Positions 1-64,000 of a DNA stretch of 64,000 nt are shown piece after piece; the stretch's first letter is position 1; each line of letters starts with the position of its first letter. A program made the position numbers and the translations under genes. The notes below the pieces were generated by a model. The model was not told the DNA's origin, searched no databases, and saw nothing but the letters and a program-made list of their open reading frames with translations. The stretch spans positions 2,542,001 to 2,606,000 of the forward strand of contig NZ_JAUSXB010000001.1 in assembly GCF_030823375.1 (NCBI RefSeq). Reading direction: 5' to 3'. The stretch is from Pseudarthrobacter siccitolerans (GTDB lineage: Bacteria; Actinomycetota; Actinomycetes; Actinomycetales; Micrococcaceae).

Positions 1-1264
1 CCATGGCACTGGAGCCCATTCCGGCGTCGCACGCGAAGACGATGTTCTGCACTGGCCTGGCGAGGACGCCCACGCCGCCAGCTCCGGCAGCGGCACCCGC
101 GCCGGTGAGGGTGGAAGCGACCGAGCTCTTCTTGCCCTTCATCTGCTCCATCCGGGAGGTAGCGTCATTGAGGTCAACCTCGTCACTGTGCTTGGTGGTC
201 CTCAAGATGACCGAGGCCACCAGGAAGGAGACGGCGGTTGCCAGCAGAACAGCCAGGATGACGCCGACGTAGCTGTCACGGGAGGTCTGGGCGAGTACGG
301 CGATAATGGATCCGGGAGCGGAAGGCGCAACCAGGCCGGAATTAGTGATGGCGAGGGTAGCGATGCCCGTCATGCCTCCGGCAATCGTGGCCAGGATCAG
401 CAGCGGGCGCATCAGCACGTATGGGAAGTAGATCTCATGGATGCCACCGAGGAAATGAATGATGGCTGCGCCGGGAGCGGAGGCCTTGGCTGCCCCTTTC
501 CCAAAGAACATGTAGGCGAGCAGAAGCCCGAGCCCGGGGCCGGGGTTGGCCTCGAGCAGGAACAGGATGGACTTGCCCTGGTCCAGTGACTGCTGGATGC
601 CCAGCGGGGTGAGCACGCCGTGGTTAATGGCGTTGTTCAGGAACAGCACCTTGGCTGGTTCGATGAAGATACTGGTCAGTGGCAGCAGGCCGTTGTTAAC
701 CAGGAACTGCACCACGTTGCCGGCGCCCGTACTGAACGCGGTGACCAGCGGCGAGATGCCGTAGAAGCCCAGCATGGCCAATAATCCGCCCCAGATGCCT
801 GCGGAGAAGTTGTTGACCAGCATCTCGAAGCCCGGGCGGATCTTGCCGTCCCAGATGGTGTCGAGTTTCTTCATGGTCCAGCCGCCGAGGGGGCCCATGA
901 TCATGGCGCCGATAAACATCGGGATGCCGGCGCCAACGATCACGCCCATGGTGCCGATGGCACCCACCACGCCGCCGCGGACGTCATAGACCATCCGGCC
1001 GCCGGTGTAGGCAATCAGGAGCGGCAGCAGGAATTTGATCATGGGGTCAACAAGGCCAACGTTCTTTACGCCCGCAGCGTTGTTGCCGAAGCCGCCCAGT
1101 TCGGGGACGGGAATCCAGCCCTTCTCGATGAACAGGGCTGTAATGAGGCCCCAGGCAATAAAGGCGCCGATGTTGGGCATAATCATTCCGGACAGGAAGG
1201 TCCCGAACTTTTGGACGTGCACACGTGCGCTGGTGCGGGGTTTTGCAACTGTCTCTGTTGCCAT
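1..1264 (-). CDS. mtlA: PTS mannitol transporter subunit IICB (3' end cut by window edge)
   Basis: Membrane permease and phosphotransfer subunit that imports and phosphorylates mannitol. The 421 visible residues contain the hydrophobic IIC domain with the family's IHFLGGIHEIYFPYVLM stretch, then a linker rich in charged, Ala and Gly residues. The start of the IIB domain follows, and its phosphocysteine motif ACDAGMGSSAM (Cys412) lies right at the window edge, so the rest of IIB and any IIA domain are outside. The ATG at 1264 follows AGGAAA on the minus strand. It lies 82 bases downstream of the tetR gene in the same direction, and enzyme I is read divergently from that regulator. Family and specificity are confident from the IIC and IIB motifs. 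Confidence 0.93.
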   Translation of the reverse strand, partial: MATETVAKPRTSARVHVQKFGTFLSGMIMPNIGAFIAWGLITALFIEKGWIPVPELGGFGNNAAGVKNVGLVDPMIKFLLPLLIAYTGGRMVYDVRGGVVGAIGTMGVIVGAGIPMFIGAMIMGPLGGWTMKKLDTIWDGKIRPGFEMLVNNFSAGIWGGLLAMLGFYGISPLVTAFSTGAGNVVQFLVNNGLLPLTSIFIEPAKVLFLNNAINHGVLTPLGIQQSLDQGKSILFLLEANPGPGLGLLLAYMFFGKGAAKASAPGAAIIHFLGGIHEIYFPYVLMRPLLILATIAGGMTGIATLAITNSGLVAPSAPGSIIAVLAQTSRDSYVGVILAVLLATAVSFLVASVILRTTKHSDEVDLNDATSRMEQMKGKKSSVASTLTGAGAAAGAGGVGVLARPVQNIVFACDAGMGSSAM

Positions 1265-1346
1265 GTGATTTCCTAACCGTCATTCCTGCAGCTGCGCAGG
1301 ATGGTCCGATATTTACGACGACGTACTGCTGGACGTTCTGGCGTTT

Positions 1347-2072
1347 TTAGCCCGCCGGGCTGGCGGAGATGCGGTGAAGCCACTCGAGGAAGAGTTTGAG
1401 TTCCGAGCTGGAGAGCTGGTCTGAGTGCGAGGCCTGAAGTGCGGCGTTCAGGGCAATCGCGGCCACCACTACCGAGGACTTTCCGGTGTCGCCGGGGGCC
1501 GCGCTGGCGGGCTCGGCTGACACCGCGAAGATCATGGCGTCCCGGGTCATGGTGGACAGTTCGAGGTTCCGTTCGGTGGCGGGCTCCGCAATCAGCATCA
1601 GCGTCACTCCCACGTTGGCGGCCAGGATGGACCTGGCTGCTTCCCTGGGCTGGACGTTCAGCTGGCCCGCCGCCGCTGCCTTGTTCAGCATCTCCTCCAT
1701 CAGCGCCTCGGCATCTGCAACGATGGCGGGGCGGCTTTCGGGCCGGATATTGCCGAACATCACCAAGTACAACTCCGGCTGGTTAAGCCCGAACTGCACA
1801 TGGTTGTCCCACATTCTCCGGATGTCCTCAAGCGGCTGTCCGGAAGGGGCGAAGTCCCTTTCGCCCGCAACATACTCTTCAAACCCTGCGGCGACGACGG
1901 CGTCGAACAGACCTTCCTTGTCACCGAAGTGGTGGTACAGCGTGGGAGCCGATACCCCTGCCAGCTGCGTGATCTGGCGTGTGGAGACCGGCGCTCCCGC
2001 GGATTTTGCCAGCAGTTCCGCGGCTGCACGGAGCAGTCGCATTTTGGGGGGAAGCTGGCCATCCAAACTCAT
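1347..2072 (-). CDS. TetR/AcrR family transcriptional regulator
   Basis: DNA-binding repressor-type protein of 241 residues. The N-terminal helix-turn-helix (about residues 12-58) carries the TetR signature ITQLAGVSAPTLYHHFGDKEGL. The C-terminal part is a typical variable helical ligand domain. It is divergent from ptsI and upstream of mtlA in the same direction, so it may control sugar PTS genes, which is an uncommon job for a TetR protein; this role is inferred from position only. A perfect TATAGC-ATT-GCTATA dyad lies in its own promoter. A TAGGGT box 7 bases before the ATG suggests a leaderless mRNA. Confidence 0.9.
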   Translation of the reverse strand: MSLDGQLPPKMRLLRAAAELLAKSAGAPVSTRQITQLAGVSAPTLYHHFGDKEGLFDAVVAAGFEEYVAGERDFAPSGQPLEDIRRMWDNHVQFGLNQPELYLVMFGNIRPESRPAIVADAEALMEEMLNKAAAAGQLNVQPREAARSILAANVGVTLMLIAEPATERNLELSTMTRDAMIFAVSAEPASAAPGDTGKSSVVVAAIALNAALQASHSDQLSSSELKLFLEWLHRISASPAG

Positions 2073-2078
2073 AACCGC

Positions 2079-2105
2079 TACCCTAGCACCTATAGCATTG
2101 CTATA
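2079..2105 (-). promoter_or_regulatory. tetR promoter with TetR-type operator
   Basis: The perfect dyad TATAGC-ATT-GCTATA (2091-2105) lies between the predicted -10 box TAGGGT (2080-2085, minus strand) and the -35 region of the tetR gene. A dimer bound here would block the tetR promoter and could also act on the divergent ptsI. Binding by this particular TetR protein is inferred from proximity. Confidence 0.6.
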
Positions 2106-2233
2106 TGAACTGAATCACATACAATTTTTTTCAGGCACGTTTCCCGCCTCCGGATGTAGCAGTCCCCCGGCGGACCGGCATGGCGCCGGGACAGATCGGC
2201 GGGCCTGCAACCGGCAGAGAATGAGGACCTTCA

Positions 2234-3919
2234 GTGCAGAACTTCCCAGGAGTAGGCGTCAGCCCAGGCCGCGTCATCGGCACCGTCCGGCAGATGCCCA
2301 AACCCATCAGTGAACCTCCGGCCGGCGAGCAGCTGGCAGCAGGCACCACCGCCGAGGAAGCCACCGCAGCCCTGAAGGCCGCCGCCCAGGCAGTGCACGA
2401 CGAACTGAAGTCGCGTGCCGCCCATGCCACCGGCGACGGCAAGGCAGTCCTGGAAGCCACGGCGCTCATGGCCAAGGACACCATGCTGATCAAGGGTGCG
2501 GCCAAGCTTGTTGCCCGCGGAACCTCCAGCGAGCGCGCCATCTGGGAGTCCGGCTCCTCAGTCTCCGAAATGCTGCACAATCTGGGCGGCTACATGGCCG
2601 AACGTGCCACTGACGTCCTGGACGTGCGGGCCCGGATCGTCGCCGCGCTGCGGGGCGTGCCCGCGCCCGGCATTCCCGCCTCCAGCACGCCCTTCGTCCT
2701 GGTGGCCGAGGACCTGGCCCCGGCGGATACCGCCACCCTGGACCCGAACAAAGTGCTGGCGCTGGTCACGGCAGGCGGCGGCCCCCAGTCGCACACGGCC
2801 ATCATCGCCCGTTCCCTCGGCCTTCCCGCGGTGGTTGCCGCGGTAGGGGTGGACGAACTCGCGGACGGCACCGAAGTGTATGTGGACGGCGCCGCAGGCA
2901 CCATCACGTCAGCACCGGACGAAGCCCTGCGCTCCGCAGCAGAGGCCTGGGCGGCCACGGCGTCCCTGCTGGCCGAATTCAGCGGTACGGGTACGACGGC
3001 GGATGGGCACCAGGTGCCGCTGCTTGCCAATGTTGGCGGCGGCAAGGACGCCGAGGCGGCAGCCAAGCTGGGCGCCCAGGGCGTGGGGCTGTTCCGCACC
3101 GAGTTCTGCTTCCTGGAACGCGACACCGAACCCAGCGTGGAAGAGCAGGCCGCGGCCTACAAGAGTGTTTTTGATGCCTTCCCCGGCAAGAAGGTCGTGC
3201 TGCGTACACTGGACGCCGGCGCTGACAAGCCGTTGCCGTTCCTAACGGACTCAACTGAGCCCAACCCGGCCCTCGGCGTCCGCGGCTACCGCACCGATTT
3301 CACCACTCCCGGCGTCCTGGACCGGCAGCTGGAAGCCATCGCCCTGGCTGAGAAGCAATCCGAAGCGGATGTCTGGGTGATGGCCCCGATGATCTCCACG
3401 GCGGAAGAGGCTGCCCGGTTTGCCTCCATGTGCGCTGACGCCGGCATCAAGACTCCCGGCGTGATGGTGGAGGTGCCCTCCGCCGCCCTCACCGCGGAAG
3501 CCATCCTGCGCGAAGTGGGCTTCGCCAGCCTTGGCACCAACGACCTCACCCAGTACGCCATGGCCGCCGACCGGCAGTTGGGCCCGCTTGCCAACCTCAA
3601 CACCCCCTGGCAACCGGCCGTCCTGCGACTGGTGGGCCTCACGGTGGAAGGGTCACGCGCGGAGGGCAACAACAAACCCGTGGGCGTCTGTGGTGAGGCG
3701 GCCGCTGACCCAGCCCTCGCCGTCGTCCTTACGGGCCTCGGCGTGAGCACGCTGTCCATGACGGCCCGTTCCCTGGCGGCCGTGGCAGCGGTTCTCAAGA
3801 CAGTGACGCTGGAGGAAGCGCAGCAGCTGGCCAAGCTGGCCCTGTCCGCCCCCAGCGCTACCGAGGCGCGCGCATGGGTACGGGAAAAGCTGCCTGTCCT
3901 GGCGGAACTGGGGCTCTAA
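2234..3919 (+). CDS. ptsI: PTS enzyme I (phosphoenolpyruvate-protein phosphotransferase)
   Basis: Cytoplasmic enzyme that takes phosphate from PEP on a histidine and passes it to HPr, starting the sugar PTS relay. The 561 residues match the family length. The phospho-histidine motif GGGPQSHTAIIAR places the active His at about residue 187. The C-terminal PEP-binding barrel has RTEFCFLER, RTLDAGADKPLPF, GTNDLTQYAMAADR and the active-site Cys in GVCGEAA. I chose the GTG at 2234 because GAGGAC lies 7-8 bases upstream; the ATG at 2221 is out of frame. No ptsH is visible nearby. A dyad terminator follows directly. Confidence 0.96.
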   Translation: MQNFPGVGVSPGRVIGTVRQMPKPISEPPAGEQLAAGTTAEEATAALKAAAQAVHDELKSRAAHATGDGKAVLEATALMAKDTMLIKGAAKLVARGTSSERAIWESGSSVSEMLHNLGGYMAERATDVLDVRARIVAALRGVPAPGIPASSTPFVLVAEDLAPADTATLDPNKVLALVTAGGGPQSHTAIIARSLGLPAVVAAVGVDELADGTEVYVDGAAGTITSAPDEALRSAAEAWAATASLLAEFSGTGTTADGHQVPLLANVGGGKDAEAAAKLGAQGVGLFRTEFCFLERDTEPSVEEQAAAYKSVFDAFPGKKVVLRTLDAGADKPLPFLTDSTEPNPALGVRGYRTDFTTPGVLDRQLEAIALAEKQSEADVWVMAPMISTAEEAARFASMCADAGIKTPGVMVEVPSAALTAEAILREVGFASLGTNDLTQYAMAADRQLGPLANLNTPWQPAVLRLVGLTVEGSRAEGNNKPVGVCGEAAADPALAVVLTGLGVSTLSMTARSLAAVAAVLKTVTLEEAQQLAKLALSAPSATEARAWVREKLPVLAELGL

Positions 3920-3923
3920 CCCG

Positions 3924-3944
3924 CTGAACCCAGGCTGGGTTCAG
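3924..3944. terminator. Hairpin between convergent ptsI and hydrolase genes
   Basis: Perfect inverted repeat CTGAACCCA-ggc-TGGGTTCAG starting 5 bases after the ptsI stop and overlapping the stop codon of the convergent hydrolase. It has no T-run on either side, so its strength is uncertain. Its position suggests a shared bidirectional terminator. Confidence 0.6.
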
Positions 3945-4735
3945 GCCGTGACGCCAAACCCGTTCACGGCCCGGACCCAGCCGCTGATCGCCTGGGCGGC
4001 GATCGCCGGGGCGGTGTGCTGGAAGACGTGGCCCTGGCCCAGGACCTCGGCCATGATGCCCTGCGGGGCAACCCCGGCAAGGTTCTCGCACCAGGGGCGG
4101 CGGGCGATGGGATCCCTGGTACCGCGAAGCACCAGGACGGGCTGCCTAACGCCGGCCAGCCGTTCCTCCAGGGGGTATTCCATCATCACCGGCAGTTCGG
4201 TCAGGTACCAGCGCGGGCCAGCCCGGAAGTAGTCGCTGAACACAATCGCGTTGGAGGTCAGGGACTCGCTGAACATGGAGTCCCGCGTCAGCGCGAGGGC
4301 CTGCTGTGCCACCGTTTTCCGGCTGGGCTCGACCACCGGGCCCATGAGCACTGCCCCGGCCACCCGATCAGGTTCCTTGAGCGCCAGTTCCACCGCGAAC
4401 TGGGTACCCATGGAGTGTCCCACCGGTACGTAGGTGGAAACGCCCGCATCGGCCAGGACCGCGCTGACAAACGCGGCAAAGTCTTCAACCTGCAATTGGC
4501 GCTGGGGCCGTGACGACTTGCCAAAGCCGGGGAGGTCGAAGGAGTAGACGTCGGCCGCTTCGGCCAGCTCGCGGTGCAGCCGCGCAAGGTAGCGGTGGGA
4601 GACGCCTATGCCGTGCAGCAGGACGTAGGTGGGGCGCCCCCCGGTCCCGCCAGCCACCCCTGCAGGCTGGACGGAAGCGTAGAGCCTTCCCTGTAAACCG
4701 CCGGATTCAACGTCCCGGCCACCACTCAATGCCAT
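3941..4735 (-). CDS. Alpha/beta-fold hydrolase
   Basis: Soluble serine hydrolase of 264 residues; substrate unknown. It has the oxyanion-hole HG motif (LLHGIGVSHRY), the nucleophile elbow GHSMGTQ (Ser about 120), a probable acid in LRGTRDPIARR and the catalytic His in GQGHVFQH. The family includes esterases, lactonases and C-C hydrolases, and nothing here separates them. Divergent from the small HTH gene at 4793. The start follows TATGCT by 6 bases, consistent with a leaderless transcript. Confidence 0.85.
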   Translation of the reverse strand: MALSGGRDVESGGLQGRLYASVQPAGVAGGTGGRPTYVLLHGIGVSHRYLARLHRELAEAADVYSFDLPGFGKSSRPQRQLQVEDFAAFVSAVLADAGVSTYVPVGHSMGTQFAVELALKEPDRVAGAVLMGPVVEPSRKTVAQQALALTRDSMFSESLTSNAIVFSDYFRAGPRWYLTELPVMMEYPLEERLAGVRQPVLVLRGTRDPIARRPWCENLAGVAPQGIMAEVLGQGHVFQHTAPAIAAQAISGWVRAVNGFGVTA

Positions 4736-4741
4736 CAGGTG

Positions 4742-4786
4742 AGCATACCGTCAGAACGGCGAAGGCCCCGGTAAGCCCGATAGGCT
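4742..4786. promoter_or_regulatory. Divergent leaderless promoters for the hydrolase and HTH gene
   Basis: Two -10-like boxes point outwards: TATGCT on the minus strand (4742-4747), 6 bases before the hydrolase ATG, and TAGGCT on the plus strand (4781-4786), 6 bases before the ATG at 4793. Neither gene has a clear Shine-Dalgarno sequence. The -35 regions overlap in the 33 bases between the boxes. Confidence 0.55.
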
Positions 4787-4792
4787 GGGGCC

Positions 4793-5194
4793 ATGGCACT
4801 GATCGCTCCCAGAATCGCGGACGCCCTCCCGCCCGAGGAGGCCGGGAAGCTGCAACGGGCCCTCGCCGGCAGCGACGACATCACTGTTTTTGTGGACGGC
4901 ACAGTCCACCGGCTCCCACCCCTGGCGCGGGACGCCGTCGTGGACCTCCTCCGACGGTTCAGCCGCGGCGAGGCGGTGACGGTCAGCAGCGTCGAGGACA
5001 TGCTGACCACCTCGAAGGCTGCGGAGCTGGCGGGAATCTCCCACACCTACCTGCGGAACATGACCGACCGCGGCGAGATCCCCGTGGAGTACCGCGGCAG
5101 CCACCGGCGCATTCCGCGGACCGCCATCATGGCCTGGCTCGAGGAGCAGAAGAAGGTCAAATCCGGGGACGAGCCGCCCAGCGCCGCATCTTGA
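4793..5194 (+). CDS. Helix-turn-helix (excisionase-family) DNA-binding protein
   Basis: Protein of 133 residues. Residues about 66-115 form a MerR/excisionase-like winged HTH: MLTTSKAAELAGISHTYLRNM, then EIPVEYRGSHRRIPRTAIMAWL. The N-terminal 60 residues (VDGTVHRLPPLARDAVVDLL) resemble the dimerisation part seen in chromosomal antitoxins and regulators of this group. In other genomes such proteins often pair with a PIN toxin, but none follows here. Its last 38 bases overlap the end of the convergent PucR gene. No phage genes surround it, so a role in excision is unlikely. Confidence 0.75.
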   Translation: MALIAPRIADALPPEEAGKLQRALAGSDDITVFVDGTVHRLPPLARDAVVDLLRRFSRGEAVTVSSVEDMLTTSKAAELAGISHTYLRNMTDRGEIPVEYRGSHRRIPRTAIMAWLEEQKKVKSGDEPPSAAS

Positions 5195-6377
5195 GGGCGG
5201 CGTGGAGTTCCAGGCGGGGCATGCCCTTCAGCGGATCTACCCCGAGCAGTTGGCGGATGCGGCCCAACCGGTTGTAAATGCTGCTCCGGTGCAGATGGAG
5301 TTTGGCTGCGACGTCCTGGACAGACCCGTCATTGTCATACAGGAGTTCCAGGACCGGGATGAGTTCGCCGTTGCGGTCGTGGTCCTCAAGGACACGGAAG
5401 TAGACTGACCCGGGGTCAAACCAGGCTCCAGCCCCTCCCCCCACTGATGCCAGGAGCTGATAGATGCCGGTGGACCGGCAATCCACGAGCTCACCCAACT
5501 GCGGGTCAACGGCGGCGGCCTGGGCGGCCAGTCTCGACTGCCGGTAGGCTTCGGCGAGCTCACGGGGCTTGGCAAACCCCTCGCTGATACCCAGGATGAT
5601 GCGGTGCACCGGGCGGCCGGAACGTTTGGCCAGCTCCAGCTGATAATGGACCAGGACCTGCGCATGGTTTGCCCTGCCCGAAGACTCACGGAAGAGCACC
5701 ACGGAGTGGGTTTCCGTCCCCGCGCTGAAAAGGGCGACGTCCACACCCACCGTCGCCTGGAGTGCTGCGGACCGGTGGATGAGGGTTGTGGCGATCGGAT
5801 CGGGGCCCCCGGCCCAGCCGTCGGCGTCCAGCACCGTCACCATCTGCCATGGCCCCCGGCCCTGGATTTCCTTCCAGCCCGCCACGGCGGCCACGGCGTT
5901 GGTTTCCCCCGCGCACGCGGCCAGGAACTCCCGTTCGCGCCCGCGCCGGAATTCTGACTCGGCGGTGTTGGAGTCCAGCAGCAGCGCCGAGAGCATCTCC
6001 ACTTCGTTGGTGACGGCCGGCAACTGGGTGAGGATCGCCGTCGGATTCTCCTCTACCGAGTCCTGCTGCACCCACAGGTAACCCACCCGGAAACCGCGGA
6101 CCATCAGCGGGACGCAGACGCGGCCCAGCATGCCCAGGTGCGGATTGGCCGGGACCACCACCGGGCGGACGGCGGTGGCTATGCCGTGCGAAAGCTGCCA
6201 GGCGCTCACATCCGCCGGCACTTTCTTGCTGAGGAGGAAGTTCACCCGGACGCGGTCCGCATGCGACTGGTTGGAGCTGTAGGCCAGCAGCACCCCGTCC
6301 AGGTCCTCCAGGGAAAGGCCGCGGCCCAGCTTCTGCGCCACCTGCTCGACCAGTTGTTCCACGCCCTGCTGCTGCAT
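5157..6377 (-). CDS. PucR/CdaR-family transcriptional regulator, probable activator of ald
   Basis: Protein of 406 residues with an N-terminal sensory region and the C-terminal PucR-type HTH: LLYDNDGSVQDVAAKLHLHRSSIYNRLGRI in two stretches around residues 345-375. It is divergent from alanine dehydrogenase. In Bacillus the PucR-family protein AdeR activates ald from the same arrangement, so an equivalent role is likely; this rests on synteny and family. The ATG at 6377 is preceded by TAGTGT at 6 bases, consistent with a leaderless mRNA. The dyad at 6473-6496 is a candidate binding site. Confidence 0.86.
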   Translation of the reverse strand: MQQQGVEQLVEQVAQKLGRGLSLEDLDGVLLAYSSNQSHADRVRVNFLLSKKVPADVSAWQLSHGIATAVRPVVVPANPHLGMLGRVCVPLMVRGFRVGYLWVQQDSVEENPTAILTQLPAVTNEVEMLSALLLDSNTAESEFRRGREREFLAACAGETNAVAAVAGWKEIQGRGPWQMVTVLDADGWAGGPDPIATTLIHRSAALQATVGVDVALFSAGTETHSVVLFRESSGRANHAQVLVHYQLELAKRSGRPVHRIILGISEGFAKPRELAEAYRQSRLAAQAAAVDPQLGELVDCRSTGIYQLLASVGGGAGAWFDPGSVYFRVLEDHDRNGELIPVLELLYDNDGSVQDVAAKLHLHRSSIYNRLGRIRQLLGVDPLKGMPRLELHAALKMRRWAARPRI

Positions 6378-6472
6378 GGGCCAACACTACTGCTTTTGGA
6401 CCGCTGCCCACGAACGGACGCGAGGCGACACTTGACGCTCCATCGCTGGACAAACGTCGAGCCAGCCGCGGG

Positions 6473-6496
6473 AAAAATCGCAGAATTGCGGGGTTT
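6473..6496. promoter_or_regulatory. Dyad in the pucR-ald intergenic region
   Basis: The 233-base gap between the regulator and ald contains AAA-N3-CGCA-GAAT-TGCG-N3-TTT. Centre is 6484/6485, arms CGCA/TGCG (6479-6482, 6487-6490), with outer AAA/TTT at 6473-6475 and 6494-6496. It lies about 120 bases upstream of the ald start, where an activator could bind. Assignment to the PucR protein is inference. Confidence 0.5.
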
Positions 6497-6610
6497 TACT
6501 GCGGCTGCTTTGGGCACTGAATGTCAGCTGGCTCACAACCGGATTTATCGTGGAAATACGAAATCCTTCCGCACTTTTCCGGCTTACCAGCCGAGAACCT
6601 GGAGCCCACG

Positions 6611-7729
6611 ATGATCATCGGCGTCCCCAAAGAAATCAAGAACAACGAATTCCGCGTAGCCATCACGGCCGCCGGTGTCCACGAGTTCCGCACCCACGGC
6701 CACACCGTGCTCGTGGAACGAGGCGCAGGGCTGGGCTCAGGAATCACCGACGAGGAATATGCCATCGCCGGCGCCGAAATCGTGAACGAGGCCGACGACG
6801 TCTGGGCCCGCGCCGACATGGTCATGAAGGTCAAGGAACCCATTAAGGCCGAATACCACCGCTTCCGCAAGGGCCTGATCCTCTTCACCTACCTCCACCT
6901 CGCCGCCGAGCCCGAACTCACCCGCGAGCTCATCAACTCGGGCGTCACCGCCATCGCCTACGAAACCGTCCAGGAAGGCCGCACCCTCCCGCTCCTGGCC
7001 CCCATGTCCGAGGTGGCAGGCCGGCTCTCCGTCCAGGTGGGCGCCTCCTCCCTGATGGCACCGGCGGGCGGCAAGGGCGTGCTGCTCGGCGGCGTACCCG
7101 GCGTCCGGCCGGCCAAGGTAGTGGTCCTTGGCGCGGGCGTCGCCGGAACCAACGCCGCCGCCATGGCACTGGGCCTCGGCGCGGACGTGACCATCCTGGA
7201 CATCAACATCCACCGCCTGCGCGAACTGGACGCCCAGTACCAGGGCCGGCTCAAGACGGTGGCCTCGAACAAGTACGAGATCGAGAAGTCCGTAGTGGAC
7301 GCCGACCTGGTGATCGGTTCTGTCCTGATCCCCGGCGCCAAGGCACCCAAGCTGGTGACCAACGAGCTCGTGGCCCGGATGAAGCCCGGCTCCGTCCTCG
7401 TGGACATCGCCGTGGACCAGGGCGGCTGCTTCGAAGACACGCACCCCACCACGCACCAGGAACCCACCTACAAGGTCCACAACACCATCTTCTACTGCGT
7501 GGCCAACATGCCGGGCGCCGTGCCCAACACCTCCACCTACGCCCTGACCAACGTCACCCTTCGGTACGCAGTGTCCCTGGCCAACCTGGGCGTGAAAGCC
7601 GCCTTCGACCGCGACCCAGCCCTCGCAGCCGGCCTCAATATCGCCGCCGGCCACGTGGCCCACCACTCCGTCTCCGAGGCCCATAACCTGCCCCTCGTAG
7701 CGGACTGGCACGAACTGGTTTCGGCGTAG
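6611..7729 (+). CDS. ald: Alanine dehydrogenase
   Basis: Catalyses NAD-dependent reversible oxidative deamination of L-alanine to pyruvate and ammonia. The 372 residues match the family (about 370-378). Visible are the N-terminal signature [14 protein letters not shown], the catalytic Lys75 ([11 protein letters not shown]) and His96 (TYLHLA), and the dinucleotide-binding [13 protein letters not shown] around residue 175. The C-terminal active-site loop reads [12 protein letters not shown]. The ATG at 6611 follows GGAG and matches the family N terminus; an in-frame ATG 90 bases upstream would add unrelated residues. Probably controlled by the divergent PucR-type gene. Confidence 0.97.
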
Positions 7730-7745
7730 TCTCCCGGGCTCCGCC

Positions 7746-7819
7746 CCGCAGCGGAGACCATCCCCGCGTGCTGCTCCTTCGTCGCTCTGACGCACGCTTC
7801 CGGATGGCCTCCGCTGCGG
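7746..7819. repeat. Long imperfect palindrome between convergent genes
   Basis: Outer arms CCGCAGCGGAGACCATCC (7746-7763) and GGATGGCCTCCGCTGCGG (7802-7819) pair with one mismatch. Inner arms GCGTGC (7766-7771) and GCACGC (7792-7797) extend the stem. The structure fills almost the whole gap between ald and the convergent oxidoreductase gene, so it could be a bidirectional terminator or a dispersed palindromic repeat. There is no T-run. Confidence 0.7.
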
Positions 7820-7822
7820 CCG

Positions 7823-8893
7823 TTAACGAGCCATTGCAGCCAGTTCACGTGCTTTTTCTATGATTTTGAGGACTTCCACCGGTCCTGCCGGATCTACTGG
7901 GAGGGGTAGGGGCGACTTTGCTCCTCCGTCGAGGATCTTGTCTGCCAGGATCCGGTAGAACTCGGGGTAGGCGCCGCGTTCGGTGGGCAGGGCGTCCAAG
8001 TGGCCGTCACGGCCCAGGAGCCCTGCCCACTCGGGCGCCTCCTCGCCGTACTCAGCGTCGAGGGGACTGCCGCCGGCCACGATGTAGGGCTCCTGCGGAT
8101 CAACGCCGTTCTTGGTGAAGGCCCCTACGGAACCCAGGACGCGGAACCGTGCGCCCTGCTGCGCGCACAGCATGTTCATGGTGAGGTGGCTCAGCACCCC
8201 CGACTCGTGCCGCAGCACCAGGAACACGTCGTCGTCCGCCCGCTCATCCTGCCGCCTGGCCCTCAGTTCCGCATGGGCCACGGTGGCCGGGCCGAACAGC
8301 AGGAGGGCCTGGTCGATCAGGTGGCTGCCGAGGTCGAACAGGACGCCGCCGCCGTCGGCCGCAGTGGCCCGTGCCTTCCAGGCCTTCGCTATGGTGGGCG
8401 ACCACCGCTCGAAGCGTGATTCGAACCGTGCCACCTTCCCCACGGCCTCCGCTGCCAAAAGCTTCCGGAGCGTCAGGAAGTCGCCGTCCCAGCGCCTGTT
8501 CTGGAAAACGGTCAGCACCCGGCCCAGCTGACGGGCCAGGGCAGTAAGTTCCTGGCCCTCGTCGCTGCTTACCGCGAAAGGCTTGTCCACCACCACGTCC
8601 AGCCCGGCCTCCAGGGCCGCCTTGGCAAGCGGGTAGTGCGTGGCCGGCGGGGTTCCCAGCACCACCAGGTCGAGGCCGGCGGCGTGCGCGAGGACCGCAT
8701 CGCCGTCGTGCACTGTCCTGACGCCCGGGTAGCGGGCAGTCGCCGCCTTCTGCCGCTCCGCGTTGGACGTGGCGATGATATCCAGCGAGTAGCGCCCGTC
8801 AGCACCGATTAAGGGGGCGTGGAAGACGCTGCCCGATAGTCCATAGCCGACGACGGCCGTGCGGATGGTGCGTTCAGCTTCAGTCCCGGTCAT
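7823..8893 (-). CDS. Gfo/Idh/MocA-family oxidoreductase
   Basis: NAD(P)-dependent sugar- or inositol-type dehydrogenase, 356 residues. The N-terminal Rossmann fold starts with RTAVVGYGLSGSVFHAPLI. The catalytic EKP-type motif is VDKPFA at about residue 98. The C-terminal domain has the family GSHLIDQALLLFG segment. Substrate cannot be told. It is the last minus-strand gene behind an oligopeptide-type ABC importer and may act on what that system imports. However, the nested repeat at 8913-9014 separates them, and a TAGCGT box 6 bases before its ATG suggests its own leaderless promoter. Confidence 0.9.
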   Translation of the reverse strand: MTGTEAERTIRTAVVGYGLSGSVFHAPLIGADGRYSLDIIATSNAERQKAATARYPGVRTVHDGDAVLAHAAGLDLVVLGTPPATHYPLAKAALEAGLDVVVDKPFAVSSDEGQELTALARQLGRVLTVFQNRRWDGDFLTLRKLLAAEAVGKVARFESRFERWSPTIAKAWKARATAADGGGVLFDLGSHLIDQALLLFGPATVAHAELRARRQDERADDDVFLVLRHESGVLSHLTMNMLCAQQGARFRVLGSVGAFTKNGVDPQEPYIVAGGSPLDAEYGEEAPEWAGLLGRDGHLDALPTERGAYPEFYRILADKILDGGAKSPLPLPVDPAGPVEVLKIIEKARELAAMAR

Positions 8894-8912
8894 GGGACTA
8901 CGCTACTCCCGC

Positions 8913-9014
8913 ACGCTCTCTCACTTAATGGCCCCCTAACCGCCAACGCTCTCTCACTTCCTCGAAGAAAGTGAGAGAGCGTTGCGGGAAAACCCACATT
9001 AAGTGAGAGAGCGT
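8913..9014. repeat. Nested inverted repeats, four copies of a CTCTCTCACTT element
   Basis: Four copies of GCTCTCTCACTT or its complement in 102 bases. The outer pair is ACGCTCTCTCACTTAATG (8913-8930) with its exact complement at 8997-9014. The inner pair is CAACGCTCTCTCACTT (8944-8959) with its exact complement at 8969-8984, around a 9-base loop. The whole element can fold as a stem within a stem. It lies between the solute-binding protein gene (3' side) and the oxidoreductase start. It looks like a mobile or dispersed palindromic element that may also stop transcription. Confidence 0.85.
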
Positions 9015-9027
9015 CCCGGGGGCGGGG

Positions 9028-10728
9028 TTACTTCTTTTCCCAGCCGAGGGTGGTCCAGTCCGGAACCTGGGACAGGCTCCGGAACAGGGACGGGCCATAG
9101 TTGGCCAGGCCGGTGCGGACGAAGGAGATCTGCGGGCCGTTGAAAAGTACTCCCATGGAGAAGTACTTGGCCATGTGCTTTTTCTCGATTTCCATGGCCG
9201 CCTTGTTGCGTTCGGCATTGTCCTCGATGGAGGCCACCTTGGCGATCTCGGCATCCAGTTCGGCATCGCCGAGCTTGTTTACGTTGATTTCCGAATTGTA
9301 GAACTGTGTTACGCCTTCGGTTGCATCCGCGCTGACGGTGTAGCCCGACAGGCTGACGTCGAACTCACGGGTCCCAACGATCTTGCCGAAGTCAGCCGAT
9401 CCATGCTGTGCGATTCCCACGTCCATGCCTCCGGCCTTCAACTGGTCCACCAACGTCTGTGTGGTGGCCAGGGAAGTGGGGTCATCACCGAAGTTGGCGA
9501 CTTTGTAAGAGACGGGCACGCCGTCTTTCTCCATGATGCCTGAAGCGTTGGGCGTGTACCCCGCGTCGGTAAGGATCTTCTTGGCAGCCTCTGGCCCGGT
9601 TTCCTTGACGGGGTAGTTGTCTTGGTAGTACTCCGAGAAGGGCAACAACAACATGGAGCCGGAACTAGGCTCTTGCCAGTTGAGGCCGTTGAAGCGGACA
9701 TTGCGGATGGCTTCCCGATCGACCGCGGCGAACATGGCTTTGCGAACAGCGGCGTCGGTAATCTTCTGGGCGTTGATGTTCATGCCACCGGCGAAAAGTC
9801 GCTGACCTCGCCTGACCTCAGAATCCTTCGTGCCTTCGAGCTGTTTGTAGAGCGAGATGGTGTTGGCTGACATGGCGTCGATTTCGCCATTCTTGAAGGC
9901 GGCAGTTTGGGCGCTGCTCTCCAACTGACGGAAGACGACGTTCTCAAGTACAGGCTTGGTGCCCCACCACTTTTCGTTAGGCACCAGGCTCACGGTCTTG
10001 GCGGCGCTGTCGTATTCGTCCAGCTTGAACGGACCGGCCATCCACTCCGGGTGCATGTCGCCACTAAAGCCCTCGTTAAAGATCTCGGGGGTATTGACGG
10101 CCGGGTGGATGATCCCTGTAAACAATGAATCCAAGGGGTAGACAGGCTGGCTCGTCTTGACGATGACTTCCTTGTCGCTGCTGCCGGCCTCCACTGATTC
10201 CACAAAGGCGTAGTTGCCGGAGCTGACGATGTCGTAGCCGGCGTCCGGGCTCTTGAGGATGTTCCACGTGTTCTGGAAGGCCTTGACGTCAATGGGGGTG
10301 CCATCGTTGTAGGTGGCCTTCTCGTTCACCTTGATGGTGATGGTCTGCTTGCCATCCTTGACTTCACTGTCCACGGACTCGCAGAAATCCTTGTTGGGGA
10401 CAACCTTTCCATCGAAGGCGATGTCCCAGCAGCCCCAGGTGCCCGCTTGGTCGATGGGGCGGTGCAGTGCAGTGTTGTCCGCGCTGTTGCCGTTATTGGA
10501 GAAACCGTTGAAGTCCGGGCCGATGTTGCCCAGCGGAAGGGTGACCTTGCCGCCCTGTTCAAGATCGGCTGCCGGCTTTTCATTAATGCTGATGAGCTTG
10601 GACAGGTCACTGCCTGCCTCCTGCCCCTTCGCCGTTTCCGGCCCGCTGGCTCCGCCACCGCCGCAGGCCGTCAGGGTCAGAGCAGCGGCAATGGCCGCCG
10701 CTCCGCCGATCTTGGTCAGATTCCTCAT
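9028..10728 (-). CDS. ABC transporter solute-binding lipoprotein (oligopeptide type, SBP_bac_5)
   Basis: Extracellular binding protein for an oligopeptide- or nickel-type importer, 566 residues. A signal peptide ends in the lipobox LTACGGG, so the mature protein is lipid-anchored. The body has SBP family 5 features: TITIKVNEKATYNDGTPI around residue 120, and later IDAMSANTISLYKQL. The ATG at 10728 is chosen because GAAGGG lies 8 bases upstream and the signal peptide starts there; a longer frame adds 20 non-signal residues. It is the fourth gene of the operon, after two permeases and the double ATPase. Confidence 0.93.
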   Translation of the reverse strand: MRNLTKIGGAAAIAAALTLTACGGGGASGPETAKGQEAGSDLSKLISINEKPAADLEQGGKVTLPLGNIGPDFNGFSNNGNSADNTALHRPIDQAGTWGCWDIAFDGKVVPNKDFCESVDSEVKDGKQTITIKVNEKATYNDGTPIDVKAFQNTWNILKSPDAGYDIVSSGNYAFVESVEAGSSDKEVIVKTSQPVYPLDSLFTGIIHPAVNTPEIFNEGFSGDMHPEWMAGPFKLDEYDSAAKTVSLVPNEKWWGTKPVLENVVFRQLESSAQTAAFKNGEIDAMSANTISLYKQLEGTKDSEVRRGQRLFAGGMNINAQKITDAAVRKAMFAAVDREAIRNVRFNGLNWQEPSSGSMLLLPFSEYYQDNYPVKETGPEAAKKILTDAGYTPNASGIMEKDGVPVSYKVANFGDDPTSLATTQTLVDQLKAGGMDVGIAQHGSADFGKIVGTREFDVSLSGYTVSADATEGVTQFYNSEINVNKLGDAELDAEIAKVASIEDNAERNKAAMEIEKKHMAKYFSMGVLFNGPQISFVRTGLANYGPSLFRSLSQVPDWTTLGWEKK

Positions 10729-10777
10729 GGTGTTCCCTTCGTTGGTGCGGGTGGTGATGCTGGTGATGGGTGGAAAT

Positions 10778-13011
<2,234 letters not shown>

Positions 13012-13015
<4 letters not shown>

Positions 13016-14001
13016 GAGGCGCTCCTCTTCACAAGGGTTTTCGGGGCCTTGCGCTTGCTTGCGCTGCCGCTGGAGCTGGAGCTCGGATCGAAGGCGTCGC
13101 GCAGTCCGTCGTTCATCATGGCCAGCGAACCGGTAAGCAGGAACATCACGGCGAGGGGGACCCAGAACATCCAGGGAAAAGTCTGCACCTGTGAGGTGGC
13201 TCCGCCGATGAGGACGCCGAGGCTCACATCCGGGACCTTGATGCCGATACCGATGAAGGAGAAGGCCACCTCCGCAAGGATGGCGCCCGTGACGCCGCGG
13301 GTGACGTCCAGGACCAGCAGCGAGCCGATGTTGGGGACCAGGTGGCGCCAGACAATCCGGCGGGGCGGGACGCCCATGTACTGTGCGGCCTTGACGTAGT
13401 CCCGCTGCATCAGGGACATGGACAAGGACCGGATCAGGCGGGCTGTACCCATCCAGCTGAAGACCAGCAGCACGATGATCAGCAGCAGCCAAGAGGGCAG
13501 GTCACGCTTCAGGCCTGCGCCTCCGCCGCTGGTGGCTACGGCGACCACCAGCAGGGCCGGCATCATGATGAGCGCCTCAAGGATGAAAAGCATCACCTTG
13601 TCCGCCTTGCCGCCGAAGTACGCCATGGTGCACCCGTAGACGGCGGCGATCAGGACGGACACAAGGCCCACCACCAGGCCGATCAGGATGGAGATCCTGG
13701 TGCCTTCGACAGTCATGGCGTAGAGATCGATGCCTGCCTGGGAGGTGCCGAGGTAGTGCTCGGCCGACGGCGGAATGCCGATGTTGAAGGGGTCGATCGT
13801 CTCCTTGTCCCACTGCGTGAAGTACCCGCCGATGAAGGAAAAGATGGTCAGCCCGAGGAAGATGGCAAGGCCGGCCACCGCCGTCTTGTTGCGCAGGAAG
13901 CGGCGGAAGATGATGGTGTTTTTGCCGATGACGACGTCGGCATTTTCCAGGTGCGCGTCCTGGGCGACGGCTGCCGGGTCCACGGCGTTGAGGTTGGTCA
14001 T
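13012..14001 (-). CDS. ABC transporter permease (DppC/OppC type)
   Basis: Inner-membrane permease of 329 residues with an N-terminal transmembrane segment (NKTAVAGLAIFLGLTIFSFIG), a soluble loop with HYLGTSQAGID, and the BPD transmembrane domain. The EAA-type loop reads QRDYVKAAQYMGVPPRRIVWRH in its central part. HYLGTDxxGRD-type motifs are typical of DppC. Starts 2 bases after the DppB stop and overlaps the ATPase start by 4 bases, so translation is probably coupled. Confidence 0.94.
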
Positions 14002-14003
14002 GG

Positions 14004-14987
14004 CTACTGCACCCGCACTCTCGGGTCAACAAGGGTGGTGGCGAAGTCCGCCAGGATGGCCCCCAGGGCAAAGATGACGGAACCGTAGGCAAGGGTGGCC
14101 GTGGCGGCGTTGACGTCCTGGAGGGAGATGGCGTCAATGCTCCAGGAGCCCACGCCGGGCCAGGCGAAGATCTTTTCCGCGAAGAACCCGCCGGCGAAAA
14201 TCGCCGGGATGGTGAACGCGATGCTCTGGGCCACGGGGATGAACGAAACCCGCAGCGCATGCCGCGAGATGGCCTGGTTCCGGGTGAGTCCCTTGGCACG
14301 GGCCGTCCGGACAAAGTCCGCGTTGACGTTGTCCAGGAGGTACTGGCGCTGGGCTATCTGGTAGGACCCCCAGCCCACCAGGGTGATGGCAATGGTGGGA
14401 ACGGCGTAGTGCGCCAGCATGTCCACGAACTGCGCCCATCCCGGCGCTGTCCCGGGGGTGGAGATGCCGGTGACGAAGAAGATGCGCTCCCCCACGGTTT
14501 CGTTGATGTTGATGGCGCCAAGCTGCACCAGGAAGTAGGCGATGGGCGCGGGCACTATGTAGGCCAGGTAGCTGTAGGACGTGATGACCCGGTCCTGGAA
14601 CTTGTACTGCCGGGCTGCGGAGTAAACCCCCAGCGCCACACCGATGACCAGGGTCAGGATGATGGAGGCCAGGAAAAGCCGGGTGGAGATCCAGACGCGG
14701 TCGCCAAACTCGGCGTTGATGTAGGCACCGTTGGGGCTGCGGCCCCAGTCCCAGCGCGTGACGATGGCCGTGAGCCATTCCACGTAGCGCTCCCAGGGGC
14801 TAAGGTCCGGGTCAAGGCCTTTCAGGCGCATGGAGTTGGCCACCTGCTCCGGCGTGGGCCGGGGGATGCGTTCCTGTTCCAGCAAGGCCGGTTTCAGGGA
14901 ACTGACGGCCAGGAAGTATCCCGCCGAAGTGGTCAGGAAGATCATAAAAACGTACGTGATGCCGCGCTTTGCGAGGTACCTGAGCAT
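14004..14987 (-). CDS. ABC transporter permease (DppB/OppB type)
   Basis: First gene of the oligopeptide-type ABC operon. The 327-residue permease begins with the usual RYLAKRGITYVFMIFLTTS membrane segment and ends in the BPD domain, whose EAA loop contains VRTARAKGLTRNQAISRHAL. I start at the ATG at 14987 because it gives the family N terminus; the frame stays open for 29 more codons upstream with no family similarity. No clear Shine-Dalgarno sequence is seen. Substrate unknown; family members carry di- or oligopeptides, nickel or glycosides. Confidence 0.92.
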   Translation of the reverse strand: MLRYLAKRGITYVFMIFLTTSAGYFLAVSSLKPALLEQERIPRPTPEQVANSMRLKGLDPDLSPWERYVEWLTAIVTRWDWGRSPNGAYINAEFGDRVWISTRLFLASIILTLVIGVALGVYSAARQYKFQDRVITSYSYLAYIVPAPIAYFLVQLGAININETVGERIFFVTGISTPGTAPGWAQFVDMLAHYAVPTIAITLVGWGSYQIAQRQYLLDNVNADFVRTARAKGLTRNQAISRHALRVSFIPVAQSIAFTIPAIFAGGFFAEKIFAWPGVGSWSIDAISLQDVNAATATLAYGSVIFALGAILADFATTLVDPRVRVQ

Positions 14988-15339
14988 GGGACTAGTTCTG
15001 TTTCGCCGCCGGCAACTGGATGACGGGGCACCAGGAAGTCCGCTGATGGACCAGGGTATCGGGCAAATCAACAATCACGTGCTGGATCCTTCCGTTTTCC
15101 CCGCGTTAGCGGGGGTTGTGCCGCCTCGCAGGGTCCTTTGCCAGCGGATAGCTGGCAACCCGCTGGCTGTGGGGCCAGTCCTGTGGACTATGTTGCGGGT
15201 CACATTCCAGAGGAAACTATCACAAGCGCCCCCTTAAACTGTGGGCGCATGCGCACAAAGCCACGTGCCCGTATCAGATTGTTATGAATAACTTTGTGAA
15301 ATTGATGTGACTGGACGAGGGGGCTGGAAAAGGCGTAAT
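14988..15339 (-). promoter_or_regulatory. Upstream region of the ABC operon with a TTGCCAGC dyad
   Basis: This 352-base stretch has no supported gene. It contains a perfect dyad TTGCCAGC-ggata-GCTGGCAA (15138-15158), about 150 bases upstream of the permease start and likely an operator. A weak promoter candidate on the minus strand is TTCACA-N18-TGATAC (about 15267-15296). The TetR gene at 15340-15933 ends just upstream in the same direction. Confidence 0.5.
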
Positions 15340-15933
15340 CTAAGCGCCGCTGACAACCCGTGTGACAAGATCCCGCCAGGATGCGGCCAGCCGCTCCACA
15401 CTCACACCATGTGCCTGCACGAGGTTGAGGAGCCTGTCCGGGGCGAGGGTGGCGGCCAGCGAGCGGGCCATCAGCCAGGGATCCGTTTCGAAACCCCCTT
15501 CGCGCAGGAGTACTTCGATGTGGCGGTGCCACAGGGCTGCGGCAGGGGGTTCGGAACGCCCGTGCGGCGTGTTTTCGGCCGCGCGCGCCAGATCGCCGAA
15601 TTCCATGGTGTAGGCGATGCGTTCCACGCCGAACGCGATGAGGCGCCCCAGCGCCGGCGCTCCCGGGCCCAGCGGCGGCGGCCCGAACAGAAAGCGCTCC
15701 TGGAACGCCGCCTCGGATTCGCTCAGCAGCGTGAGCATGAGTCCGGCACGGCTGCCGAAACGGCGGAAGATGGTGCCTTTGCCCACTCCCGCCTGCTCCG
15801 CGAGCCGGTCCATGGTCAGCCCTTCCGCACCGCATTCACCAATCAGTTCGCGGGCCGCCATGAGCAGGCGCTCCCGGTTCCGCGCAGCATCGCTGCGTTC
15901 CGCGCCGTCCCTTGACGACTGCGGGGGCCGCAT
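15340..15933 (-). CDS. TetR family transcriptional regulator
   Basis: About 197 residues with an N-terminal TetR HTH (LTMDRLAEQAGVGKGTIFRRF) and a helical ligand domain. I place the start at the ATG at 15933. A longer frame from 15987 would put the dyad 15977-15996 inside the coding region, while the shorter start leaves it 44 bases upstream as an operator. It is divergent from the NADPH-dependent FMN reductase, the usual partner for this kind of regulator, and probably represses it and itself. The start choice is moderately sure. Confidence 0.85.
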   Translation of the reverse strand: MRPPQSSRDGAERSDAARNRERLLMAARELIGECGAEGLTMDRLAEQAGVGKGTIFRRFGSRAGLMLTLLSESEAAFQERFLFGPPPLGPGAPALGRLIAFGVERIAYTMEFGDLARAAENTPHGRSEPPAAALWHRHIEVLLREGGFETDPWLMARSLAATLAPDRLLNLVQAHGVSVERLAASWRDLVTRVVSGA

Positions 15934-15976
15934 TGAGATGGAGCTCACATTCCATATTCTAGACCCGAGGAATAAG

Positions 15977-15996
15977 AAGCGGACCATAGTCCGTTT
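15977..15996. promoter_or_regulatory. TetR-type operator between tetR and the FMN reductase gene
   Basis: Inverted repeat AAGCGGAC-CATA-GTCCGTTT, 7 of 8 positions symmetric, in the divergent intergenic region. It is 44 bases from the tetR start and 81 bases from the reductase start. Length and symmetry suit a TetR dimer. Confidence 0.6.
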
Positions 15997-16076
15997 ACAT
16001 GGGTGAAGGCATCAACAAGCCTGTGTTGTTCCCGGCCGGCGGTCCCCCTCCCGCCGCCCTTACCCCAGGAGTCCCC

Positions 16077-16634
16077 ATGACTAAGAGCACCGTCCTCACC
16101 CTCGTCGGCAGCCTGCGCGCCGAGTCCACCAACCAGAAGCTGGCCGAAGCCATCCAGCTGAACGCGCCGGAGCAGGTGGAGGTTGTCATCCACGAAAGCC
16201 TGGGCAACATTCCCTTCTACAACGAGGACATCGACGTCGAAGGCCACGTTCCCGCCGCCGCTGCCGCCCTGCGCGCCGCAGCCAACGAGGCCGACACCCT
16301 CCTGCTGGTGACCCCCGAGCACAACGGCACCGTTCCTGCCGCACTGAAGAACGCCATCGACTGGCTGTCCCGCCCCTTCGGTGCCGGCGCCCTCGCAGGC
16401 AAGCCCACCGCCGTCGTCGGAACTGCCTTCGGCCAGTACGGCGGAGTCTGGGCCCAGGACGAGGCACGCAAGGCGGCAGGAATCGCCGGCGCCCAGATCC
16501 TTGAGGACGTCAAGCTTGCCGTTCCGGGCTCCATGGTGCGCTTCGCCGAACTGCACCCGAAGGACGACGCGGAGGTTGTGGAGCAGATCAAGGGCGTGTT
16601 CGATGCCCTTGCAGCCGTCCAGACTGCCGCCTAA
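16077..16634 (+). CDS. NADPH-dependent FMN reductase (NAD(P)H quinone/flavin reductase)
   Basis: Flavodoxin-fold reductase of 185 residues. It has the FMN phosphate loop GSLRAESTNQ (about residues 10-19), the flavin-binding TPEHNGTVPAALKNAIDW segment and a third flavin loop GTAFGQYGG. Members reduce flavins, quinones or chromate. The ATG at 16077 follows AGGAG; an in-frame ATG at 15999 would add 26 residues without family similarity. Divergent TetR gene and dyad suggest induction by a small molecule. A strong terminator follows. Confidence 0.92.
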   Translation: MTKSTVLTLVGSLRAESTNQKLAEAIQLNAPEQVEVVIHESLGNIPFYNEDIDVEGHVPAAAAALRAAANEADTLLLVTPEHNGTVPAALKNAIDWLSRPFGAGALAGKPTAVVGTAFGQYGGVWAQDEARKAAGIAGAQILEDVKLAVPGSMVRFAELHPKDDAEVVEQIKGVFDALAAVQTAA

Positions 16635-16646
16635 GCAGCAACCACA

Positions 16647-16684
16647 GGTGCCCGGCGCGAATCTTCGCGCCGGGCACCGTTTTG
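16647..16684 (+). terminator. Rho-independent terminator after the FMN reductase gene
   Basis: Perfect 15-bp arms GGTGCCCGGCGCGAA (16647-16661) and TTCGCGCCGGGCACC (16664-16678), followed by GTTTT. It starts 13 bases after the stop codon. Confidence 0.9.
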
Positions 16685-16746
16685 CTTAACCCGAATGGGG
16701 CAGCCGTGCTCTGGCTGCCGCAGCCGATCATTGCTAGCGTGACGCC

Positions 16747-17991
16747 ATGAACCCCTCGAAGACCCCGGCCGAGATCCTCGACATCGCCGGCGCCGAGGTG
16801 CGCATCTCAAGCCCTGACAAGGTGGTGTTCCCCGGGCCCGGGCTGACAAAGCTTGACCTGGTGAACTATTACCTCTCCGTTGCGGACGGAGCGCTGCGGG
16901 GCGCCGGCGGCCGGCCCATGGTGCTCAAGCGTTTCCCCAAGGGTATAGACGCCGAACCGTTCTTCCAGAAGCGCGTACCCGAGAACCACCCCGACTTTAT
17001 TGAGACGGCAACGCTGCACTACGCATCAGGAGCGTCAGCCGAGGAAGCCGTGATCCGCGACGCCGCAGGCCTGGCTTGGGTGATAAACCTCGGCTGTCTT
17101 GACCTCAACCCGCATCCCGTCCGCGCAGAGGACCTCGAGCACCCGGACGAACTTCGGGTGGACCTGGACCCCATGCCGGGAGTCGACTGGTCCCAAATAG
17201 TTGACACCGCCTTCGTGGCGCGCGAAGTGCTCGACGACGCGGGCCTGGTGGGGTGGCCTAAGACGAGCGGGTCCCGTGGGCTGCACATTCTGGTCCGCAT
17301 CGCACCGCAATGGTCGTACCGTGACGTGCGGCTCGCGGCCGAAACGCTCGCCCGCGAGGTGGAGAACCGCGCCCCTGGCCTCGCCACCGCACGGTGGTGG
17401 AAAGAGGAGCGCGGGGAGAGCGTCTTTGTTGACTTCAACCAGAACGCAAAGGACCGCACGGTGGCGTCCGCCTACTCAGTCCGGCCCCTGCCCGATGCCC
17501 GTGTGTCAACGCCGCTGGCGTGGGATGAGGTGCCTTCTGCCCGGCCGGAGCAGTTCACGGTGCGCACGGTGCCCGGACGTTACGCGGACGTGGGCGACCC
17601 GCACGCGGGGATGGACGATGTAACGGGCTCGCTGGACGGGCTTCTGGCACTGGCCGCTGAACTCGGCCCTGCCGAAAAAGCACCGCGGAGCGGCGACGGC
17701 TCCGGGCGCCGGCAGTCGGCGATGCCGTTGATCGAGGTTGCGCGGACCAAAACCAAACCCGAGGCGCTGGCCGCCCTGGACGAGTGGAAGTCACGGCATG
17801 CCCACCTCATTCCGGCCCTGCATCCGGCGGACATCCTGGTTGATGGAATGCGTGGATCCAGCTCGCTCTGGTACCGCGTCCGGGTGAACCTGCAACACAT
17901 CCCGGAGGCGGAGCGGCCGCCGAAGGAGGACCTCATCGCGGACTACGATCCCTGGGCGGGAAAGGTGTGGCCAGGCCGCCAGGGATCCTGA
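16747..17991 (+). CDS. Stand-alone LigD-type polymerase domain (NHEJ primase-polymerase)
   Basis: Archaeo-eukaryotic-primase-like polymerase related to the PolDom of bacterial ligase D, which fills gaps at double-strand break ends. The 414 residues carry the catalytic pair Asp139 and Asp141 (RVDLDPMPG), the nucleotide-binding TSGSRGLHI (173-181), the third catalytic Asp229 (VFVDFNQNAKDRT) and His123 (LNPHPV). There are no ligase or nuclease domains, and no ku gene is in the window. It therefore resembles the mycobacterial single-domain PolD proteins. Residues about 310-335 look like a linker, and the C-terminal 80 residues are family-specific. The ATG is 6 bases after TAGCGT, so it is probably leaderless. 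Confidence 0.92.
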   Translation: MNPSKTPAEILDIAGAEVRISSPDKVVFPGPGLTKLDLVNYYLSVADGALRGAGGRPMVLKRFPKGIDAEPFFQKRVPENHPDFIETATLHYASGASAEEAVIRDAAGLAWVINLGCLDLNPHPVRAEDLEHPDELRVDLDPMPGVDWSQIVDTAFVAREVLDDAGLVGWPKTSGSRGLHILVRIAPQWSYRDVRLAAETLAREVENRAPGLATARWWKEERGESVFVDFNQNAKDRTVASAYSVRPLPDARVSTPLAWDEVPSARPEQFTVRTVPGRYADVGDPHAGMDDVTGSLDGLLALAAELGPAEKAPRSGDGSGRRQSAMPLIEVARTKTKPEALAALDEWKSRHAHLIPALHPADILVDGMRGSSSLWYRVRVNLQHIPEAERPPKEDLIADYDPWAGKVWPGRQGS

Positions 17992-18116
17992 CACGACGTA
18001 CGGCACCGCCGTGACCAACTCTTGTCCCAACCGGTACCTCCCGGACATTCCCCGGTAAATGCGCCGGCCGTAACGTTAATCCACGGAACGTACCCGGACG
18101 GGATTGCGGTGCAGGC

Positions 18117-18926
18117 ATGGCAGACAGGCGCAGCGGTGGCAGGCGGGTGGCGGTGGTGCGCGCCGTACTGACGGCGACTGCCCTGGCGTTTCCACTGTGG
18201 CTCACCTCCTGCTCCAGCCCGTCCCCTTCAGCCACTGCCCCGCCTTCCTCGGCCCCGCTGGCGGCCGCCGCCCCCGATCCCCATCCCACCGAGGCGGCGC
18301 TGCCTGCTGACCCCGCCCCCCAGCCGCAGGACCCGCCTCCGCCCGGAGCAGCGGCCAGTCCCGTGCCACTGGAAACGCAGGCAAGCGGGCCCCCTGCCAC
18401 CTCCACCGGAACCTCGCCGGGGGGCACCTCCGTTCCCGGCACGGGCCCGTCGGCAGTGCCGGCGTCGGAAGATCCCGCCCCATCCGCCCAAGCTCCCTCA
18501 GGCGGTACCGCTGCCAGGCGGGCCGTGACGGCCTACTACGTGCTGCTGGACGACGGCGGCAGCAAAGGCGTGCGCTTCGGCTGCAACGACAGCCTGGTGG
18601 GGGTAGTCCGAACCAGTCCCGGCGGGGAGCCACTGCCTGCCGCGGTGGGCGCGCTGCTGGAAGCACCAACCGAAGCAGTGTTGTCCAGGCCTGCATCTGA
18701 CCTGTACAACGCACTGTCCGGTTCCGACCTGAAATTCCTGTCGGGCAGCTTCGACGGCACCACGGTCACGCTCTACCTGGCCGGAACGCTTCGGCTGGGA
18801 GGAGTTTGCGATATCCCCCGGGTGGAAGCGCAGTTGGCCCAAACGGCGGTGGCCGCTGTGGGTGCCGTCCGCGCTGAAATCTATGTCAACGGCCGCGGCC
18901 TCGCGGAAGTCTTGCGGTTGGACTGA
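18117..18926 (+). CDS. GerMN-domain lipoprotein
   Basis: Secreted, lipid-anchored protein of 269 residues. The signal peptide ends in the lipobox LTSC (Cys32). Residues about 33-135 are a low-complexity Pro/Ala/Ser linker typical of a cell-wall-spanning tether. The C-terminal 130 residues form a GerMN domain: AYYVLLDD, then PLPAAVGALLEAPT and VTLYLAGTL, ending in EIYVNGRGL. GerMN domains occur in germination and cell-envelope lipoproteins; the function here is unknown. No clear ribosome-binding site precedes the ATG. Confidence 0.85.
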   Translation: MADRRSGGRRVAVVRAVLTATALAFPLWLTSCSSPSPSATAPPSSAPLAAAAPDPHPTEAALPADPAPQPQDPPPPGAAASPVPLETQASGPPATSTGTSPGGTSVPGTGPSAVPASEDPAPSAQAPSGGTAARRAVTAYYVLLDDGGSKGVRFGCNDSLVGVVRTSPGGEPLPAAVGALLEAPTEAVLSRPASDLYNALSGSDLKFLSGSFDGTTVTLYLAGTLRLGGVCDIPRVEAQLAQTAVAAVGAVRAEIYVNGRGLAEVLRLD

Positions 18927-18989
18927 CCGGCCTGCGCCCGGTTCCCGCCGCAGTATTTCCGCAGCCACGCATGTTTCACTAAACGGATG

Positions 18990-19020
18990 TTGCCCTACTG
19001 GCAACTGGCGGCTGTATATT
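18990..19020 (+). promoter_or_regulatory. Leaderless promoter with TTGCC dyad for the aminotransferase gene
   Basis: TTGCCC (18990-18995) and TGTATATT (19013-19020) form a promoter with 17-base spacing. TATATT ends 6 bases before the GTG at 19027. The dyad TTGCC-CTACT-GGCAA (18990-19004) overlaps the -35 box, so a repressor could sit here. Confidence 0.6.
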
Positions 19021-19026
19021 GTGGAT

Positions 19027-20319
19027 GTGAGCCACGAGACACTCGACGCCGCAGCACGGACGCTGCCAGCCGAAGCCATTGATGCCATCGAGCGGGCGGC
19101 CACGTCCGCCCACCGCCATGAGGAACTGTTCTCAGAGCGCGCAGCCAACATCCGCCAGTCCGCGGTCCGTGACGTTTTTGATATTTCCTTGCGGCCCGGA
19201 CTTGTTTCACTTGCCGGCGGAAGCCCCTACCTGCAGTCCCTTCCGCTGGACCGGCTGGCCACCACTGCGGCTGCCATCATCGCCGAGGACGGCCTGACCG
19301 CACTGCAGTACGGCAGCGGGCAGGGCACCCTCGAGCTCCGCACACAGATCTGCGAAGTGATGGCGGCCGAAGGCATCCTCGACGCCCGGCCGGAAAACGT
19401 GGTGATCACCGCAGGATCCCAGTCAGCGCAGGACGTCGCCACAAAACTCTTCTGCAACCCTGGTGACGTGGTGCTGGTGGAAAACCCCACTTATGTAGGC
19501 GCGCTGAATGCCTTTGAGGCCTATCAGGTCCAGGTTGAAACGGTGGAGATTGACGGGGACGGCCTCGTTCCGGATCTCCTCGAGGCGAAGATCGCGGCCC
19601 TGCAGCTGGCGGGCAAAAACATCAAATTCCTGTACACGATCCCCAACTTCAACAATCCCTCCGGCATCACCCTCGCTCCGGAGCGGCGGCAGAAGATCGT
19701 GGATATATGCCGCAACTCGAATATACTGATCCTTGAAGACAATCCCTACGGACTCCTGCGCTTCGAGGGTGAGCTGCTCGCACCGCTCCGGGCGGACAAT
19801 CCGGGCGACGTCATTTACATGGGGTCCTTCTCCAAGATCTTCGCTCCCGGGCTTCGCATTGGGTGGGCCTTGGTGCCGGAACACCTGCAGCGCCGGTACT
19901 ACCTCGCGGCGGAAGCCGTCACGTTGTGCCCGCCTGCCCTCAACCAGATGCTGGTCTCCGCGTACCTGCGGGACTACGACTGGAGGGGCCAGATCGAGAC
20001 CTACCGCGGACTGTATGCCGAGCGCTGCCGTGCCATGCTCACAGCCCTTGAGGCCCACATGCCCGCGGGCACCAGCTGGACCACCCCGGAAGGCGGCTTC
20101 TTCGTCTGGGTGACACTTCCGGACGGCGTGGACACCTACCCGCTGCTGCTCAAGGCGATCGACGCCGGTGTGGTATTCATCCCCGGCGCCGCCTTCACGC
20201 CGTCGGACGAGCCGTCCAACAAACTGCGCCTCGCCTACAGTGCCGTGCCTCCGGAAGCGATCACCGAGGGCGTGCGCCGCCTGGCGCCGGTCCTGCGGGA
20301 AGCCATCGCCGGGCTGTAG
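19027..20319 (+). CDS. PLP-dependent aminotransferase (class I/II, 2-aminoadipate/MocR-like fold)
   Basis: About 430 residues; cytoplasmic transaminase. The PLP Lys lies in GSFSKIFAPGLRIGW. Other fold-type I features are the NPTYVGALNAF segment, the TIPNFNNPSG motif and EDNPYG with the Asp that contacts the PLP nitrogen. It resembles the aminotransferase half of MocR regulators and LysN-type enzymes but lacks the GntR HTH; amino-acid substrate unknown. I chose the GTG at 19027 because it sits 6 bases from TATATT as in leaderless genes and no Shine-Dalgarno is present; a GTG at 19021 is too close to the -10. Confidence 0.88.
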   Translation: MSHETLDAAARTLPAEAIDAIERAATSAHRHEELFSERAANIRQSAVRDVFDISLRPGLVSLAGGSPYLQSLPLDRLATTAAAIIAEDGLTALQYGSGQGTLELRTQICEVMAAEGILDARPENVVITAGSQSAQDVATKLFCNPGDVVLVENPTYVGALNAFEAYQVQVETVEIDGDGLVPDLLEAKIAALQLAGKNIKFLYTIPNFNNPSGITLAPERRQKIVDICRNSNILILEDNPYGLLRFEGELLAPLRADNPGDVIYMGSFSKIFAPGLRIGWALVPEHLQRRYYLAAEAVTLCPPALNQMLVSAYLRDYDWRGQIETYRGLYAERCRAMLTALEAHMPAGTSWTTPEGGFFVWVTLPDGVDTYPLLLKAIDAGVVFIPGAAFTPSDEPSNKLRLAYSAVPPEAITEGVRRLAPVLREAIAGL

Positions 20320-20367
20320 CCTAGGGCTCACCGGACTTAAGCCGCATACCAAGCAAAGGAGCAGTAT

Positions 20368-20796
20368 ATGAGCGGAATCATCGTTGTAGGGGTCGACGGC
20401 AGCGGGACGGCAAAGAAGGCTGCGGAGTCGGCCCGCGACCTCGCTGCAGCGCTGGGCGCATCCCTTCACGTGGTCTCGGCCTTCGACAGCGACCGCACCG
20501 AAGTCTTCGGCAGCGGCAGCGACCAGTGGATCGTCTCCGACGCTGACGCCGCGGAGCACGTGGCCCGCACCGTAGCCGAATCCCTGGGCCGGGACATCAA
20601 AGTGACCTATTCCGCGGCCCGCGGGCGCCCGGCGGACGCCCTCATCAAGGAGGCCCTGCGGATGGAAGCCCGGATCATCGTCGTGGGAAACCGGCGCATG
20701 CAGGGCATTGGCCGTGTCCTGGGCAGCGTGGCCAACAGCGTGGCCCACAACGCACCCTGCGACGTCTACATCGCCAACACCTACGACGCCGACTAG
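20368..20796 (+). CDS. Universal stress protein (UspA family)
   Basis: Small cytoplasmic ATP-binding-type Usp domain of 142 residues, beginning IIVVGVDGSGTAKKAAESA. It ends with the G-2x-G-9x-G(S/T) nucleotide motif, here GNRRMQGIGRVLGSVANSVAHNAPCDVYI. A single Usp domain of usual length. AAGGAG lies 9 bases before the ATG. It follows the aminotransferase by 48 bases and may share its transcript. Confidence 0.93.
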   Translation: MSGIIVVGVDGSGTAKKAAESARDLAAALGASLHVVSAFDSDRTEVFGSGSDQWIVSDADAAEHVARTVAESLGRDIKVTYSAARGRPADALIKEALRMEARIIVVGNRRMQGIGRVLGSVANSVAHNAPCDVYIANTYDAD

Positions 20797-20807
20797 CAGT
20801 TACCGCG

Positions 20808-20847
20808 GACACTCCCCCTGGTGGCACAAGTCGCTGCGGGGGGTGTC
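20808..20847 (+). terminator. Probable terminator after the universal stress gene
   Basis: GACACTCCCCC (20808-20818) pairs with GGGGGGTGTC (about 20838-20847) with one bulge, 11 bases after the stop; TGTTCT follows. Imperfect, so moderate confidence. Confidence 0.5.
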
Positions 20848-20951
20848 TGTTCTCACGCCTAATACGCCGGTTAAGCCCCTGGCGCAACGATAAAATTGGA
20901 TAAGCCCCAACGGCGCGGACACCCACCATCCACGATTATCAAGGGGCTCCA

Positions 20952-21287
20952 TTGCTCACTCTCCAGCGCCGCCAGCTCGTCGGCCACGACATCCTCCTGG
21001 CCCGCCACGGAAACCACATCTGCTCCATGCGCGTCGACCGCGGCAACGGCACCGTGGTGGCACTCCTGGACGACGGAACCGTGGACAGCGCGCCGAACCT
21101 TATCTCTCCCGACCTGCAGCTTCCGGAGACAGTAGCCAGCGTGATGCGTGAGGACTGGAAGATTATGACGGTCTGCACGGCAGTGGCCGCCGGAATGGCT
21201 GCCTTGATGGTGACGGCAGCGATTGCCCTGGGAACAACGGCAGACCCGGCCCTGCTGGAAGCGCTCTCCGCGTATTCGTCCTACTGA
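20952..21287 (+). CDS. Small membrane protein of unknown function
   Basis: About 111 residues from a TTG at 20952; AAGGGG lies 5-6 bases upstream, and no better start gives the whole conserved-looking N terminus. Residues 1-65 are polar with a beta-rich pattern (VGHDILLARHGNHICSMRVDRGNGTVVALLDDG in parts). Residues about 73-95 form one transmembrane helix (VCTAVAAGMAALMVTAAIAL), ending in a short tail. I do not recognise a family. It is followed by a hairpin and the convergent PAP2 gene. The start codon is the least certain point. Confidence 0.6.
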   Translation: MLTLQRRQLVGHDILLARHGNHICSMRVDRGNGTVVALLDDGTVDSAPNLISPDLQLPETVASVMREDWKIMTVCTAVAAGMAALMVTAAIALGTTADPALLEALSAYSSY

Positions 21288-21301
21288 CGGAAAAAGCCGC
21301 T

Positions 21302-21329
21302 GCCGGACAAGGGCGCGTCCGTGTCCGGC
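21302..21329. terminator. Hairpin between convergent genes
   Basis: GCCGGACA (21302-21309) and TGTCCGGC (21322-21329) form a perfect 8-bp stem with a 12-base loop, starting 14 bases after the small membrane gene and ending one base from the PAP2 stop. Probably a shared terminator. Confidence 0.6.
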
Positions 21330-21947
21330 CTAGGCGACCATCCAGCCTTGCAGGACCCACCAGATCCCGGCCATCACTATCCCGCCAAACAGCGAACCGG
21401 CAACTACCTGTGCCACCGTATGGGCCCGCAGCACCACCCGGGACCAGCCCACAGCGGGGACGAGCAGAAGAAACGGAAGCCATGCCGGGCCGAGCATCAG
21501 GACGGCGATCACTGTGGATGAGGCGATCGCGGCAGCATGTCCGCTGATCTTCCAGAACGGGCTGACACCCGCCAGTACCACCACTCCGCCCACCACTGCC
21601 AGCACCATGGCCACGACGTTTTGCGGGGCCCCTGCCGCCGTCAGTACCAGCAGCCCCGCCACGATCGATCCCAACGCCATCAACAGCACAGGGGCCCGCT
21701 GCTTGCGGTCACTGACGTGATGATCCGTGACTTTTCCCCGCCGCACCAGGACCAGCAGCAGGATCAGCGGGACCACACAGACAAACAAGGCCGCCAGCGC
21801 CCCGTACGCCATGGTGCCGGGGAAACCGGGCTCCGTGAGGGGGCTGATCAGCAGCTGCACGGTGACCACCACGGGCGGCTGCAACGCCTCGGTGATCCAT
21901 CTGGCAGCCCTGTTTTTGGCGCGGATGGCACCGGCATTGATGACCAT
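21330..21947 (-). CDS. PAP2-superfamily membrane phosphatase
   Basis: Integral membrane lipid phosphatase of 205 residues with about five hydrophobic segments. The three PAP2 motifs are recognisable: DRKQRAP (KxxxxxxRP type, shortened), ISGHAAA (PSGH type) and SRVVLRAHTVAQV (SRxxxxxHxxxD type). The usual final Asp is Gln here, as in the HTxxQVxxG subgroup. Substrate is likely an isoprenoid or lipid pyrophosphate, inferred from family. Reads toward the hairpin at 21302-21329; the 2-oxo acid dehydrogenase E2 gene ends 14 bases upstream of its start. Confidence 0.82.
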   Translation of the reverse strand: MVINAGAIRAKNRAARWITEALQPPVVVTVQLLISPLTEPGFPGTMAYGALAALFVCVVPLILLLVLVRRGKVTDHHVSDRKQRAPVLLMALGSIVAGLLVLTAAGAPQNVVAMVLAVVGGVVVLAGVSPFWKISGHAAAIASSTVIAVLMLGPAWLPFLLLVPAVGWSRVVLRAHTVAQVVAGSLFGGIVMAGIWWVLQGWMVA

Positions 21948-21960
21948 GGTTGTCAGTTTC

Positions 21961-23451
21961 CTAGTCCAGCAGCAGTGCCGGTTCCTCCAGGATGGCAGCG
22001 ACGTCGGCCATGAAGCGGGCGGACAGGTCGCCGTCCACCACCCGGTGGTCGAACGAGCCGCCGAGGGTGGTGATCCAGCGCGGAATCACTTCCCCGTCCA
22101 GCACCCAGGGCTTCTGCTTAATGGTTCCGAAGGCCACGATGGCCACTTCGCCGGGGTTGATGATCGGCGTACCGGTATCGATCCCGAGCGCTCCAATGTT
22201 GGTGACGGTCAGCGTTCCGTCCTGCATCTCGGCAGGCTGGGTCTTTCCGGCCCGGGCGGTAGTGGCCAGGTTGTTCAAGGCCAGCGCCAGCTCTTTCAGC
22301 GACAGGTCCTGGGCATTCTTGATGTTCGGCACCATCAGGCCGCGGGGTGTTGCCGCAGCGATACCCAGGTTCATGTAGTGCTTGACGTGGATTTCGGCGG
22401 CGCCTTCCGCGGTGTCCACCCAGGTGGCATTGACGCTCGGGTTGCGCGCGGCCGCCCAGATCACGGCTTTGGCGAGGATGAGCAGGGGCGATACGCGGAT
22501 GCCTTCGAAGTCCCTGGACGCCTTGAGCCGCTTGACGAATTCCATGGTGCGGCTGGCGTCAACGTCCACAAAGATGCTGACGTGCGGTGCCGCGAAGGCC
22601 GAGTCCACCATCGCCTTGGCCGTTGCCTTGCGGACTCCCTTGACCGGGATCCGCTCGATGCGCTGGTCCTGGGGCTTTCCGGCCTTGCCCCAAAATCCGT
22701 CGGCCTTGTCCAGTTCAGCGTCCCGCTGCGCCTGGTAGCTGACCAGGTCCTCGCGGGTTACTTCGCCCCGTGAGCCCGTGGCCACCACGTCTGCCAGGTC
22801 GATACCCAGGTCGCGGGCGATCTTGCGGACCGGCGGTTTAGCCAGGACCTTATTGACGAGCCCGGTGATGGCGCCGCCGAACGTGGGCCGGTTGTCCACC
22901 GGTTCGCTGGCTGGGCCTGCGGCGGCGCTCTTTGCTTCTGCGGAGACTTCGGCCGGCGTATGGGGCTGGACGGGCTCCACTTCCGGGGCGTTGACCGTGA
23001 GGGTACCCAAGGCTGGCGCGGTTCTGCGCGGCCGCCGCTTGACGGCGTCTGCCTTGGGCCCGGAGCCCACCAGCGGGCCGCCGGCCAGGGAACTGTCTGT
23101 AACTGCCGCACTATCTGTTGTGCCGCCGTCGGACTCCGGAAGCTTGCCGTACATCGGCTGCACAGGCATCTCCAGAGCAGGCACGTCAGCCGGGGTGGGG
23201 TCGCCCGCAACCTCATCGCTGACGCTGATGATGGCGGTGCCGACGTCGATGGTGACGCCCTCGGGAACCAGCAGTTCGCTGACGGTCCCGGCGAACGGCG
23301 AGGGCAGTTCCACGATCGACTTTGCTGTCTCGATCTCACAGAGAACGTCGTTGATGGCGACGGCGTCCCCGGCTTTGACCTTCCAGGAGACGATTTCCGC
23401 CTCAGTAAGGCCCTCGCCGACGTCCGGGAGGTTGAACTTGTTCAGGGTCAT
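21961..23451 (-). CDS. 2-oxo acid dehydrogenase dihydrolipoyl acyltransferase (E2)
   Basis: Core subunit that moves the acyl group to CoA. The 496 residues comprise an N-terminal lipoyl domain (lipoylated Lys in [11 protein letters not shown]) and a long Ala/Pro/Ser linker. A peripheral-subunit-binding domain ([15 protein letters not shown], about residue 215) and the catalytic domain with SFDHRVVDG near the end follow. The ATG at 23451 gives the standard [15 protein letters not shown] start. It is the last gene of the operon, 7 bases after E1 beta. No E3 gene is adjacent. Confidence 0.95.
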
Positions 23452-23458
23452 GGTGTCC

Positions 23459-24439
23459 TCAGTAGGAGAGGGCGCGGTCCAGCGCCTCGAGGATGCGGTC
23501 GATGTCCGGAAGGTAGTCTTCCTCCACCTTGGCAACGGGGTAGGGCATGTGGAAGCCGCCTACGCGGATCACCGGTGCCTCCAGCGCATGGAAGGCACGC
23601 TCACTGATCCGGGCAGCTATTTCGCCGCCGATCCCGCCGAAGGTGGGGGCCTCGTGGGCCACGATCAGCCTGCCAGTCTTCTGGACCGAGGCGGTGACGG
23701 TATCGAAGTCAATGGGCGAGATGGAGCGAAGGTCGATGACCTCCAGGCTGTGTCCGTCCTCCTCCGCGGCGTTTGCAGCTGCAAGGGCGACCGGAACCAG
23801 CGGCCCGTACGCCACAATGGTGGCTGCTGTTCCGGTGCGCAGGACATGGGCTTTGAAGGGATCCGCGGCGGTGCCCGGAGCCTCCACGTCAACCTCGCCC
23901 TTGAGCCAGTAGCGCCGCTTCGGTTCAAAAACGATCACGGGGTCCTGGCACTGCACTGCCTGCTGGATCATCCAGTAGGCGTCATGCGGGTTGGACGGGG
24001 TGATGATCCGGAGCCCTGCCGTATGGGCGAAGAGCGCCTCGGGTGACTCGGAGTGGTGCTCGATGGAGCCGATGCCGCCCCCGTAGGGGATGCGGACCAC
24101 TACCGGCACACTGAGGTTGCCGTTGCTGCGCGAGTGGATTTTCGCAAGCTGGGTGGTGATCTGGTTGAAGCCGGGGAAGACGAAACCGTCGAACTGGATC
24201 TCGCACACCGGGGTGTACCCGCGCAGGGCGAGGCCGATCGCTGTTCCGATGATGCCGGACTCGGCCAGCGGCGTGTCCACGACGCGGTCGGGGCCGAACT
24301 CCCCGATCAGCCCGTCGGTCACGCGGTAGACGCCGCCCAGCGCGCCGATATCTTCGCCCATCAGCAGGGACTTGGGATTGTCCGTCAGGGCTGCGCGAAG
24401 GCCCTCATTGATGGCCTTGGCAATGGTCATGGTGGTCAT
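23459..24439 (-). CDS. 2-oxo acid dehydrogenase E1 component, beta subunit
   Basis: The 326-residue transketolase-like beta subunit pairs with E1 alpha to decarboxylate the oxo acid using thiamine diphosphate. Typical landmarks are [36 protein letters not shown], the [17 protein letters not shown] loop and [12 protein letters not shown] near residue 225. Its ATG overlaps the E1 alpha stop by one base (TGATG). The residues fit the branched-chain type better than the pyruvate type, but this is a judgement from resemblance. Confidence 0.94.
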
Positions 24440-25710
24440 CAGTGGCCTGCCTTTGGGGATGCCTGGGCTGTTACTGCCTGCCTGGCCGGTTCTTCCGCCG
24501 CTTCCTCACCTGCGAAACCTGCCGAGTACTCCTCGAACCATGCGAGTTCTTCGGCCACCAGGGGATGGGCTTCAGCGTAAGTGTTGGCAAAGGCGGTGCG
24601 GATGTCCGGAGTTTCAAGGTCGTGGGCGGTGCGGCGGACGTAGGCGGCGAGCTCATCCCCGTCGGCTTTGACCTTGGCGAAGAATGCCTCGTCGGCCATA
24701 CCCTCGGAGCGCAGGTACTTCTCCAGTCGGGCGAGGGGATCTTTGGCCCGCCAGGCCTCTTCTTCGGCCGCCTGCCGGTATTTGGTGGGATCGTCCGCAG
24801 TGGTGTGCGCGCCCACCCGGTAGGTGAACGCCTCAATCAGGACGGGACCGTTGCCCTGCCGTGCGTGCTCCAGTGCCCATTCCGTAACGGCGTGGACCGC
24901 GATGACGTCGTTGCCGTCCACCCGGATGCCGGGGAAGCCGTAGCCCTTGGCCCTGTTGGACAGCGGCACCCGGGTCTGTACGGCGGTAGGGACGGAGATA
25001 GCCCAGTGGTTGTTCTGGCAGAAGAACACCACGGGGGCGTTGTAGGAGGAGGCGAAGACCATGGATTCGTGGACGTCACCCTCGGAACTCGCGCCGTCGC
25101 CAAAGTAGGCGATCACCGCCGCAGCCGGTTCCGGACTGGAAGTGCCGGAAGATGCAGCGTTGGACGCGGCCAGCTTCTGGTCCCGCTGGATGCCCATCGC
25201 ATAGCCCACTGCGTGGAGCGTCTGGGCGGCCAGGACCAGCGTGTACAGGTGGAAGTTGGTGTCCTTGGGATTCCAGCCGCCATTGGAAACCCCGCGGAAC
25301 TGGCGCAAAAGCTCGGCAAGGTCCACGTTGCGGGTCAGGGCGACCCCATGTTCGCGGTAGGTGGGGAAGATGTAATCCTGCGGCTGGCTCGCCCGGCCCG
25401 AACCGATCTGAGCCGCTTCCTGGCCCGTCAGGGGAACCCAGAGCGCAAGCTGGCCCTGGCGCTGCAGCGCAGTGGCTTCCACGTCGAACCGGCGGATGGC
25501 GGCCATGTCCGCGTAAAGCCCGCGGAGCACCTCCGGAGTCAGCTTCTCGGCATATTCGGTGTAGACAGCATCAAAGCCGAGCTTCCCGTCCGGGCCGAGG
25601 AGCTGGACCATCTGCGCCGGGGGCTCGCCCATGACCGCCTCGGCATCAGCCTCGCGCTGGTCGTCTACAGCTGTTCCGTCGAACTCGGTGGAAGGCAGAT
25701 GTGTGCCCAT
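24439..25710 (-). CDS. 2-oxo acid dehydrogenase E1 component, alpha subunit (branched-chain type)
   Basis: First gene of the operon, 423 residues. The thiamine-diphosphate motif runs from GDGASSEGD to the NN of FFCQNNHW. The phosphorylation-loop-like segment YRVGAHTTADDPTKYR is typical of branched-chain E1 alpha. An insertion rich in Ala/Ser follows QRDQKLAA. AAGGAG precedes the ATG by 7 bases. Expression is probably governed at the 42-bp dyad just upstream. With E1 beta and E2 it converts branched 2-oxo acids to acyl-CoAs, an important step for branched fatty acids in such bacteria. Confidence 0.93.
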   Translation of the reverse strand: MGTHLPSTEFDGTAVDDQREADAEAVMGEPPAQMVQLLGPDGKLGFDAVYTEYAEKLTPEVLRGLYADMAAIRRFDVEATALQRQGQLALWVPLTGQEAAQIGSGRASQPQDYIFPTYREHGVALTRNVDLAELLRQFRGVSNGGWNPKDTNFHLYTLVLAAQTLHAVGYAMGIQRDQKLAASNAASSGTSSPEPAAAVIAYFGDGASSEGDVHESMVFASSYNAPVVFFCQNNHWAISVPTAVQTRVPLSNRAKGYGFPGIRVDGNDVIAVHAVTEWALEHARQGNGPVLIEAFTYRVGAHTTADDPTKYRQAAEEEAWRAKDPLARLEKYLRSEGMADEAFFAKVKADGDELAAYVRRTAHDLETPDIRTAFANTYAEAHPLVAEELAWFEEYSAGFAGEEAAEEPARQAVTAQASPKAGH

Positions 25711-25757
25711 ACCGTCTCCTTGTTTGCCGCATGCGGATGCAATGCAATGTCGCTGGG

Positions 25758-25799
25758 ATATATGCCTCCAAAGGAATAGATTCCCTTTGTGGCATATAT
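25758..25799. promoter_or_regulatory. 42-bp dyad upstream of the 2-oxo acid dehydrogenase operon
   Basis: Arms ATATATGCCTCCAAAGGAAT (25758-25777) and ATTCCCTTTGTGGCATATAT (25780-25799) are symmetric at 17 of 20 positions around a 2-base centre. It ends 47 bases upstream of the E1 alpha start codon. Such a long AT-rich dyad in this position fits an operator for an Lrp/AsnC- or GntR-type regulator; no such gene is adjacent. Confidence 0.7.
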
Positions 25800-25859
25800 G
25801 ATGGCTTACTGATCCTAACTTTATCTTCAGTAGGTACGCGTGAAGCTACTTGTGAAGTG

Positions 25860-26978
25860 CTAGGAACCGCGCGGGGCCTTTGTGTAGTTCGCACATAACG
25901 CCAGGAACCGGCTGTTCGCTTCTTCCTCGCCGATGCTCACCCGCACGCCTTCGCCATCGAATGCCCTGACTGACAGTGCTTGCGTACCTGCCAGTTCGGC
26001 AAAGTCTGCGCTGTCAGCTCCGAAGTCGAGCCAGACGAAATTGCCTTGGGCGTCAGGCACAGCCCAGCCCAGGCTGCGCAGCCCTGCCGTGACGCGGTCC
26101 CGCTCATCCACGAGCCTTTGTACCCTTTCTACAACCTGGGGGTAATTTTGGAGGGACACAATTGCTGCCGTTTCTGCAATTTGCGACACGGCGAACGGTG
26201 TGGCCGCGACCCGCAGGTGTTGGGTCAGCTCCGGGTTGGAGACGCTGTAGCCCACGCGCAACCCGGCCAGCCCATGTGCCTTTGAGAAGGTGCGGAGCAC
26301 CACCACGTTGGGGTACCTGCGGTAGAGGCTGATCCCATCTACCGCGCCGGCCTCGCGCACGAACTCCTGGTACGCCTCGTCGATGACCACCACCACGTCG
26401 GCCGGGACTGAGCGGATGAAGGCTTCCGTCTCAGCCGAACCCAGGGCAGGGCCGGTGGGATTATTCGGCGTGCAGAGGAGGATGACTTTGGTTCGGGCGG
26501 TAACTGCCGCCGCCATTGCCTTCAGGTCGTGGCGGCCCTCGTTCGTCAGCGGGACGGGAACACCTTCCGCACCCGAGAGGCCCACGCTGATGGGGTATGC
26601 CTCAAAGGAGCGCCAGGCGTAAACCACCTCGTCCGGCTTACCGTCTTCATTCCGCCCCGCGAACGCGGCCAACAGTTGGTTCAAGGCCCCCAGGCTGCCG
26701 GCGCCGGTGACAATATCCTCCGCGGGAACATCAAGGAACCCGGCGAGCGCTGTGCGCAGCCGGCTGCTCAAGGGGTCCGGGTAGCGGTTGAAGTCCGTCT
26801 GGTTCGCGATGGCCTCGACGACCGCGGGAATCGGAGGCAGCGGATTTTCGTTCGAGGACAGCTTGTAGCTGGCCAGCCCGTCCACGGCCACGGGAGGTTT
26901 GCCGGCGGCATAGCGGGGCAGCCTTGCCACCACAGGACGCGGCTGGATACCCCCGGCAAGGGTGTTTGATGACGTCAT
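25860..26978 (-). CDS. HisC-like aminotransferase (histidinol-phosphate or aromatic amino acid)
   Basis: PLP enzyme of 372 residues. Motifs are KLSSNENPLPP at the N terminus, CTPNNPTGPALG, VVIDEAYQEF, and the PLP Lys in RTFSKAHGLAGLRVGY. The family includes HisC and the actinobacterial phenylalanine aminotransferase Pat. Isolation from other his genes makes the aromatic role the more likely one, but this is not decided by sequence. TAGGCT ends 7 bases before the ATG, suggesting a leaderless mRNA. It lies upstream of the E1 alpha gene in the same direction, 150 bases away. Confidence 0.88.
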   Translation of the reverse strand: MTSSNTLAGGIQPRPVVARLPRYAAGKPPVAVDGLASYKLSSNENPLPPIPAVVEAIANQTDFNRYPDPLSSRLRTALAGFLDVPAEDIVTGAGSLGALNQLLAAFAGRNEDGKPDEVVYAWRSFEAYPISVGLSGAEGVPVPLTNEGRHDLKAMAAAVTARTKVILLCTPNNPTGPALGSAETEAFIRSVPADVVVVIDEAYQEFVREAGAVDGISLYRRYPNVVVLRTFSKAHGLAGLRVGYSVSNPELTQHLRVAATPFAVSQIAETAAIVSLQNYPQVVERVQRLVDERDRVTAGLRSLGWAVPDAQGNFVWLDFGADSADFAELAGTQALSVRAFDGEGVRVSIGEEEANSRFLALCANYTKAPRGS

Positions 26979-27042
26979 GGAGACCAGCCTACTTCTCCCG
27001 ATGCGGGAGGGAAGGCGGGATTGGCTATGGGTTCCCGGGGCG

Positions 27043-27087
27043 GGGTGGCCGGGGTTCCCCCTGGTTGCAGGGACCCTCCGGCCACCC
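27043..27087 (-). terminator. Strong hairpin downstream of the pectin operon
   Basis: GGGTGGCCGG (27043-27052) and CCGGCCACCC (27078-27087) form a perfect 10-bp stem with some further pairing inside. It lies 20 bases past the esterase stop and before hisC, with no T-run. Likely terminator. Confidence 0.65.
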
Positions 27088-27107
27088 GTTCCTTATGCTG
27101 GCGCGGC

Positions 27108-29003
27108 CTAGCTTGCCTGCCGCAACGTTTGAGCACCTGTCCACGTGCTGTCCGCCCGGGTGCCTGCCAGTTGGGGCGCCCAGCCGTCCGTTCCCTGCAG
27201 ATAGGCCTCCAGCGTGAAGTCCCCGGCCAGCTCCGGCTCCAGTTGCGGCCTGTCCGGAGTTATGCGCGCTCCCGGGCCGTGGTTATTGAACTCATGGAAG
27301 CGTGCCTCCCGCCAGGAGAATCCGCTCATATCCGTCCAGGGCGTGCCGGAGATGTGGGCACCTAACCAGGAATCCCGGACCAGGACCTGGGCAATGGCGT
27401 CCACGTCGCCGCTGGGATGCCAGGGCCGGCCCAGGTGAACCGATCCCGCCGCAGCTTCGGAGGTAAACCGGCAACCGGTAAAGAGGTACCCGTGCTTGAT
27501 CTTGCTGTTCTGGCTCCCGGCGGACACTTAGCCGTTGTTGCTTCCGGAACCACGGTCCAGGGACCGGATCCCGCAATTTGAAAAAACGGCCGTCCCGCGG
27601 CCAAAGATGAAGTCCACGTCGCCTTCCACGTAACAGTCGCTGAAGAAGAACCGTGCGGGTACGCCGCGGGCGGGCGAGTCAACCAGGAGGGTGTCCTGGT
27701 TGCCCAGGCACCGGACGTTATGCAGGACAGCGCGGTCCCCTGTCAGGAAGAGTGCCACCGCCTGGCGGTTCGCTATGTGCTGGTTGGCCGCTTCGTCAAA
27801 GTCGTTGCTGAACGTGAGGTTGGAAGCAATGAAATCGGCGCCGTCGATCCGTACGCTGGCGCTTCCGCCGGTGCCGAAGGATCCGCTGCCATCCGGCTTG
27901 GGAGTACCGGAGGCATTGTTGTAGACCAGCACAACGTCTTCTGTGCTCTCCCCCAGCCCGATAAAAGAGACTCTGGGTTTGTCCGCCGGGACCCTGATGG
28001 CCTCGCGGTAGATCCCTGGCTGGATCCGGATCAGGGTCCGGCGGGTGGTTCCCGGGGGCACGGAGTCGACAGCCGCCTGGACAGTCCGGAAGGCCAGGCC
28101 TTGACCCACGTCAAGGACCAAAGGCTTGTCCACCGGGCGTTCGCCGGGCCAGTAAATACCTGCCAGGGGATCGAGGGTGGTGTTGAGCTGGAAATACCCC
28201 GGTGGGATCGTCTGCTTTGCCTGCAGTTCGGAGGCAACGAGCTTTGCCACGGCAAGGGCGCCCTCCGCCTGGAAGTGTGTGTTGTCGGCGACCCCGTTGG
28301 GGTACTGCGGATATTGACCGGGTGCCGTATGCAGGAAGTGGGTTTTGGTTCCCTCGGCGCCCAGCTCCTGCCAGAGGGCCTTCGACGAGGCGGTGAGGTC
28401 CACCAAGGGCGTGCCGGTGGAGGCGGCAAGCTCCCGCACGGCCTGCGGGTATGCGCCATGGGAGTCCTGGGCACGGCCAAGGGGACTAAACCTGCGGCGT
28501 TCCACCGGCGTGACCAGGACGGCCTGCGCCCCCTTTGCAGCGGCACCGTCGAGGTACTTTTGCAGGTACTCCTTGAAAGTGGTTTGAGAATCTGTGCCCC
28601 TCGCCGGGTCTTCCACTTTTTCGTCGTTGTGGCCGAAGGAAATGAGGAGGTAATCGCCGGGCTGCAGCAGGTCCAGCACCTCCGCCAGGAGGCCGGCATC
28701 GGCAAAGCTCTTGGACGAGGCCCCGGACCAGGCGTAGTCGAAGACGCCGGCCTGCGGCCCCAACAGCAACGGGAGGGCCTGTCCCCACCCGGCGCGCGGA
28801 CGTTCCGAATGCTGGTACGCGGAGGAGGTGGAATCGCCGACGACGAAAATCACCGGCCTGGAGCGGGAAGAACTTGGGCTGGCTGTCCGGACGGCGGCCA
28901 GGGATTCCCCCGCGCCCGGCCCTGCCAGCCCCGCGGCCGCGGTAACGGCTCCTGCCGCCGCGGCCGCCAGAAGGGAGCGGCGGCTGGGTTGGAAGCGGCG
29001 CAT
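27108..29003 (-). pseudogene. CE12-CE8 pectin esterase fusion interrupted by an in-frame TAA
   Basis: Would-be secreted enzyme removing acetyl and methyl groups from pectin. The twin-arginine signal is SRRSLLAAAAAG. The SGNH acetylesterase domain has GDS (56-58), GHND (124-127) and DNTH (240-243). The pectin methylesterase domain (about 298 on) has GIYRE, QAVAL, Asp437 (QDT) and Asp464 (DFIFG). After SNNG (491) there is a TAA at 27528-27530. The same frame continues at once for 139 residues with HGYLFTGCRF, the essential LGRPW motif and the family's normal C terminus. The usual residue at the stop is Tyr, so a TAC/TAT to TAA change explains it. The truncated form should lack methylesterase activity; the acetylesterase part may survive. 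Confidence 0.85.
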
Positions 29004-30373
29004 CAGTGCACCTCTCCGGCCGTGAACACGGGTCCGACGGCGTCCGCCAGGAGGGCGGGCACTGCCTGGGCAGCATTCACATGGGTCCGCAAAACAGGCG
29101 CCCAGGTGTCGTCGGTGCCCAGTTGCCTGTCAGCCGGGGCTGCAGCGTTGTAGGCGGTCCGAAGATCGACGGTCTTGCCGTTGACCGCGTTTCCGCTGGT
29201 GGTGATGACCTTTCCCTTGAAATAGCCGATCAAAGAGCCGACTGGAATTTCAGGGGGGAGCGTGAAGGCATTCGCCTCCGCGCGGATGTGGGACTCTACG
29301 CCCGCGCCCAGCGTGTAGCCGTAGGGAATCGCGGATGTTGGGCCCGTGATGAAGTGGTTGTTGTAGACGTCCACCTGGCCGTACCGGACCCGCGGGGCCC
29401 GCTGGCCCACATTCTCGAAGACGTTGTGGTGGATGGTGACGCGGAGTTTGCCTGCGTCTCCGCGGTTGGTGGAATCCGTGGATCCGATGAGCAGGAGTTT
29501 GTCGTGTTCGGAGAACCGGTTGTAGGACATGGTTACGAGGTCTGAGCCGTTGGTGACATCCACTGCTCCGTCATGGACCTGGTAGGGCCGGCCGAAGTAG
29601 CTGGGCTGCGTGCTGTCGAGGTTGGGCGCGTCAGTGAAGTGCGCGTGGTCCACCCAGACGTGCTTTGAGCCGTTGATGATCTGCAGGAGGTCGTACTCGC
29701 TGTTCCAGTTGCCGGTGGCGCCGTCGGTGGGGTCCCAGGAAGGAAAACAGTCGGCGGCGTCACGCACCGTGAGGTTCCGGAAGATGACGTTTTCACCGCC
29801 GTTGATCCTCAGGGCGGCGCCGGTGATGCTGCTGTCCGGCCCGGCTCCCACAACCGTGGTGTTGCTGGGGATATCCCAGCGGATGGTGGCGGCCTGCCTG
29901 GACGCGGCGAGGCGGCGGGCGCTTTCCTGCAGGCCAGCCGGCGCCTTCGTTGTTCCATACCGGACCGGGTCGAAGTCGTAAAGGTACTGGGAAAGCGAGA
30001 ACCCGGTACCGGCGGCATAGTCCTCGCAGCTGATGGGTGAGCCGTCGGTGCTGGTGTTGGCAGCAATGTCGCCGTGGACCCGGATGATTTTTGGTTGAGT
30101 CCCGGAGGCAAGTGCGGCCAGGAGTTCTGCCCGGGTGGCAACGTCGTAGATCCGCTCGTCCGTGGCAGCTGACCCGCCCGTGGTACCGGCCTCCAGGGAA
30201 GCCCAGCCATCATCTTGAGCGAGCACCTGGCGTTCGAGCGGCTGGCGGGCGGTCTGGGCTGCCGGATCTGCTTGAGGCGCCGGCGATGCGAATGATTGGG
30301 CGGGCGACGCGAGCAGCGATATTGCGAGGGCGGCCACAACTGTCACTGGCGCCATGGGCATCTTGTTGCGCAT
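29003..30373 (-). CDS. Secreted pectate lyase (polysaccharide lyase family 1)
   Basis: Extracellular lyase that cleaves polygalacturonate by beta-elimination. The 456 residues start with a Sec signal peptide (VVAALAISLLASPAQSFA). The parallel beta-helix carries PL1 landmarks: GGENVIFRNLTVRDA, the calcium-binding WNSEYDLLQI region, KHVWVDHAHFTD and the catalytic-side NVGQRAPRVRYGQVDVYNNHF with the key Arg. The ATG at 30373 follows GGAGG by 10 bases. Its stop overlaps the esterase start (TGATG). The promoter carries two LacI-type operators, so expression is probably induced by a pectin breakdown sugar. Confidence 0.94.
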   Translation of the reverse strand: MRNKMPMAPVTVVAALAISLLASPAQSFASPAPQADPAAQTARQPLERQVLAQDDGWASLEAGTTGGSAATDERIYDVATRAELLAALASGTQPKIIRVHGDIAANTSTDGSPISCEDYAAGTGFSLSQYLYDFDPVRYGTTKAPAGLQESARRLAASRQAATIRWDIPSNTTVVGAGPDSSITGAALRINGGENVIFRNLTVRDAADCFPSWDPTDGATGNWNSEYDLLQIINGSKHVWVDHAHFTDAPNLDSTQPSYFGRPYQVHDGAVDVTNGSDLVTMSYNRFSEHDKLLLIGSTDSTNRGDAGKLRVTIHHNVFENVGQRAPRVRYGQVDVYNNHFITGPTSAIPYGYTLGAGVESHIRAEANAFTLPPEIPVGSLIGYFKGKVITTSGNAVNGKTVDLRTAYNAAAPADRQLGTDDTWAPVLRTHVNAAQAVPALLADAVGPVFTAGEVH

Positions 30374-30436
30374 GATCTCTCTTCCTCCATTGGAATGAAC
30401 CACGCTTCGGCGCCAACGAAAATTGAAGGCGCGCGA

Positions 30437-30480
30437 GAAAGCGATTTCTTAACTATCGGAAAGCGCTTTCTTCTTGTCAA
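30437..30480 (-). promoter_or_regulatory. Pectin operon promoter with two LacI-family operators
   Basis: On the minus strand TTGACA (30475-30480) and GATAGT (30452-30457) are spaced 17 bases. The perfect palindrome GAAAGCGCTTTC (30459-30470) fills the spacer. A second, GAAAGCGATTTC (30437-30448), lies past the -10 near the start point, 22 bases centre to centre, two helical turns away. Both match the LacI/GalR operator type. No LacI-family gene is in the window. Confidence 0.85.
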
Positions 30481-30635
30481 GGGCCAAGTTGATTTTTGAC
30501 AATGCCTCTTTGCCGACGGTCACAGCCACTCGGCACCCGCCCTCCCAAAGGCCAGCCGGACCGGGGGGACAGGCAGGTGTGCGCGTTTCCCCACTTTGAG
30601 CCAAACCTTCAGGGCGGTATGAAACCATGGGGCCT

Positions 30636-31058
30636 ATGCGACTGATTGCCCGGGTTCTGATCAATGGCCTCGCCCTCTGGGTGGCGAGCTGGATACTGCC
30701 GGGACTGGAGATCTCCAGCTCCGCCACAACGGATGCAGTGGCCAACACCGGCGTGACACAAGGGACGGACACCATCGGGATTGTCCTCGCTTATCTGTTC
30801 ATTGGCGTCATCTTCGGCCTGGTGAACGCTTTGGTCCGTCCTCTGGTGAGCCTCCTCGCACTGCCCCTGACGATCCTGACCCTGGGCCTGTTCACCGTCG
30901 TTATCAACGCCGCGATGCTCTACCTGACATCCTGGATCAGCAGCTACACGCCCGTGCACTTCACCATTGATTCCTTCTTTTGGACTGCCGTTTTTGCGGC
31001 GATCATCATCACCTTGGTCTCGCTCGTGGCCGGCAGGATTACCGGCACCCGACGGTAG
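30636..31058 (+). CDS. Holin-like (phage_holin_4 type) membrane protein
   Basis: Small integral membrane protein of about 140 residues with four hydrophobic segments: LINGLALWVASWILPGL, IVLAYLFIGVIFGLVNALV, LPLTILTLGLFTVVINAAML and FAAIIITLVSLVAG. The motif GLVNALVRPLVSLLALPLTILTLGLF is characteristic of the family (seen here in adjoining parts). Despite the name these are common chromosomal proteins of unknown function. I prefer the ATG at 30636, preceded by GGGG, over the ATG at 30627, because it gives the usual MRLxxRxLINxxALW start. Confidence 0.82.
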   Translation: MRLIARVLINGLALWVASWILPGLEISSSATTDAVANTGVTQGTDTIGIVLAYLFIGVIFGLVNALVRPLVSLLALPLTILTLGLFTVVINAAMLYLTSWISSYTPVHFTIDSFFWTAVFAAIIITLVSLVAGRITGTRR

Positions 31059-31111
31059 GGGACCGGGCGCCAGAGCTGCGGCCGCCGGAAGTGTTAATAG
31101 CGCCCCCTCCG

Positions 31112-32446
31112 CTACCGCCCGCCGTACCCGCGTTCCTGCCTGCGGTTGTCCGCCGCCTGGAGATCTGACCCGGGAGCCTTGATCCGGGACAGGGAGAAGC
31201 GTGTGGCCGTCGCCGTTCCACCCGCTCCCAAAGCCGCGCCGAGTGCCGCAGTGGAGGCCACCAGCGAGGGATCAGTGCTGGCCGAAACCAGCCGGGCGCC
31301 GTCCTGGTAGCTGGTGAGCTGATGGCCTGGGCCGATACCCACGTCCTCCCCAGTTTGGGCGTACAAATCATTGGTCATGGTTGCTGTGACCTGGTTCCTG
31401 GCGTCCCTGTTTTGCGCGCCGTCTGTGCCAGGGACCCAGTCAGTCCGATGCTCAAGATGGAGTGTGCTGACGTCGGGACCCGGTCTGATTCCCGCCACGG
31501 GTGATCCTGCTGTCAGTACGTACTTGAGGTCATAGTCACTCAGGAAATCCTCGTTCGCAGCCAGGTTCATCGCGTGGATTCCACCTTGGCTGTAACCCAC
31601 TCCCACCACTGTGGCGCCTTTTGGAGCCCCGGCCGCCCTTAGTGCCTCCAGAGCCGCCGCGCTTACATTCTCTGAGTGGTTGCCAACGCCCTCAACTACT
31701 CCGTTCAAACCGAATGGGTTCTCGTCGGGGGTATTCAGTTGGGTACCGGGAATCACCACTACATAGGCTTTCTGCCCGTTGTTCTCGACCTCGATCACCT
31801 CAATGAAACCCGCGCCACGCGCGTCAATCAGCCGGATACGTTCCAGCAGACCGGCGGGAGAAGGATCAAAATCGATGGGAAGGCTTTCTTGCCGCTGGAC
31901 TTCAATCGGCTGCGGCCTCATTTTGGGAAGGGTGGCCTCCACGAGCGTCGTGACGAGTGGAGTGGCGTGCACCGCCATGGCTGTCAGGTTTTCGGTGGCT
32001 CTTCTGTTGAGGAAGCCACTCCTCCAGAAATCTGCCTGCATTTCCAACTCATTGCCGATGAGTGGCAGGCCCGTACTGGGCGTCCCCGCCAGGGCTTCCG
32101 CCGTTTCGTACTCCTGCTTGCAAGCGCGCACCTGGCCGCTGATGCGCTGCAGCTCGGTCCGTACTCTTTGGATGCTCCGCTCTGACTCACCTACCGCGTT
32201 CATGGCCAGGCTGCCGGACCACCGGGGCAGGTCCTGGAATGGAACAAGGTCCTCCCAGAGCCGGCGGATTTCAACCTCCATTCCGGAAAGCTCGCCGGCC
32301 AGGTCATCCAGCTTTTCGGCGCCGCCCGTCAGCTCCTCCAGCTGGAACCTGATGCCGCCCACGCCTCCGCGGATTGCGAGGGATCCGTCGTCGGGAGGAC
32401 CGGACAATTGGATGGAACCAGTGCCCGAAGGCGTCACATCGGGCAT
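31112..32446 (-). CDS. WXG-helical domain fused to an alpha/beta hydrolase
   Basis: 444 residues. The N-terminal part (about 30-120) is helical with a WSG motif at residues 76-78, as in WXG100-type secretion substrates. The C-terminal part is a lipase-like alpha/beta hydrolase: VVIPGT strand, nucleophile GYSQGG (Ser286), probable Asp336 (HRTDWVPG) and His375 (GPGHQLTSY). No signal peptide is seen. Its ATG overlaps the stop of the upstream 100-residue WXG-like gene (TGATG), so the two are coupled. A secreted esterase or toxin-like effector is plausible; no ESX machinery is in the window. Confidence 0.7.
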   Translation of the reverse strand: MPDVTPSGTGSIQLSGPPDDGSLAIRGGVGGIRFQLEELTGGAEKLDDLAGELSGMEVEIRRLWEDLVPFQDLPRWSGSLAMNAVGESERSIQRVRTELQRISGQVRACKQEYETAEALAGTPSTGLPLIGNELEMQADFWRSGFLNRRATENLTAMAVHATPLVTTLVEATLPKMRPQPIEVQRQESLPIDFDPSPAGLLERIRLIDARGAGFIEVIEVENNGQKAYVVVIPGTQLNTPDENPFGLNGVVEGVGNHSENVSAAALEALRAAGAPKGATVVGVGYSQGGIHAMNLAANEDFLSDYDLKYVLTAGSPVAGIRPGPDVSTLHLEHRTDWVPGTDGAQNRDARNQVTATMTNDLYAQTGEDVGIGPGHQLTSYQDGARLVSASTDPSLVASTAALGAALGAGGTATATRFSLSRIKAPGSDLQAADNRRQERGYGGR

Positions 32447-32748
32447 CAGCGCAGTCCCGGATAGGTGCAGCCGGCGGTTAAGGTCTCCTGGCTGTGCCGC
32501 TCCACGGCCGCCTTTGCCTCAACCAACGCCTCAAGGGCGCGGCGCAGTGCTGCCGACTGAAGCAAAACCGCGTCCCGGTAAGCACGCCCGGCCGGCGACT
32601 CCCACTGCAGCATCTGGATATCCCTGAAGCTGTCCAACACCGCCTCACCGCGGCCAAGGCAGACGGCCACCCGTTCGGCCAGCTGCTTCACCTGCGAGAC
32701 GCGAAGCATCTCCTGCTGCAGGTCTGCCCCTGCCAGTTGGCTGTCCAT
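32446..32748 (-). CDS. Small WXG100-like helical protein
   Basis: 100 residues, mostly alpha-helical. QWESPAGRAYRDAV around residue 50 resembles the helix-turn-helix hairpin of WXG100 proteins, with WES in place of WxG. GGAGG lies 8 bases before the ATG at 32748, which decides this start against a much longer open frame. It is followed with a one-base overlap by the WXG-hydrolase gene, suggesting a partner or chaperone role, as for EsxA/EsxB pairs. Family assignment is by pattern only. Confidence 0.65.
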   Translation of the reverse strand: MDSQLAGADLQQEMLRVSQVKQLAERVAVCLGRGEAVLDSFRDIQMLQWESPAGRAYRDAVLLQSAALRRALEALVEAKAAVERHSQETLTAGCTYPGLR

Positions 32749-32909
32749 CACCCAACCTCCTTCTTCAACCGGCCTCTGCCGGCGCGGCCCCGCTGATCTG
32801 CCTGGGATGAACGCTACGGAGGCCAGCGCGCGGACCCAACCATCGTCGTCGGCTATGTGGACAAGTAACCTGCTAAAGCCGCCGCGGCAGTTCATGAAAG
32901 AATCAGCAC

Positions 32910-34352
32910 ATGCCTGAAACCGCCGCCACAGCTGATACCCGTACGCCCTCAGGACGCCTGGCCCTCGCCGCGTCCCCGGAAAAAATCGCGCTTGGTCCGC
33001 TGGACGGCCGCTACCAGTCCGCCGTCGCGCCCCTCGTTGACTACTTGTCCGAGGCGGCGCTTAACCGCGACCGCGTGGCAGTGGAAGTGGAGTGGCTCAT
33101 CCACCTGACCAGCAACAACGTCCTTCCCGGCGCCGGGCCGCTGACGGCCCCGCAGCAGGAGCAGCTCCGCGCTGTCGTCACCGAATTCGATGCCGCCTCC
33201 GTTGCCGAGCTGGCCGAAATCGAGGCCGTCACGGTCCACGACGTGAAGGCTGTGGAGTACTACATCGGCCGCCGCCTTCCGGCGATCGGCATCGAAAACC
33301 TGACGGCCATGGTGCACTTCGGCTGCACCTCCGAGGACATCAACAACCTCTCCTACGCGCTGGGCATCAAGGGCGCTGTGGAGGATGTGTGGCTTCCCGC
33401 GGCGCGTGCACTCGTGGCCCAGATCAGCAAAATGGCGGAGGACAACCGCGCCGTCCCCATGCTGTCCCGCACCCACGGCCAGCCCGCAACCCCTACCACC
33501 CTCGGCAAGGAACTGGCAGTCACAGCGCACCGCCTGACCCGGCAGCTGGACCGGATCGCCGGAACGGAATACCTCGGCAAGATCAACGGCGCAACCGGCA
33601 CCTACGCAGCGCATGTTGCGTCCGTTCCCGGCGCAGACTGGCAGCAGGTGTCCAAGTCCTTCGTGGAAGCTTTGGGGCTCACCTGGAACCCGCTGACCAC
33701 GCAGATCGAAAGCCACGACTGGCAGGCAGAACTGTACGCGGATGTCGCGCGTTTCAACCGCATCCTCCACAACGTCTGCACGGACATCTGGAGCTACATC
33801 TCCATCGGCTACTTCGCGCAGATCCCCGTGGCCGGCGCCACCGGCTCCTCCACCATGCCGCACAAGGTCAACCCCATCCGGTTCGAAAACGCAGAGGCGA
33901 ACCTGGAGATTTCCAACGGCCTGCTGGACACCCTGGGCGCAACGCTCGTCACGTCCCGCTGGCAGCGCGACCTCACGGACTCCTCCAGCCAGCGCAACAT
34001 CGGCGTGGCCTTTGGCCACTCACTGCTGGCCATTTCCAACGTTGCCAAGGGCCTGGAACGCCTGGACGTGGCTGAGGACGTACTGGCAGGGGACCTCGAC
34101 ACCAACTGGGAAGTCCTGGGCGAAGCGATCCAAATGGTGATGCGCGCCGAGGCGATTGCCGGCGTCGAAGGCATGGAAAACCCCTATGAGCGGCTCAAGG
34201 ACCTCACCCGCGGCCAGCGCGTTGACGCTGCCCGCATGCGGGAGTTCGTGCAGAGCCTTGGCCTTTCGGCCGATGCCGAGGCACGCCTGCTCGCGCTGAC
34301 GCCCGGCAAGTACACGGGCATCGCGGACCAGCTGGTGGACCACCTCAAGTAG
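32910..34352 (+). CDS. purB: Adenylosuccinate lyase
   Basis: Purine biosynthesis enzyme that removes fumarate from SAICAR and from adenylosuccinate. The 480 residues fit the fumarase/aspartase superfamily. Landmarks are LGPLDGRYQSAVAPL near the start, FGCTSEDINN, the catalytic-His segment SRTHGQPATPTTLGKE and the signature GSSTMPHKVNPIRFENAE. A longer, PurB-type subgroup (about 455-480) fits. The weak upstream GAAAG is the only ribosome-site candidate. A hairpin follows. Confidence 0.96.
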   Translation: MPETAATADTRTPSGRLALAASPEKIALGPLDGRYQSAVAPLVDYLSEAALNRDRVAVEVEWLIHLTSNNVLPGAGPLTAPQQEQLRAVVTEFDAASVAELAEIEAVTVHDVKAVEYYIGRRLPAIGIENLTAMVHFGCTSEDINNLSYALGIKGAVEDVWLPAARALVAQISKMAEDNRAVPMLSRTHGQPATPTTLGKELAVTAHRLTRQLDRIAGTEYLGKINGATGTYAAHVASVPGADWQQVSKSFVEALGLTWNPLTTQIESHDWQAELYADVARFNRILHNVCTDIWSYISIGYFAQIPVAGATGSSTMPHKVNPIRFENAEANLEISNGLLDTLGATLVTSRWQRDLTDSSSQRNIGVAFGHSLLAISNVAKGLERLDVAEDVLAGDLDTNWEVLGEAIQMVMRAEAIAGVEGMENPYERLKDLTRGQRVDAARMREFVQSLGLSADAEARLLALTPGKYTGIADQLVDHLK

Positions 34353-34385
34353 TCCGGCCGCAGCAGGCAGGAAAAGTACGACGGC

Positions 34386-34413
34386 GGCGCCGGGCTCGGA
34401 AGGGCCCGGCGCC
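34386..34413 (+). terminator. Hairpin after purB
   Basis: GGCGCCGGGC (34386-34395) and GCCCGGCGCC (34404-34413) form a perfect 10-bp GC stem, 34 bases past the purB stop, with no T-run. Likely terminator. Confidence 0.7.
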
Positions 34414-34478
34414 TGCTGCTGTGCGGGCCTTCGCAGGGGCTGGCTTGGCGGCGGCCCTCCGGATGCGAAACTGGAGGC

Positions 34479-35153
34479 ATGAAGCTGCTCCTGATCCGTC
34501 ACGGACAAACCCCCGGAAACGTACTGGGCCAACTGGATACGGCCCACCCCGGTCCGGGCCTGACCGAACTGGGCGAACGGCAGGCGGAGGCTCTGGCCCG
34601 TTCGCTGGTGAATGAGCGGATCGAGGCCCTGTACGCGTCAACCCTGATCAGGACCCAGATCACCGCAGCCCCGCTGGGCCGGCTGCACACCCTGGACGTC
34701 GAAGTACTGGACGGCCTCCACGAGATCGAGGCAGGGTCGCTGGAAAAGCTGACCGACCACGAGTCGCACAAGCGGTACATGGGGACAGTGATGTCCTGGG
34801 CCGCAGGGGACCTCGACCGGCGGATGCCTGCAGGTCCGGACGGCCACGACTTCTTCGAACGTTTCGACGCAGCCATCGCCAAGGTCCTGGGGCGGGTATC
34901 AGGCCGCGAGGCCACGGCCGCGGTGGTCAGCCACGGCGCTGCCATCCGCACCTGGGCCGGGCGCCGGGCGGAGGGCGCGGACCACGAGTTCGCTGCGAAG
35001 CACGTGCTGGCCAACACTGGAATCGTCGCGTTGGAAGGCGATCCGGACAACGGGTGGAAACTCCTCCACTGGGACGGCAGCCCGGTGGGAGGCCTGGCAC
35101 TTGCTGATCCCACCGCCGAGGACCCTACCGGGAAGAACGTTTCGGAGCCTTAG
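34479..35153 (+). CDS. Histidine phosphatase (phosphoglycerate mutase-like)
   Basis: Cytoplasmic phosphatase of 224 residues. The catalytic motif LIRHGQTPGN gives the phospho-accepting His8. The Arg of TLIRTQITA, the Glu of LHEIEAGSLE and the second His in VVSHGAAIR complete the site. Substrate is unknown; relatives act on phosphosugars, phosphoglycerate or nucleotides. GGAGG sits unusually close to the ATG. The last 4 bases overlap the convergent kinase gene. Confidence 0.9.
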   Translation: MKLLLIRHGQTPGNVLGQLDTAHPGPGLTELGERQAEALARSLVNERIEALYASTLIRTQITAAPLGRLHTLDVEVLDGLHEIEAGSLEKLTDHESHKRYMGTVMSWAAGDLDRRMPAGPDGHDFFERFDAAIAKVLGRVSGREATAAVVSHGAAIRTWAGRRAEGADHEFAAKHVLANTGIVALEGDPDNGWKLLHWDGSPVGGLALADPTAEDPTGKNVSEP

Positions 35154-36076
35154 GCCAGCTGCCTGATCCGGCGGGACGGGAAAACGGCCATTCTCCTGCA
35201 CATGCCGCTCAACTCCCCCTCAGAATCGGCGGGTACAAGCCGGGCGGCCATGGCGGCAGCCTCGGCCGCCGTCGGGCGCGCATCGCTGTCCATCGCGGTC
35301 AGTGCCCGGAGCAGGTGACACCATCCGTGGCCAAGGGAGTCCGGAATAACGGGGCTCCGGAGGGTCCTGGCCACCAGCGATTCGATAGCGGTGCCCGGAA
35401 AAGCCTTGGCTCCGGTCAGTAGCTCCAGCAGCACCAAGCCCATGGCATAGACGTCCCAGGTGGTCCGTGCCGGCCCGCCCGCAGCCTGCTCAGGGCTCAT
35501 GTAGTGCACTGTTCCCGATGAGATGCCTGGCTCGGGAGGCGAGCCCGCCGCAGCCACGATGCCGAAGTCGATGATGCGCACAGGGCTCCTCCGCAGTCCG
35601 CTGAGCATCAGGTTGGCAGGCTTGATATCCCGATGCACCAGGCCCTTTTCATGCAGGTGGGCCAGGGCTCCAAAGAGGCCGCCAGCCCAGCCGGCAACGT
35701 CACCGGCGAGGGGCGGGCGGGTGCGGGCCGCTTCGGCGAGGTTCGTTCCGAGGGCCAGTTCTTCGACCAGGAACGGACGCCCGGCAAGCGGGCTCCCGGC
35801 GGGCATGACACCCTGCGCGATGAACCGGATGATGGACGGATGGTCCAAGGCCGCCAGGACTGCGGCTTCGTTATTGGTCCGCTCGAAGTGTTTTTTGGAT
35901 TCACCCACCGCCACCTTGACGGCTACGTCCGGACCGCCTTCCCGATCAGCAGCGCGGAAGACTTCGGCCAGCGAACCGCGGCCCAGCCGTTCCTTGAGTT
36001 CGTAGCGCCCGGCCACCACGTCCGCGGACAGGAGCGCACCTGGTTTTTGGACAACCGCTGCCGCCTGGGTGCTCAT
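35150..36076 (-). CDS. Small soluble Ser/Thr protein kinase (Hanks type)
   Basis: 308 residues. The Gly loop is LGRGSLAEVF (31-40), with ATP Lys54 (VAVKVA), catalytic HRDIKPANL (Asp150), DFG (170-172) and SPEQA as the activation-segment end. After the kinase fold there is no transmembrane or PASTA part, unlike PknB, so it is cytosolic. Its ATG overlaps the stop of a 93-residue gene by 4 bases (ATGA), indicating coupled translation. The MarR gene lies just upstream in the same direction. Substrates unknown. Confidence 0.92.
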   Translation of the reverse strand: MSTQAAAVVQKPGALLSADVVAGRYELKERLGRGSLAEVFRAADREGGPDVAVKVAVGESKKHFERTNNEAAVLAALDHPSIIRFIAQGVMPAGSPLAGRPFLVEELALGTNLAEAARTRPPLAGDVAGWAGGLFGALAHLHEKGLVHRDIKPANLMLSGLRRSPVRIIDFGIVAAAGSPPEPGISSGTVHYMSPEQAAGGPARTTWDVYAMGLVLLELLTGAKAFPGTAIESLVARTLRSPVIPDSLGHGWCHLLRALTAMDSDARPTAAEAAAMAARLVPADSEGELSGMCRRMAVFPSRRIRQLA

Positions 36077-36354
36077 GCGGACAGGGCGGGGGCCGCGCCC
36101 AAACCGGCGTCGAGCTGAAAGCCGCAACCGCAGCGCCACACCGGCGGCAGCAGGACAGGACCTTCGCTGTCCGGCCCAAAGGTATAGCCGACGGCGACCG
36201 GACCCACCGCCGGGGTCACAAGGTCCATGGTGGCGCCGCAATGGACGGCGGCGAGGCCGTCCGGCTCCGGAATCGGCTGGAAGCCCTTCAGGGATGTGCA
36301 TCCTGCCAAGACATCAGGGGAACCAAGCTCAGTAAAGGTGACCAACGCACTCAC
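36073..36354 (-). CDS. 93-residue protein coupled to the kinase, unknown function
   Basis: A short protein from a GTG at 36354 with GGAG close upstream. It has Cys in AGCTSL and VHCGATMD and a Cys pair in WRCGCGF, which could bind a metal. Otherwise there is a mix of polar and hydrophobic residues and no signal peptide. I do not recognise a family. The 4-base overlap with the kinase start suggests the two act together, for example as regulator or substrate. Confidence 0.65.
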   Translation of the reverse strand: MSALVTFTELGSPDVLAGCTSLKGFQPIPEPDGLAAVHCGATMDLVTPAVGPVAVGYTFGPDSEGPVLLPPVWRCGCGFQLDAGLGAAPALSA

Positions 36355-36398
36355 GACTCCGTCTGTTGGGTTTCAGGAACTGATCGTAAGCATACATA

Positions 36399-36423
36399 TT
36401 ACTAGCTGGTCTAGCTAACTAGG
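36399..36423. promoter_or_regulatory. MarR-like site upstream of the 93-residue/kinase operon
   Basis: TTACTAGCTGGTCTAGCTAA (36399-36418) contains ACTAGCT and an imperfect mirrored AGCTAACT. It shares TTACTAGC with the site in front of marR, and lies 45 bases upstream of the kinase operon and over the marR stop codon. Candidate MarR target. Confidence 0.5.
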
Positions 36424-36939
36424 CCCGCCACTCTCAGCGCGTCCCTCGTCAAGATGCTCCAAGGCATTGGTCATCTGCTGCAGGAATTCAACTACTACGC
36501 GGGCCTCGTCAGCACTGAGCCCTTCCGCTACGGCCATCATCCGGCGGTGCATCGCGCCGAGAGTCACCCGGACCTCCTTGTCCGACTCCACGGTGGGAAC
36601 AACCACCACCGACCGCCGGTCCGTGGGGTGCGCCTCGCGCCGGACATGCCCGCTGGCCACCAACCGGTCGATGAGCGAAGTGGTGGAAGCGCTGGTGATG
36701 CCCAGAAACTGGCTCAGGTCCTTCGGCGCGGCGGTCCTGCCCGAGGCCTGGGCGCGCAGCAGGTAGCGCAACGCGAGGATGTCCGTCTCACCCATCCCCA
36801 TGGAATCCCGGGTGGACCTTCGGACGGCAGTTTCCGCCGCCCTGTAGTCACGCAGCGATTTCAGCACCGCCGAACTGTAGTCCAACTGTCCGTCCGGACC
36901 GTACCAGTAGCCGGAGCCTTCATTACCTGTGGAGCGCAT
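36415..36939 (-). CDS. MarR family transcriptional regulator
   Basis: 174 residues with the MarR winged HTH: APKDLSQFLGITSASTTSLIDRL and the wing VRREAHPTDRRSVVVV, with helical dimerisation ends. The ATG is 6 bases after TAGGAT, consistent with a leaderless mRNA. A GCTGG-N7-CCAGC dyad lies immediately behind that -10 box, so autoregulation is likely. A similar site at its 3' end precedes the coupled kinase operon. The GNAT gene at 37084 is divergent. Ligand unknown. Confidence 0.92.
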   Translation of the reverse strand: MRSTGNEGSGYWYGPDGQLDYSSAVLKSLRDYRAAETAVRRSTRDSMGMGETDILALRYLLRAQASGRTAAPKDLSQFLGITSASTTSLIDRLVASGHVRREAHPTDRRSVVVVPTVESDKEVRVTLGAMHRRMMAVAEGLSADEARVVVEFLQQMTNALEHLDEGRAESGGPS

Positions 36940-36945
36940 AAGAAC

Positions 36946-36973
36946 ATCCTAGGCGAGCTGGTTACTAGCCAGC
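36946..36973 (-). promoter_or_regulatory. marR promoter and operator
   Basis: TAGGAT (36946-36951, minus strand) is the -10 box. The dyad GCTGG-TTACTAG-CCAGC (36957-36973) lies in the spacer just upstream of it. Binding here by MarR would shut its own promoter. Confidence 0.6.
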
Positions 36974-37083
36974 CAAGCGATCTACCCCGCAGCGTTATCC
37001 CGGCGCTTACGCGGAAGAAACACCCGCGTAACCCCGGTCTTTTAGCCTTGTTTTGCATATCCCTTCGGCGAATCGAGGCAGAC

Positions 37084-37587
37084 ATGCAGACCAACCCGCG
37101 GCTGAACATCCGGCAGGTCACCTGGTCCAACCCCGTGGGCGCCGATCTCCGCCGCGCCCAGCAGGCCGAACTCGACGCCCGCTTTGGCACCCCGGACCAC
37201 GAACCCGGCCCGCCGCCGTCGGGCGCTGACTGCGCGGTGTTCCTGGTTGCGTACGACAAAGGCTCGGGCCAGCCGGTGGGCTGCGGGGGATTGCGGCTCC
37301 TTGATGCGGCTACGGCGGAAATCAAGCGCCTGTACGTCCTGCCCTACACGCGAGGCTCTGGCGTGGCCAGTTCCATCCTCGCCGCACTGGAAGCCGAAGC
37401 CTTCAAGCAGGGGATCACGCGCATCAAAGCCGAAGCCGGATCCGCCCAGCCCGACGGCCGGAATTTTTACGAGACCTCCGGCTTCGAACCCGTTCCCAAC
37501 TTCGGCCCCTACGTTGGCATTGAACACTCCTACTGCTACGCGAAGAGCATCCACGCCCGCAGCGCGGCGCACACAGCGATGGCGTAA
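37084..37587 (+). CDS. GNAT family N-acetyltransferase
   Basis: 167 residues with the acetyl-CoA fold. Strand 4 leads into IKRLYVLPYTRGSGVASSILAALEAEA, which contains the pyrophosphate-binding RGSGVA loop (Q/RxxGxG/A type). A C-terminal strand with FYETSGFEPVPNF follows. GAGG precedes the ATG at 37084 by 5-6 bases; the open frame upstream overlaps marR on the other strand and is not coding. Substrate unknown. Confidence 0.9.
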   Translation: MQTNPRLNIRQVTWSNPVGADLRRAQQAELDARFGTPDHEPGPPPSGADCAVFLVAYDKGSGQPVGCGGLRLLDAATAEIKRLYVLPYTRGSGVASSILAALEAEAFKQGITRIKAEAGSAQPDGRNFYETSGFEPVPNFGPYVGIEHSYCYAKSIHARSAAHTAMA

Positions 37588-37650
37588 CAACAGCACCGCG
37601 CCAGCCCGTCACACTCGGTGCCGCCTGCGCTCCTCAGCTAACCTCTGCCT

Positions 37651-38085
37651 ATGGAATCAGCAGACATCACCTTCCGCACCCGAAAGTGGGTCCGGCCCGA
37701 GGACCTCAATGCGAACGGGACGCTTTTTGGCGGCAGCCTGCTGAAGTGGATCGATGAGGAAGCCGCCATCTACGCCATCCTCCAGCTCGGCAACGGCCGC
37801 GCGGTCACGAAATACATTTCCGAAATCAACTTCGTCAGCTCCGCCGTCCAGGGCGACCTGATCGAGATGGGTCTGACCGCCACCCGCTTCGGCCGGACTT
37901 CGCTGACCATGCGCGCCGAGGTCCGGAACATGATCACGCGCCAGAGCATCCTGACCATTGAGGAGATCGTCTTCGTCAACCTCGATGCGGCCGGCAAGCC
38001 CGAGCCGCACGGCTACACCGAAATCACCTACGAGCGGGACAGGATCCCCACGCACCACCTCACGGACACGCTCCAGCAGGACTGA
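37651..38085 (+). CDS. Acyl-CoA thioesterase (hotdog fold, YciA type)
   Basis: 144 residues forming a single hotdog domain. The central helix is NGTLFGGSLLKWIDEEAA, whose Asp/Glu pair is catalytic in this family, and KYISEINFVSSAVQGDLIEM is the following strand pair. It hydrolyses acyl-CoA thioesters in the cytoplasm; chain length unknown. TAACCT lies 6 bases before the ATG, and no Shine-Dalgarno is present. Confidence 0.92.
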   Translation: MESADITFRTRKWVRPEDLNANGTLFGGSLLKWIDEEAAIYAILQLGNGRAVTKYISEINFVSSAVQGDLIEMGLTATRFGRTSLTMRAEVRNMITRQSILTIEEIVFVNLDAAGKPEPHGYTEITYERDRIPTHHLTDTLQQD

Positions 38086-38194
38086 CGCCGGAGTCAACGC
38101 ACGACGGCGTGCGGGGGCAGAAAGTTAACCCCCGGTTTACGCCCGGGGCACCAGCCGTTCCTCCAACTGGATCAGAGTGGGCAGCCGGGCTGTT

Positions 38195-38258
38195 TATCGA
38201 ATCGATAGCAATAACGCCCCGACTTTCGCCATGTCCGGCTATAGGCTGGCCGGACATG
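38195..38258. promoter_or_regulatory. Two perfect dyads upstream of the iron-type ABC operon
   Basis: TATCGA-A-TCGATA (38195-38207) and CATGTCCGGC-N9-GCCGGACATG (38230-38258), the latter ending 32 bases before the GTG start. Either could be an operator; the second could also form a leader hairpin. A smaller CCCCGG/CCGGGG hairpin at 38130-38148 may end the thioesterase transcript. Confidence 0.55.
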
Positions 38259-38290
38259 CTCCGATTCCAGTCCAGAAATGAGTCCTGATC

Positions 38291-39367
38291 GTGCGTAAAT
38301 TCCAAAGTCTGGTTGCCGCCGCCGTCGCCGTCACCCTTCTCGCCGGTTGCGGCGGGGGCGCAGCCTCACCTGCCGCCTCCGGCGGTTCTTCACCCGCTCC
38401 TGCCGGTGGTTCCGGCGAAACCCTGGTGATCTACACCAACTCCAATGGCGAAGGCCGCGGCGACTGGGTGACTGCAAAGGCGGCAGAGGCCGGCTTCAAG
38501 ATTGAGATCGTGGGTGCCGGCGGCGCTGACGCGACCAACAAGCTGATCGCCGAGAAGAACAACCCGATTGCCGACATCGCGTTCGGCCTGAACAACATGT
38601 ACTTCTCCCAAATCAAAGCCGAGGACGCCCTCGAACCGTACGAGCCTGCGTGGGCCGGGGACGTTGATCAAGAACTGGGGGACGGTGAAACATACTGGCC
38701 GCTGGTGAAGCAGGCCATCCTCCTTGGCTACAACTCCGACAAAATCTCCAAGGATGCCGCACCGCAGGACTGGACCGACCTCTGGACGAAGGACGGTCTC
38801 AAAGCCCGTTACGAGCGTGTGACTGGTCTCGGCACTGCCACAGCCCAGCTGGTTTTCGCGGGCATCCTCAGCCGCTATCGGGACGACTCCGGAGATCTGG
38901 GCATCTCGGATGAAGGCTGGAAGCAGGTGGAGCAGTACTTCCAGAATGGGAGCCCGGCAGTTGCCAAGACTGACCTCTTTGCCCGTATCGCCTCCGGTGA
39001 AGTGGACATGGGCCAGATGCCGTCATCGATCATCGCCGAGCGGGAAAAGTCATTCAACGTGAACGTTGAGACCGTGATTCCGTCCGTCGGCGTCCCCCTT
39101 GCCGTAGAGCAAGTAGCGCTGGTGAAGGGCAGCAAAAAGAAGGAACAGGCACAGAAGTTCATCGACTGGTTCGGAAGCGCCGATGTCCAGGGCGAGTTCG
39201 CACAGAAGTTCAACTCCATGCCGGTGAATCAGGCGGCCGAGGCGAAAGCCAATCCTGAGGTAGTGGCCTTCTTCGCGGACCTTAAGCAGCAGGACATCGA
39301 CTGGGAATTCGTGCAGGAGAACATGGGCGCCTGGGTGGAGAAGATCGAACTCGAGTACATGACGTAA
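38291..39367 (+). CDS. ABC transporter solute-binding lipoprotein (ferric iron/SBP_bac_1 type)
   Basis: 358 residues from a GTG; the signal peptide ends in LLAGCGGG, a lipobox. The mature part resembles FbpA-like and phosphonate or thiamine binding proteins: LVIYTNSNGEG at the start, NNPIADIAFGLNN, and ILLGYNSDKI mid-protein. The C-terminal part reads VEQVALVKGSKKKEQAQKFIDWF in parts. With the following ATPase and fused permease it makes a complete importer. Iron, phosphonate or another small solute are all possible. Confidence 0.88.
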   Translation: MRKFQSLVAAAVAVTLLAGCGGGAASPAASGGSSPAPAGGSGETLVIYTNSNGEGRGDWVTAKAAEAGFKIEIVGAGGADATNKLIAEKNNPIADIAFGLNNMYFSQIKAEDALEPYEPAWAGDVDQELGDGETYWPLVKQAILLGYNSDKISKDAAPQDWTDLWTKDGLKARYERVTGLGTATAQLVFAGILSRYRDDSGDLGISDEGWKQVEQYFQNGSPAVAKTDLFARIASGEVDMGQMPSSIIAEREKSFNVNVETVIPSVGVPLAVEQVALVKGSKKKEQAQKFIDWFGSADVQGEFAQKFNSMPVNQAAEAKANPEVVAFFADLKQQDIDWEFVQENMGAWVEKIELEYMT

Positions 39368-39419
39368 CCGGTTTTCCTGCTTCACGCCCGCCCAGTCCGC
39401 TCCACCAGACAGGTTTGCC

Positions 39420-40487
39420 ATGATCCGCTTGGACAACATTGAAGTTTCCTTTGGCGATTTCACCGCCATCCCGCATCTGGACCTGCACGTCCGGCCCGGA
39501 GAGTTCTTCACCCTGCTGGGGCCCTCAGGCTGCGGGAAGACGACGGCGCTGCGCACCCTGGCGGGTTTCATCCAGCCGTCCAAGGGCACAGTCCGTGTGG
39601 ACGGCAAGGATGTCACCCGGCTTCCCAGCGACAAGCGGCAGGTGGGCATGGTGTTCCAGAACTACGCCCTCTTCCCCAGCATGAGCGTGTGGGAAAACAT
39701 TGCCTTCGGGTTGCGGGTGCGGAAGGAGAAACCTGCGGAGAGCGATCGGATGGTGCGGGACATTGCGCGGCGGGTGGATCTCAGCGATGAGCAGCTGGCC
39801 AAGAATGTGGCAGAGCTTTCCGGCGGGCAGCAGCAGCGTGTGGCCGTGGCGCGTGCACTCGTACTGCGGCCCAAGATCCTGCTGCTGGATGAACCCCTCT
39901 CCAACCTGGACGCGAAGCTCCGGCACCAGCTGCGGCAGCAGCTGAAGGACCTGCAGAGCCAGTTCGGCATCACCACGGTCTACGTCACGCATGACCAGGA
40001 TGAGGCGCTGGCGATGAGCGATCGGGTGGCCGTTTTCAACAAGGGCGTGGTGGAGCAAGTGGGAACTCCGCAGGAAATCTATGACCGCTCCGCCACCGAG
40101 TTTGTCTGCAACTTCATCGGGGACAGCTCAGCGCTCACGCCGGAGTTCGTCGCGGAGTTGAACCGGCTCTCGGGAGCGGACCTCAGCACGGAAGCCAGCT
40201 CCTACCTGCGGGTGGAAAAGGCGTCCCTGAAGCCGGCGGCGGGCGGGGGAGCCGCCGTCGGACTTCCCGGAACGGTAGTGTCCCGTACCTACCACGGCCT
40301 GCACAGCCGGTACCTGGTGCGCAGCCACGGCGCGGATATTCGCCTTCTCGTCGGGGAGGACGGCGGCCCGCAACCGGAGCCGGGAAGCCCGGCCACTGTG
40401 TATCTCCAGCCTGAACACATCCTGCAGTACCACCGCACGGCAGGTAACGCCGTGGAGCGGGAGGACCAGGCGGTGCCACTGCCATGA
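39420..40487 (+). CDS. ABC transporter ATP-binding protein (FbpC/PotA type)
   Basis: 355 residues. Walker A GPSGCGKTT (about 39-47), Q-loop VFQNYALFP, signature LSGGQQQRVAVARAL, Walker B LLLDEP and switch His in YVTHDQDEA. The C-terminal 110 residues form a TOBE-like regulatory region. Belongs to the iron, spermidine or phosphonate importer class. Starts 52 bases after the binding protein and overlaps the permease start by 4 bases. Confidence 0.94.
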   Translation: MIRLDNIEVSFGDFTAIPHLDLHVRPGEFFTLLGPSGCGKTTALRTLAGFIQPSKGTVRVDGKDVTRLPSDKRQVGMVFQNYALFPSMSVWENIAFGLRVRKEKPAESDRMVRDIARRVDLSDEQLAKNVAELSGGQQQRVAVARALVLRPKILLLDEPLSNLDAKLRHQLRQQLKDLQSQFGITTVYVTHDQDEALAMSDRVAVFNKGVVEQVGTPQEIYDRSATEFVCNFIGDSSALTPEFVAELNRLSGADLSTEASSYLRVEKASLKPAAGGGAAVGLPGTVVSRTYHGLHSRYLVRSHGADIRLLVGEDGGPQPEPGSPATVYLQPEHILQYHRTAGNAVEREDQAVPLP

Positions 40488-42295
40488 GCGGCACTTCGGT
40501 CCGCGGCATGGCCCGCTCCCCGTTCGTCCTCGTGGTGGCCGCCCTGCTCACCTGGTTCATCGCTGCATTCCTGGTATGGCCCAACGTCAACATCCTGGTG
40601 GCGACGTTCTTTCCGGACGGCAGCTTCTCCGGACGCGCCGCCGAGAAGCTGCTCTCCTCCCAAAGAGCCATGAAGGCCCTGGGGAACAGTTTCCTGCTCG
40701 CTGTCGCCTTGTCCATCACAGTGAACCTGGTGGGAATCTTCATCGTGCTGGTGACGCATTATTTCCGGATCAGGGGATCCAGGATCCTCTTCCTGGGCTA
40801 CGCCTCCACCTTCATCTATGGCGGGATCGTGCTGGCCGCGGGGTACAAGTTCATCTACGGCGACAAAGGAATCGTCACCACCCAGCTGGTGAAGGTGTTC
40901 CCCGGCCTGGACACGGGCTGGTTCTCGGGTTTCTTCGCGGTTCTGGTGGTGATGACCTTTGCCACCACCACCAACCACATGCTGTTTGTGGCCAACGCCT
41001 TGAAGGGCATTGACTACCAGACAGTCGAGGCGGCGCGGAACCTCGGCGCTTCCACCTGGACCATCCTCCGGCGGATAGTGCTGCCAATGCTCAAGCCAAC
41101 GCTGTTCGCTGTAACCATCCTGTCCTTCCTCACCGGCCTGGGCGCCCTGAGTGCTCCGCAGGTATTGGGCGGACGGGACTTCCAGACCATCACGCCAATG
41201 ATCCTGACCTTCACGAACAGCCCCACCTCCCGTGATCTCGCTGCGCTGCTGGCCGTCATCCTGGGCGTGGCCACCATCCTGATGCTCGCGGTGATGTCCC
41301 GACTCGAAAAGGGCGGCACCTATTTTTCCGTCTCCAAGGTTTCCTCGGCGCTGGAAAAGCAGGACATCACCAACCCGGTGGCCAACGTGGTGGTCCATGC
41401 CGTGGCTTACTTGTTGTTTGCTGCGTACACGCTGCCCGTAGTGCTGATCGTGCTGTATTCGTTTGCCGATGGTGCAGCCATCCAGACCGGACAGCTCGCC
41501 CTGGGCAACCTGACGCTGGACAACTACGTGCGGGTCCTGACCCAGCCCTCAGGGCTGAGGCCGTTCATCGTCAGTGTGGTGTACAGCGCCTTGGCCGCCG
41601 TGATCGCCGTCGGCGGTCTGCTTTTCGTGGCGCGGCTGCTGCAGAAGTACAGGAACTGGGTGGCGACTGTCTTTGAATACCTGCTGCATATTCCCTGGAT
41701 CCTGCCCTCGGCGCTGCTCGCGTTGGGCCTGATCATCAGCTATGACCACCCCAATCCGCTGGTGGGCGGTGCTGTTCTCACTGGAACCACCGTGATCCTG
41801 CTGATTGCCTTCGTGACCGTGAAGATTCCGTTCACGCTGCGGATGCTCAAGGCCTCCTTCGCCTCGATTAATTCATCGCTCGAGGAGGCGGCGGCCATCA
41901 TGGGGGCCGAAACCCTCTACGTGTTCCGGCGGATCCTCCTGCCCCTGGTCCTGCCGGCGGCAGCCGCCATCGCGGCCCTGAACTTCAACAGCCTGCTGGA
42001 CGACTACGACACGGCCATCTTCCTCGCCCACCCGCTGGTCCAGCCCCTCGGCCTGGTGATCAAGGCCAATACGGATGGAGCCGAAGGTGTGGAAGGCGTG
42101 GCCAATACCTTCGTCTACACCGTGCTCCTGATGATCATCACGGGGGTCACCATGTATCTGGTCTACGGGCGGGCCAGGCGGAAAGGGACCGCCAAGAAAC
42201 GGCTTCCTGCCGTGCCGTCCGCCGCTGTGCCTCCGCCCGCCGTCACTTCCGTTTCCGGAGAGGACAGCAAGCTTCCCGCAGCACCCATGCGGTGA
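40484..42295 (+). CDS. ABC transporter permease, two fused BPD domains (FbpB type)
   Basis: 603 residues with about twelve transmembrane segments. Both halves have an EAA loop: TVEAARNLGASTWTILRRIVLP in the first and EEAAAIMGAETLYVFRRILLP in the second. The double-domain permease is typical of ferric iron (SfuB/FbpB) and some phosphonate systems. The ATGA overlap couples it to the ATPase. Its stop codon abuts the convergent FAD monooxygenase stop with no base between. Confidence 0.94.
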   Translation: MSGTSVRGMARSPFVLVVAALLTWFIAAFLVWPNVNILVATFFPDGSFSGRAAEKLLSSQRAMKALGNSFLLAVALSITVNLVGIFIVLVTHYFRIRGSRILFLGYASTFIYGGIVLAAGYKFIYGDKGIVTTQLVKVFPGLDTGWFSGFFAVLVVMTFATTTNHMLFVANALKGIDYQTVEAARNLGASTWTILRRIVLPMLKPTLFAVTILSFLTGLGALSAPQVLGGRDFQTITPMILTFTNSPTSRDLAALLAVILGVATILMLAVMSRLEKGGTYFSVSKVSSALEKQDITNPVANVVVHAVAYLLFAAYTLPVVLIVLYSFADGAAIQTGQLALGNLTLDNYVRVLTQPSGLRPFIVSVVYSALAAVIAVGGLLFVARLLQKYRNWVATVFEYLLHIPWILPSALLALGLIISYDHPNPLVGGAVLTGTTVILLIAFVTVKIPFTLRMLKASFASINSSLEEAAAIMGAETLYVFRRILLPLVLPAAAAIAALNFNSLLDDYDTAIFLAHPLVQPLGLVIKANTDGAEGVEGVANTFVYTVLLMIITGVTMYLVYGRARRKGTAKKRLPAVPSAAVPPPAVTSVSGEDSKLPAAPMR

Positions 42296-43351
42296 TCAGG
42301 CTGCGGAACCGCGCCCGACGACGGCTCGCGCCGGCCGCCGTCGGGCCAGGTCAAGCAGGCGGTCACGGAGGGGCTGCGCACCTTCCGCGAGCGCGACGCG
42401 CCCCAGCGCGGAGGAGGCCAGGCTCAGGGCGCGCGTCCGCAGCCGCCGCTGCCGGTCGTAGGCATGCAGCGCCTGGCCTTCGGGCAGCGTGTTAAGGAGG
42501 TCAGCGAGTGTCACCGCGTCCACCAACGACTCGCAGGCGCCACGCCCCAGGGTGGGCATCATGCCGTGTGCGGCATCGCCGACCAGGACGGACCTGCCGC
42601 GAACGTACGAACCCAGGCGGGGAACTGTCCAGATCCGCTGCACCAGTAGGTTTTCGGGCGCAGCGGCCGCCAGCACCTGGCGGATGGCCGGCGCGTGCCC
42701 CGCATAGCGCTCCCGGGCCTGCTCCAGGGCTGAAGCTGCATCGATGCCATAGGGGCCGAGGTCGGACCGGTAGCTGGCGTACCAGAACATGCCGCTGTAC
42801 GAGGCGGCCATCCCGAACAGGTCCCCGCGGCCCCAGTACTCGCCGACAGCGTCCGGGCTGACCCGCGAGGGAAGAGTCCCGCGGAGGGCAAGGTAGGGCG
42901 TGAGCCCGGCAGTGGTACGGGCACCCCACGCCTCGCGGCGGACCATGCTGTGCACACCGTCGGCCCCTACCAGCAGGCCGCCGTCGGCCGGCAGAGCCTG
43001 GGCATGGCTGGTGACCCGGCGCACGGTTCCGGGCACCGCTGCATCAAGCAGCCGCAACAGATCGATCCGGGAAATGCCGAACATCCCGCCGGCGTCGACG
43101 GTAACCCACGGCTCGCCCGCGGCGTTACGGACCGACCCGCTGCCAATCACCGGGCTGACGGCCCGCGCCTCCGCCAGCACCCCAATCCGTTCCAGTGCGA
43201 GCTGGGCGTTCGGCCACATGCCCAGGGCGGTACCGACGGTGGGCAGCTCCGGCCGCTTTTCGTAAACGGTCACCTCGAAACGGCCCGGGTCCAGGCTTGC
43301 GGCGAGCGCCAGCCCTGCAATGCCGCCGCCAACAATCGAGATCGTTTCCAT
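42296..43351 (-). CDS. FAD-dependent monooxygenase
   Basis: 351 residues of the PHBH fold: N-terminal FAD motif SIVGGGIAGLALAASL (5-20), a GADGVHSMVRR (DG-type) motif mid-protein and the second FAD motif VLVGDAAHGMMPTLGRGACES. Family members hydroxylate aromatics or degrade antibiotics; substrate unknown. The divergent TetR gene and shared dyad suggest induction by the substrate. TAAAAT lies 6 bases before the ATG, consistent with a leaderless mRNA. Confidence 0.88.
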   Translation of the reverse strand: METISIVGGGIAGLALAASLDPGRFEVTVYEKRPELPTVGTALGMWPNAQLALERIGVLAEARAVSPVIGSGSVRNAAGEPWVTVDAGGMFGISRIDLLRLLDAAVPGTVRRVTSHAQALPADGGLLVGADGVHSMVRREAWGARTTAGLTPYLALRGTLPSRVSPDAVGEYWGRGDLFGMAASYSGMFWYASYRSDLGPYGIDAASALEQARERYAGHAPAIRQVLAAAAPENLLVQRIWTVPRLGSYVRGRSVLVGDAAHGMMPTLGRGACESLVDAVTLADLLNTLPEGQALHAYDRQRRLRTRALSLASSALGRVALAEGAQPLRDRLLDLARRRPARAVVGRGSAA

Positions 43352-43357
43352 GCTGCA

Positions 43358-43399
43358 ATTTTACTACTTTTGTAGTGGTATGGAAGAGGCAATTACACT
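43358..43399. promoter_or_regulatory. Divergent leaderless promoters with TetR-type dyad
   Basis: TAAAAT (minus, 43358-43363) serves the monooxygenase and TACACT (plus, 43394-43399) the tetR gene, each 6 bases from its start codon. Between them the dyad ACTAC-TTTT-GTAGT (43363-43376) would block both. Confidence 0.6.
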
Positions 43400-43405
43400 G
43401 GGCCC

Positions 43406-43942
43406 ATGCCTGACCGCCGGACCCAACTGCTGGATGCCGCCTTGGCCGTTCTGGCGGACAAGGGCATGAAGGGCCTCACCCACCGGGCGGTGGATGCCGC
43501 CGCCCACCTGCCCGAAGGCACCACCTCCAACTACTACCGGAACCGTGCAGCCCTCGTGGAAGCGGTGCTTGACCGCCTGTTGGAGCTGGATGCCGCACTC
43601 CTGCAGGACCAGGGACCCGCCGGTCCGCCGCAGAACGTTGAGGAGCTGGCAGGCCAGCTGGCCACCCTGATGCTGGCGCTGGCCGGGCCGCACGCGGGGC
43701 TCACCCGCGCCCGGCTGGCCATCTCCCTCGACAAGCCGGAGTCAGTGACGGCCGGGCACTTCCGGCTGGTGGGCGGCCTGGAGCGGGCCCTCGCCGCGCT
43801 GGGCGTAACTGATGCGCCGGGCCGGGCACGGGACGTGGCCGACTACGGCGACGGCGTGCTGCTCCACCTTTTAACGGTTCGGCGCGACGAGCAGCCCGAC
43901 GCTGCAGCCATCGCCGCAGCAGTCCGACGGCTGCTGGGTTAG
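43406..43942 (+). CDS. TetR family transcriptional regulator
   Basis: 178 residues. The N-terminal HTH reads LLDAALAVLADKGMKGLTHRAVDAAAHLPEGTTSNYYRNRAALVEAV, split here only by helices. The C-terminal ligand domain is short. Divergent from the FAD monooxygenase, which it most likely represses together with itself. Its 3' end overlaps the convergent pobA gene by 4 bases. Confidence 0.9.
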   Translation: MPDRRTQLLDAALAVLADKGMKGLTHRAVDAAAHLPEGTTSNYYRNRAALVEAVLDRLLELDAALLQDQGPAGPPQNVEELAGQLATLMLALAGPHAGLTRARLAISLDKPESVTAGHFRLVGGLERALAALGVTDAPGRARDVADYGDGVLLHLLTVRRDEQPDAAAIAAAVRRLLG

Positions 43943-45129
43943 CTTGCGCCCGGCCAGCCGGTGTAGGCCTCGGCGAGATAGGCCATGCCGTGCCGGGAGG
44001 AGACCACCGAGTGCATCTCGCCGAGCTGGCGGGCGCGGGAGAAATCGTCCGCGCCGGCCGGAGTGTGCAGCATAGTGGTCATCCAGTAGGAGAACTGCTG
44101 CGCCTTCCATACCCGCTCCAGCGCGCGGTCACTGTAGGTTTCCAGCAGCCGGTCCGAGCCGGAGTTGTAGTGGCTGTCCAGCCCTTCGAAGAGGACCTTG
44201 ACGTCATGGATGGCCAGGTTCAGGCCCTTGGCACCGGTGGGCGGCACGGTGTGCGCTGCGTCGCCGGCCAGGAAGAGGCTGCCGTACCGCATGGGGGTGT
44301 GGACGAAGCTGCGGAACGGCAGCACCATCTTTTCGATGACGGGCCCTTCCTTGAGCTCAAAGCCGTTGCCGTTGACCCTGCTGCGGAACTCGGCCCAGAT
44401 CCGGTCATCGTCCCACTCCGCCACGTTCTCCTTGGGATCGCACTGGAAGTACATCCGCTGGACGGTCTCGGTGCGCTGGCTGATCAGGGCGAACCCATTG
44501 TCCGAATTGGCGTAGATCAGTTCATCGGAACTGCGGGGGGCCTCGGCCAGGATCCCGAACCAGGCAAAGGGGTACTCGTGGAAATACCACTTGCGGTGCG
44601 CCTCGGGGATCTGGAACCGGCAGTGGCTGCGGGAGCCGTCTGCCCCCACCACGAAGTCCGCCTGGATTTCGAAGTCAGCACCGTCGGCGTCGGTGAACCA
44701 GACCTTGGGCCGGCCTTCAAGATTGTGCACCGAGGTGTCGGTGACGCTGTAGCGGACATCACCGCCGTCGTCCTTCCTGCGTGCGGCGAGGTCCAGGAAC
44801 ACGTCCGTCTGCGGGTAAAGCCACACGGACTCCCCCACCAGCTCCTTGAAGTCCACGCGGTGGCTCTCCCCGTTGAAGCGCAGTTCAATGCCGTCATGCC
44901 GGTCCCCGTCGCGCAGCACCCGGTCCGAAACGCCGCTGTCCACCAGCATGTTCACGGTTCCATGCTCCAGGATGCCGGCGCGGACGGTTTCGGAGATGTC
45001 CTTGTGGCTTCGGACTTCGATGACAGTGGATTCGATGCCCGATTTTGCCAGCAGGTGGGACAGCATCAGTCCGGCGGGCCCGGCTCCCATGATGGCCACC
45101 TGAGTGGTGATGGTCTTGCGTGTTGGCAT
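43939..45129 (-). CDS. pobA: 4-Hydroxybenzoate 3-monooxygenase
   Basis: Flavoprotein that hydroxylates 4-hydroxybenzoate to protocatechuate, feeding the pca operon at 53-60 kb. The 396 residues match PobA. GAGPAG (15-20) binds ADP, RAGILEHGT is the family's active-site Arg region, VVGADGSRS is the DG motif, and LFLAGDAAHTVPPTGAKGLNLA the second FAD motif. The ATG at 45129 gives the normal N terminus. A 15-bp operator shared with iclR and the FUSC gene lies 99 bases upstream. Confidence 0.95.
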   Translation of the reverse strand: MPTRKTITTQVAIMGAGPAGLMLSHLLAKSGIESTVIEVRSHKDISETVRAGILEHGTVNMLVDSGVSDRVLRDGDRHDGIELRFNGESHRVDFKELVGESVWLYPQTDVFLDLAARRKDDGGDVRYSVTDTSVHNLEGRPKVWFTDADGADFEIQADFVVGADGSRSHCRFQIPEAHRKWYFHEYPFAWFGILAEAPRSSDELIYANSDNGFALISQRTETVQRMYFQCDPKENVAEWDDDRIWAEFRSRVNGNGFELKEGPVIEKMVLPFRSFVHTPMRYGSLFLAGDAAHTVPPTGAKGLNLAIHDVKVLFEGLDSHYNSGSDRLLETYSDRALERVWKAQQFSYWMTTMLHTPAGADDFSRARQLGEMHSVVSSRHGMAYLAEAYTGWPGAS

Positions 45130-45227
45130 TGGACGTCTCGCTTCGTTGCGGGGCTCCGCAGGGGCGGTGCCGGGTGGTGGGTCTGGCAATCAGTGTGCGC
45201 CACCGGCGGTGATTGCCGACACGGCAA

Positions 45228-45242
45228 TTCCGTTGAATGGGA
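45228..45242. promoter_or_regulatory. IclR-type operator upstream of pobA
   Basis: TTCC-GTTGAAT-GGGA, 99 bases before the pobA start. It shares 14 of 15 bases with the site in front of the iclR gene and the TTCC-N7-GGRA pattern with the site at 47237-47257. Confidence 0.7.
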
Positions 45243-45251
45243 CTTGGCCGT

Positions 45252-45995
45252 TCAGGAATCGGAGAGACGGCGGGCGATGCCCCGGGCGGCAGTCTGCAGC
45301 GCGGGGACGAGTGCCTGCAGGCGCATCTCGCGCAACGGAACTACCACGCCGAGCGACGCCACGGCGCGTTGCTTCCTGTTGAGGACCGGGACGGCGATCC
45401 CCCAGGTGTCCGGATCCACCACGCCCTTCAGCTGGGCGAAGCCCTGGTGGGCCGTTTCGGCCAGCAGGGTGCGGACCTCGTCCCTGGTAATTTTCCGGTC
45501 GGGGTCGGCAAACTGGTCCAGGTACTCACCCTGGAGCGCCTTGTCCTGGTGCGCCATCAAGGCCAGCCCGGCCGACGAGATGTGGATGGGCATCCGCCCG
45601 GCCACCTGGGCGCGGTTGGCCACCGAGCCCCGCCGGGACAGCCGCTCTACAAAGAGCGCCTCCCAGCCATCAAGCACCGCCAAATTAACGTTCTGGTTCA
45701 GGACGTGCTGGATGTCCTCCATAAACGGCATCGCGGCCTGCCGCAGCGCCAGTGCAGGGGACGTGCGGTTGACGAGCTCCCACAGGCGGAGCCCCGGCCG
45801 CACGGTACCCCCGGGACCGGTGTCCAGCAGTCCATGCCCGGCGAGCTGGCGGACCAGCCGGTGGGTGGTGGTCAGCGGCAATCCGGAGCGGGCTGCAAGC
45901 TCGGAAAGCTGCAGGGCGCCGACGTCCTGGGGAAATGCAGCGATCAGCCGGACAATCCTGTCCACCACCGAATCGCCCGAAGCGGAGTTGGCCAT
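45252..45995 (-). CDS. IclR family regulator, probable PobR-type control of pobA
   Basis: 247 residues: N-terminal winged HTH (LQLSELAARSGLPLTTTHRLVRQL) and C-terminal IclR effector domain (PIHISSAGLALMAHQ, later GIAVPVLNRKQRAVASLGVVVP). It lies directly upstream of pobA in the same direction and downstream of the FUSC gene. A near-identical 15-bp dyad occurs 13 bases before its own start and 99 bases before pobA, strong evidence for direct control and autoregulation. The effector is likely 4-hydroxybenzoate (inference). Confidence 0.92.
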   Translation of the reverse strand: MANSASGDSVVDRIVRLIAAFPQDVGALQLSELAARSGLPLTTTHRLVRQLAGHGLLDTGPGGTVRPGLRLWELVNRTSPALALRQAAMPFMEDIQHVLNQNVNLAVLDGWEALFVERLSRRGSVANRAQVAGRMPIHISSAGLALMAHQDKALQGEYLDQFADPDRKITRDEVRTLLAETAHQGFAQLKGVVDPDTWGIAVPVLNRKQRAVASLGVVVPLREMRLQALVPALQTAARGIARRLSDS

Positions 45996-46007
45996 TACCC
46001 ACCCCGT

Positions 46008-46022
46008 TTCCGTTCAATGGGA
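46008..46022. promoter_or_regulatory. IclR-type operator upstream of the iclR gene
   Basis: TTCC-GTTCAAT-GGGA, ending 13 bases before the IclR start codon, placed to block its own expression. It lies in the 37-base gap after the FUSC gene. Confidence 0.7.
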
Positions 46023-46032
46023 CGTGTCCAGC

Positions 46033-47136
46033 TTACCCTTGCCGCGCCTGTGAAGAGTGGGAAACTTTGCCGGACCCCGCCGTCGTGCGTTCCCGCAGCC
46101 GGCGCCACGCCCCTGGTGCCAGCACCACCGCAATGCCGACGGCGGCCCCGATGACCGTTTCGATAATCCGGTCCCGGAGCAGGATTCCAGGCGGGGACGG
46201 CACCACCAGAAGAGTGGAAATCAGGGCAAGGGGCGTCACGAAGAGCTGGGCGAGCAGGTACTGGCGGATGATGAACATTTCGGCACCGAACTGGCACAGG
46301 GCCATGACCAGTACGGTCTGCCAGGGCTCGAGGCCCAGCAGCACAATGCCGGCCAGGATCGCCAGCCCAAGAAGGGTTCCGATGATCCTCTGGATGCCGC
46401 GGCGGACCCGGTGCCTGGTGGTGTGCCCCACGAGCGGGACAACCGCGGCAACCATGGCCCAGTAATTGTGCCCGAAGCCCAGCAGCTCTCCGGCCCAGGT
46501 GGCCAGGGACCCGGCCAGTCCGGCGGCGACCAGGTAGCCCAGGGCCTCCAGCCAGGCGGCGCGTTTCTCATTGGGCGTGCGGCGGACGCGCCGTGGCCGG
46601 ACCCAGGGGCTGCGGTGGCTGGGGAGGATCCTGGCGGAGAAGCCGATCAGCAGGCAGAACGCGCTGGTGAGGACGGCAACCAGCATGGCCTGCCACAGCG
46701 GCGGCTGGTTGGGAATCGATGCGATGGCCGCGAATGCGAAGATGTGGAACAGCGAGCCCGCCGGACGGATCCGCCACCAGGAAATGAACAATGAGCAGGC
46801 ACCCGCCACAAGGGTGGTCGCGGGAACCAGGAGCCAGGCTGTACCCGCGCTGTCGAGGCTAAGGGCCGCAGCGGTCCTGGCCGCCACCGTGGCCAACAGG
46901 ATGACGGCCAGCATCAGCAGTCCCGCCCGCAACTGGAGGGCGAAGCGGGTGCCGTGCGGTTCGCCGCGGCCGTAAATGCCGGTGAAGGCCCCGAAGGACG
47001 CGAAGATGGCGAGGTCCAGCCGGCCCAGCAGCACCAGCGTGAGGAGCGGAACGAAGACGCCCACGGCGCACCGCAGCGCGGGGTGGTGGTCCTTGTTGCC
47101 GGGACCAATACTGAACATCTCGGCGAGCAGCTTCAA
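46033..47136 (-). CDS. FUSC-family membrane protein, AaeB-like aromatic acid exporter
   Basis: About 367 residues with paired blocks of transmembrane helices and the FUSC middle region (GFGHNYWAMVAAVVPLVGHTTRHRVRRGIQRIIGT in adjoining parts). E. coli AaeB of this family exports 4-hydroxybenzoate, which fits the neighbours pobA and iclR. The frame can start at TTG 47136, with GGAAGG upstream, or ATG 47118. A perfect CCGTTCC-N7-GGAACGG dyad of the iclR type is about 100 bases upstream. The export role is inference from family and context. Confidence 0.85.
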   Translation of the reverse strand: MKLLAEMFSIGPGNKDHHPALRCAVGVFVPLLTLVLLGRLDLAIFASFGAFTGIYGRGEPHGTRFALQLRAGLLMLAVILLATVAARTAAALSLDSAGTAWLLVPATTLVAGACSLFISWWRIRPAGSLFHIFAFAAIASIPNQPPLWQAMLVAVLTSAFCLLIGFSARILPSHRSPWVRPRRVRRTPNEKRAAWLEALGYLVAAGLAGSLATWAGELLGFGHNYWAMVAAVVPLVGHTTRHRVRRGIQRIIGTLLGLAILAGIVLLGLEPWQTVLVMALCQFGAEMFIIRQYLLAQLFVTPLALISTLLVVPSPPGILLRDRIIETVIGAAVGIAVVLAPGAWRRLRERTTAGSGKVSHSSQARQG

Positions 47137-47236
47137 GGGGCAGCGCCTTCCTGCGGAAAGGGGGTGGACTTCTGGCGGGCGGCCGCGCTGACGTTCCTGC
47201 TAAATCCTACGGCGCCACCCTCCACAACCGGCCACG

Positions 47237-47257
47237 CCGTTCCCATGAATGGAACGG
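47237..47257. promoter_or_regulatory. IclR-type operator between the FUSC and ACT-protein genes
   Basis: Perfect dyad CCGTTCC-CATGAAT-GGAACGG. Its core TTCC-N7-GGAA matches the sites upstream of pobA and iclR. It is 101 bases from the FUSC start and 43 bases from the divergent gene at 47300, so it could serve both. Confidence 0.75.
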
Positions 47258-47299
47258 CAGGGCAACACCGCTGAAACAGCGCCATCCGATGCTTGAGGC

Positions 47300-48127
47300 A
47301 TGAACCCTCCCGTACGGAACACGCCCGCGGCCGAATTGAGCTGCGAAGTTTGCGGCATGATGCCCGAACCTCCCAAAGCGCGGCTGACCCTGGCCAATGT
47401 GGCCGTGATGCTGCCCATCGAACTCCTGGTACACGCCCTGGTGGTGGAGACCCACCTGCCTTACGTGGCCAAGGTGCTGGTTCTCACCCTCACAGCGACG
47501 GTCCTGGTGATCTGGGTGGCCGAACCTTCAGCAGCCCGGATCCTGCGGGGCTGGCTCCACGCGCCCGCGCTGCGCCACCGGCGGAAGCTGGGCGCGGCCC
47601 CTGCGCTCTGGCGGGCCCGCACCGTCCTGCGCGACGAGCCGGGTTCCCTGCAGCGGCTCACCGGTTCACTTGCCAGGACAGGAACCAACATCCTGAGCAT
47701 CCATGTGCACCCGGTGGCGGGCGGAGTCCTGGACGAATTCGTCCTCTCGGCTCCAGGGAACCTCGGCGAACGCCAACTCCTGGACGCCCTGCAGGACGGC
47801 GGCGGCACCCGCCCGCACGTCTGGCCCACTACCGCCCTGGCCATGGCCGACGGCCAGACCAAAGCCCTAAGCCTTGCTGCCCGGATCGCGGACGCGCCGG
47901 ATGAGCTTCCACTGGCTGTGGCGGAGCTGCTGCAGGCAAGGATCCTCACCCCCGCCGAAGCCGTGCTGGAGAAGCACGACGCCGGGACCCGGCTGAAGAT
48001 TCCCACCGCGTGGCACGGGCCCATCACCTTCGTCCGGCCCGGCGAGCCGTTCACGCCGGCGGAATCGGCGCGGGCCCACCGGCTCGCAGAACTCGCCGAG
48101 ATCCTGGCGCATCAGCGGGCAGGCTAG
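47300..48127 (+). CDS. Membrane-anchored ACT-domain protein
   Basis: 275 residues. N-terminal CEVCGMM cysteines, then two hydrophobic segments (LTLANVAVMLPIELLVHALVV and VAKVLVLTLTATVLVIWV). A soluble part carries an ACT ligand-binding fold (VLRDEPGSLQRLTGSLARTGTNILSIHVH in two strands and a helix). ACT domains usually bind amino acids, and here the ligand and role are unknown. Divergent from the FUSC gene with an iclR-type site between, so a link to aromatic acid handling is possible. GATGCT lies 6 bases before the ATG. Confidence 0.75.
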   Translation: MNPPVRNTPAAELSCEVCGMMPEPPKARLTLANVAVMLPIELLVHALVVETHLPYVAKVLVLTLTATVLVIWVAEPSAARILRGWLHAPALRHRRKLGAAPALWRARTVLRDEPGSLQRLTGSLARTGTNILSIHVHPVAGGVLDEFVLSAPGNLGERQLLDALQDGGGTRPHVWPTTALAMADGQTKALSLAARIADAPDELPLAVAELLQARILTPAEAVLEKHDAGTRLKIPTAWHGPITFVRPGEPFTPAESARAHRLAELAEILAHQRAG

Positions 48128-48142
48128 GCCAGGTAGCAGCAC

Positions 48143-49063
48143 TTACATCCGCAGGGTCAGGGCGCCCGGGTCCATGGTCATCAGGACATGCTTGCCCTGG
48201 CCCTCGTGGTCGCCGTCGAGCTGGTAATCATCCTTGTGCTCCAGGGTGATCTCCACGGTCTTGCCCTGGAAGTACTCCACTGCCGTGTCCTTGCCGCGGC
48301 CCTTGCCGATCATCCCGACGATCACGGAGAGCCAGCCCAGCTTTCCGTGGTGGGGTGCCAGCACGGCCACGTCCAGTAAACCGTCATCCATTTTGGCCTC
48401 AGGGAAAATCTCCAGCCCGCCCTGTACCTTGCCGCAGTTGCCCACCATGACGCTTCGTACACCGCGGTGAACAGCGACCTTGCCGTCGATCACGATGGTG
48501 GCCTTCACTGGCTTGCCCGGCAGGTTCCGGATCCCGGCGTCCACGTAGGCCAGCCAACCTACCTTGTGCTTAAGCTTCTCGTCCGTATCGGCCATGATGG
48601 TGGCGTCGTACCCCACTCCGGCCATCACCAGGAAGAGCTGCTCCTGGTCCGGGTCACTGCGGCGCGCGCGGACGACGTCGATTTTCCGCTCGGTGCCGGT
48701 GAGCGCACCGGCCATGGCGCCGTCGTAGTCCGTGACGTCCATGCCGAGGTTGCGGGCCAGGAGGTTTCCGGTGCCGAGCGGAAGCAGGCCCATGGGGGTT
48801 TCGCCGCCGGAGAGAACCTCGGCCACGCACCGGACGGTTCCGTCACCGCCCGCCGCGATGACGATGTCAGCCCCCTGGGCAAGGGCGTCCTTTGCCTGGC
48901 CGACGCCCGGATCCTCTTTGGTGGTTTCGAACCAGAGCGGCTCGCCCCAGCCGTTTTCGACGCAGTGCTTGGCAACGAGTCCGCGCACGTCGATGTCCAC
49001 CGGCTTGGCAGGATTGATGATGATGGCTGCGCGTTGGGGGGCAGTGGAGCTGTTGGCAGTCAT
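48143..49063 (-). CDS. Diacylglycerol/lipid kinase family protein
   Basis: 306 residues of the DagK/LCB5 fold. The ATP-binding motif is AAGGDGTVRCVAEVL, followed by LPLGTGNLLARNLGM, and a C-terminal beta domain contains FPEAKMDDGLLDVAVL. It phosphorylates a membrane lipid, diacylglycerol or a relative. GAGGAC lies 6-7 bases before the ATG at 49063; longer upstream frames overlap pntB and are not coding. Its stop is 15 bases from the convergent ACT-protein stop. Confidence 0.92.
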   Translation of the reverse strand: MTANSSTAPQRAAIIINPAKPVDIDVRGLVAKHCVENGWGEPLWFETTKEDPGVGQAKDALAQGADIVIAAGGDGTVRCVAEVLSGGETPMGLLPLGTGNLLARNLGMDVTDYDGAMAGALTGTERKIDVVRARRSDPDQEQLFLVMAGVGYDATIMADTDEKLKHKVGWLAYVDAGIRNLPGKPVKATIVIDGKVAVHRGVRSVMVGNCGKVQGGLEIFPEAKMDDGLLDVAVLAPHHGKLGWLSVIVGMIGKGRGKDTAVEYFQGKTVEITLEHKDDYQLDGDHEGQGKHVLMTMDPGALTLRM

Positions 49064-49146
49064 GGTGTCCTCTGGTGGAAATGGGAAGTGTACTTCTAAA
49101 AAGAAGAGTAGCCTGCGCGTCGAGCCGATCGAAGCAGCCCGGCAGG

Positions 49147-50520
49147 CTAGAGCGTCTTGACCGCTCCAAGCACCTGGGCCAGGGAGTCCTTGGCGTCGCC
49201 GAACAGCAGGGACGTCTGGGGTTCGTAGAGCAGTTCGTTCTCGATTCCGGCGAAGCCCGGCCGCATGGACCGTTTCAGGAACACCACCTGCCGTGCGTCC
49301 GCCACCTCCAGGATGGGCATGCCGTAGATGGGCGACCCGGAGGACGTCTTGGCCGCCGGGTTCACCACATCGTTGGCACCCACCACCAGCGCCACGTCCG
49401 CCGTCTTGAACTCCGGATTGATCTCGCCCATCTCCTTGAGCGATTCGTACGGCACGTTGGCCTCGGCCAGGAGCACATTCATGTGCCCGGGCATACGGCC
49501 GGCCACTGGATGGATGGCGAAATCGACGTCGATCCCGCGGGCCTCGAGGGCCAGCGCCAGTTCCGCCGCCGTGTGCTGGCCCTGTGCCACAGCCAGGCCG
49601 TAGCCGGGAACAATGATCACGCGCTGCGCATAGCCCAGGAGCACGGCCACGTCCTCGGCGGTGGAGGATCTGACGGGACGCTCGCTCACGGCGGTGGATC
49701 CCGCCGTCGAGCCTCCCCGGAAGGCGCCGAACAGGATGCCCGCAACGCTGCGGCCCATGGCGGCGGCCATGGCACGGGTGAGGATGGTGCCTGACGCGCC
49801 CACCAGGGTGCCCGCCACCACCAGCAGCACATTGCCGAGCACCAGGCCCGAGGCGGCCACCGCCAGGCCGGTGAAGGCGTTCAACAGCGAGATCACGATC
49901 GGGACGTCGGCGCCGCCCACGGGAAGCACCAGGAGGATCCCCGCAACGAGGCCCAGCACCAGCAGCAGCACCGCCAGCGCGGACGAACCCGTGAGGATAA
50001 CGGCGATGCCGGCCGCCACCGCCGCGAGCAGCACTGCCGACATAACGGCCGGCAGGCCCGGGAACACCACCGGCCGTGTGGTCATCAATTCCTGCAGCTT
50101 GGCAAAAGTGACGCCGGAGCCGGCAAAGGAAACGGCACCCACCAGGAGCGTGAAGACGATGGCCAGGCGTACCCCCGACTCTTCCGCGTGGCTCAGTTCC
50201 AGGAGCGCCACAAGTGCCGCAGCGCCGCCGCCCACCCCGTTGAACAACGCCACCAGCTGCGGCATCTGGGTCATTTTGACCCGGCGTGCCACTGGAGCTG
50301 CCACCACCGATCCAAGGGCTATCGCTGCCAGGATCCAGGGGACGTTCTCCAGCCGGGAGGACAGGAACACGGCGACGACGGCGATCAGGGCTCCCAGCGC
50401 GCCGATGAGGTTCCCGCGCCGGGCAGTGCGCGGCGAGTTGAGGCCGCGCAGCGCCAGGATGAAGCAGACGGCAGCGGCCAGGTAGAGCAGCGAGGTCCAG
50501 ACGGGGTCGAGGAGGCTCAT
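49147..50520 (-). CDS. pntB: NAD(P) transhydrogenase subunit beta
   Basis: Membrane and NADP-binding subunit of the proton-translocating transhydrogenase. The 457 residues have about eight N-terminal transmembrane helices followed by the NADP domain with VIIVPGYGLAVAQGQH, HPVAGRMPGHMNVLLAEA and VGANDVVNPAA. The enzyme uses the proton gradient to make NADPH from NADH, useful for the NADPH-requiring hydroxylases nearby. The ATG overlaps the pntAB stop by 4 bases. Confidence 0.96.
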   Translation of the reverse strand: MSLLDPVWTSLLYLAAAVCFILALRGLNSPRTARRGNLIGALGALIAVVAVFLSSRLENVPWILAAIALGSVVAAPVARRVKMTQMPQLVALFNGVGGGAAALVALLELSHAEESGVRLAIVFTLLVGAVSFAGSGVTFAKLQELMTTRPVVFPGLPAVMSAVLLAAVAAGIAVILTGSSALAVLLLVLGLVAGILLVLPVGGADVPIVISLLNAFTGLAVAASGLVLGNVLLVVAGTLVGASGTILTRAMAAAMGRSVAGILFGAFRGGSTAGSTAVSERPVRSSTAEDVAVLLGYAQRVIIVPGYGLAVAQGQHTAAELALALEARGIDVDFAIHPVAGRMPGHMNVLLAEANVPYESLKEMGEINPEFKTADVALVVGANDVVNPAAKTSSGSPIYGMPILEVADARQVVFLKRSMRPGFAGIENELLYEPQTSLLFGDAKDSLAQVLGAVKTL

Positions 50521-50822
50521 TTGGCGGGCCCCTTCTTCGCAATCTCTTTCCGGGCGTGGAACATATGCAGCATCCGGTCGGTTACCACAAAGCCGCCCAC
50601 GAGGTTGGCGGTGGCGAGGACGACGGCGACGAGGGCCACCGCCAGCACCCACGGGTCCGCTGCTTGGCCGGCCACGATGATGGCACCCACCAGGATGATC
50701 CCGTGGATGGCGTTCGCGCCGGACATCAGCGGCGTGTGCAGGGTACTGGAGACCTTGGAAACCACTTCGAAGCCAACAAACACGGCCAGGACCGTGATGG
50801 TCAGCAGGCTTATTCCGTCCAT
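50517..50822 (-). CDS. pntAB: NAD(P) transhydrogenase subunit alpha, membrane part
   Basis: 101 residues with three transmembrane helices (ITVLAVFVGFEVVSKV, GIILVGAIIVAG, VLAVALVAVVLATANLVGGFVV) and the motif TLHTPLMSGANAIHGI. In E. coli this is the C-terminal part of PntA; here it is a separate protein, as in Rhodospirillum. Start overlaps the pntAA stop by one base (TGATG). Confidence 0.94.
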   Translation of the reverse strand: MDGISLLTITVLAVFVGFEVVSKVSSTLHTPLMSGANAIHGIILVGAIIVAGQAADPWVLAVALVAVVLATANLVGGFVVTDRMLHMFHARKEIAKKGPAK

Positions 50823-51991
50823 CAGAGCGCCCCTTCCCGCCGGCTGCCGGCTCTCGCGGTGAGCAGTTCGGCGGTGGGCTGGTGCCGCACCGCGCCGTCG
50901 TGCGTGAGGCAGGCTCCGGCGAGCACATCGTCGCCGAAGTCCGGCGCCACGGTGCCGTCCTTGATGACCAGGGCCAGCAGGTTGGCCACGTTTTTGGCGT
51001 AGAGGCGGGACGCGTCCGAGGCCATCGCGGAGGGTGCGTCCTTCAGGCCCACCAAGGTGACGTAGCCGGAGCCGTCGGCTGTGGGCACCGGGATGTCCTG
51101 GCCGGGCACCACGCCCTCCACGTTGCCGCCGGACTCCGCGGCGAGGTCGACGACGACCGAGCCCGGCCGCATGCCCTGCACCATCTCGGTGGTGACCAGG
51201 AGCGGTGCGCGCCTGCCGGGGACGGCCGCCGTCGTGATGAGCACGTCCGCCTGTGCCACGTGGGGGGCGAGCAGCTGCCGTTGCCGGGTGCCGGCGTCGG
51301 AACTGAGCTGGCGGGCGTAGCCCCCGGCCGCCTCCGCGGTTTCAACGTCCAGGCGGATGAAGGTGCCGCCCATGGAGGCCACTTCGTCGGCGGAAGCGGG
51401 GCGGATGTCGTTCGCGAAGACCCGGGCCCCCAGGCGTTTCGCGGTGCCGATGGCCTGCAGCCCGGCCACGCCGGCGCCGAGCACCAGGACCCGTGCGGGC
51501 GGAACAGTCCCGGCCGCAGTCATGTACAGGGGGAAGAACCGGGGCAGCCGGATGGCCGCCTCGAGCACGCAGCGGTAGCCCGCGACGAGAGCCTGCGAAC
51601 TGAGCGCGTCCATGGACTGGGCGCGGGAGATGCGGGGCACCAGCTCAAGGGCGAACGCGGTGATGCCGGCATCGGCGAGTGCCTCAACAGTGGGGAGTTC
51701 GGACGACGGCGACGCGAGCCCCGCTGTGACCGCTCCCCGCTTCAGGGACTTCACCGTCTGCGGGTCAAGGGGCCGGACATGGGCCAAAACGTCCAGCTGT
51801 GCCAGGTCCAGCTCCGGGACAATCTTCGCTCCGGCCTGGACGTAGGCCGCGTCCGGATGCCCGGCGGCTGCTCCCGCATCCGCCTCGATGAGCAGGTCCA
51901 CGCCGAGCGCCACCAGTTGCTTGACCGTATCGGGGGTGGCGGCCACCCGCCGTTCACCCTCCCGGCGTTCCCGCGGTATGCCCAGTTTCAC
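50822..51991 (-). CDS. pntAA: NAD(P) transhydrogenase subunit alpha, NAD-binding part
   Basis: Peripheral cytoplasmic subunit that binds NAD(H), 389 residues, related to alanine dehydrogenase. Landmarks are GIPRERREGERRVAATP, the glycine loop [20 protein letters not shown], and the mobile-loop region SGGNVEGVVPGQ. The GTG at 51991, preceded by GGGAG, gives the normal MKLGIPRE start; 33 more upstream codons in frame are not family-like. First gene of the three-gene pnt operon. Confidence 0.95.
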   Translation of the reverse strand: MKLGIPRERREGERRVAATPDTVKQLVALGVDLLIEADAGAAAGHPDAAYVQAGAKIVPELDLAQLDVLAHVRPLDPQTVKSLKRGAVTAGLASPSSELPTVEALADAGITAFALELVPRISRAQSMDALSSQALVAGYRCVLEAAIRLPRFFPLYMTAAGTVPPARVLVLGAGVAGLQAIGTAKRLGARVFANDIRPASADEVASMGGTFIRLDVETAEAAGGYARQLSSDAGTRQRQLLAPHVAQADVLITTAAVPGRRAPLLVTTEMVQGMRPGSVVVDLAAESGGNVEGVVPGQDIPVPTADGSGYVTLVGLKDAPSAMASDASRLYAKNVANLLALVIKDGTVAPDFGDDVLAGACLTHDGAVRHQPTAELLTARAGSRREGAL

Positions 51992-52197
51992 CCGCCGACT
52001 CCCCTCGCTGAACGGATGCGGCAGCGCCGCCCTGCCGGGCCGGACCTGGTTCCGTTGGATCAGGGGGTTCGCAAAGCGGCGCTGCTGCACGTAGTTGGCT
52101 TGAGTCTATGGCCCGGAATGCTGTGGCGGGAGTAGGGCGGTGCGCTTGGGTGGCAAAGAGTTACCTTTGCCGTACCGGTCTGCGCAATGAAACCCTG

Positions 52198-52234
52198 GCT
52201 CGCTGTGCAGGGGCAGTCCCTGCGCAGCGAGAGC
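52198..52234 (-). terminator. Hairpin between pcaR and the pnt operon
   Basis: GCTCGCTGTGCAGGG (52198-52212) pairs with CCCTGCGCAGCGAGAGC (52218-52234) with few mismatches around a 5-base loop. It lies about 60 bases past the pcaR stop, fitting the end of the pca transcript; no T-run. The rest of the 301-base gap 51992-52292 holds nothing else I can support. Confidence 0.6.
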
Positions 52235-52292
52235 CGTGCTCATGGCGCGGTCCGGCACGGCCGGGGTGAATCCCGCTGCGCTGAAGCCGGGC

Positions 52293-53105
52293 TTATCCCC
52301 GGGCGCCCAGGTCCGCGGAGATGAGTTTCGCCGTCGCCACGATTTCCCGGGCAACCGACGCTAAGTACGCGTCCGGGTCCGGTTGCGCTGCGACAGTCTG
52401 GGCCTGAAGCGAGACGTTGACCGCCGCGACTACCTTTGGGCCGTCATAGACCGGCGCCGCTACGGACATCAGGCCCAGCTCCAGCTCCTGGTCCAGCAGG
52501 CACCAGCCCTGGGCCCGGACGGTATCCAGCACCGGGAGCAGTTCTTTGACGGTTCCTATGGCCCGCGGCGTGAGCGGCTTGATCTCCGCGGCTGCCAGGT
52601 ATGCCTTCAGGTCAGCGGGCGGCAGGCCGGCGAGGAGCACCCGGCCCATGGACGTAGCGTACGCCGGGAAGCGCGTGCCCACGGTGATGCCCACGTTCAT
52701 GATCCGGCGGGTGGTGACGCGTGCGATGTAGGCGATGTCAGTCCCGTCCAGCACGGCCGCGGACGTGGATTCGCCGAGTTTGAGGGACAGCTCCTCCAGG
52801 TGCGGCTGCGCCAGCTGCGGCAGCGACAACCCGGAGAGGTACGCGTAACCGAGCTGGAGCACTTTGGCGGTGAGGGCAAATGTCTTGCCGTCGGTCCGCA
52901 CATAGCCCAGCTCCACCAGCGTGTGCAGGAACCTCCGCGCTGTGGCCCGGGTCAATCCGGTCCGGGCCGCCACTTCGGTGAGGGTCATGACCGGATGGTC
53001 CGTATCAAACGCGCGGATCACGGCGAGCCCGCGGGCCAGCGATTGGACGTACTGGTCGCTGGCCTGCGGGGCAGGCGGGGTGTCCGTGCGGACGGCGTCG
53101 GTCAT
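52293..53105 (-). CDS. pcaR: IclR family regulator of the protocatechuate pathway (PcaR type)
   Basis: 270 residues with the IclR HTH (MTLTEVAARTGLTRATARRFLHTLVELGYV) and effector domain containing RVTTRRIMNVGITVGTRFPAYATSMGRVLLAG. That stretch is typical of PcaR/PcaU/PobR proteins. The last gene of the pca operon, 11 bases after pcaJ, so the regulator would rise with its targets. I chose ATG 53105; the TTG at 53114 adds three residues. Effector probably beta-ketoadipate or protocatechuate, by family. Confidence 0.9.
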   Translation of the reverse strand: MTDAVRTDTPPAPQASDQYVQSLARGLAVIRAFDTDHPVMTLTEVAARTGLTRATARRFLHTLVELGYVRTDGKTFALTAKVLQLGYAYLSGLSLPQLAQPHLEELSLKLGESTSAAVLDGTDIAYIARVTTRRIMNVGITVGTRFPAYATSMGRVLLAGLPPADLKAYLAAAEIKPLTPRAIGTVKELLPVLDTVRAQGWCLLDQELELGLMSVAAPVYDGPKVVAAVNVSLQAQTVAAQPDPDAYLASVAREIVATAKLISADLGARG

Positions 53106-53116
53106 GGTAACCAATC

Positions 53117-53827
53117 CTAGGTGGCAGTGACCGCTGAGGTTTCTACAGGCTCAACCACCGACCCGGCGGCCTTCAGCGGGACGGGGACGAGTTCCTGGAG
53201 TTCTTCGAGGGTGCAGCCGAAGGTTTCGCGGACGGTGACGCCGTCGGGTCCGGTGAGGAACACGGCTTTGTCGGTGTAGACGCGGGTGACGCAGCCGACG
53301 CCGGTGAGCGGGTAGGTGCAGGTGTCAACGATCTTGGAGGCGCCCTCGCGGGTGAGCAGGGTCATCATCACGAACACGTCCTTCGCGCCGGTGGCGAGGT
53401 CCATGGCACCGCCGACGGCGGGAATCGCACCCGGTGCGCCGGTGTGCCAGTTCGCCAGGTCACCGGTGGCGGAGACCTGGAACGCGCCCAGGACGCAGAT
53501 GTCCAGGTGCCCGCCGCGCATGATCGCGAAGGAGTCCGCGTGGTGGAAGTAGGAGGCTCCGGGGAGTTCGGTGACGGGGATCTTGCCGGCGTTGATGAGG
53601 TCGCTGTCGATCTGGTCACCCTCGGCGGCGGGGCCCATGCCGAGCATCCCGTTCTCCGTGTGGAGCGTGATGTCCTGTTCCTCGGTGAGGTAGTTGGACA
53701 CCAGGGTGGGCTGGCCGATGCCGAGGTTCACAAACGATCCCGGGGCGATGTCCCTGGCGACGAGCCGCGCGAGGTCGTCCCGGCCCAGGGGTGCGGCGGA
53801 GGTCTGGATGGATGTTGCCGTGGTCAT
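53117..53827 (-). CDS. pcaJ: 3-Oxoadipate CoA-transferase subunit B
   Basis: 236 residues. With PcaI it moves CoA from succinyl-CoA to 3-oxoadipate. The catalytic Glu is in TENGMLGMGP, preceded by VNLGIGQPTLVSNYL. The C-terminal tail (VVEPVETS, then AVTAT) is unusual: it is encoded by a 22-base stretch at 53138-53159 that resembles a dispersed actinobacterial repeat, so the normal end may have been extended. Starts one base after the pcaI stop. Confidence 0.95.
   Translation of the reverse strand: MTTATSIQTSAAPLGRDDLARLVARDIAPGSFVNLGIGQPTLVSNYLTEEQDITLHTENGMLGMGPAAEGDQIDSDLINAGKIPVTELPGASYFHHADSFAIMRGGHLDICVLGAFQVSATGDLANWHTGAPGAIPAVGGAMDLATGAKDVFVMMTLLTREGASKIVDTCTYPLTGVGCVTRVYTDKAVFLTGPDGVTVRETFGCTLEELQELVPVPLKAAGSVVEPVETSAVTAT
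53138..53159. repeat. VVEPVET-type dispersed repeat inside the 3' end of pcaJ
   Basis: The 22 bases from GGTTTCTACAG to GCTCAACCACC encode VVEPVET on the minus strand. From memory, closely similar GGTTTCGACAGGCTCAACC elements are scattered in Arthrobacter and related genomes, often at gene ends. The identification is from memory only. Confidence 0.5.
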
Positions 53828-53828
53828 C

Positions 53829-54530
53829 TCAGGCCACCTTCTCACTAGTGCCGGCGGCGCGGCGGTCTGATGCCGGGACGCGGACAATGCTGTTGACGTA
53901 GATCCCGGGCGTCACGACGTTTTCCGGGTCCAGCCCGCCGGTGGGGACAATCTCCGAGACCTGCACGACGGTCTGCTTCGCGGCCGCGGCCATGATCGGC
54001 CCGAAGTTCCGGGCCGTCTTGCGGTAGACGAGGTTGCCCTTCCCGTCAGCTTTGAGTGCCTTGATCAGGGCGACGTCGGCGTGGATGGGTGTTTCGAACA
54101 CCTGCCCGCGGCCGTCGATGATGCGGGTTTCCTTGCCCTCGGCGAGCATGGTGCCGTACCCCGTGGGCGTGAAGAACCCGCCGATCCCGGCCCCCGCGGC
54201 GCGGATCCGCTCGGCCAGGTTGCCCTGCGGCACGAGTTCGAGTTCGATCTCACCGGCCTTGTACTTGGCATCAAAGTGCCAGGAGTCGGACTGCCGCGGG
54301 AAGGAGCAGATCATCTTTTTCACCCGGCCTTCCTTGATCAGCAGCGCCAGGCCCTGGTCGCCCTGCCCGGCGTTGTTGTTCACCACCGTCAGGCCGGTGG
54401 CGCCGCACTCCAGCAGCGCGTCGATCAGCTCGAACGGCTGCCCGGCGTTGCCGAACCCGCCGATCATCACCGTGGAACCGTCCTTGATCCCGGCCACGGC
54501 CTCCTGGACCGAATCTACAAAATTCAGCAT
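53829..54530 (-). CDS. pcaI: 3-Oxoadipate CoA-transferase subunit A
   Basis: 233 residues. The partner of PcaJ. It has the CoA-transferase family I glycine motif MIGGFGNAGQP, VVNNNAGQGDQGLALLI, and IRAAGAGIGGFFTPTGYGT. The ATG at 54530 gives the standard N terminus; upstream frame runs into pcaF. Six bases separate it from the pcaF stop, so it is translated within the same operon. Confidence 0.95.
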   Translation of the reverse strand: MLNFVDSVQEAVAGIKDGSTVMIGGFGNAGQPFELIDALLECGATGLTVVNNNAGQGDQGLALLIKEGRVKKMICSFPRQSDSWHFDAKYKAGEIELELVPQGNLAERIRAAGAGIGGFFTPTGYGTMLAEGKETRIIDGRGQVFETPIHADVALIKALKADGKGNLVYRKTARNFGPIMAAAAKQTVVQVSEIVPTGGLDPENVVTPGIYVNSIVRVPASDRRAAGTSEKVA

Positions 54531-54535
54531 TTCGC

Positions 54536-55750
54536 TTATGCCTTTCCTGAAGTGACGTTTTCGAGCACCACGGCGAGGCCCTGCCCCACGCCGATGCAGA
54601 TCGCCGCGACACCCCAGCGCTGGCCGGAAGCCTGCAGGGACCGGGCGAGGGTGCCCAGGATCCGGGTCCCGGAAGCACCCAGCGGGTGGCCCATCGCGAT
54701 CGCCCCGCCATGCCGGTTCACAATTCCCGGGTCGATGCCCCAGGCGTTGATGCACGCCAGGGACTGCGCGGCGAACGCTTCATTAAGTTCGACGGCGCCC
54801 ACCTGGTCCCAGCCGATCCCCGCCTTCGCCAGGGCCTTGTTCGCCGCCTCCACCGGGGCGAAGCCGAAGTACTGCGGGTCGTTGCCGTGCGCACCGCGCC
54901 CGGCAATCCGGGCCAGCGGCTCCAGCCCCAGCAGCCCGGCGGCACTCTCGGATCCGATCCAGGCCGCGGAGGCGCCGTCGGACAACGGGGACGCGTTACC
55001 CGCCGTGACGGTGCCGCCCACCTCGGCGCCTTCGGGTTCGTTGCGGAACACGGTCTTCAGGGCCGCGAGCTTTTCGGCGGTGGAGCCGGGGCGGATGCCT
55101 TCGTCCCGGACCAGGTCCGTGCCCGGGACCGGTGCCACAAGGTTGTCGTAGAAGCCTTCGTCCCACGCTGCGGCGGAGAGGTTGTGCGAATCAGCGGCAA
55201 ACTGGTCCTGCTGCTCCCGGGTGACGCCGTATTTCTCGCGGAGCCGCTCGGTGGCCTCGCCCAGGGAGATGGTCCATTCCTTGGGCATGGCCTTGTTCAC
55301 CAGGCGCCAGCCCAGGGTGGTGGAGGCCAGGGTCATGTCACCGGCCGGGTAGGGCTTCTCCGTCTTGGGCAGCACCCAGGGGGCGCGGGACATCGACTCC
55401 GCACCGCCCACCAGCATCAGGTCGGCGTCACCGGCGTTGATCTGGCGTGAGGCGATAATCGCAGCGTCCAGCGACGACCCGCACAGGCGGTTGACCGTGG
55501 TTCCCGGGATGGACACCGGCAGGCCCGCCAGCAGGGTGCCCATCCGGGCGATGTTGCGGTTCTCCTCACCGGCGCCGTTGGCGTTGCCGAACACCACCTC
55601 ATCAATCCGCGCAGGATCCAGCGCGGGAGCGCGCTTCACTGACTCCCTGATCACGTGCGCGGCGAGGTCATCCGGACGGACTCCTGCGAGGCCTGAGCCA
55701 AACTTGCCGAACGGGGTGCGCACTGCGTCGTACACAAAAGCCTGGTTCAT
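54536..55750 (-). CDS. pcaF: 3-Oxoadipyl-CoA thiolase
   Basis: 404 residues. Final step of the beta-ketoadipate pathway, giving acetyl-CoA and succinyl-CoA. Active Cys in NRLCGSSLDAA (about residue 90), GGAESMSRAPWVL typical for PcaF, catalytic His in GGAIAMGHPLGASG, second Cys in CIGVGQG. The ATG overlaps the pcaC stop by 4 bases (ATGA). Confidence 0.96.
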   Translation of the reverse strand: MNQAFVYDAVRTPFGKFGSGLAGVRPDDLAAHVIRESVKRAPALDPARIDEVVFGNANGAGEENRNIARMGTLLAGLPVSIPGTTVNRLCGSSLDAAIIASRQINAGDADLMLVGGAESMSRAPWVLPKTEKPYPAGDMTLASTTLGWRLVNKAMPKEWTISLGEATERLREKYGVTREQQDQFAADSHNLSAAAWDEGFYDNLVAPVPGTDLVRDEGIRPGSTAEKLAALKTVFRNEPEGAEVGGTVTAGNASPLSDGASAAWIGSESAAGLLGLEPLARIAGRGAHGNDPQYFGFAPVEAANKALAKAGIGWDQVGAVELNEAFAAQSLACINAWGIDPGIVNRHGGAIAMGHPLGASGTRILGTLARSLQASGQRWGVAAICIGVGQGLAVVLENVTSGKA

Positions 55751-56187
55751 GGGGTTGTGTCCATTTCTCGAAAGACCTGCTGGGCGGTTTTGAACGCGGT
55801 GTTTGCGGACGGGACGCCGCAGTAGATGGCGGTCTGGAGCAGGATTTCCTTGATCTCGTCCCTGCTCAGGCCGTTGGTGAGGGCAGCGCGGATGTGCATG
55901 GCCAGCTCTTCCCAGTGCCCGTGCGCCACCATCGCGGTGATGGTGACGGCGGAGCGCATCTGCCGGGTCAGTCCCGGCCGGGTCCAGATGCCACCCCACG
56001 CGATCCGCGTGATCATGTCCTGAAAGTCTTCGGTGAACTCGTCCTTGTTGGCATTCGCCCGGTCCACGTGCGCGTCACCAAGGACTTCGCGCCGGACCGT
56101 CATGCCGCCGTCGTAAATCTCCTGGCTGGTTGCACCGGGCTGAACCACGCCGTGCCGTTCAATTCCCTGACGTTCTGTGCCACTCAT
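55747..56187 (-). CDS. pcaC: 4-Carboxymuconolactone decarboxylase
   Basis: 146 residues with an AhpD-like helical fold. GMTVRREVLGDAHVDRA, the Arg/Trp segment IAWGGIWTRPGLT, and GHWEELAMHIRAALTNGLSRDEIKEI and YCGVPSANTAF near the end are characteristic. It turns 4-carboxymuconolactone into 3-oxoadipate enol-lactone. In many actinobacteria it is fused to PcaD as one protein; here the two are separate genes with a 4-base overlap. ATG at 56187 preferred over a start 9 codons upstream. Confidence 0.94.
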   Translation of the reverse strand: MSGTERQGIERHGVVQPGATSQEIYDGGMTVRREVLGDAHVDRANANKDEFTEDFQDMITRIAWGGIWTRPGLTRQMRSAVTITAMVAHGHWEELAMHIRAALTNGLSRDEIKEILLQTAIYCGVPSANTAFKTAQQVFREMDTTP

Positions 56188-57014
56188 GCGCCTGCCTCCC
56201 GAGTTTCGGCCCACGAGATGAGGCCACGCATCAGCTCCGCCACGTGCGCGGGCGCCTCAGCGGGAGCAAGGTGCGCCACTCCCTCGAGCGAGACGGCGGT
56301 GGCAGTGCCGCCGCCGGCGGTGATGCCGGCGGCCACTGCCTCGGCGAATGACGGCGGGGCAACCTCGTCCAGCGCGCCCGCGATGAGCTGGGTGGGGACA
56401 CGGATGCTGCCCAGTTCCTCGCGGACGTCAAAGGCTGCCAGCGCTTCACAGCAGAAGGCGTAGCTGAAGCGGTCGGCGTCGCGCAGGGCGTGCAGGAGCC
56501 GGCTGCTCACCTCGGGCTCGCGGTCCATGAATCCGGGAGCGAACCAGCGCTGCGCCGAACCCTGGATCATCACCGGAGTGCCCTGGCTGCGGACCGTTTC
56601 GGCGCGCTCCAGCCATCCCTCAGGGGTGCCGATCTTGGCTCCGCTGTTCTGGACGGAGAGGCTCTTGAGCCTCTCCCCGTGTTTGATGCCCAGCTGCAGG
56701 CCGGTGGCACCTCCCAGCGAAACCCCTGCGTAGTGGAAGGCTTCACCGGGGGCGATGGAGTCGATCAGGTCCACCACCGAATCAGCCAAGGCGGCGACGT
56801 CGAACGTTTCGGTTGCGGCGGGCGAGACGCCGTGGCCGGGCAGGTCCCAGGCCACCACGTCGTAATCGTTTCCCAGCAGGGACGCAGCCCTGTTCCACAG
56901 GATCGAGGAGGTGCCCAGGGACGGGCCGACCACCAGCAGAGGGTGGCCGCCCAGGGGTCGCTGGGGTGACAGCAGCGCTGCCTTCAAGGCTGGTTTAGCC
57001 ACGGGAAGCTCCAT
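56184..57014 (-). CDS. pcaD: 3-Oxoadipate enol-lactonase
   Basis: About 276 residues, alpha/beta hydrolase. Oxyanion segment VVGPSLGTSSILW, nucleophile GVSLGGATG, acid in AGALDEVAPP and His in VAHLAPAE. Hydrolyses the enol-lactone to 3-oxoadipate. Starts inside the 3' end of pcaB, overlapping it by 20 bases (26 bases if the ATG at 57020 is used). Neither start has a clear ribosome site, so translational coupling is likely. Confidence 0.92.
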   Translation of the reverse strand: MELPVAKPALKAALLSPQRPLGGHPLLVVGPSLGTSSILWNRAASLLGNDYDVVAWDLPGHGVSPAATETFDVAALADSVVDLIDSIAPGEAFHYAGVSLGGATGLQLGIKHGERLKSLSVQNSGAKIGTPEGWLERAETVRSQGTPVMIQGSAQRWFAPGFMDREPEVSSRLLHALRDADRFSYAFCCEALAAFDVREELGSIRVPTQLIAGALDEVAPPSFAEAVAAGITAGGGTATAVSLEGVAHLAPAEAPAHVAELMRGLISWAETREAGA

Positions 57015-58479
57015 TCGCATCGGTGTCTGAAGATGAATTCGCGGCAAAAGCCGGGTACGTGGCAAGGATCCGCCGGGAGATCTCCGCAGCCTCGCCGAGG
57101 TAGCTGGCCGGATCAAGGAGTTCCTCCAGCCGCACGTCCGGCAGGACTGATGCCGGGACGGCTTCGCGGAGCAGCTTGCGGTACGTGGCGGCCTGCTCCG
57201 CAGTCGGCGCCTGGAGGGTCCGGTCCACCACGGCCTGCAGCTGCTGCTTGCCGTTGCGGCCATCCTTGTCCTCCAGCAGCGGGGCCACGGCGGCGCCCAC
57301 GCCCTCGGCCAGGAGCAGTGGACCGGCGAGGTCCAGGTTGCGGCGCATGGCTTCCGGGAAGACCTGCAGGCCCTCCGCGAGCTCCCGGAGAGGCCCGGCG
57401 GCGCCCAGTGCCAGGGCCAGGAGCTGCCGGAGCGCGGGCCATTCGGTGTGCCAGGCGCCGTCCGGACGCTCGTCGTTGAAGTTCGCGGCAGCCAGGTGCA
57501 GCTGGGCTGCCAGGCCCGGGGCCTGCAGCGCTGCGCTGCGGACCAGCACGGACAGCACCGGATTCTGCTTCTGCGGCATCGCGGAGGAGACGCCCCGGCC
57601 GGCGGCCCGCGGCTCGGCCAGTTCGCCCACCTCCGGCCTGCTCAGGAAGAGGACGTCGGCCGCGATCTTGCCGAAGGAATCCAAGACTGCCGTCAAGGCA
57701 TGCCCCAACGACGTGATGGCCAGGCGGTTGGTGTGCCACGGCGCCGGAGCGGCAGAAAGGCCCAACTGGGACGCCAGCGCATCAGCCAGGCTGAAGGGCG
57801 TGGCGGACGAGCCGGACGTCAGGACACTGCCCGCAGCCAGGGTCCCGGCGGCTCCGCCGAACTGCACCGGGAACTCCACGTTCTCCAGGTTTCGGCCTGC
57901 GGCGGCGACGCCCTGGAACCACTGCGCGGCGCGGAGGCCAAACGTGAACGGCAGCGAATGCTGGGTCAGGCTCCTGCCCACGCACAGCGTGTCCGCATGC
58001 TGCTCCGCCAAGGTGGCGAGCGCCGTCGTCGCGCCTTTCAGGTCAGCCAGCAGCGCCTCCACGGTGTTGCGGGCCAGCAGCATCAGGGCGGTGTCCAGGA
58101 CGTCCTGGCTGGTCAGTGAGGTGTGCACGGCTTTCCCGGCGCCGACGTTGCCGGTGTCCAGCACCGCGACCTGCTTGCGGAGGTCGCCGAGCAGCGGGAT
58201 CACGGGGTTGCCGCCGCCTTGGGCACGGCGGGCGATGTCCACCGGATCGTAGCGGCCCGCCTCAGCAGCGGAAGCGACGACGGCGGCCGCACCGGCGGGT
58301 GCCAGGTCCGCCTTCTCCAGCACGGCAGCCCAGCCGGACTCCACGGCGAGGATCGCCGCCAGCACTGCCCGGTCCCCCGTCAGCACCCCGACCAGCGGCG
58401 ATGCCGAGACAGGGCTGAGCAGGCCGACGTCGCCGTCGGCCCTCACGGCCCCGCGTGCCGGGCTGGCCGCGTCAGTCAC
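56995..58479 (-). CDS. pcaB: 3-Carboxy-cis,cis-muconate cycloisomerase
   Basis: 494 residues of the fumarase/aspartase superfamily. TSQDVLDTALMLLARN near residue 125, GRSLTQHSLPFTFGLRAA with the catalytic-side His, and signature SSAMPQKQNPVLSV. It cyclises 3-carboxymuconate to 4-carboxymuconolactone. A C-terminal tail of about 40 residues is Ser/Asn-rich. Start overlaps the pcaG stop by 4 bases. Confidence 0.95.
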   Translation of the reverse strand: MTDAASPARGAVRADGDVGLLSPVSASPLVGVLTGDRAVLAAILAVESGWAAVLEKADLAPAGAAAVVASAAEAGRYDPVDIARRAQGGGNPVIPLLGDLRKQVAVLDTGNVGAGKAVHTSLTSQDVLDTALMLLARNTVEALLADLKGATTALATLAEQHADTLCVGRSLTQHSLPFTFGLRAAQWFQGVAAAGRNLENVEFPVQFGGAAGTLAAGSVLTSGSSATPFSLADALASQLGLSAAPAPWHTNRLAITSLGHALTAVLDSFGKIAADVLFLSRPEVGELAEPRAAGRGVSSAMPQKQNPVLSVLVRSAALQAPGLAAQLHLAAANFNDERPDGAWHTEWPALRQLLALALGAAGPLRELAEGLQVFPEAMRRNLDLAGPLLLAEGVGAAVAPLLEDKDGRNGKQQLQAVVDRTLQAPTAEQAATYRKLLREAVPASVLPDVRLEELLDPASYLGEAAEISRRILATYPAFAANSSSDTDANGASRG

Positions 58480-59033
58480 TGGAAGTCCAGGAAGACTGTC
58501 TCGCCCTCACCCTGAAGGCGGATATCAAAGGTCAGGCCGCCGTCGGGATCGCGCCGGGCGATGAGGGTCTGGCGGCGCTCCGGGTCGAGCGAGCCGAGCA
58601 GCGGGTCGCTGGCCAGCGCCTCCTCGTTTTCGGGGAGGTAGATGCGGGTGAAGAGCCGGTTGGTCAGGCCGCGGGCAAAGACGGCCACGGAGATGAACGG
58701 CGCGGCCCCAGGCTTCGTGGGGCCCGGGTTGACGGTGGTGAAGGTGTACACGCCGCTGTAACCAACGGAGCCGCGGCCCCAGCCGGTAAACGTGTAGCCG
58801 TCGCGGACCAGCGAGCCGGTTTTCTGGACCACGTTGCCCTCGGCGTCGGGCTGCCAGATTTCCAGGATGGCGTCCGGAACGGTCTCCCCGGCGCCGTCAT
58901 ACACGGTGCCCTGCAGGCGGATGGAGCCGGGCGAACCCGGTGCGAGGAGTTCGTTGTCCTTCTCGAACGGCAGCGCGTAGCCGTAGAACGGGCCGACGGT
59001 CTGACCGGGGGTGGGTACCAGTTTGGTGCTCAT
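58476..59033 (-). CDS. pcaG: Protocatechuate 3,4-dioxygenase alpha subunit
   Basis: 185 residues, intradiol dioxygenase fold. GQTVGPFYGYALPF opens the protein; ILEIWQPDAEGNVV is the conserved core strand and VYTFTTVNPG precedes the substrate pocket. The alpha subunit lacks the four iron ligands found in beta, as expected. It forms the alpha-beta unit that opens the ring of protocatechuate. Begins 5 bases after pcaH. Confidence 0.95.
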   Translation of the reverse strand: MSTKLVPTPGQTVGPFYGYALPFEKDNELLAPGSPGSIRLQGTVYDGAGETVPDAILEIWQPDAEGNVVQKTGSLVRDGYTFTGWGRGSVGYSGVYTFTTVNPGPTKPGAAPFISVAVFARGLTNRLFTRIYLPENEEALASDPLLGSLDPERRQTLIARRDPDGGLTFDIRLQGEGETVFLDFQ

Positions 59034-59038
59034 CTTTC

Positions 59039-59911
59039 CTACTCCTCATCACCTTCTGCGCCGAGCGCCTCATTTTCGGTCCACGTCCGCTTGGGGCCGG
59101 TCAGGACGATGTCCCAGTTGTAGCCCAGCGCCCACTCGGGTTCGGTGAGGGTGTGGTCGTAGTTGGCCACCAGCCGGTCGCGGGCGTCCTGGTCCACGAT
59201 GGTCTGGTAGATGGGGTCCAGCGGGAAGAGCTGGTCGCCGGGGAAGTACATCTGGGTGATGATGCGCTGGGTGAATTCGCTGCCGAACAGCGAGAAGTGG
59301 ATGTGCGCGGGGCGCCAGGCGTTCAGGTGGTTCTTCCAGGGGTAGGCGCCGGGCTTGATGGTGGTGAACCGGTAGGAGCCGTCCGGGCCGGTGATACAGC
59401 GGCCGATGCCCGTGAAGTTGGGATCGATCGGTGCGGGGTGCTGGTCGCGCTTGTGGATGTAGCGGCCGGAGGCATTGGCCTGCCAGATCTCCACCAGCTG
59501 GCCTGCCACCGGGTGACCGTCGCCATCCAGGACTTTGCCGGCCACGATGATGCGCTCACCCTGCGGCTCGCCGTTGTGCTGGATGGTCAGGTCCGATTCC
59601 AGGGCGTGCACGTCCTGGTGGCCGAAGGCCGGGGAGTACAGCTCGATGGTCTCCGGGTCCGCGTGGTGCAGGCTCTTGGTGGGGTGCCGCAGGATGCTGC
59701 TGCGGTAGGGCGGGTAGTCCAGCCGCGGCTGGGTCTCGGCCGGGGCGCCGTCCTTGAGGGCCCGCACATAGGCGTCGCCGATCGAGTTGATCTCTGCACT
59801 GAGATCCGCCTGGGTTTCCACGTTCCTGGAAGACCCGTGCGCGGCGTGCGGCTCGGCGGGAGGCACGAGTTCCTCGGATTCGAGCGCTTGTGCGGTGTGG
59901 TCTGAAGGCAC
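59039..59911 (-). CDS. pcaH: Protocatechuate 3,4-dioxygenase beta subunit
   Basis: 290 residues; catalytic iron subunit. Iron ligands are visible as Tyr in ASGRYIHKRD, Tyr in KPGAYPWKNH and the His pair in RPAHIHFS. LVEIWQANASGRY is the family core. The GTG at 59911 is chosen because AAAGGAG lies 7 bases upstream. The first 45 residues are an acidic extension before DLSAEINSIGDAYVRAL. 43 bases separate it from qsuB. Confidence 0.95.
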   Translation of the reverse strand: MPSDHTAQALESEELVPPAEPHAAHGSSRNVETQADLSAEINSIGDAYVRALKDGAPAETQPRLDYPPYRSSILRHPTKSLHHADPETIELYSPAFGHQDVHALESDLTIQHNGEPQGERIIVAGKVLDGDGHPVAGQLVEIWQANASGRYIHKRDQHPAPIDPNFTGIGRCITGPDGSYRFTTIKPGAYPWKNHLNAWRPAHIHFSLFGSEFTQRIITQMYFPGDQLFPLDPIYQTIVDQDARDRLVANYDHTLTEPEWALGYNWDIVLTGPKRTWTENEALGAEGDEE

Positions 59912-59954
59912 AGCCGGCTCCTTTCGGTTTTGGATTCTTAGGTGGTGTACAGGT

Positions 59955-61823
59955 TCAGGGGCGGGCGAGGTCGTACTGGACTGCGTGGCGCACCGGAGCA
60001 TTGGGCGCCCCGTAGCCGTCGTAGTTGCCGCGGCGTTCCACCATTTCGAAGAACACGCTGCCCACGGTGGCGGTATAGAAATGGAGGAATTCCCCGCTGG
60101 CGTCCCGGTCATACAGGAGGTTGAGCTCCTGGAGGGTGGCCAGCAGGCCCGGTTCAAGGTCGAAGCGGGCGTCCAGGTCCTCGTAGTAGTTGGCCGGAAT
60201 CTGCAGGAACTCGAGGCCGCGGTCGCGGGCGGACCTGGCGGCGGACACAAGGTCGTCCACGGCGAACGCGATGTGTTCCTGGTAGGTCTTGCGGGCGTGC
60301 TGGGCCGGTGCCTGCTGTACCGGGGCGAGGTTCAGAACGAGCCGCACGGCGCCGTCGGACGTCTGCATGACCTGCGAGCGCACCAGGCCGCTGGGGCTCG
60401 GCACCTCCGCGAAGGGCTGCGGTTCCAGTGCCAGGGCGCTGGTGTAGAAGAGGACGGCTTCGTCGAAGTGCTGCCACGGCTGGGCAAGGTTCACGTGATC
60501 GATGACAGCATTCTGTGACTGCCGCGGGTGTTCCAGCCCCTCGCCGAATTCGTGCGTCCAGGCGGCGGTGCCGTCGGGGCTGCCCTGGCACAGGAAGATC
60601 TCGGTGGAGTCCGGGGCGGAGATGCCCTGGAACACTTCCTCGTCAGCCTGGACCTTGCGGGCCACCACGGGCGCTTTCAGCTGCTGGGCCCGGGCAGAGG
60701 CAATCACGGGGGAATCGACGTCGAACCCCAAAGCGGCGATGGCCGGCTCCGCGTGGGTGGCCGCCTGTTCGTTGATGATCACGCGCGCCTGGCCCATGGT
60801 CCAGAGCTGGACGTCCTTGGTGCGGTGGCGGCCTTCGAAGGTAAAGCCAAGCTGGCCCAGCAGCTTTTCAAGCCGGGCGGTATCGTCCGCCTTGACCTCT
60901 GCGAAGTTGAAGCCTGCCGGTTCGCTCACCTTCGGCAGCGTGGCCAGTTCCATGGGATAACGACGGCGGGCGGCGGCGCCTGCGGCACCTTCCGAGGCGT
61001 TCCCGGCAAGCCATTTGGCACTCTGTTCCTCAAGCCAGATCAGCGATCGCATGGCGTCCACGGCGGTGCGCTCGACGTCGGACTGGCGGAACACGTCGTT
61101 GAAGACTTCCAGGGAAACCGGGCCGGTGTAGCCGGCACGGACCACGTGGCCCATGAACTTGGCGAGCTCAAACTGGCCTTCGCCGGGGAAGACGCGGTAG
61201 TGCCGGCTCCAGGACAGCACATCCATCGAGAGCTTGGGAGCGTCCGCTACCTGGACGAAGAAGATCTTTTCGGCGTTGATCTTCTCGATCGGCGCCGTGT
61301 CCCAGTCGCGGGAAAGGATGTGGAAGGAGTCCAGGCAGGTGCCGAAGTTGGGATGGTCCACCATCTCCACCAGGCGGTAGGCGTGCTCGTAGTCGTTGAC
61401 GTACTTGCCCCAGGCGAGGGCCTCGTAAGCGACCTTGACACCATGATCCCCGGCCAACTCCGCGAGTTCGGTGAGCTGCGACGCGCGGAGGTCATCATCG
61501 TCGATGGTGGCCGTGGCCACGTTCGAGCAGACCAGGATGGTGTCCATGCCCAGGCGGGACATGAGCTTGAACTTCGCTTCGGCGCGCCGGAGGTTGGCCT
61601 TCAGCAGATCCGGGGTGACGCCGTCGAAATCCCGGAAGGGCTGGTAGAGGTCCAGTCCCAGGCCGAGGTCGGCGGCCATTTTGCGCACATCCTCGGGGCC
61701 GAGGGGTGACGTGACCAGGTCCTGCTCAAAAATCTCGATGCCGTCGAAGCCCGCGATGGCGCAGGCCTGCATCTTTTCCTTCAGCGTGCCGGACAGGCAG
61801 ACCGTGGCGATTCCGGTGCGCAT
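59955..61823 (-). CDS. qsuB: 3-Dehydroshikimate dehydratase fused to an HPPD-like domain (QsuB type)
   Basis: 622 residues. The N-terminal xylose-isomerase-like barrel (1-about 280) dehydrates 3-dehydroshikimate to protocatechuate. Metal-site candidates are Glu134 (AYEALAWG), Asp165 (CLDSFHIL), Gln191 (VQVADAP) and Glu239 (SLEVFND). The C-terminal half (about 300-622) is a vicinal-oxygen-chelate domain like 4-hydroxyphenylpyruvate dioxygenase, with HVNLAQPW and FFEMVERRG. Corynebacterium QsuB has this two-domain layout. The role of the second domain is not settled. Start overlaps the qsuD stop by one base. Confidence 0.94.
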   Translation of the reverse strand: MRTGIATVCLSGTLKEKMQACAIAGFDGIEIFEQDLVTSPLGPEDVRKMAADLGLGLDLYQPFRDFDGVTPDLLKANLRRAEAKFKLMSRLGMDTILVCSNVATATIDDDDLRASQLTELAELAGDHGVKVAYEALAWGKYVNDYEHAYRLVEMVDHPNFGTCLDSFHILSRDWDTAPIEKINAEKIFFVQVADAPKLSMDVLSWSRHYRVFPGEGQFELAKFMGHVVRAGYTGPVSLEVFNDVFRQSDVERTAVDAMRSLIWLEEQSAKWLAGNASEGAAGAAARRRYPMELATLPKVSEPAGFNFAEVKADDTARLEKLLGQLGFTFEGRHRTKDVQLWTMGQARVIINEQAATHAEPAIAALGFDVDSPVIASARAQQLKAPVVARKVQADEEVFQGISAPDSTEIFLCQGSPDGTAAWTHEFGEGLEHPRQSQNAVIDHVNLAQPWQHFDEAVLFYTSALALEPQPFAEVPSPSGLVRSQVMQTSDGAVRLVLNLAPVQQAPAQHARKTYQEHIAFAVDDLVSAARSARDRGLEFLQIPANYYEDLDARFDLEPGLLATLQELNLLYDRDASGEFLHFYTATVGSVFFEMVERRGNYDGYGAPNAPVRHAVQYDLARP

Positions 61824-62704
61824 CAGGCGGCCACCTCTTCGGCGGCCACAAGCTCCAGGAAGTGGTTGCGCATGCGGTCCGGGTCGGGTTCAAGGCCGGT
61901 GAAGATGCGGAAGGCGTCAGCTGCCTGGCCTACTGCCATCCGGCCGCCGTCCAGCACCTCGCATCCCTTGGCGCGGGCGCCCCGGACCAGTTCGGTGTCG
62001 ATGGGGCGGTAGACGATGTCCGCCACCCAGTGGCGCGGTTCCAGCAGCTCAAGGTCCAGCGGAACGCCGGGGTGTGCGGCCATGCCCACCGGGGTGCAGT
62101 GGACCAGGCCGTCGGCGAGGGGCATCAGTTGGGGCAGTTCCCCCGTCGTCCGTGCCGTGACGGTGCTGTCCGGGAAGAAGCCGGCCAGCTCCTCTGCGCG
62201 CGCGGCGGCACGGGCGGGGTCCATGTCCACCAGGTCCAGCGTCTTCACGCCGGCTGTGAGCAGGGCGTAGGCGACGGCGGAGCCTGCCCCGCCGGCACCC
62301 AACTGCACCACACGGTCCAGCCTCGCGCCCGGAAGGCCGGATGCCAAAGCCGCGGCGAAACCGGAGAAGTCGGTGTTGTGGCCGATGAAACGCCCATCCT
62401 CAATCACCACGGTGTTGACGGCGCCGAGCCGGAGGGCATCCGGGGAGACCTCGTCAAGGTGCTGCAGCACCAGCTGCTTGCAGGGGTGCGTGATGTTCAA
62501 GCCGTTGAAGCCCAGGCTGCGGGCGCTGTGAAGCAGCTGGCCGACGGACTCGCCGGGAAGGCCCAGCTCCAGGAGGTCAATGGGGCGGTAAAGGTAGCGC
62601 AGGCCCTGCACGTCCCCTTCGCGTTCGTGCATGGGCGGGGTGAGTGACGGCATTACGCCATCGCCGACCAGTCCCACCAGGTAGGACTCAGTTCGATTGC
62701 TCAT
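61823..62704 (-). CDS. qsuD: Quinate/shikimate dehydrogenase
   Basis: 293 residues. NAD(P)-dependent; oxidises shikimate to 3-dehydroshikimate and, in QsuD-type enzymes, quinate to 3-dehydroquinate. Substrate motif PSLTPPMHE near residue 20, catalytic Lys in LNITHPCKQ, Asp in NTDFSGF, nucleotide loop QLGAGGAGSAV. The first gene of the catabolic operon, with AAGGAG 8 bases before the ATG. Its catabolic partners argue against a biosynthetic AroE role. Confidence 0.93.
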   Translation of the reverse strand: MSNRTESYLVGLVGDGVMPSLTPPMHEREGDVQGLRYLYRPIDLLELGLPGESVGQLLHSARSLGFNGLNITHPCKQLVLQHLDEVSPDALRLGAVNTVVIEDGRFIGHNTDFSGFAAALASGLPGARLDRVVQLGAGGAGSAVAYALLTAGVKTLDLVDMDPARAAARAEELAGFFPDSTVTARTTGELPQLMPLADGLVHCTPVGMAAHPGVPLDLELLEPRHWVADIVYRPIDTELVRGARAKGCEVLDGGRMAVGQAADAFRIFTGLEPDPDRMRNHFLELVAAEEVAA

Positions 62705-62812
62705 CCGTGCAGCTCCTTTGATACGGCACCAGCCGGGCGGCGCAGCCTTGGCATACGCAACGGGACCGGTGATAGGGATTACAGTACAACACTTGTTCAC
62801 ATCTTGCACTCT

Positions 62813-62829
62813 TGTTCTAGATACGAACA
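62813..62829. promoter_or_regulatory. Operator candidate upstream of the qsu-pca operon
   Basis: Perfect dyad TGTTC-TAGATAC-GAACA, 109 bases before the qsuD start; another CTTGTTC lies at about 62792-62798. The arm-N7-arm layout is the same as in the iclR-type sites near pobA, though the bases differ. It lies between qsuD and an IclR gene, so that protein is the likely binder. Confidence 0.6.
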
Positions 62830-62877
62830 GGAGCCCGAAAGCGGCCTCCCACAGCCGCCGAACTTCAGCCCGTTCGG

Positions 62878-63714
62878 CTAACGCAGTGGAAGCCTGGCCG
62901 AGAGTTCGGCGGCAGCTTCCTGCAGCAGCGGCACATGGGCAGCCAGCGCCTCGACGCTAAGGCGGAAGACGGGGACGGCGGTGGCCAGTGAGGCGAAAGC
63001 GTGGCCCTGGGAGTTGAAGACGGGCACGGCAACAGCGCGCATGCCGAGTTCGTTCTCCTCATCCATCAAGGCGTAGCCGCGGCTGCGGACCTGCTCGATT
63101 TCCGCCCGGAAGGCGTCCCGGTCCGTGATGGAATACTCCGTCAGCGGCTCCAGCTCCAGCTCCTCCACCAGGCGCTGGCGCTCGGCGTCGTCAGCGAAGG
63201 CCACCAGCGCCTTGCCCACCGAGGTGGTATGCAGCGCACCCAGGTGCCCGGGGTCGCTGGTCACCCGGAAAGTGCGGGGCCCGTCCACCTTGTTGACGGT
63301 GAGGTGGTGGTGGCCGTCGCGGACGCTAAGGATGGTGGCCTCACCGGTCTGCTCGGTGACGCGGCGCAGCACGGGCAGGGCGGCGCCGGCGAAACCGTGA
63401 TGGTTGGAGACGCGCTGGCCCAGCTGGAAGATCCGCAGCCCCAGGTGGTAGCGGCGACCGTCGGGCTCGTAGTCGACGAAGCCGTCCCGGGTCAGCGAAC
63501 CCAGGAGGCGGTAGGTGGTGCTGAAGGGCAGCTCCGCCCTGCGCGAGATCTCCGCGGCACTGGCGCCGCGGGGCTCGTCGCCCAGGAGGACGAGCAGGCC
63601 CAGGGCCTTGCCCACCATGTCCGTGCGGTCCGCCTTCGCAGCCTTGGAGTCCATCTTGGGGTCAGCAGAAACGCCATTGTCCGCTGTGGCTTGATTCACA
63701 CTCATGCCGTCCAT
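62878..63714 (-). CDS. IclR family regulator, probable control of the qsu-pca operon and divergent gene
   Basis: 278 residues (or 275 from the ATG at 63705). Winged HTH ASAAEISRRAELPFSTTYRLLGSL and the IclR effector domain with HTTSVGKALVAFADD and MRAVAVPVFNSQGHAFASLATAVP. It lies just upstream of qsuD in the same direction and is divergent from a gene at 63938. Inverted 18-bp repeats begin 4 bases before its start, so it probably represses itself and the divergent gene. Effector may be shikimate, quinate or protocatechuate (inference). Confidence 0.9.
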   Translation of the reverse strand: MDGMSVNQATADNGVSADPKMDSKAAKADRTDMVGKALGLLVLLGDEPRGASAAEISRRAELPFSTTYRLLGSLTRDGFVDYEPDGRRYHLGLRIFQLGQRVSNHHGFAGAALPVLRRVTEQTGEATILSVRDGHHHLTVNKVDGPRTFRVTSDPGHLGALHTTSVGKALVAFADDAERQRLVEELELEPLTEYSITDRDAFRAEIEQVRSRGYALMDEENELGMRAVAVPVFNSQGHAFASLATAVPVFRLSVEALAAHVPLLQEAAAELSARLPLR

Positions 63715-63717
63715 GTT

Positions 63718-63821
63718 GCCACATGGTGGGAGCTATTTCTAGATGGTGATTATTTTCTTGACAGGTGACTCCACTCACAGTCATCATTGCTGTATTGCAC
63801 AAGTAGCTCCCACCATGTGGC
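63718..63821. promoter_or_regulatory. 18-bp inverted repeats framing a divergent promoter region
   Basis: GCCACATGGTGGGAGCTA (63718-63735) and its exact complement (63804-63821) are 68 bases apart. Each arm contains CCAC-ATG-GTGG. TTGACA at 63758-63763 is a plus-strand -35 candidate between them. One arm is 4 bases from the IclR start, the other 117 bases before the gene at 63938. Confidence 0.8.
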
Positions 63822-63937
63822 TACTGTCCGGGTCCTCCCGCCACTGCAGCCGTGCCGACCAAAGCCAACACCCAGGCCGTGCCGGCTGAAGCTCCCCCGA
63901 TCCATCCGCGACAAAGTCGTCACATCTAAGGAACTCC

Positions 63938-64000
63938 ATGAGCCAGATACTTCCGTCCGCCGAGCCAGGCATCGCTGCCCCGGCCGGGACGCCGAAGAAG
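63938..64000 (+). CDS. Start of a divergent gene, possibly an aromatic acid transporter (cut by window edge)
   Basis: Only 21 codons are visible (MSQILPSAEPGIAAPAGTPKK); AAGGAA lies 5-6 bases before the ATG. The polar, Ala/Pro-rich N terminus ending in Lys-Lys resembles cytoplasmic N-terminal tails of MFS permeases such as shikimate or 4-hydroxybenzoate carriers. The position opposite the IclR gene and qsu-pca operon supports this. The product cannot be decided from 21 residues. Confidence 0.45.
   Translation, partial: MSQILPSAEPGIAAPAGTPKK

Follow-up and report, generated by a model that had tools for sequence, protein, structure and literature searches.

The minus-strand gene for a GDSL-pectinesterase fusion is interrupted by a single in-frame TAA, which occupies codon 492 in a frame of 631 codons that is open elsewhere, and this stop is probably a recent, genuine nonsense mutation by which the methylesterase would have been lost, with the acetylesterase part perhaps kept. 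The gene lies in a window (the whole stretch of DNA that was analyzed, 64,000 nucleotides) corresponding to positions 2542001–2606000 of a 4.43-Mb contig, in a genome assembled into two contigs. By database comparison, the named close relatives belong to Pseudarthrobacter and Arthrobacter. The two-domain pectin esterase is of a known type, and the change in its gene is either an ordinary, very young nonsense allele or an error. Among the papers listed in literature searches none dealt with the gene or the allele, which is not proof of absence.

Organization of the interrupted gene

The frame opens with an ATG at position 29003 of the minus strand and encodes 491 amino acids up to the TAA at 27530–27528 (tta on the plus strand), a stop identified by ORF reading, orthologue comparison and a whole-genome profile search. 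Past the TAA, the same frame resumes with a GTG and runs for 139 amino acids to a TAG at 27108–27110. The 491 N-terminal codons (27531–29003, minus strand) comprise the signal, the GDSL esterase domain and the first part of the pectinesterase domain, and the 139 C-terminal codons with the TAG (27108–27527, minus strand) comprise the remainder of the latter. The initial annotation, made from the window alone, had described a single in-frame TAA splitting an esterase fusion, with frame and homology unbroken across it, and this description agrees with the present data, the PF01095 match being found on both sides of the stop, weakly so after it. A pectate lyase gene (PF00544; 29003–30403, minus strand) was identified as an ORF with a profile match, and its stop overlaps the start of the esterase gene by one base. 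Next to these pectin genes lies a member of the phage-holin-4 membrane family (PF04020; 30627–31058).

The N-terminus contains the sequence SRRSLL (residues 7–12; 28968–28985, minus strand, located by sequence), which we take to be a twin-arginine-like motif and which suggests that the esterase product is exported by the Tat system. A GDSL esterase domain (PF13472, residues 54–223; 28335–28844, minus strand) was recognized by its profile with 57.4 bits against a cut-off of 32.9, and the presumed GDSL blocks are present as GDST at residue 56, GHND at residue 124 and DNTHF at residue 240, as expected of a GDSL acetylesterase. The pectinesterase domain before the stop (residues 304–481; 27561–28094, minus strand) covers positions 11–167 of the 298 in the PF01095 profile and scored 104 bits, over the curated cut-off of 27, which places the gene in this family. 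The piece after the stop covers profile positions 185–269 with 16.2 bits, under the same cut-off. NCBIfam pectinesterase models match both pieces, in each case far under their own cut-offs.

The pectinesterase motifs are divided by the stop. The motifs GNQDTL (residues 434–439) and GDVDF (residues 461–465) both precede it, and align with residues 153 and 154 (Gln, Asp) and 175 (the second Asp) of the PemA chain. The motif LGRPW (residues 524–528; 27420–27434, minus strand), which aligns with Arg 243 and Trp 245 of PemA, lies downstream, as was noticed in the initial annotation, and is consequently absent from the 491-residue product. The PemA residues were mapped by way of P0002, an intact relative aligned to PemA, and the catalytic roles of the aligned Gln, Asp, Asp, Arg and Trp are assumed here as generally described.

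P0002, from Pseudarthrobacter sp. W1I19 (630 amino acids), is a full-length GDSL-pectinesterase fusion with the same domains in the same order and frame, and shares 90% identity with the window protein across residues 1–491, but unlike the window gene it has no stop and forms one continuous enzyme. Its pectinesterase domain (residues 301–611) aligns with the Dickeya-type pectin methylesterase PemA (2ntb, 1qjv; E 2e-43), presumably a member of family CE8. Compared with PemA, the window gene has a GDSL domain fused in front, and its chain ends too early to include the catalytic Arg and Trp. The GDSL domain region of P0002 was matched by the acetylesterases YxiM (2o14; E 1e-16) and rhamnogalacturonan acetylesterase (1deo; E 8e-7), whose matched chains are without a pectinesterase fusion. 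An extracellular pectin methylesterase is reportedly dispensable in a Paenibacillus pectin system (PMC7267202). In the part of PMC12844168 considered here, a pectin-degrading Paenarthrobacter is described with CE8 and CE12 enzymes.

A search of the whole genome returned a single match to PF01095, reported with one TAA inside, which is the gene described here. Relatives of the GDSL domain were found at three other places in the genome, and at one of these the domain is part of a multidomain protein. The long multidomain protein encoded at about 2627538–2630138 of the same contig combines a GDSL esterase with a YxiM-like binding domain, fibronectin III and a weakly matching rhamnogalacturonan lyase domain.

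The stop position in relatives and the constraint beyond it

All 29 orthologues in the genus are encoded by one fused gene, and none has an internal stop. Codon 492 specifies Tyr in every one of them (21 TAC, 8 TAT). A comparison with 49 other loci, drawn from two overlapping genome sets, gave Tyr and no stop in all 49. The database search listed 119 proteins besides the window's own, with alignments reaching the stop column in 98, of which 93 have Tyr. These counts bear out the earlier remark that Tyr is usual at this place. The five exceptions among the listed proteins have Phe (P0080), Met (P0108 and P0109) or Asp (P0102), or appear to be frameshifted there (P0063). The last is a JGI metagenome protein of 617 amino acids, in which the 36 residues shown before the column are identical to the window protein; it is out of frame across the column and then partly back in frame, which points to a close relative whose gene is disrupted or whose sequence is poor.

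PF01095 was present in 53 of 206 genomes of the genus with 97 matches, and a stop was found inside one of these, the window's own. The stop was thus seen in none of the 49 other loci and in none of the 96 other PF01095 matches in the 206 genomes, and it is not normal in the GDSL-pectinesterase family, as far as the available sequences represent it.

The best database match was the organism's own 491-residue protein, followed by two proteins of 630 and 632 amino acids, both 90% identical. The closest sequence found was P0121, a metagenome protein fragment of 216 residues with Tyr at the stop column, which outside this column differs from the window protein at 6 of 215 residues. P0003 and the locus of the nearest complete genome (L116 in genome G164), with 16 and 20 differences, respectively, also have Tyr there. 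If real, the stop would be younger than the split from P0121.

Constraint was compared for residues 1–300, 301–491 and 493–631. Between the window and L116, Ka/Ks was 0.141, 0.144 and 0.147 for the three parts, and between the window and a second locus (L117) it was 0.104, 0.106 and 0.204. The raised last value comes from the L117 side, because L116 compared with L117 also gave 0.202 for this part. In comparisons with four relatives at greater distance, Ka/Ks was 0.093–0.155 for the first two parts and 0.071–0.145 for the last. Residues unique to the window in the comparison with both L116 and L117 numbered 22 of 491 before the stop and 6 of 137 after it (24 and 5 for those unique to L116), and invariant columns were kept at 218 of 220 positions before the stop and at all 62 after it. 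No trace of relaxed constraint or decay after the stop was seen in Ka/Ks, invariant columns or lineage-unique residues. Relaxed constraint after a nonsense stop is expected only if the stop is old. Constraint beyond the stop equals that before it, and the stop is therefore very young.

Origin of the stop codon

The finding of a stop in this gene, together with intact genes in close relatives, is the pattern of a recent pseudogene. The low Ka/Ks after the stop would also be expected if ribosomes occasionally passed the TAA, so as to make much acetylesterase and little bifunctional enzyme, and it is explained as well by youth as by read-through. In the part of the survey PMC7918605 considered here, frequent read-through of in-gene bacterial stops was argued from dN/dS below 1; most such stops were also found there to have lifetimes only comparable to those of polymorphisms, and most are assumed to be without functional recoding. 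The cases described in that part of PMC7918605 resemble the present one in the single in-frame stop and the low dN/dS, and carbohydrate metabolism is a frequent category among them, but the stop had to be common to at least two species, whereas the present one was seen in a single genome. The conserved stop expected of programmed read-through was not seen in any relative examined.

The search for a decoding apparatus likewise argued against read-through. Among 50 tRNA genes (matches to the Rfam model, all named by ARAGORN), none had the anticodon tta, cta or tca of a stop-reading suppressor; this search would miss tRNAs that deviate too far from the Rfam model. A tRNA with the anticodon taa was seen, which is a tRNA-Leu and not a suppressor. 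Since TAA terminates 12 of the 50 ORFs picked in the window, the esterase ORF included, a suppressor would be costly. The RNA past the stop is not specially folded: it was less stable than most shuffled sequences (z +1.36), 187 of 200 shuffles folding at least as well, and no stimulating structure was found beyond those of the 200 shuffles. Read-through is thus improbable, and its more specific form, a short-lived dosage switch in which low-level read-through would give much exported acetylesterase and little of the full bifunctional esterase, is slightly more so. As this case shows, undiminished Ka/Ks past a stop does not suffice to tell apart read-through, a young mutation and an error.

An arrangement of two working genes, in which a restart at the GTG would yield the C-terminal piece as a product of its own, is possible in principle, as this codon directly follows the stop, but is very hard to reconcile with the data. 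The initial annotation had noted that the GTG lacks a ribosome site, and the closest run of purines recognized by eye, GGAAG, ends 13 bases upstream of it, which exceeds the usual spacing. The C-terminal piece would be without an export signal and without both Asp motifs. Among 13 database matches to this piece, eight reach the stop column, all with Tyr, five begin further downstream, and none begins at the stop point; the search could find only proteins of 76–243 amino acids, many of which look like fragments. Relatives with two separate genes, each having its own start, were not seen among these 13 matches or among the genus orthologues, which are fused.

An error in the record, i.e. a gene intact in the organism with one base wrong in the assembly, is unlikely, though clearly less so than read-through. 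It would fit the absence of decay after the stop as well as a real mutation does, every relative examined is intact, and one-base indels occur in two other genes of the same assembly over 400 kb, reflecting either real decay or remaining assembly error. Against it stands the quality of the assembly (two contigs, completeness 99.99). The genuine mutation was rated above the error because, among errors, substitutions that make a stop are less common than indels. Of the three readings offered in the initial annotation, the recent pseudogene was the best supported, read-through giving two products received no positive support, and a sequencing error is the less probable alternative to the pseudogene.

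Predicted consequences and other apparently disrupted genes

We infer that the base is real. A genuine, very recent nonsense mutation would have hit the only gene of the genome that matches PF01095, and translation would terminate at codon 492 to give a product of 491 residues. This product would retain the signal and the complete GDSL esterase domain, with an unfinished pectinesterase barrel lacking the end of the beta-helix and the catalytic Arg and Trp. Since the product would lack part of the active site and there is no second PF01095 match, the strain would have no pectin methylesterase, and folding, export and activity of the acetylesterase part may be preserved. Because the Tat system, suggested by SRRSLL, passes folded proteins, export may in addition be impeded by the incomplete barrel. 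For annotation, the gene is provisionally best treated as disrupted and the strain as probably lacking pectin methylesterase.

The surroundings of the gene were compared with G164. In the matching 80 kb of that genome 62 ORFs were picked, and several had matches with a stop or a second segment. The candidate broken gene at window positions 3941–5046 was rejected by DNA alignment, the G164 ORF being over-extended into the region of a small helix-turn-helix gene on the opposite strand. The other flagged matches in the window were assigned by position only to over-extended 5' ends, an alignment continuing beyond the stop of the gene in the window, or the edge of the window.

A wider check compared 400 kb of the genome with 400 kb of G164, using filtered ORF picks rather than annotation and counting no stop that fell within the first 40 or the last 15 residues. 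In the forward direction, 252 ORFs were picked in G164, 197 matched and 13 were flagged: the esterase, two one-base indels (by DNA alignment), the rejected case at 3941–5046, three that were examined further (two taken as antisense ORFs, one as an over-extended 5' end), and six that were assessed by position only.

The two indels lie outside the window, and may represent real decay or remaining assembly error. One splits a LacZ-type beta-galactosidase gene (contig positions 2465521–2468564) over two frames relative to G164, the TIM-barrel domain being divided between both pieces. The other, likewise relative to G164, lies near the start of a SnoaL-like gene (2529182–2529549), which is probably broken. 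The reverse check (257 ORFs picked, 198 matched, seven flagged) was traced in one case to an apparent real frameshift in G164, at about 3012060–3012634 of its contig C1, in a gene that is open in the window's genome (191 amino acids).
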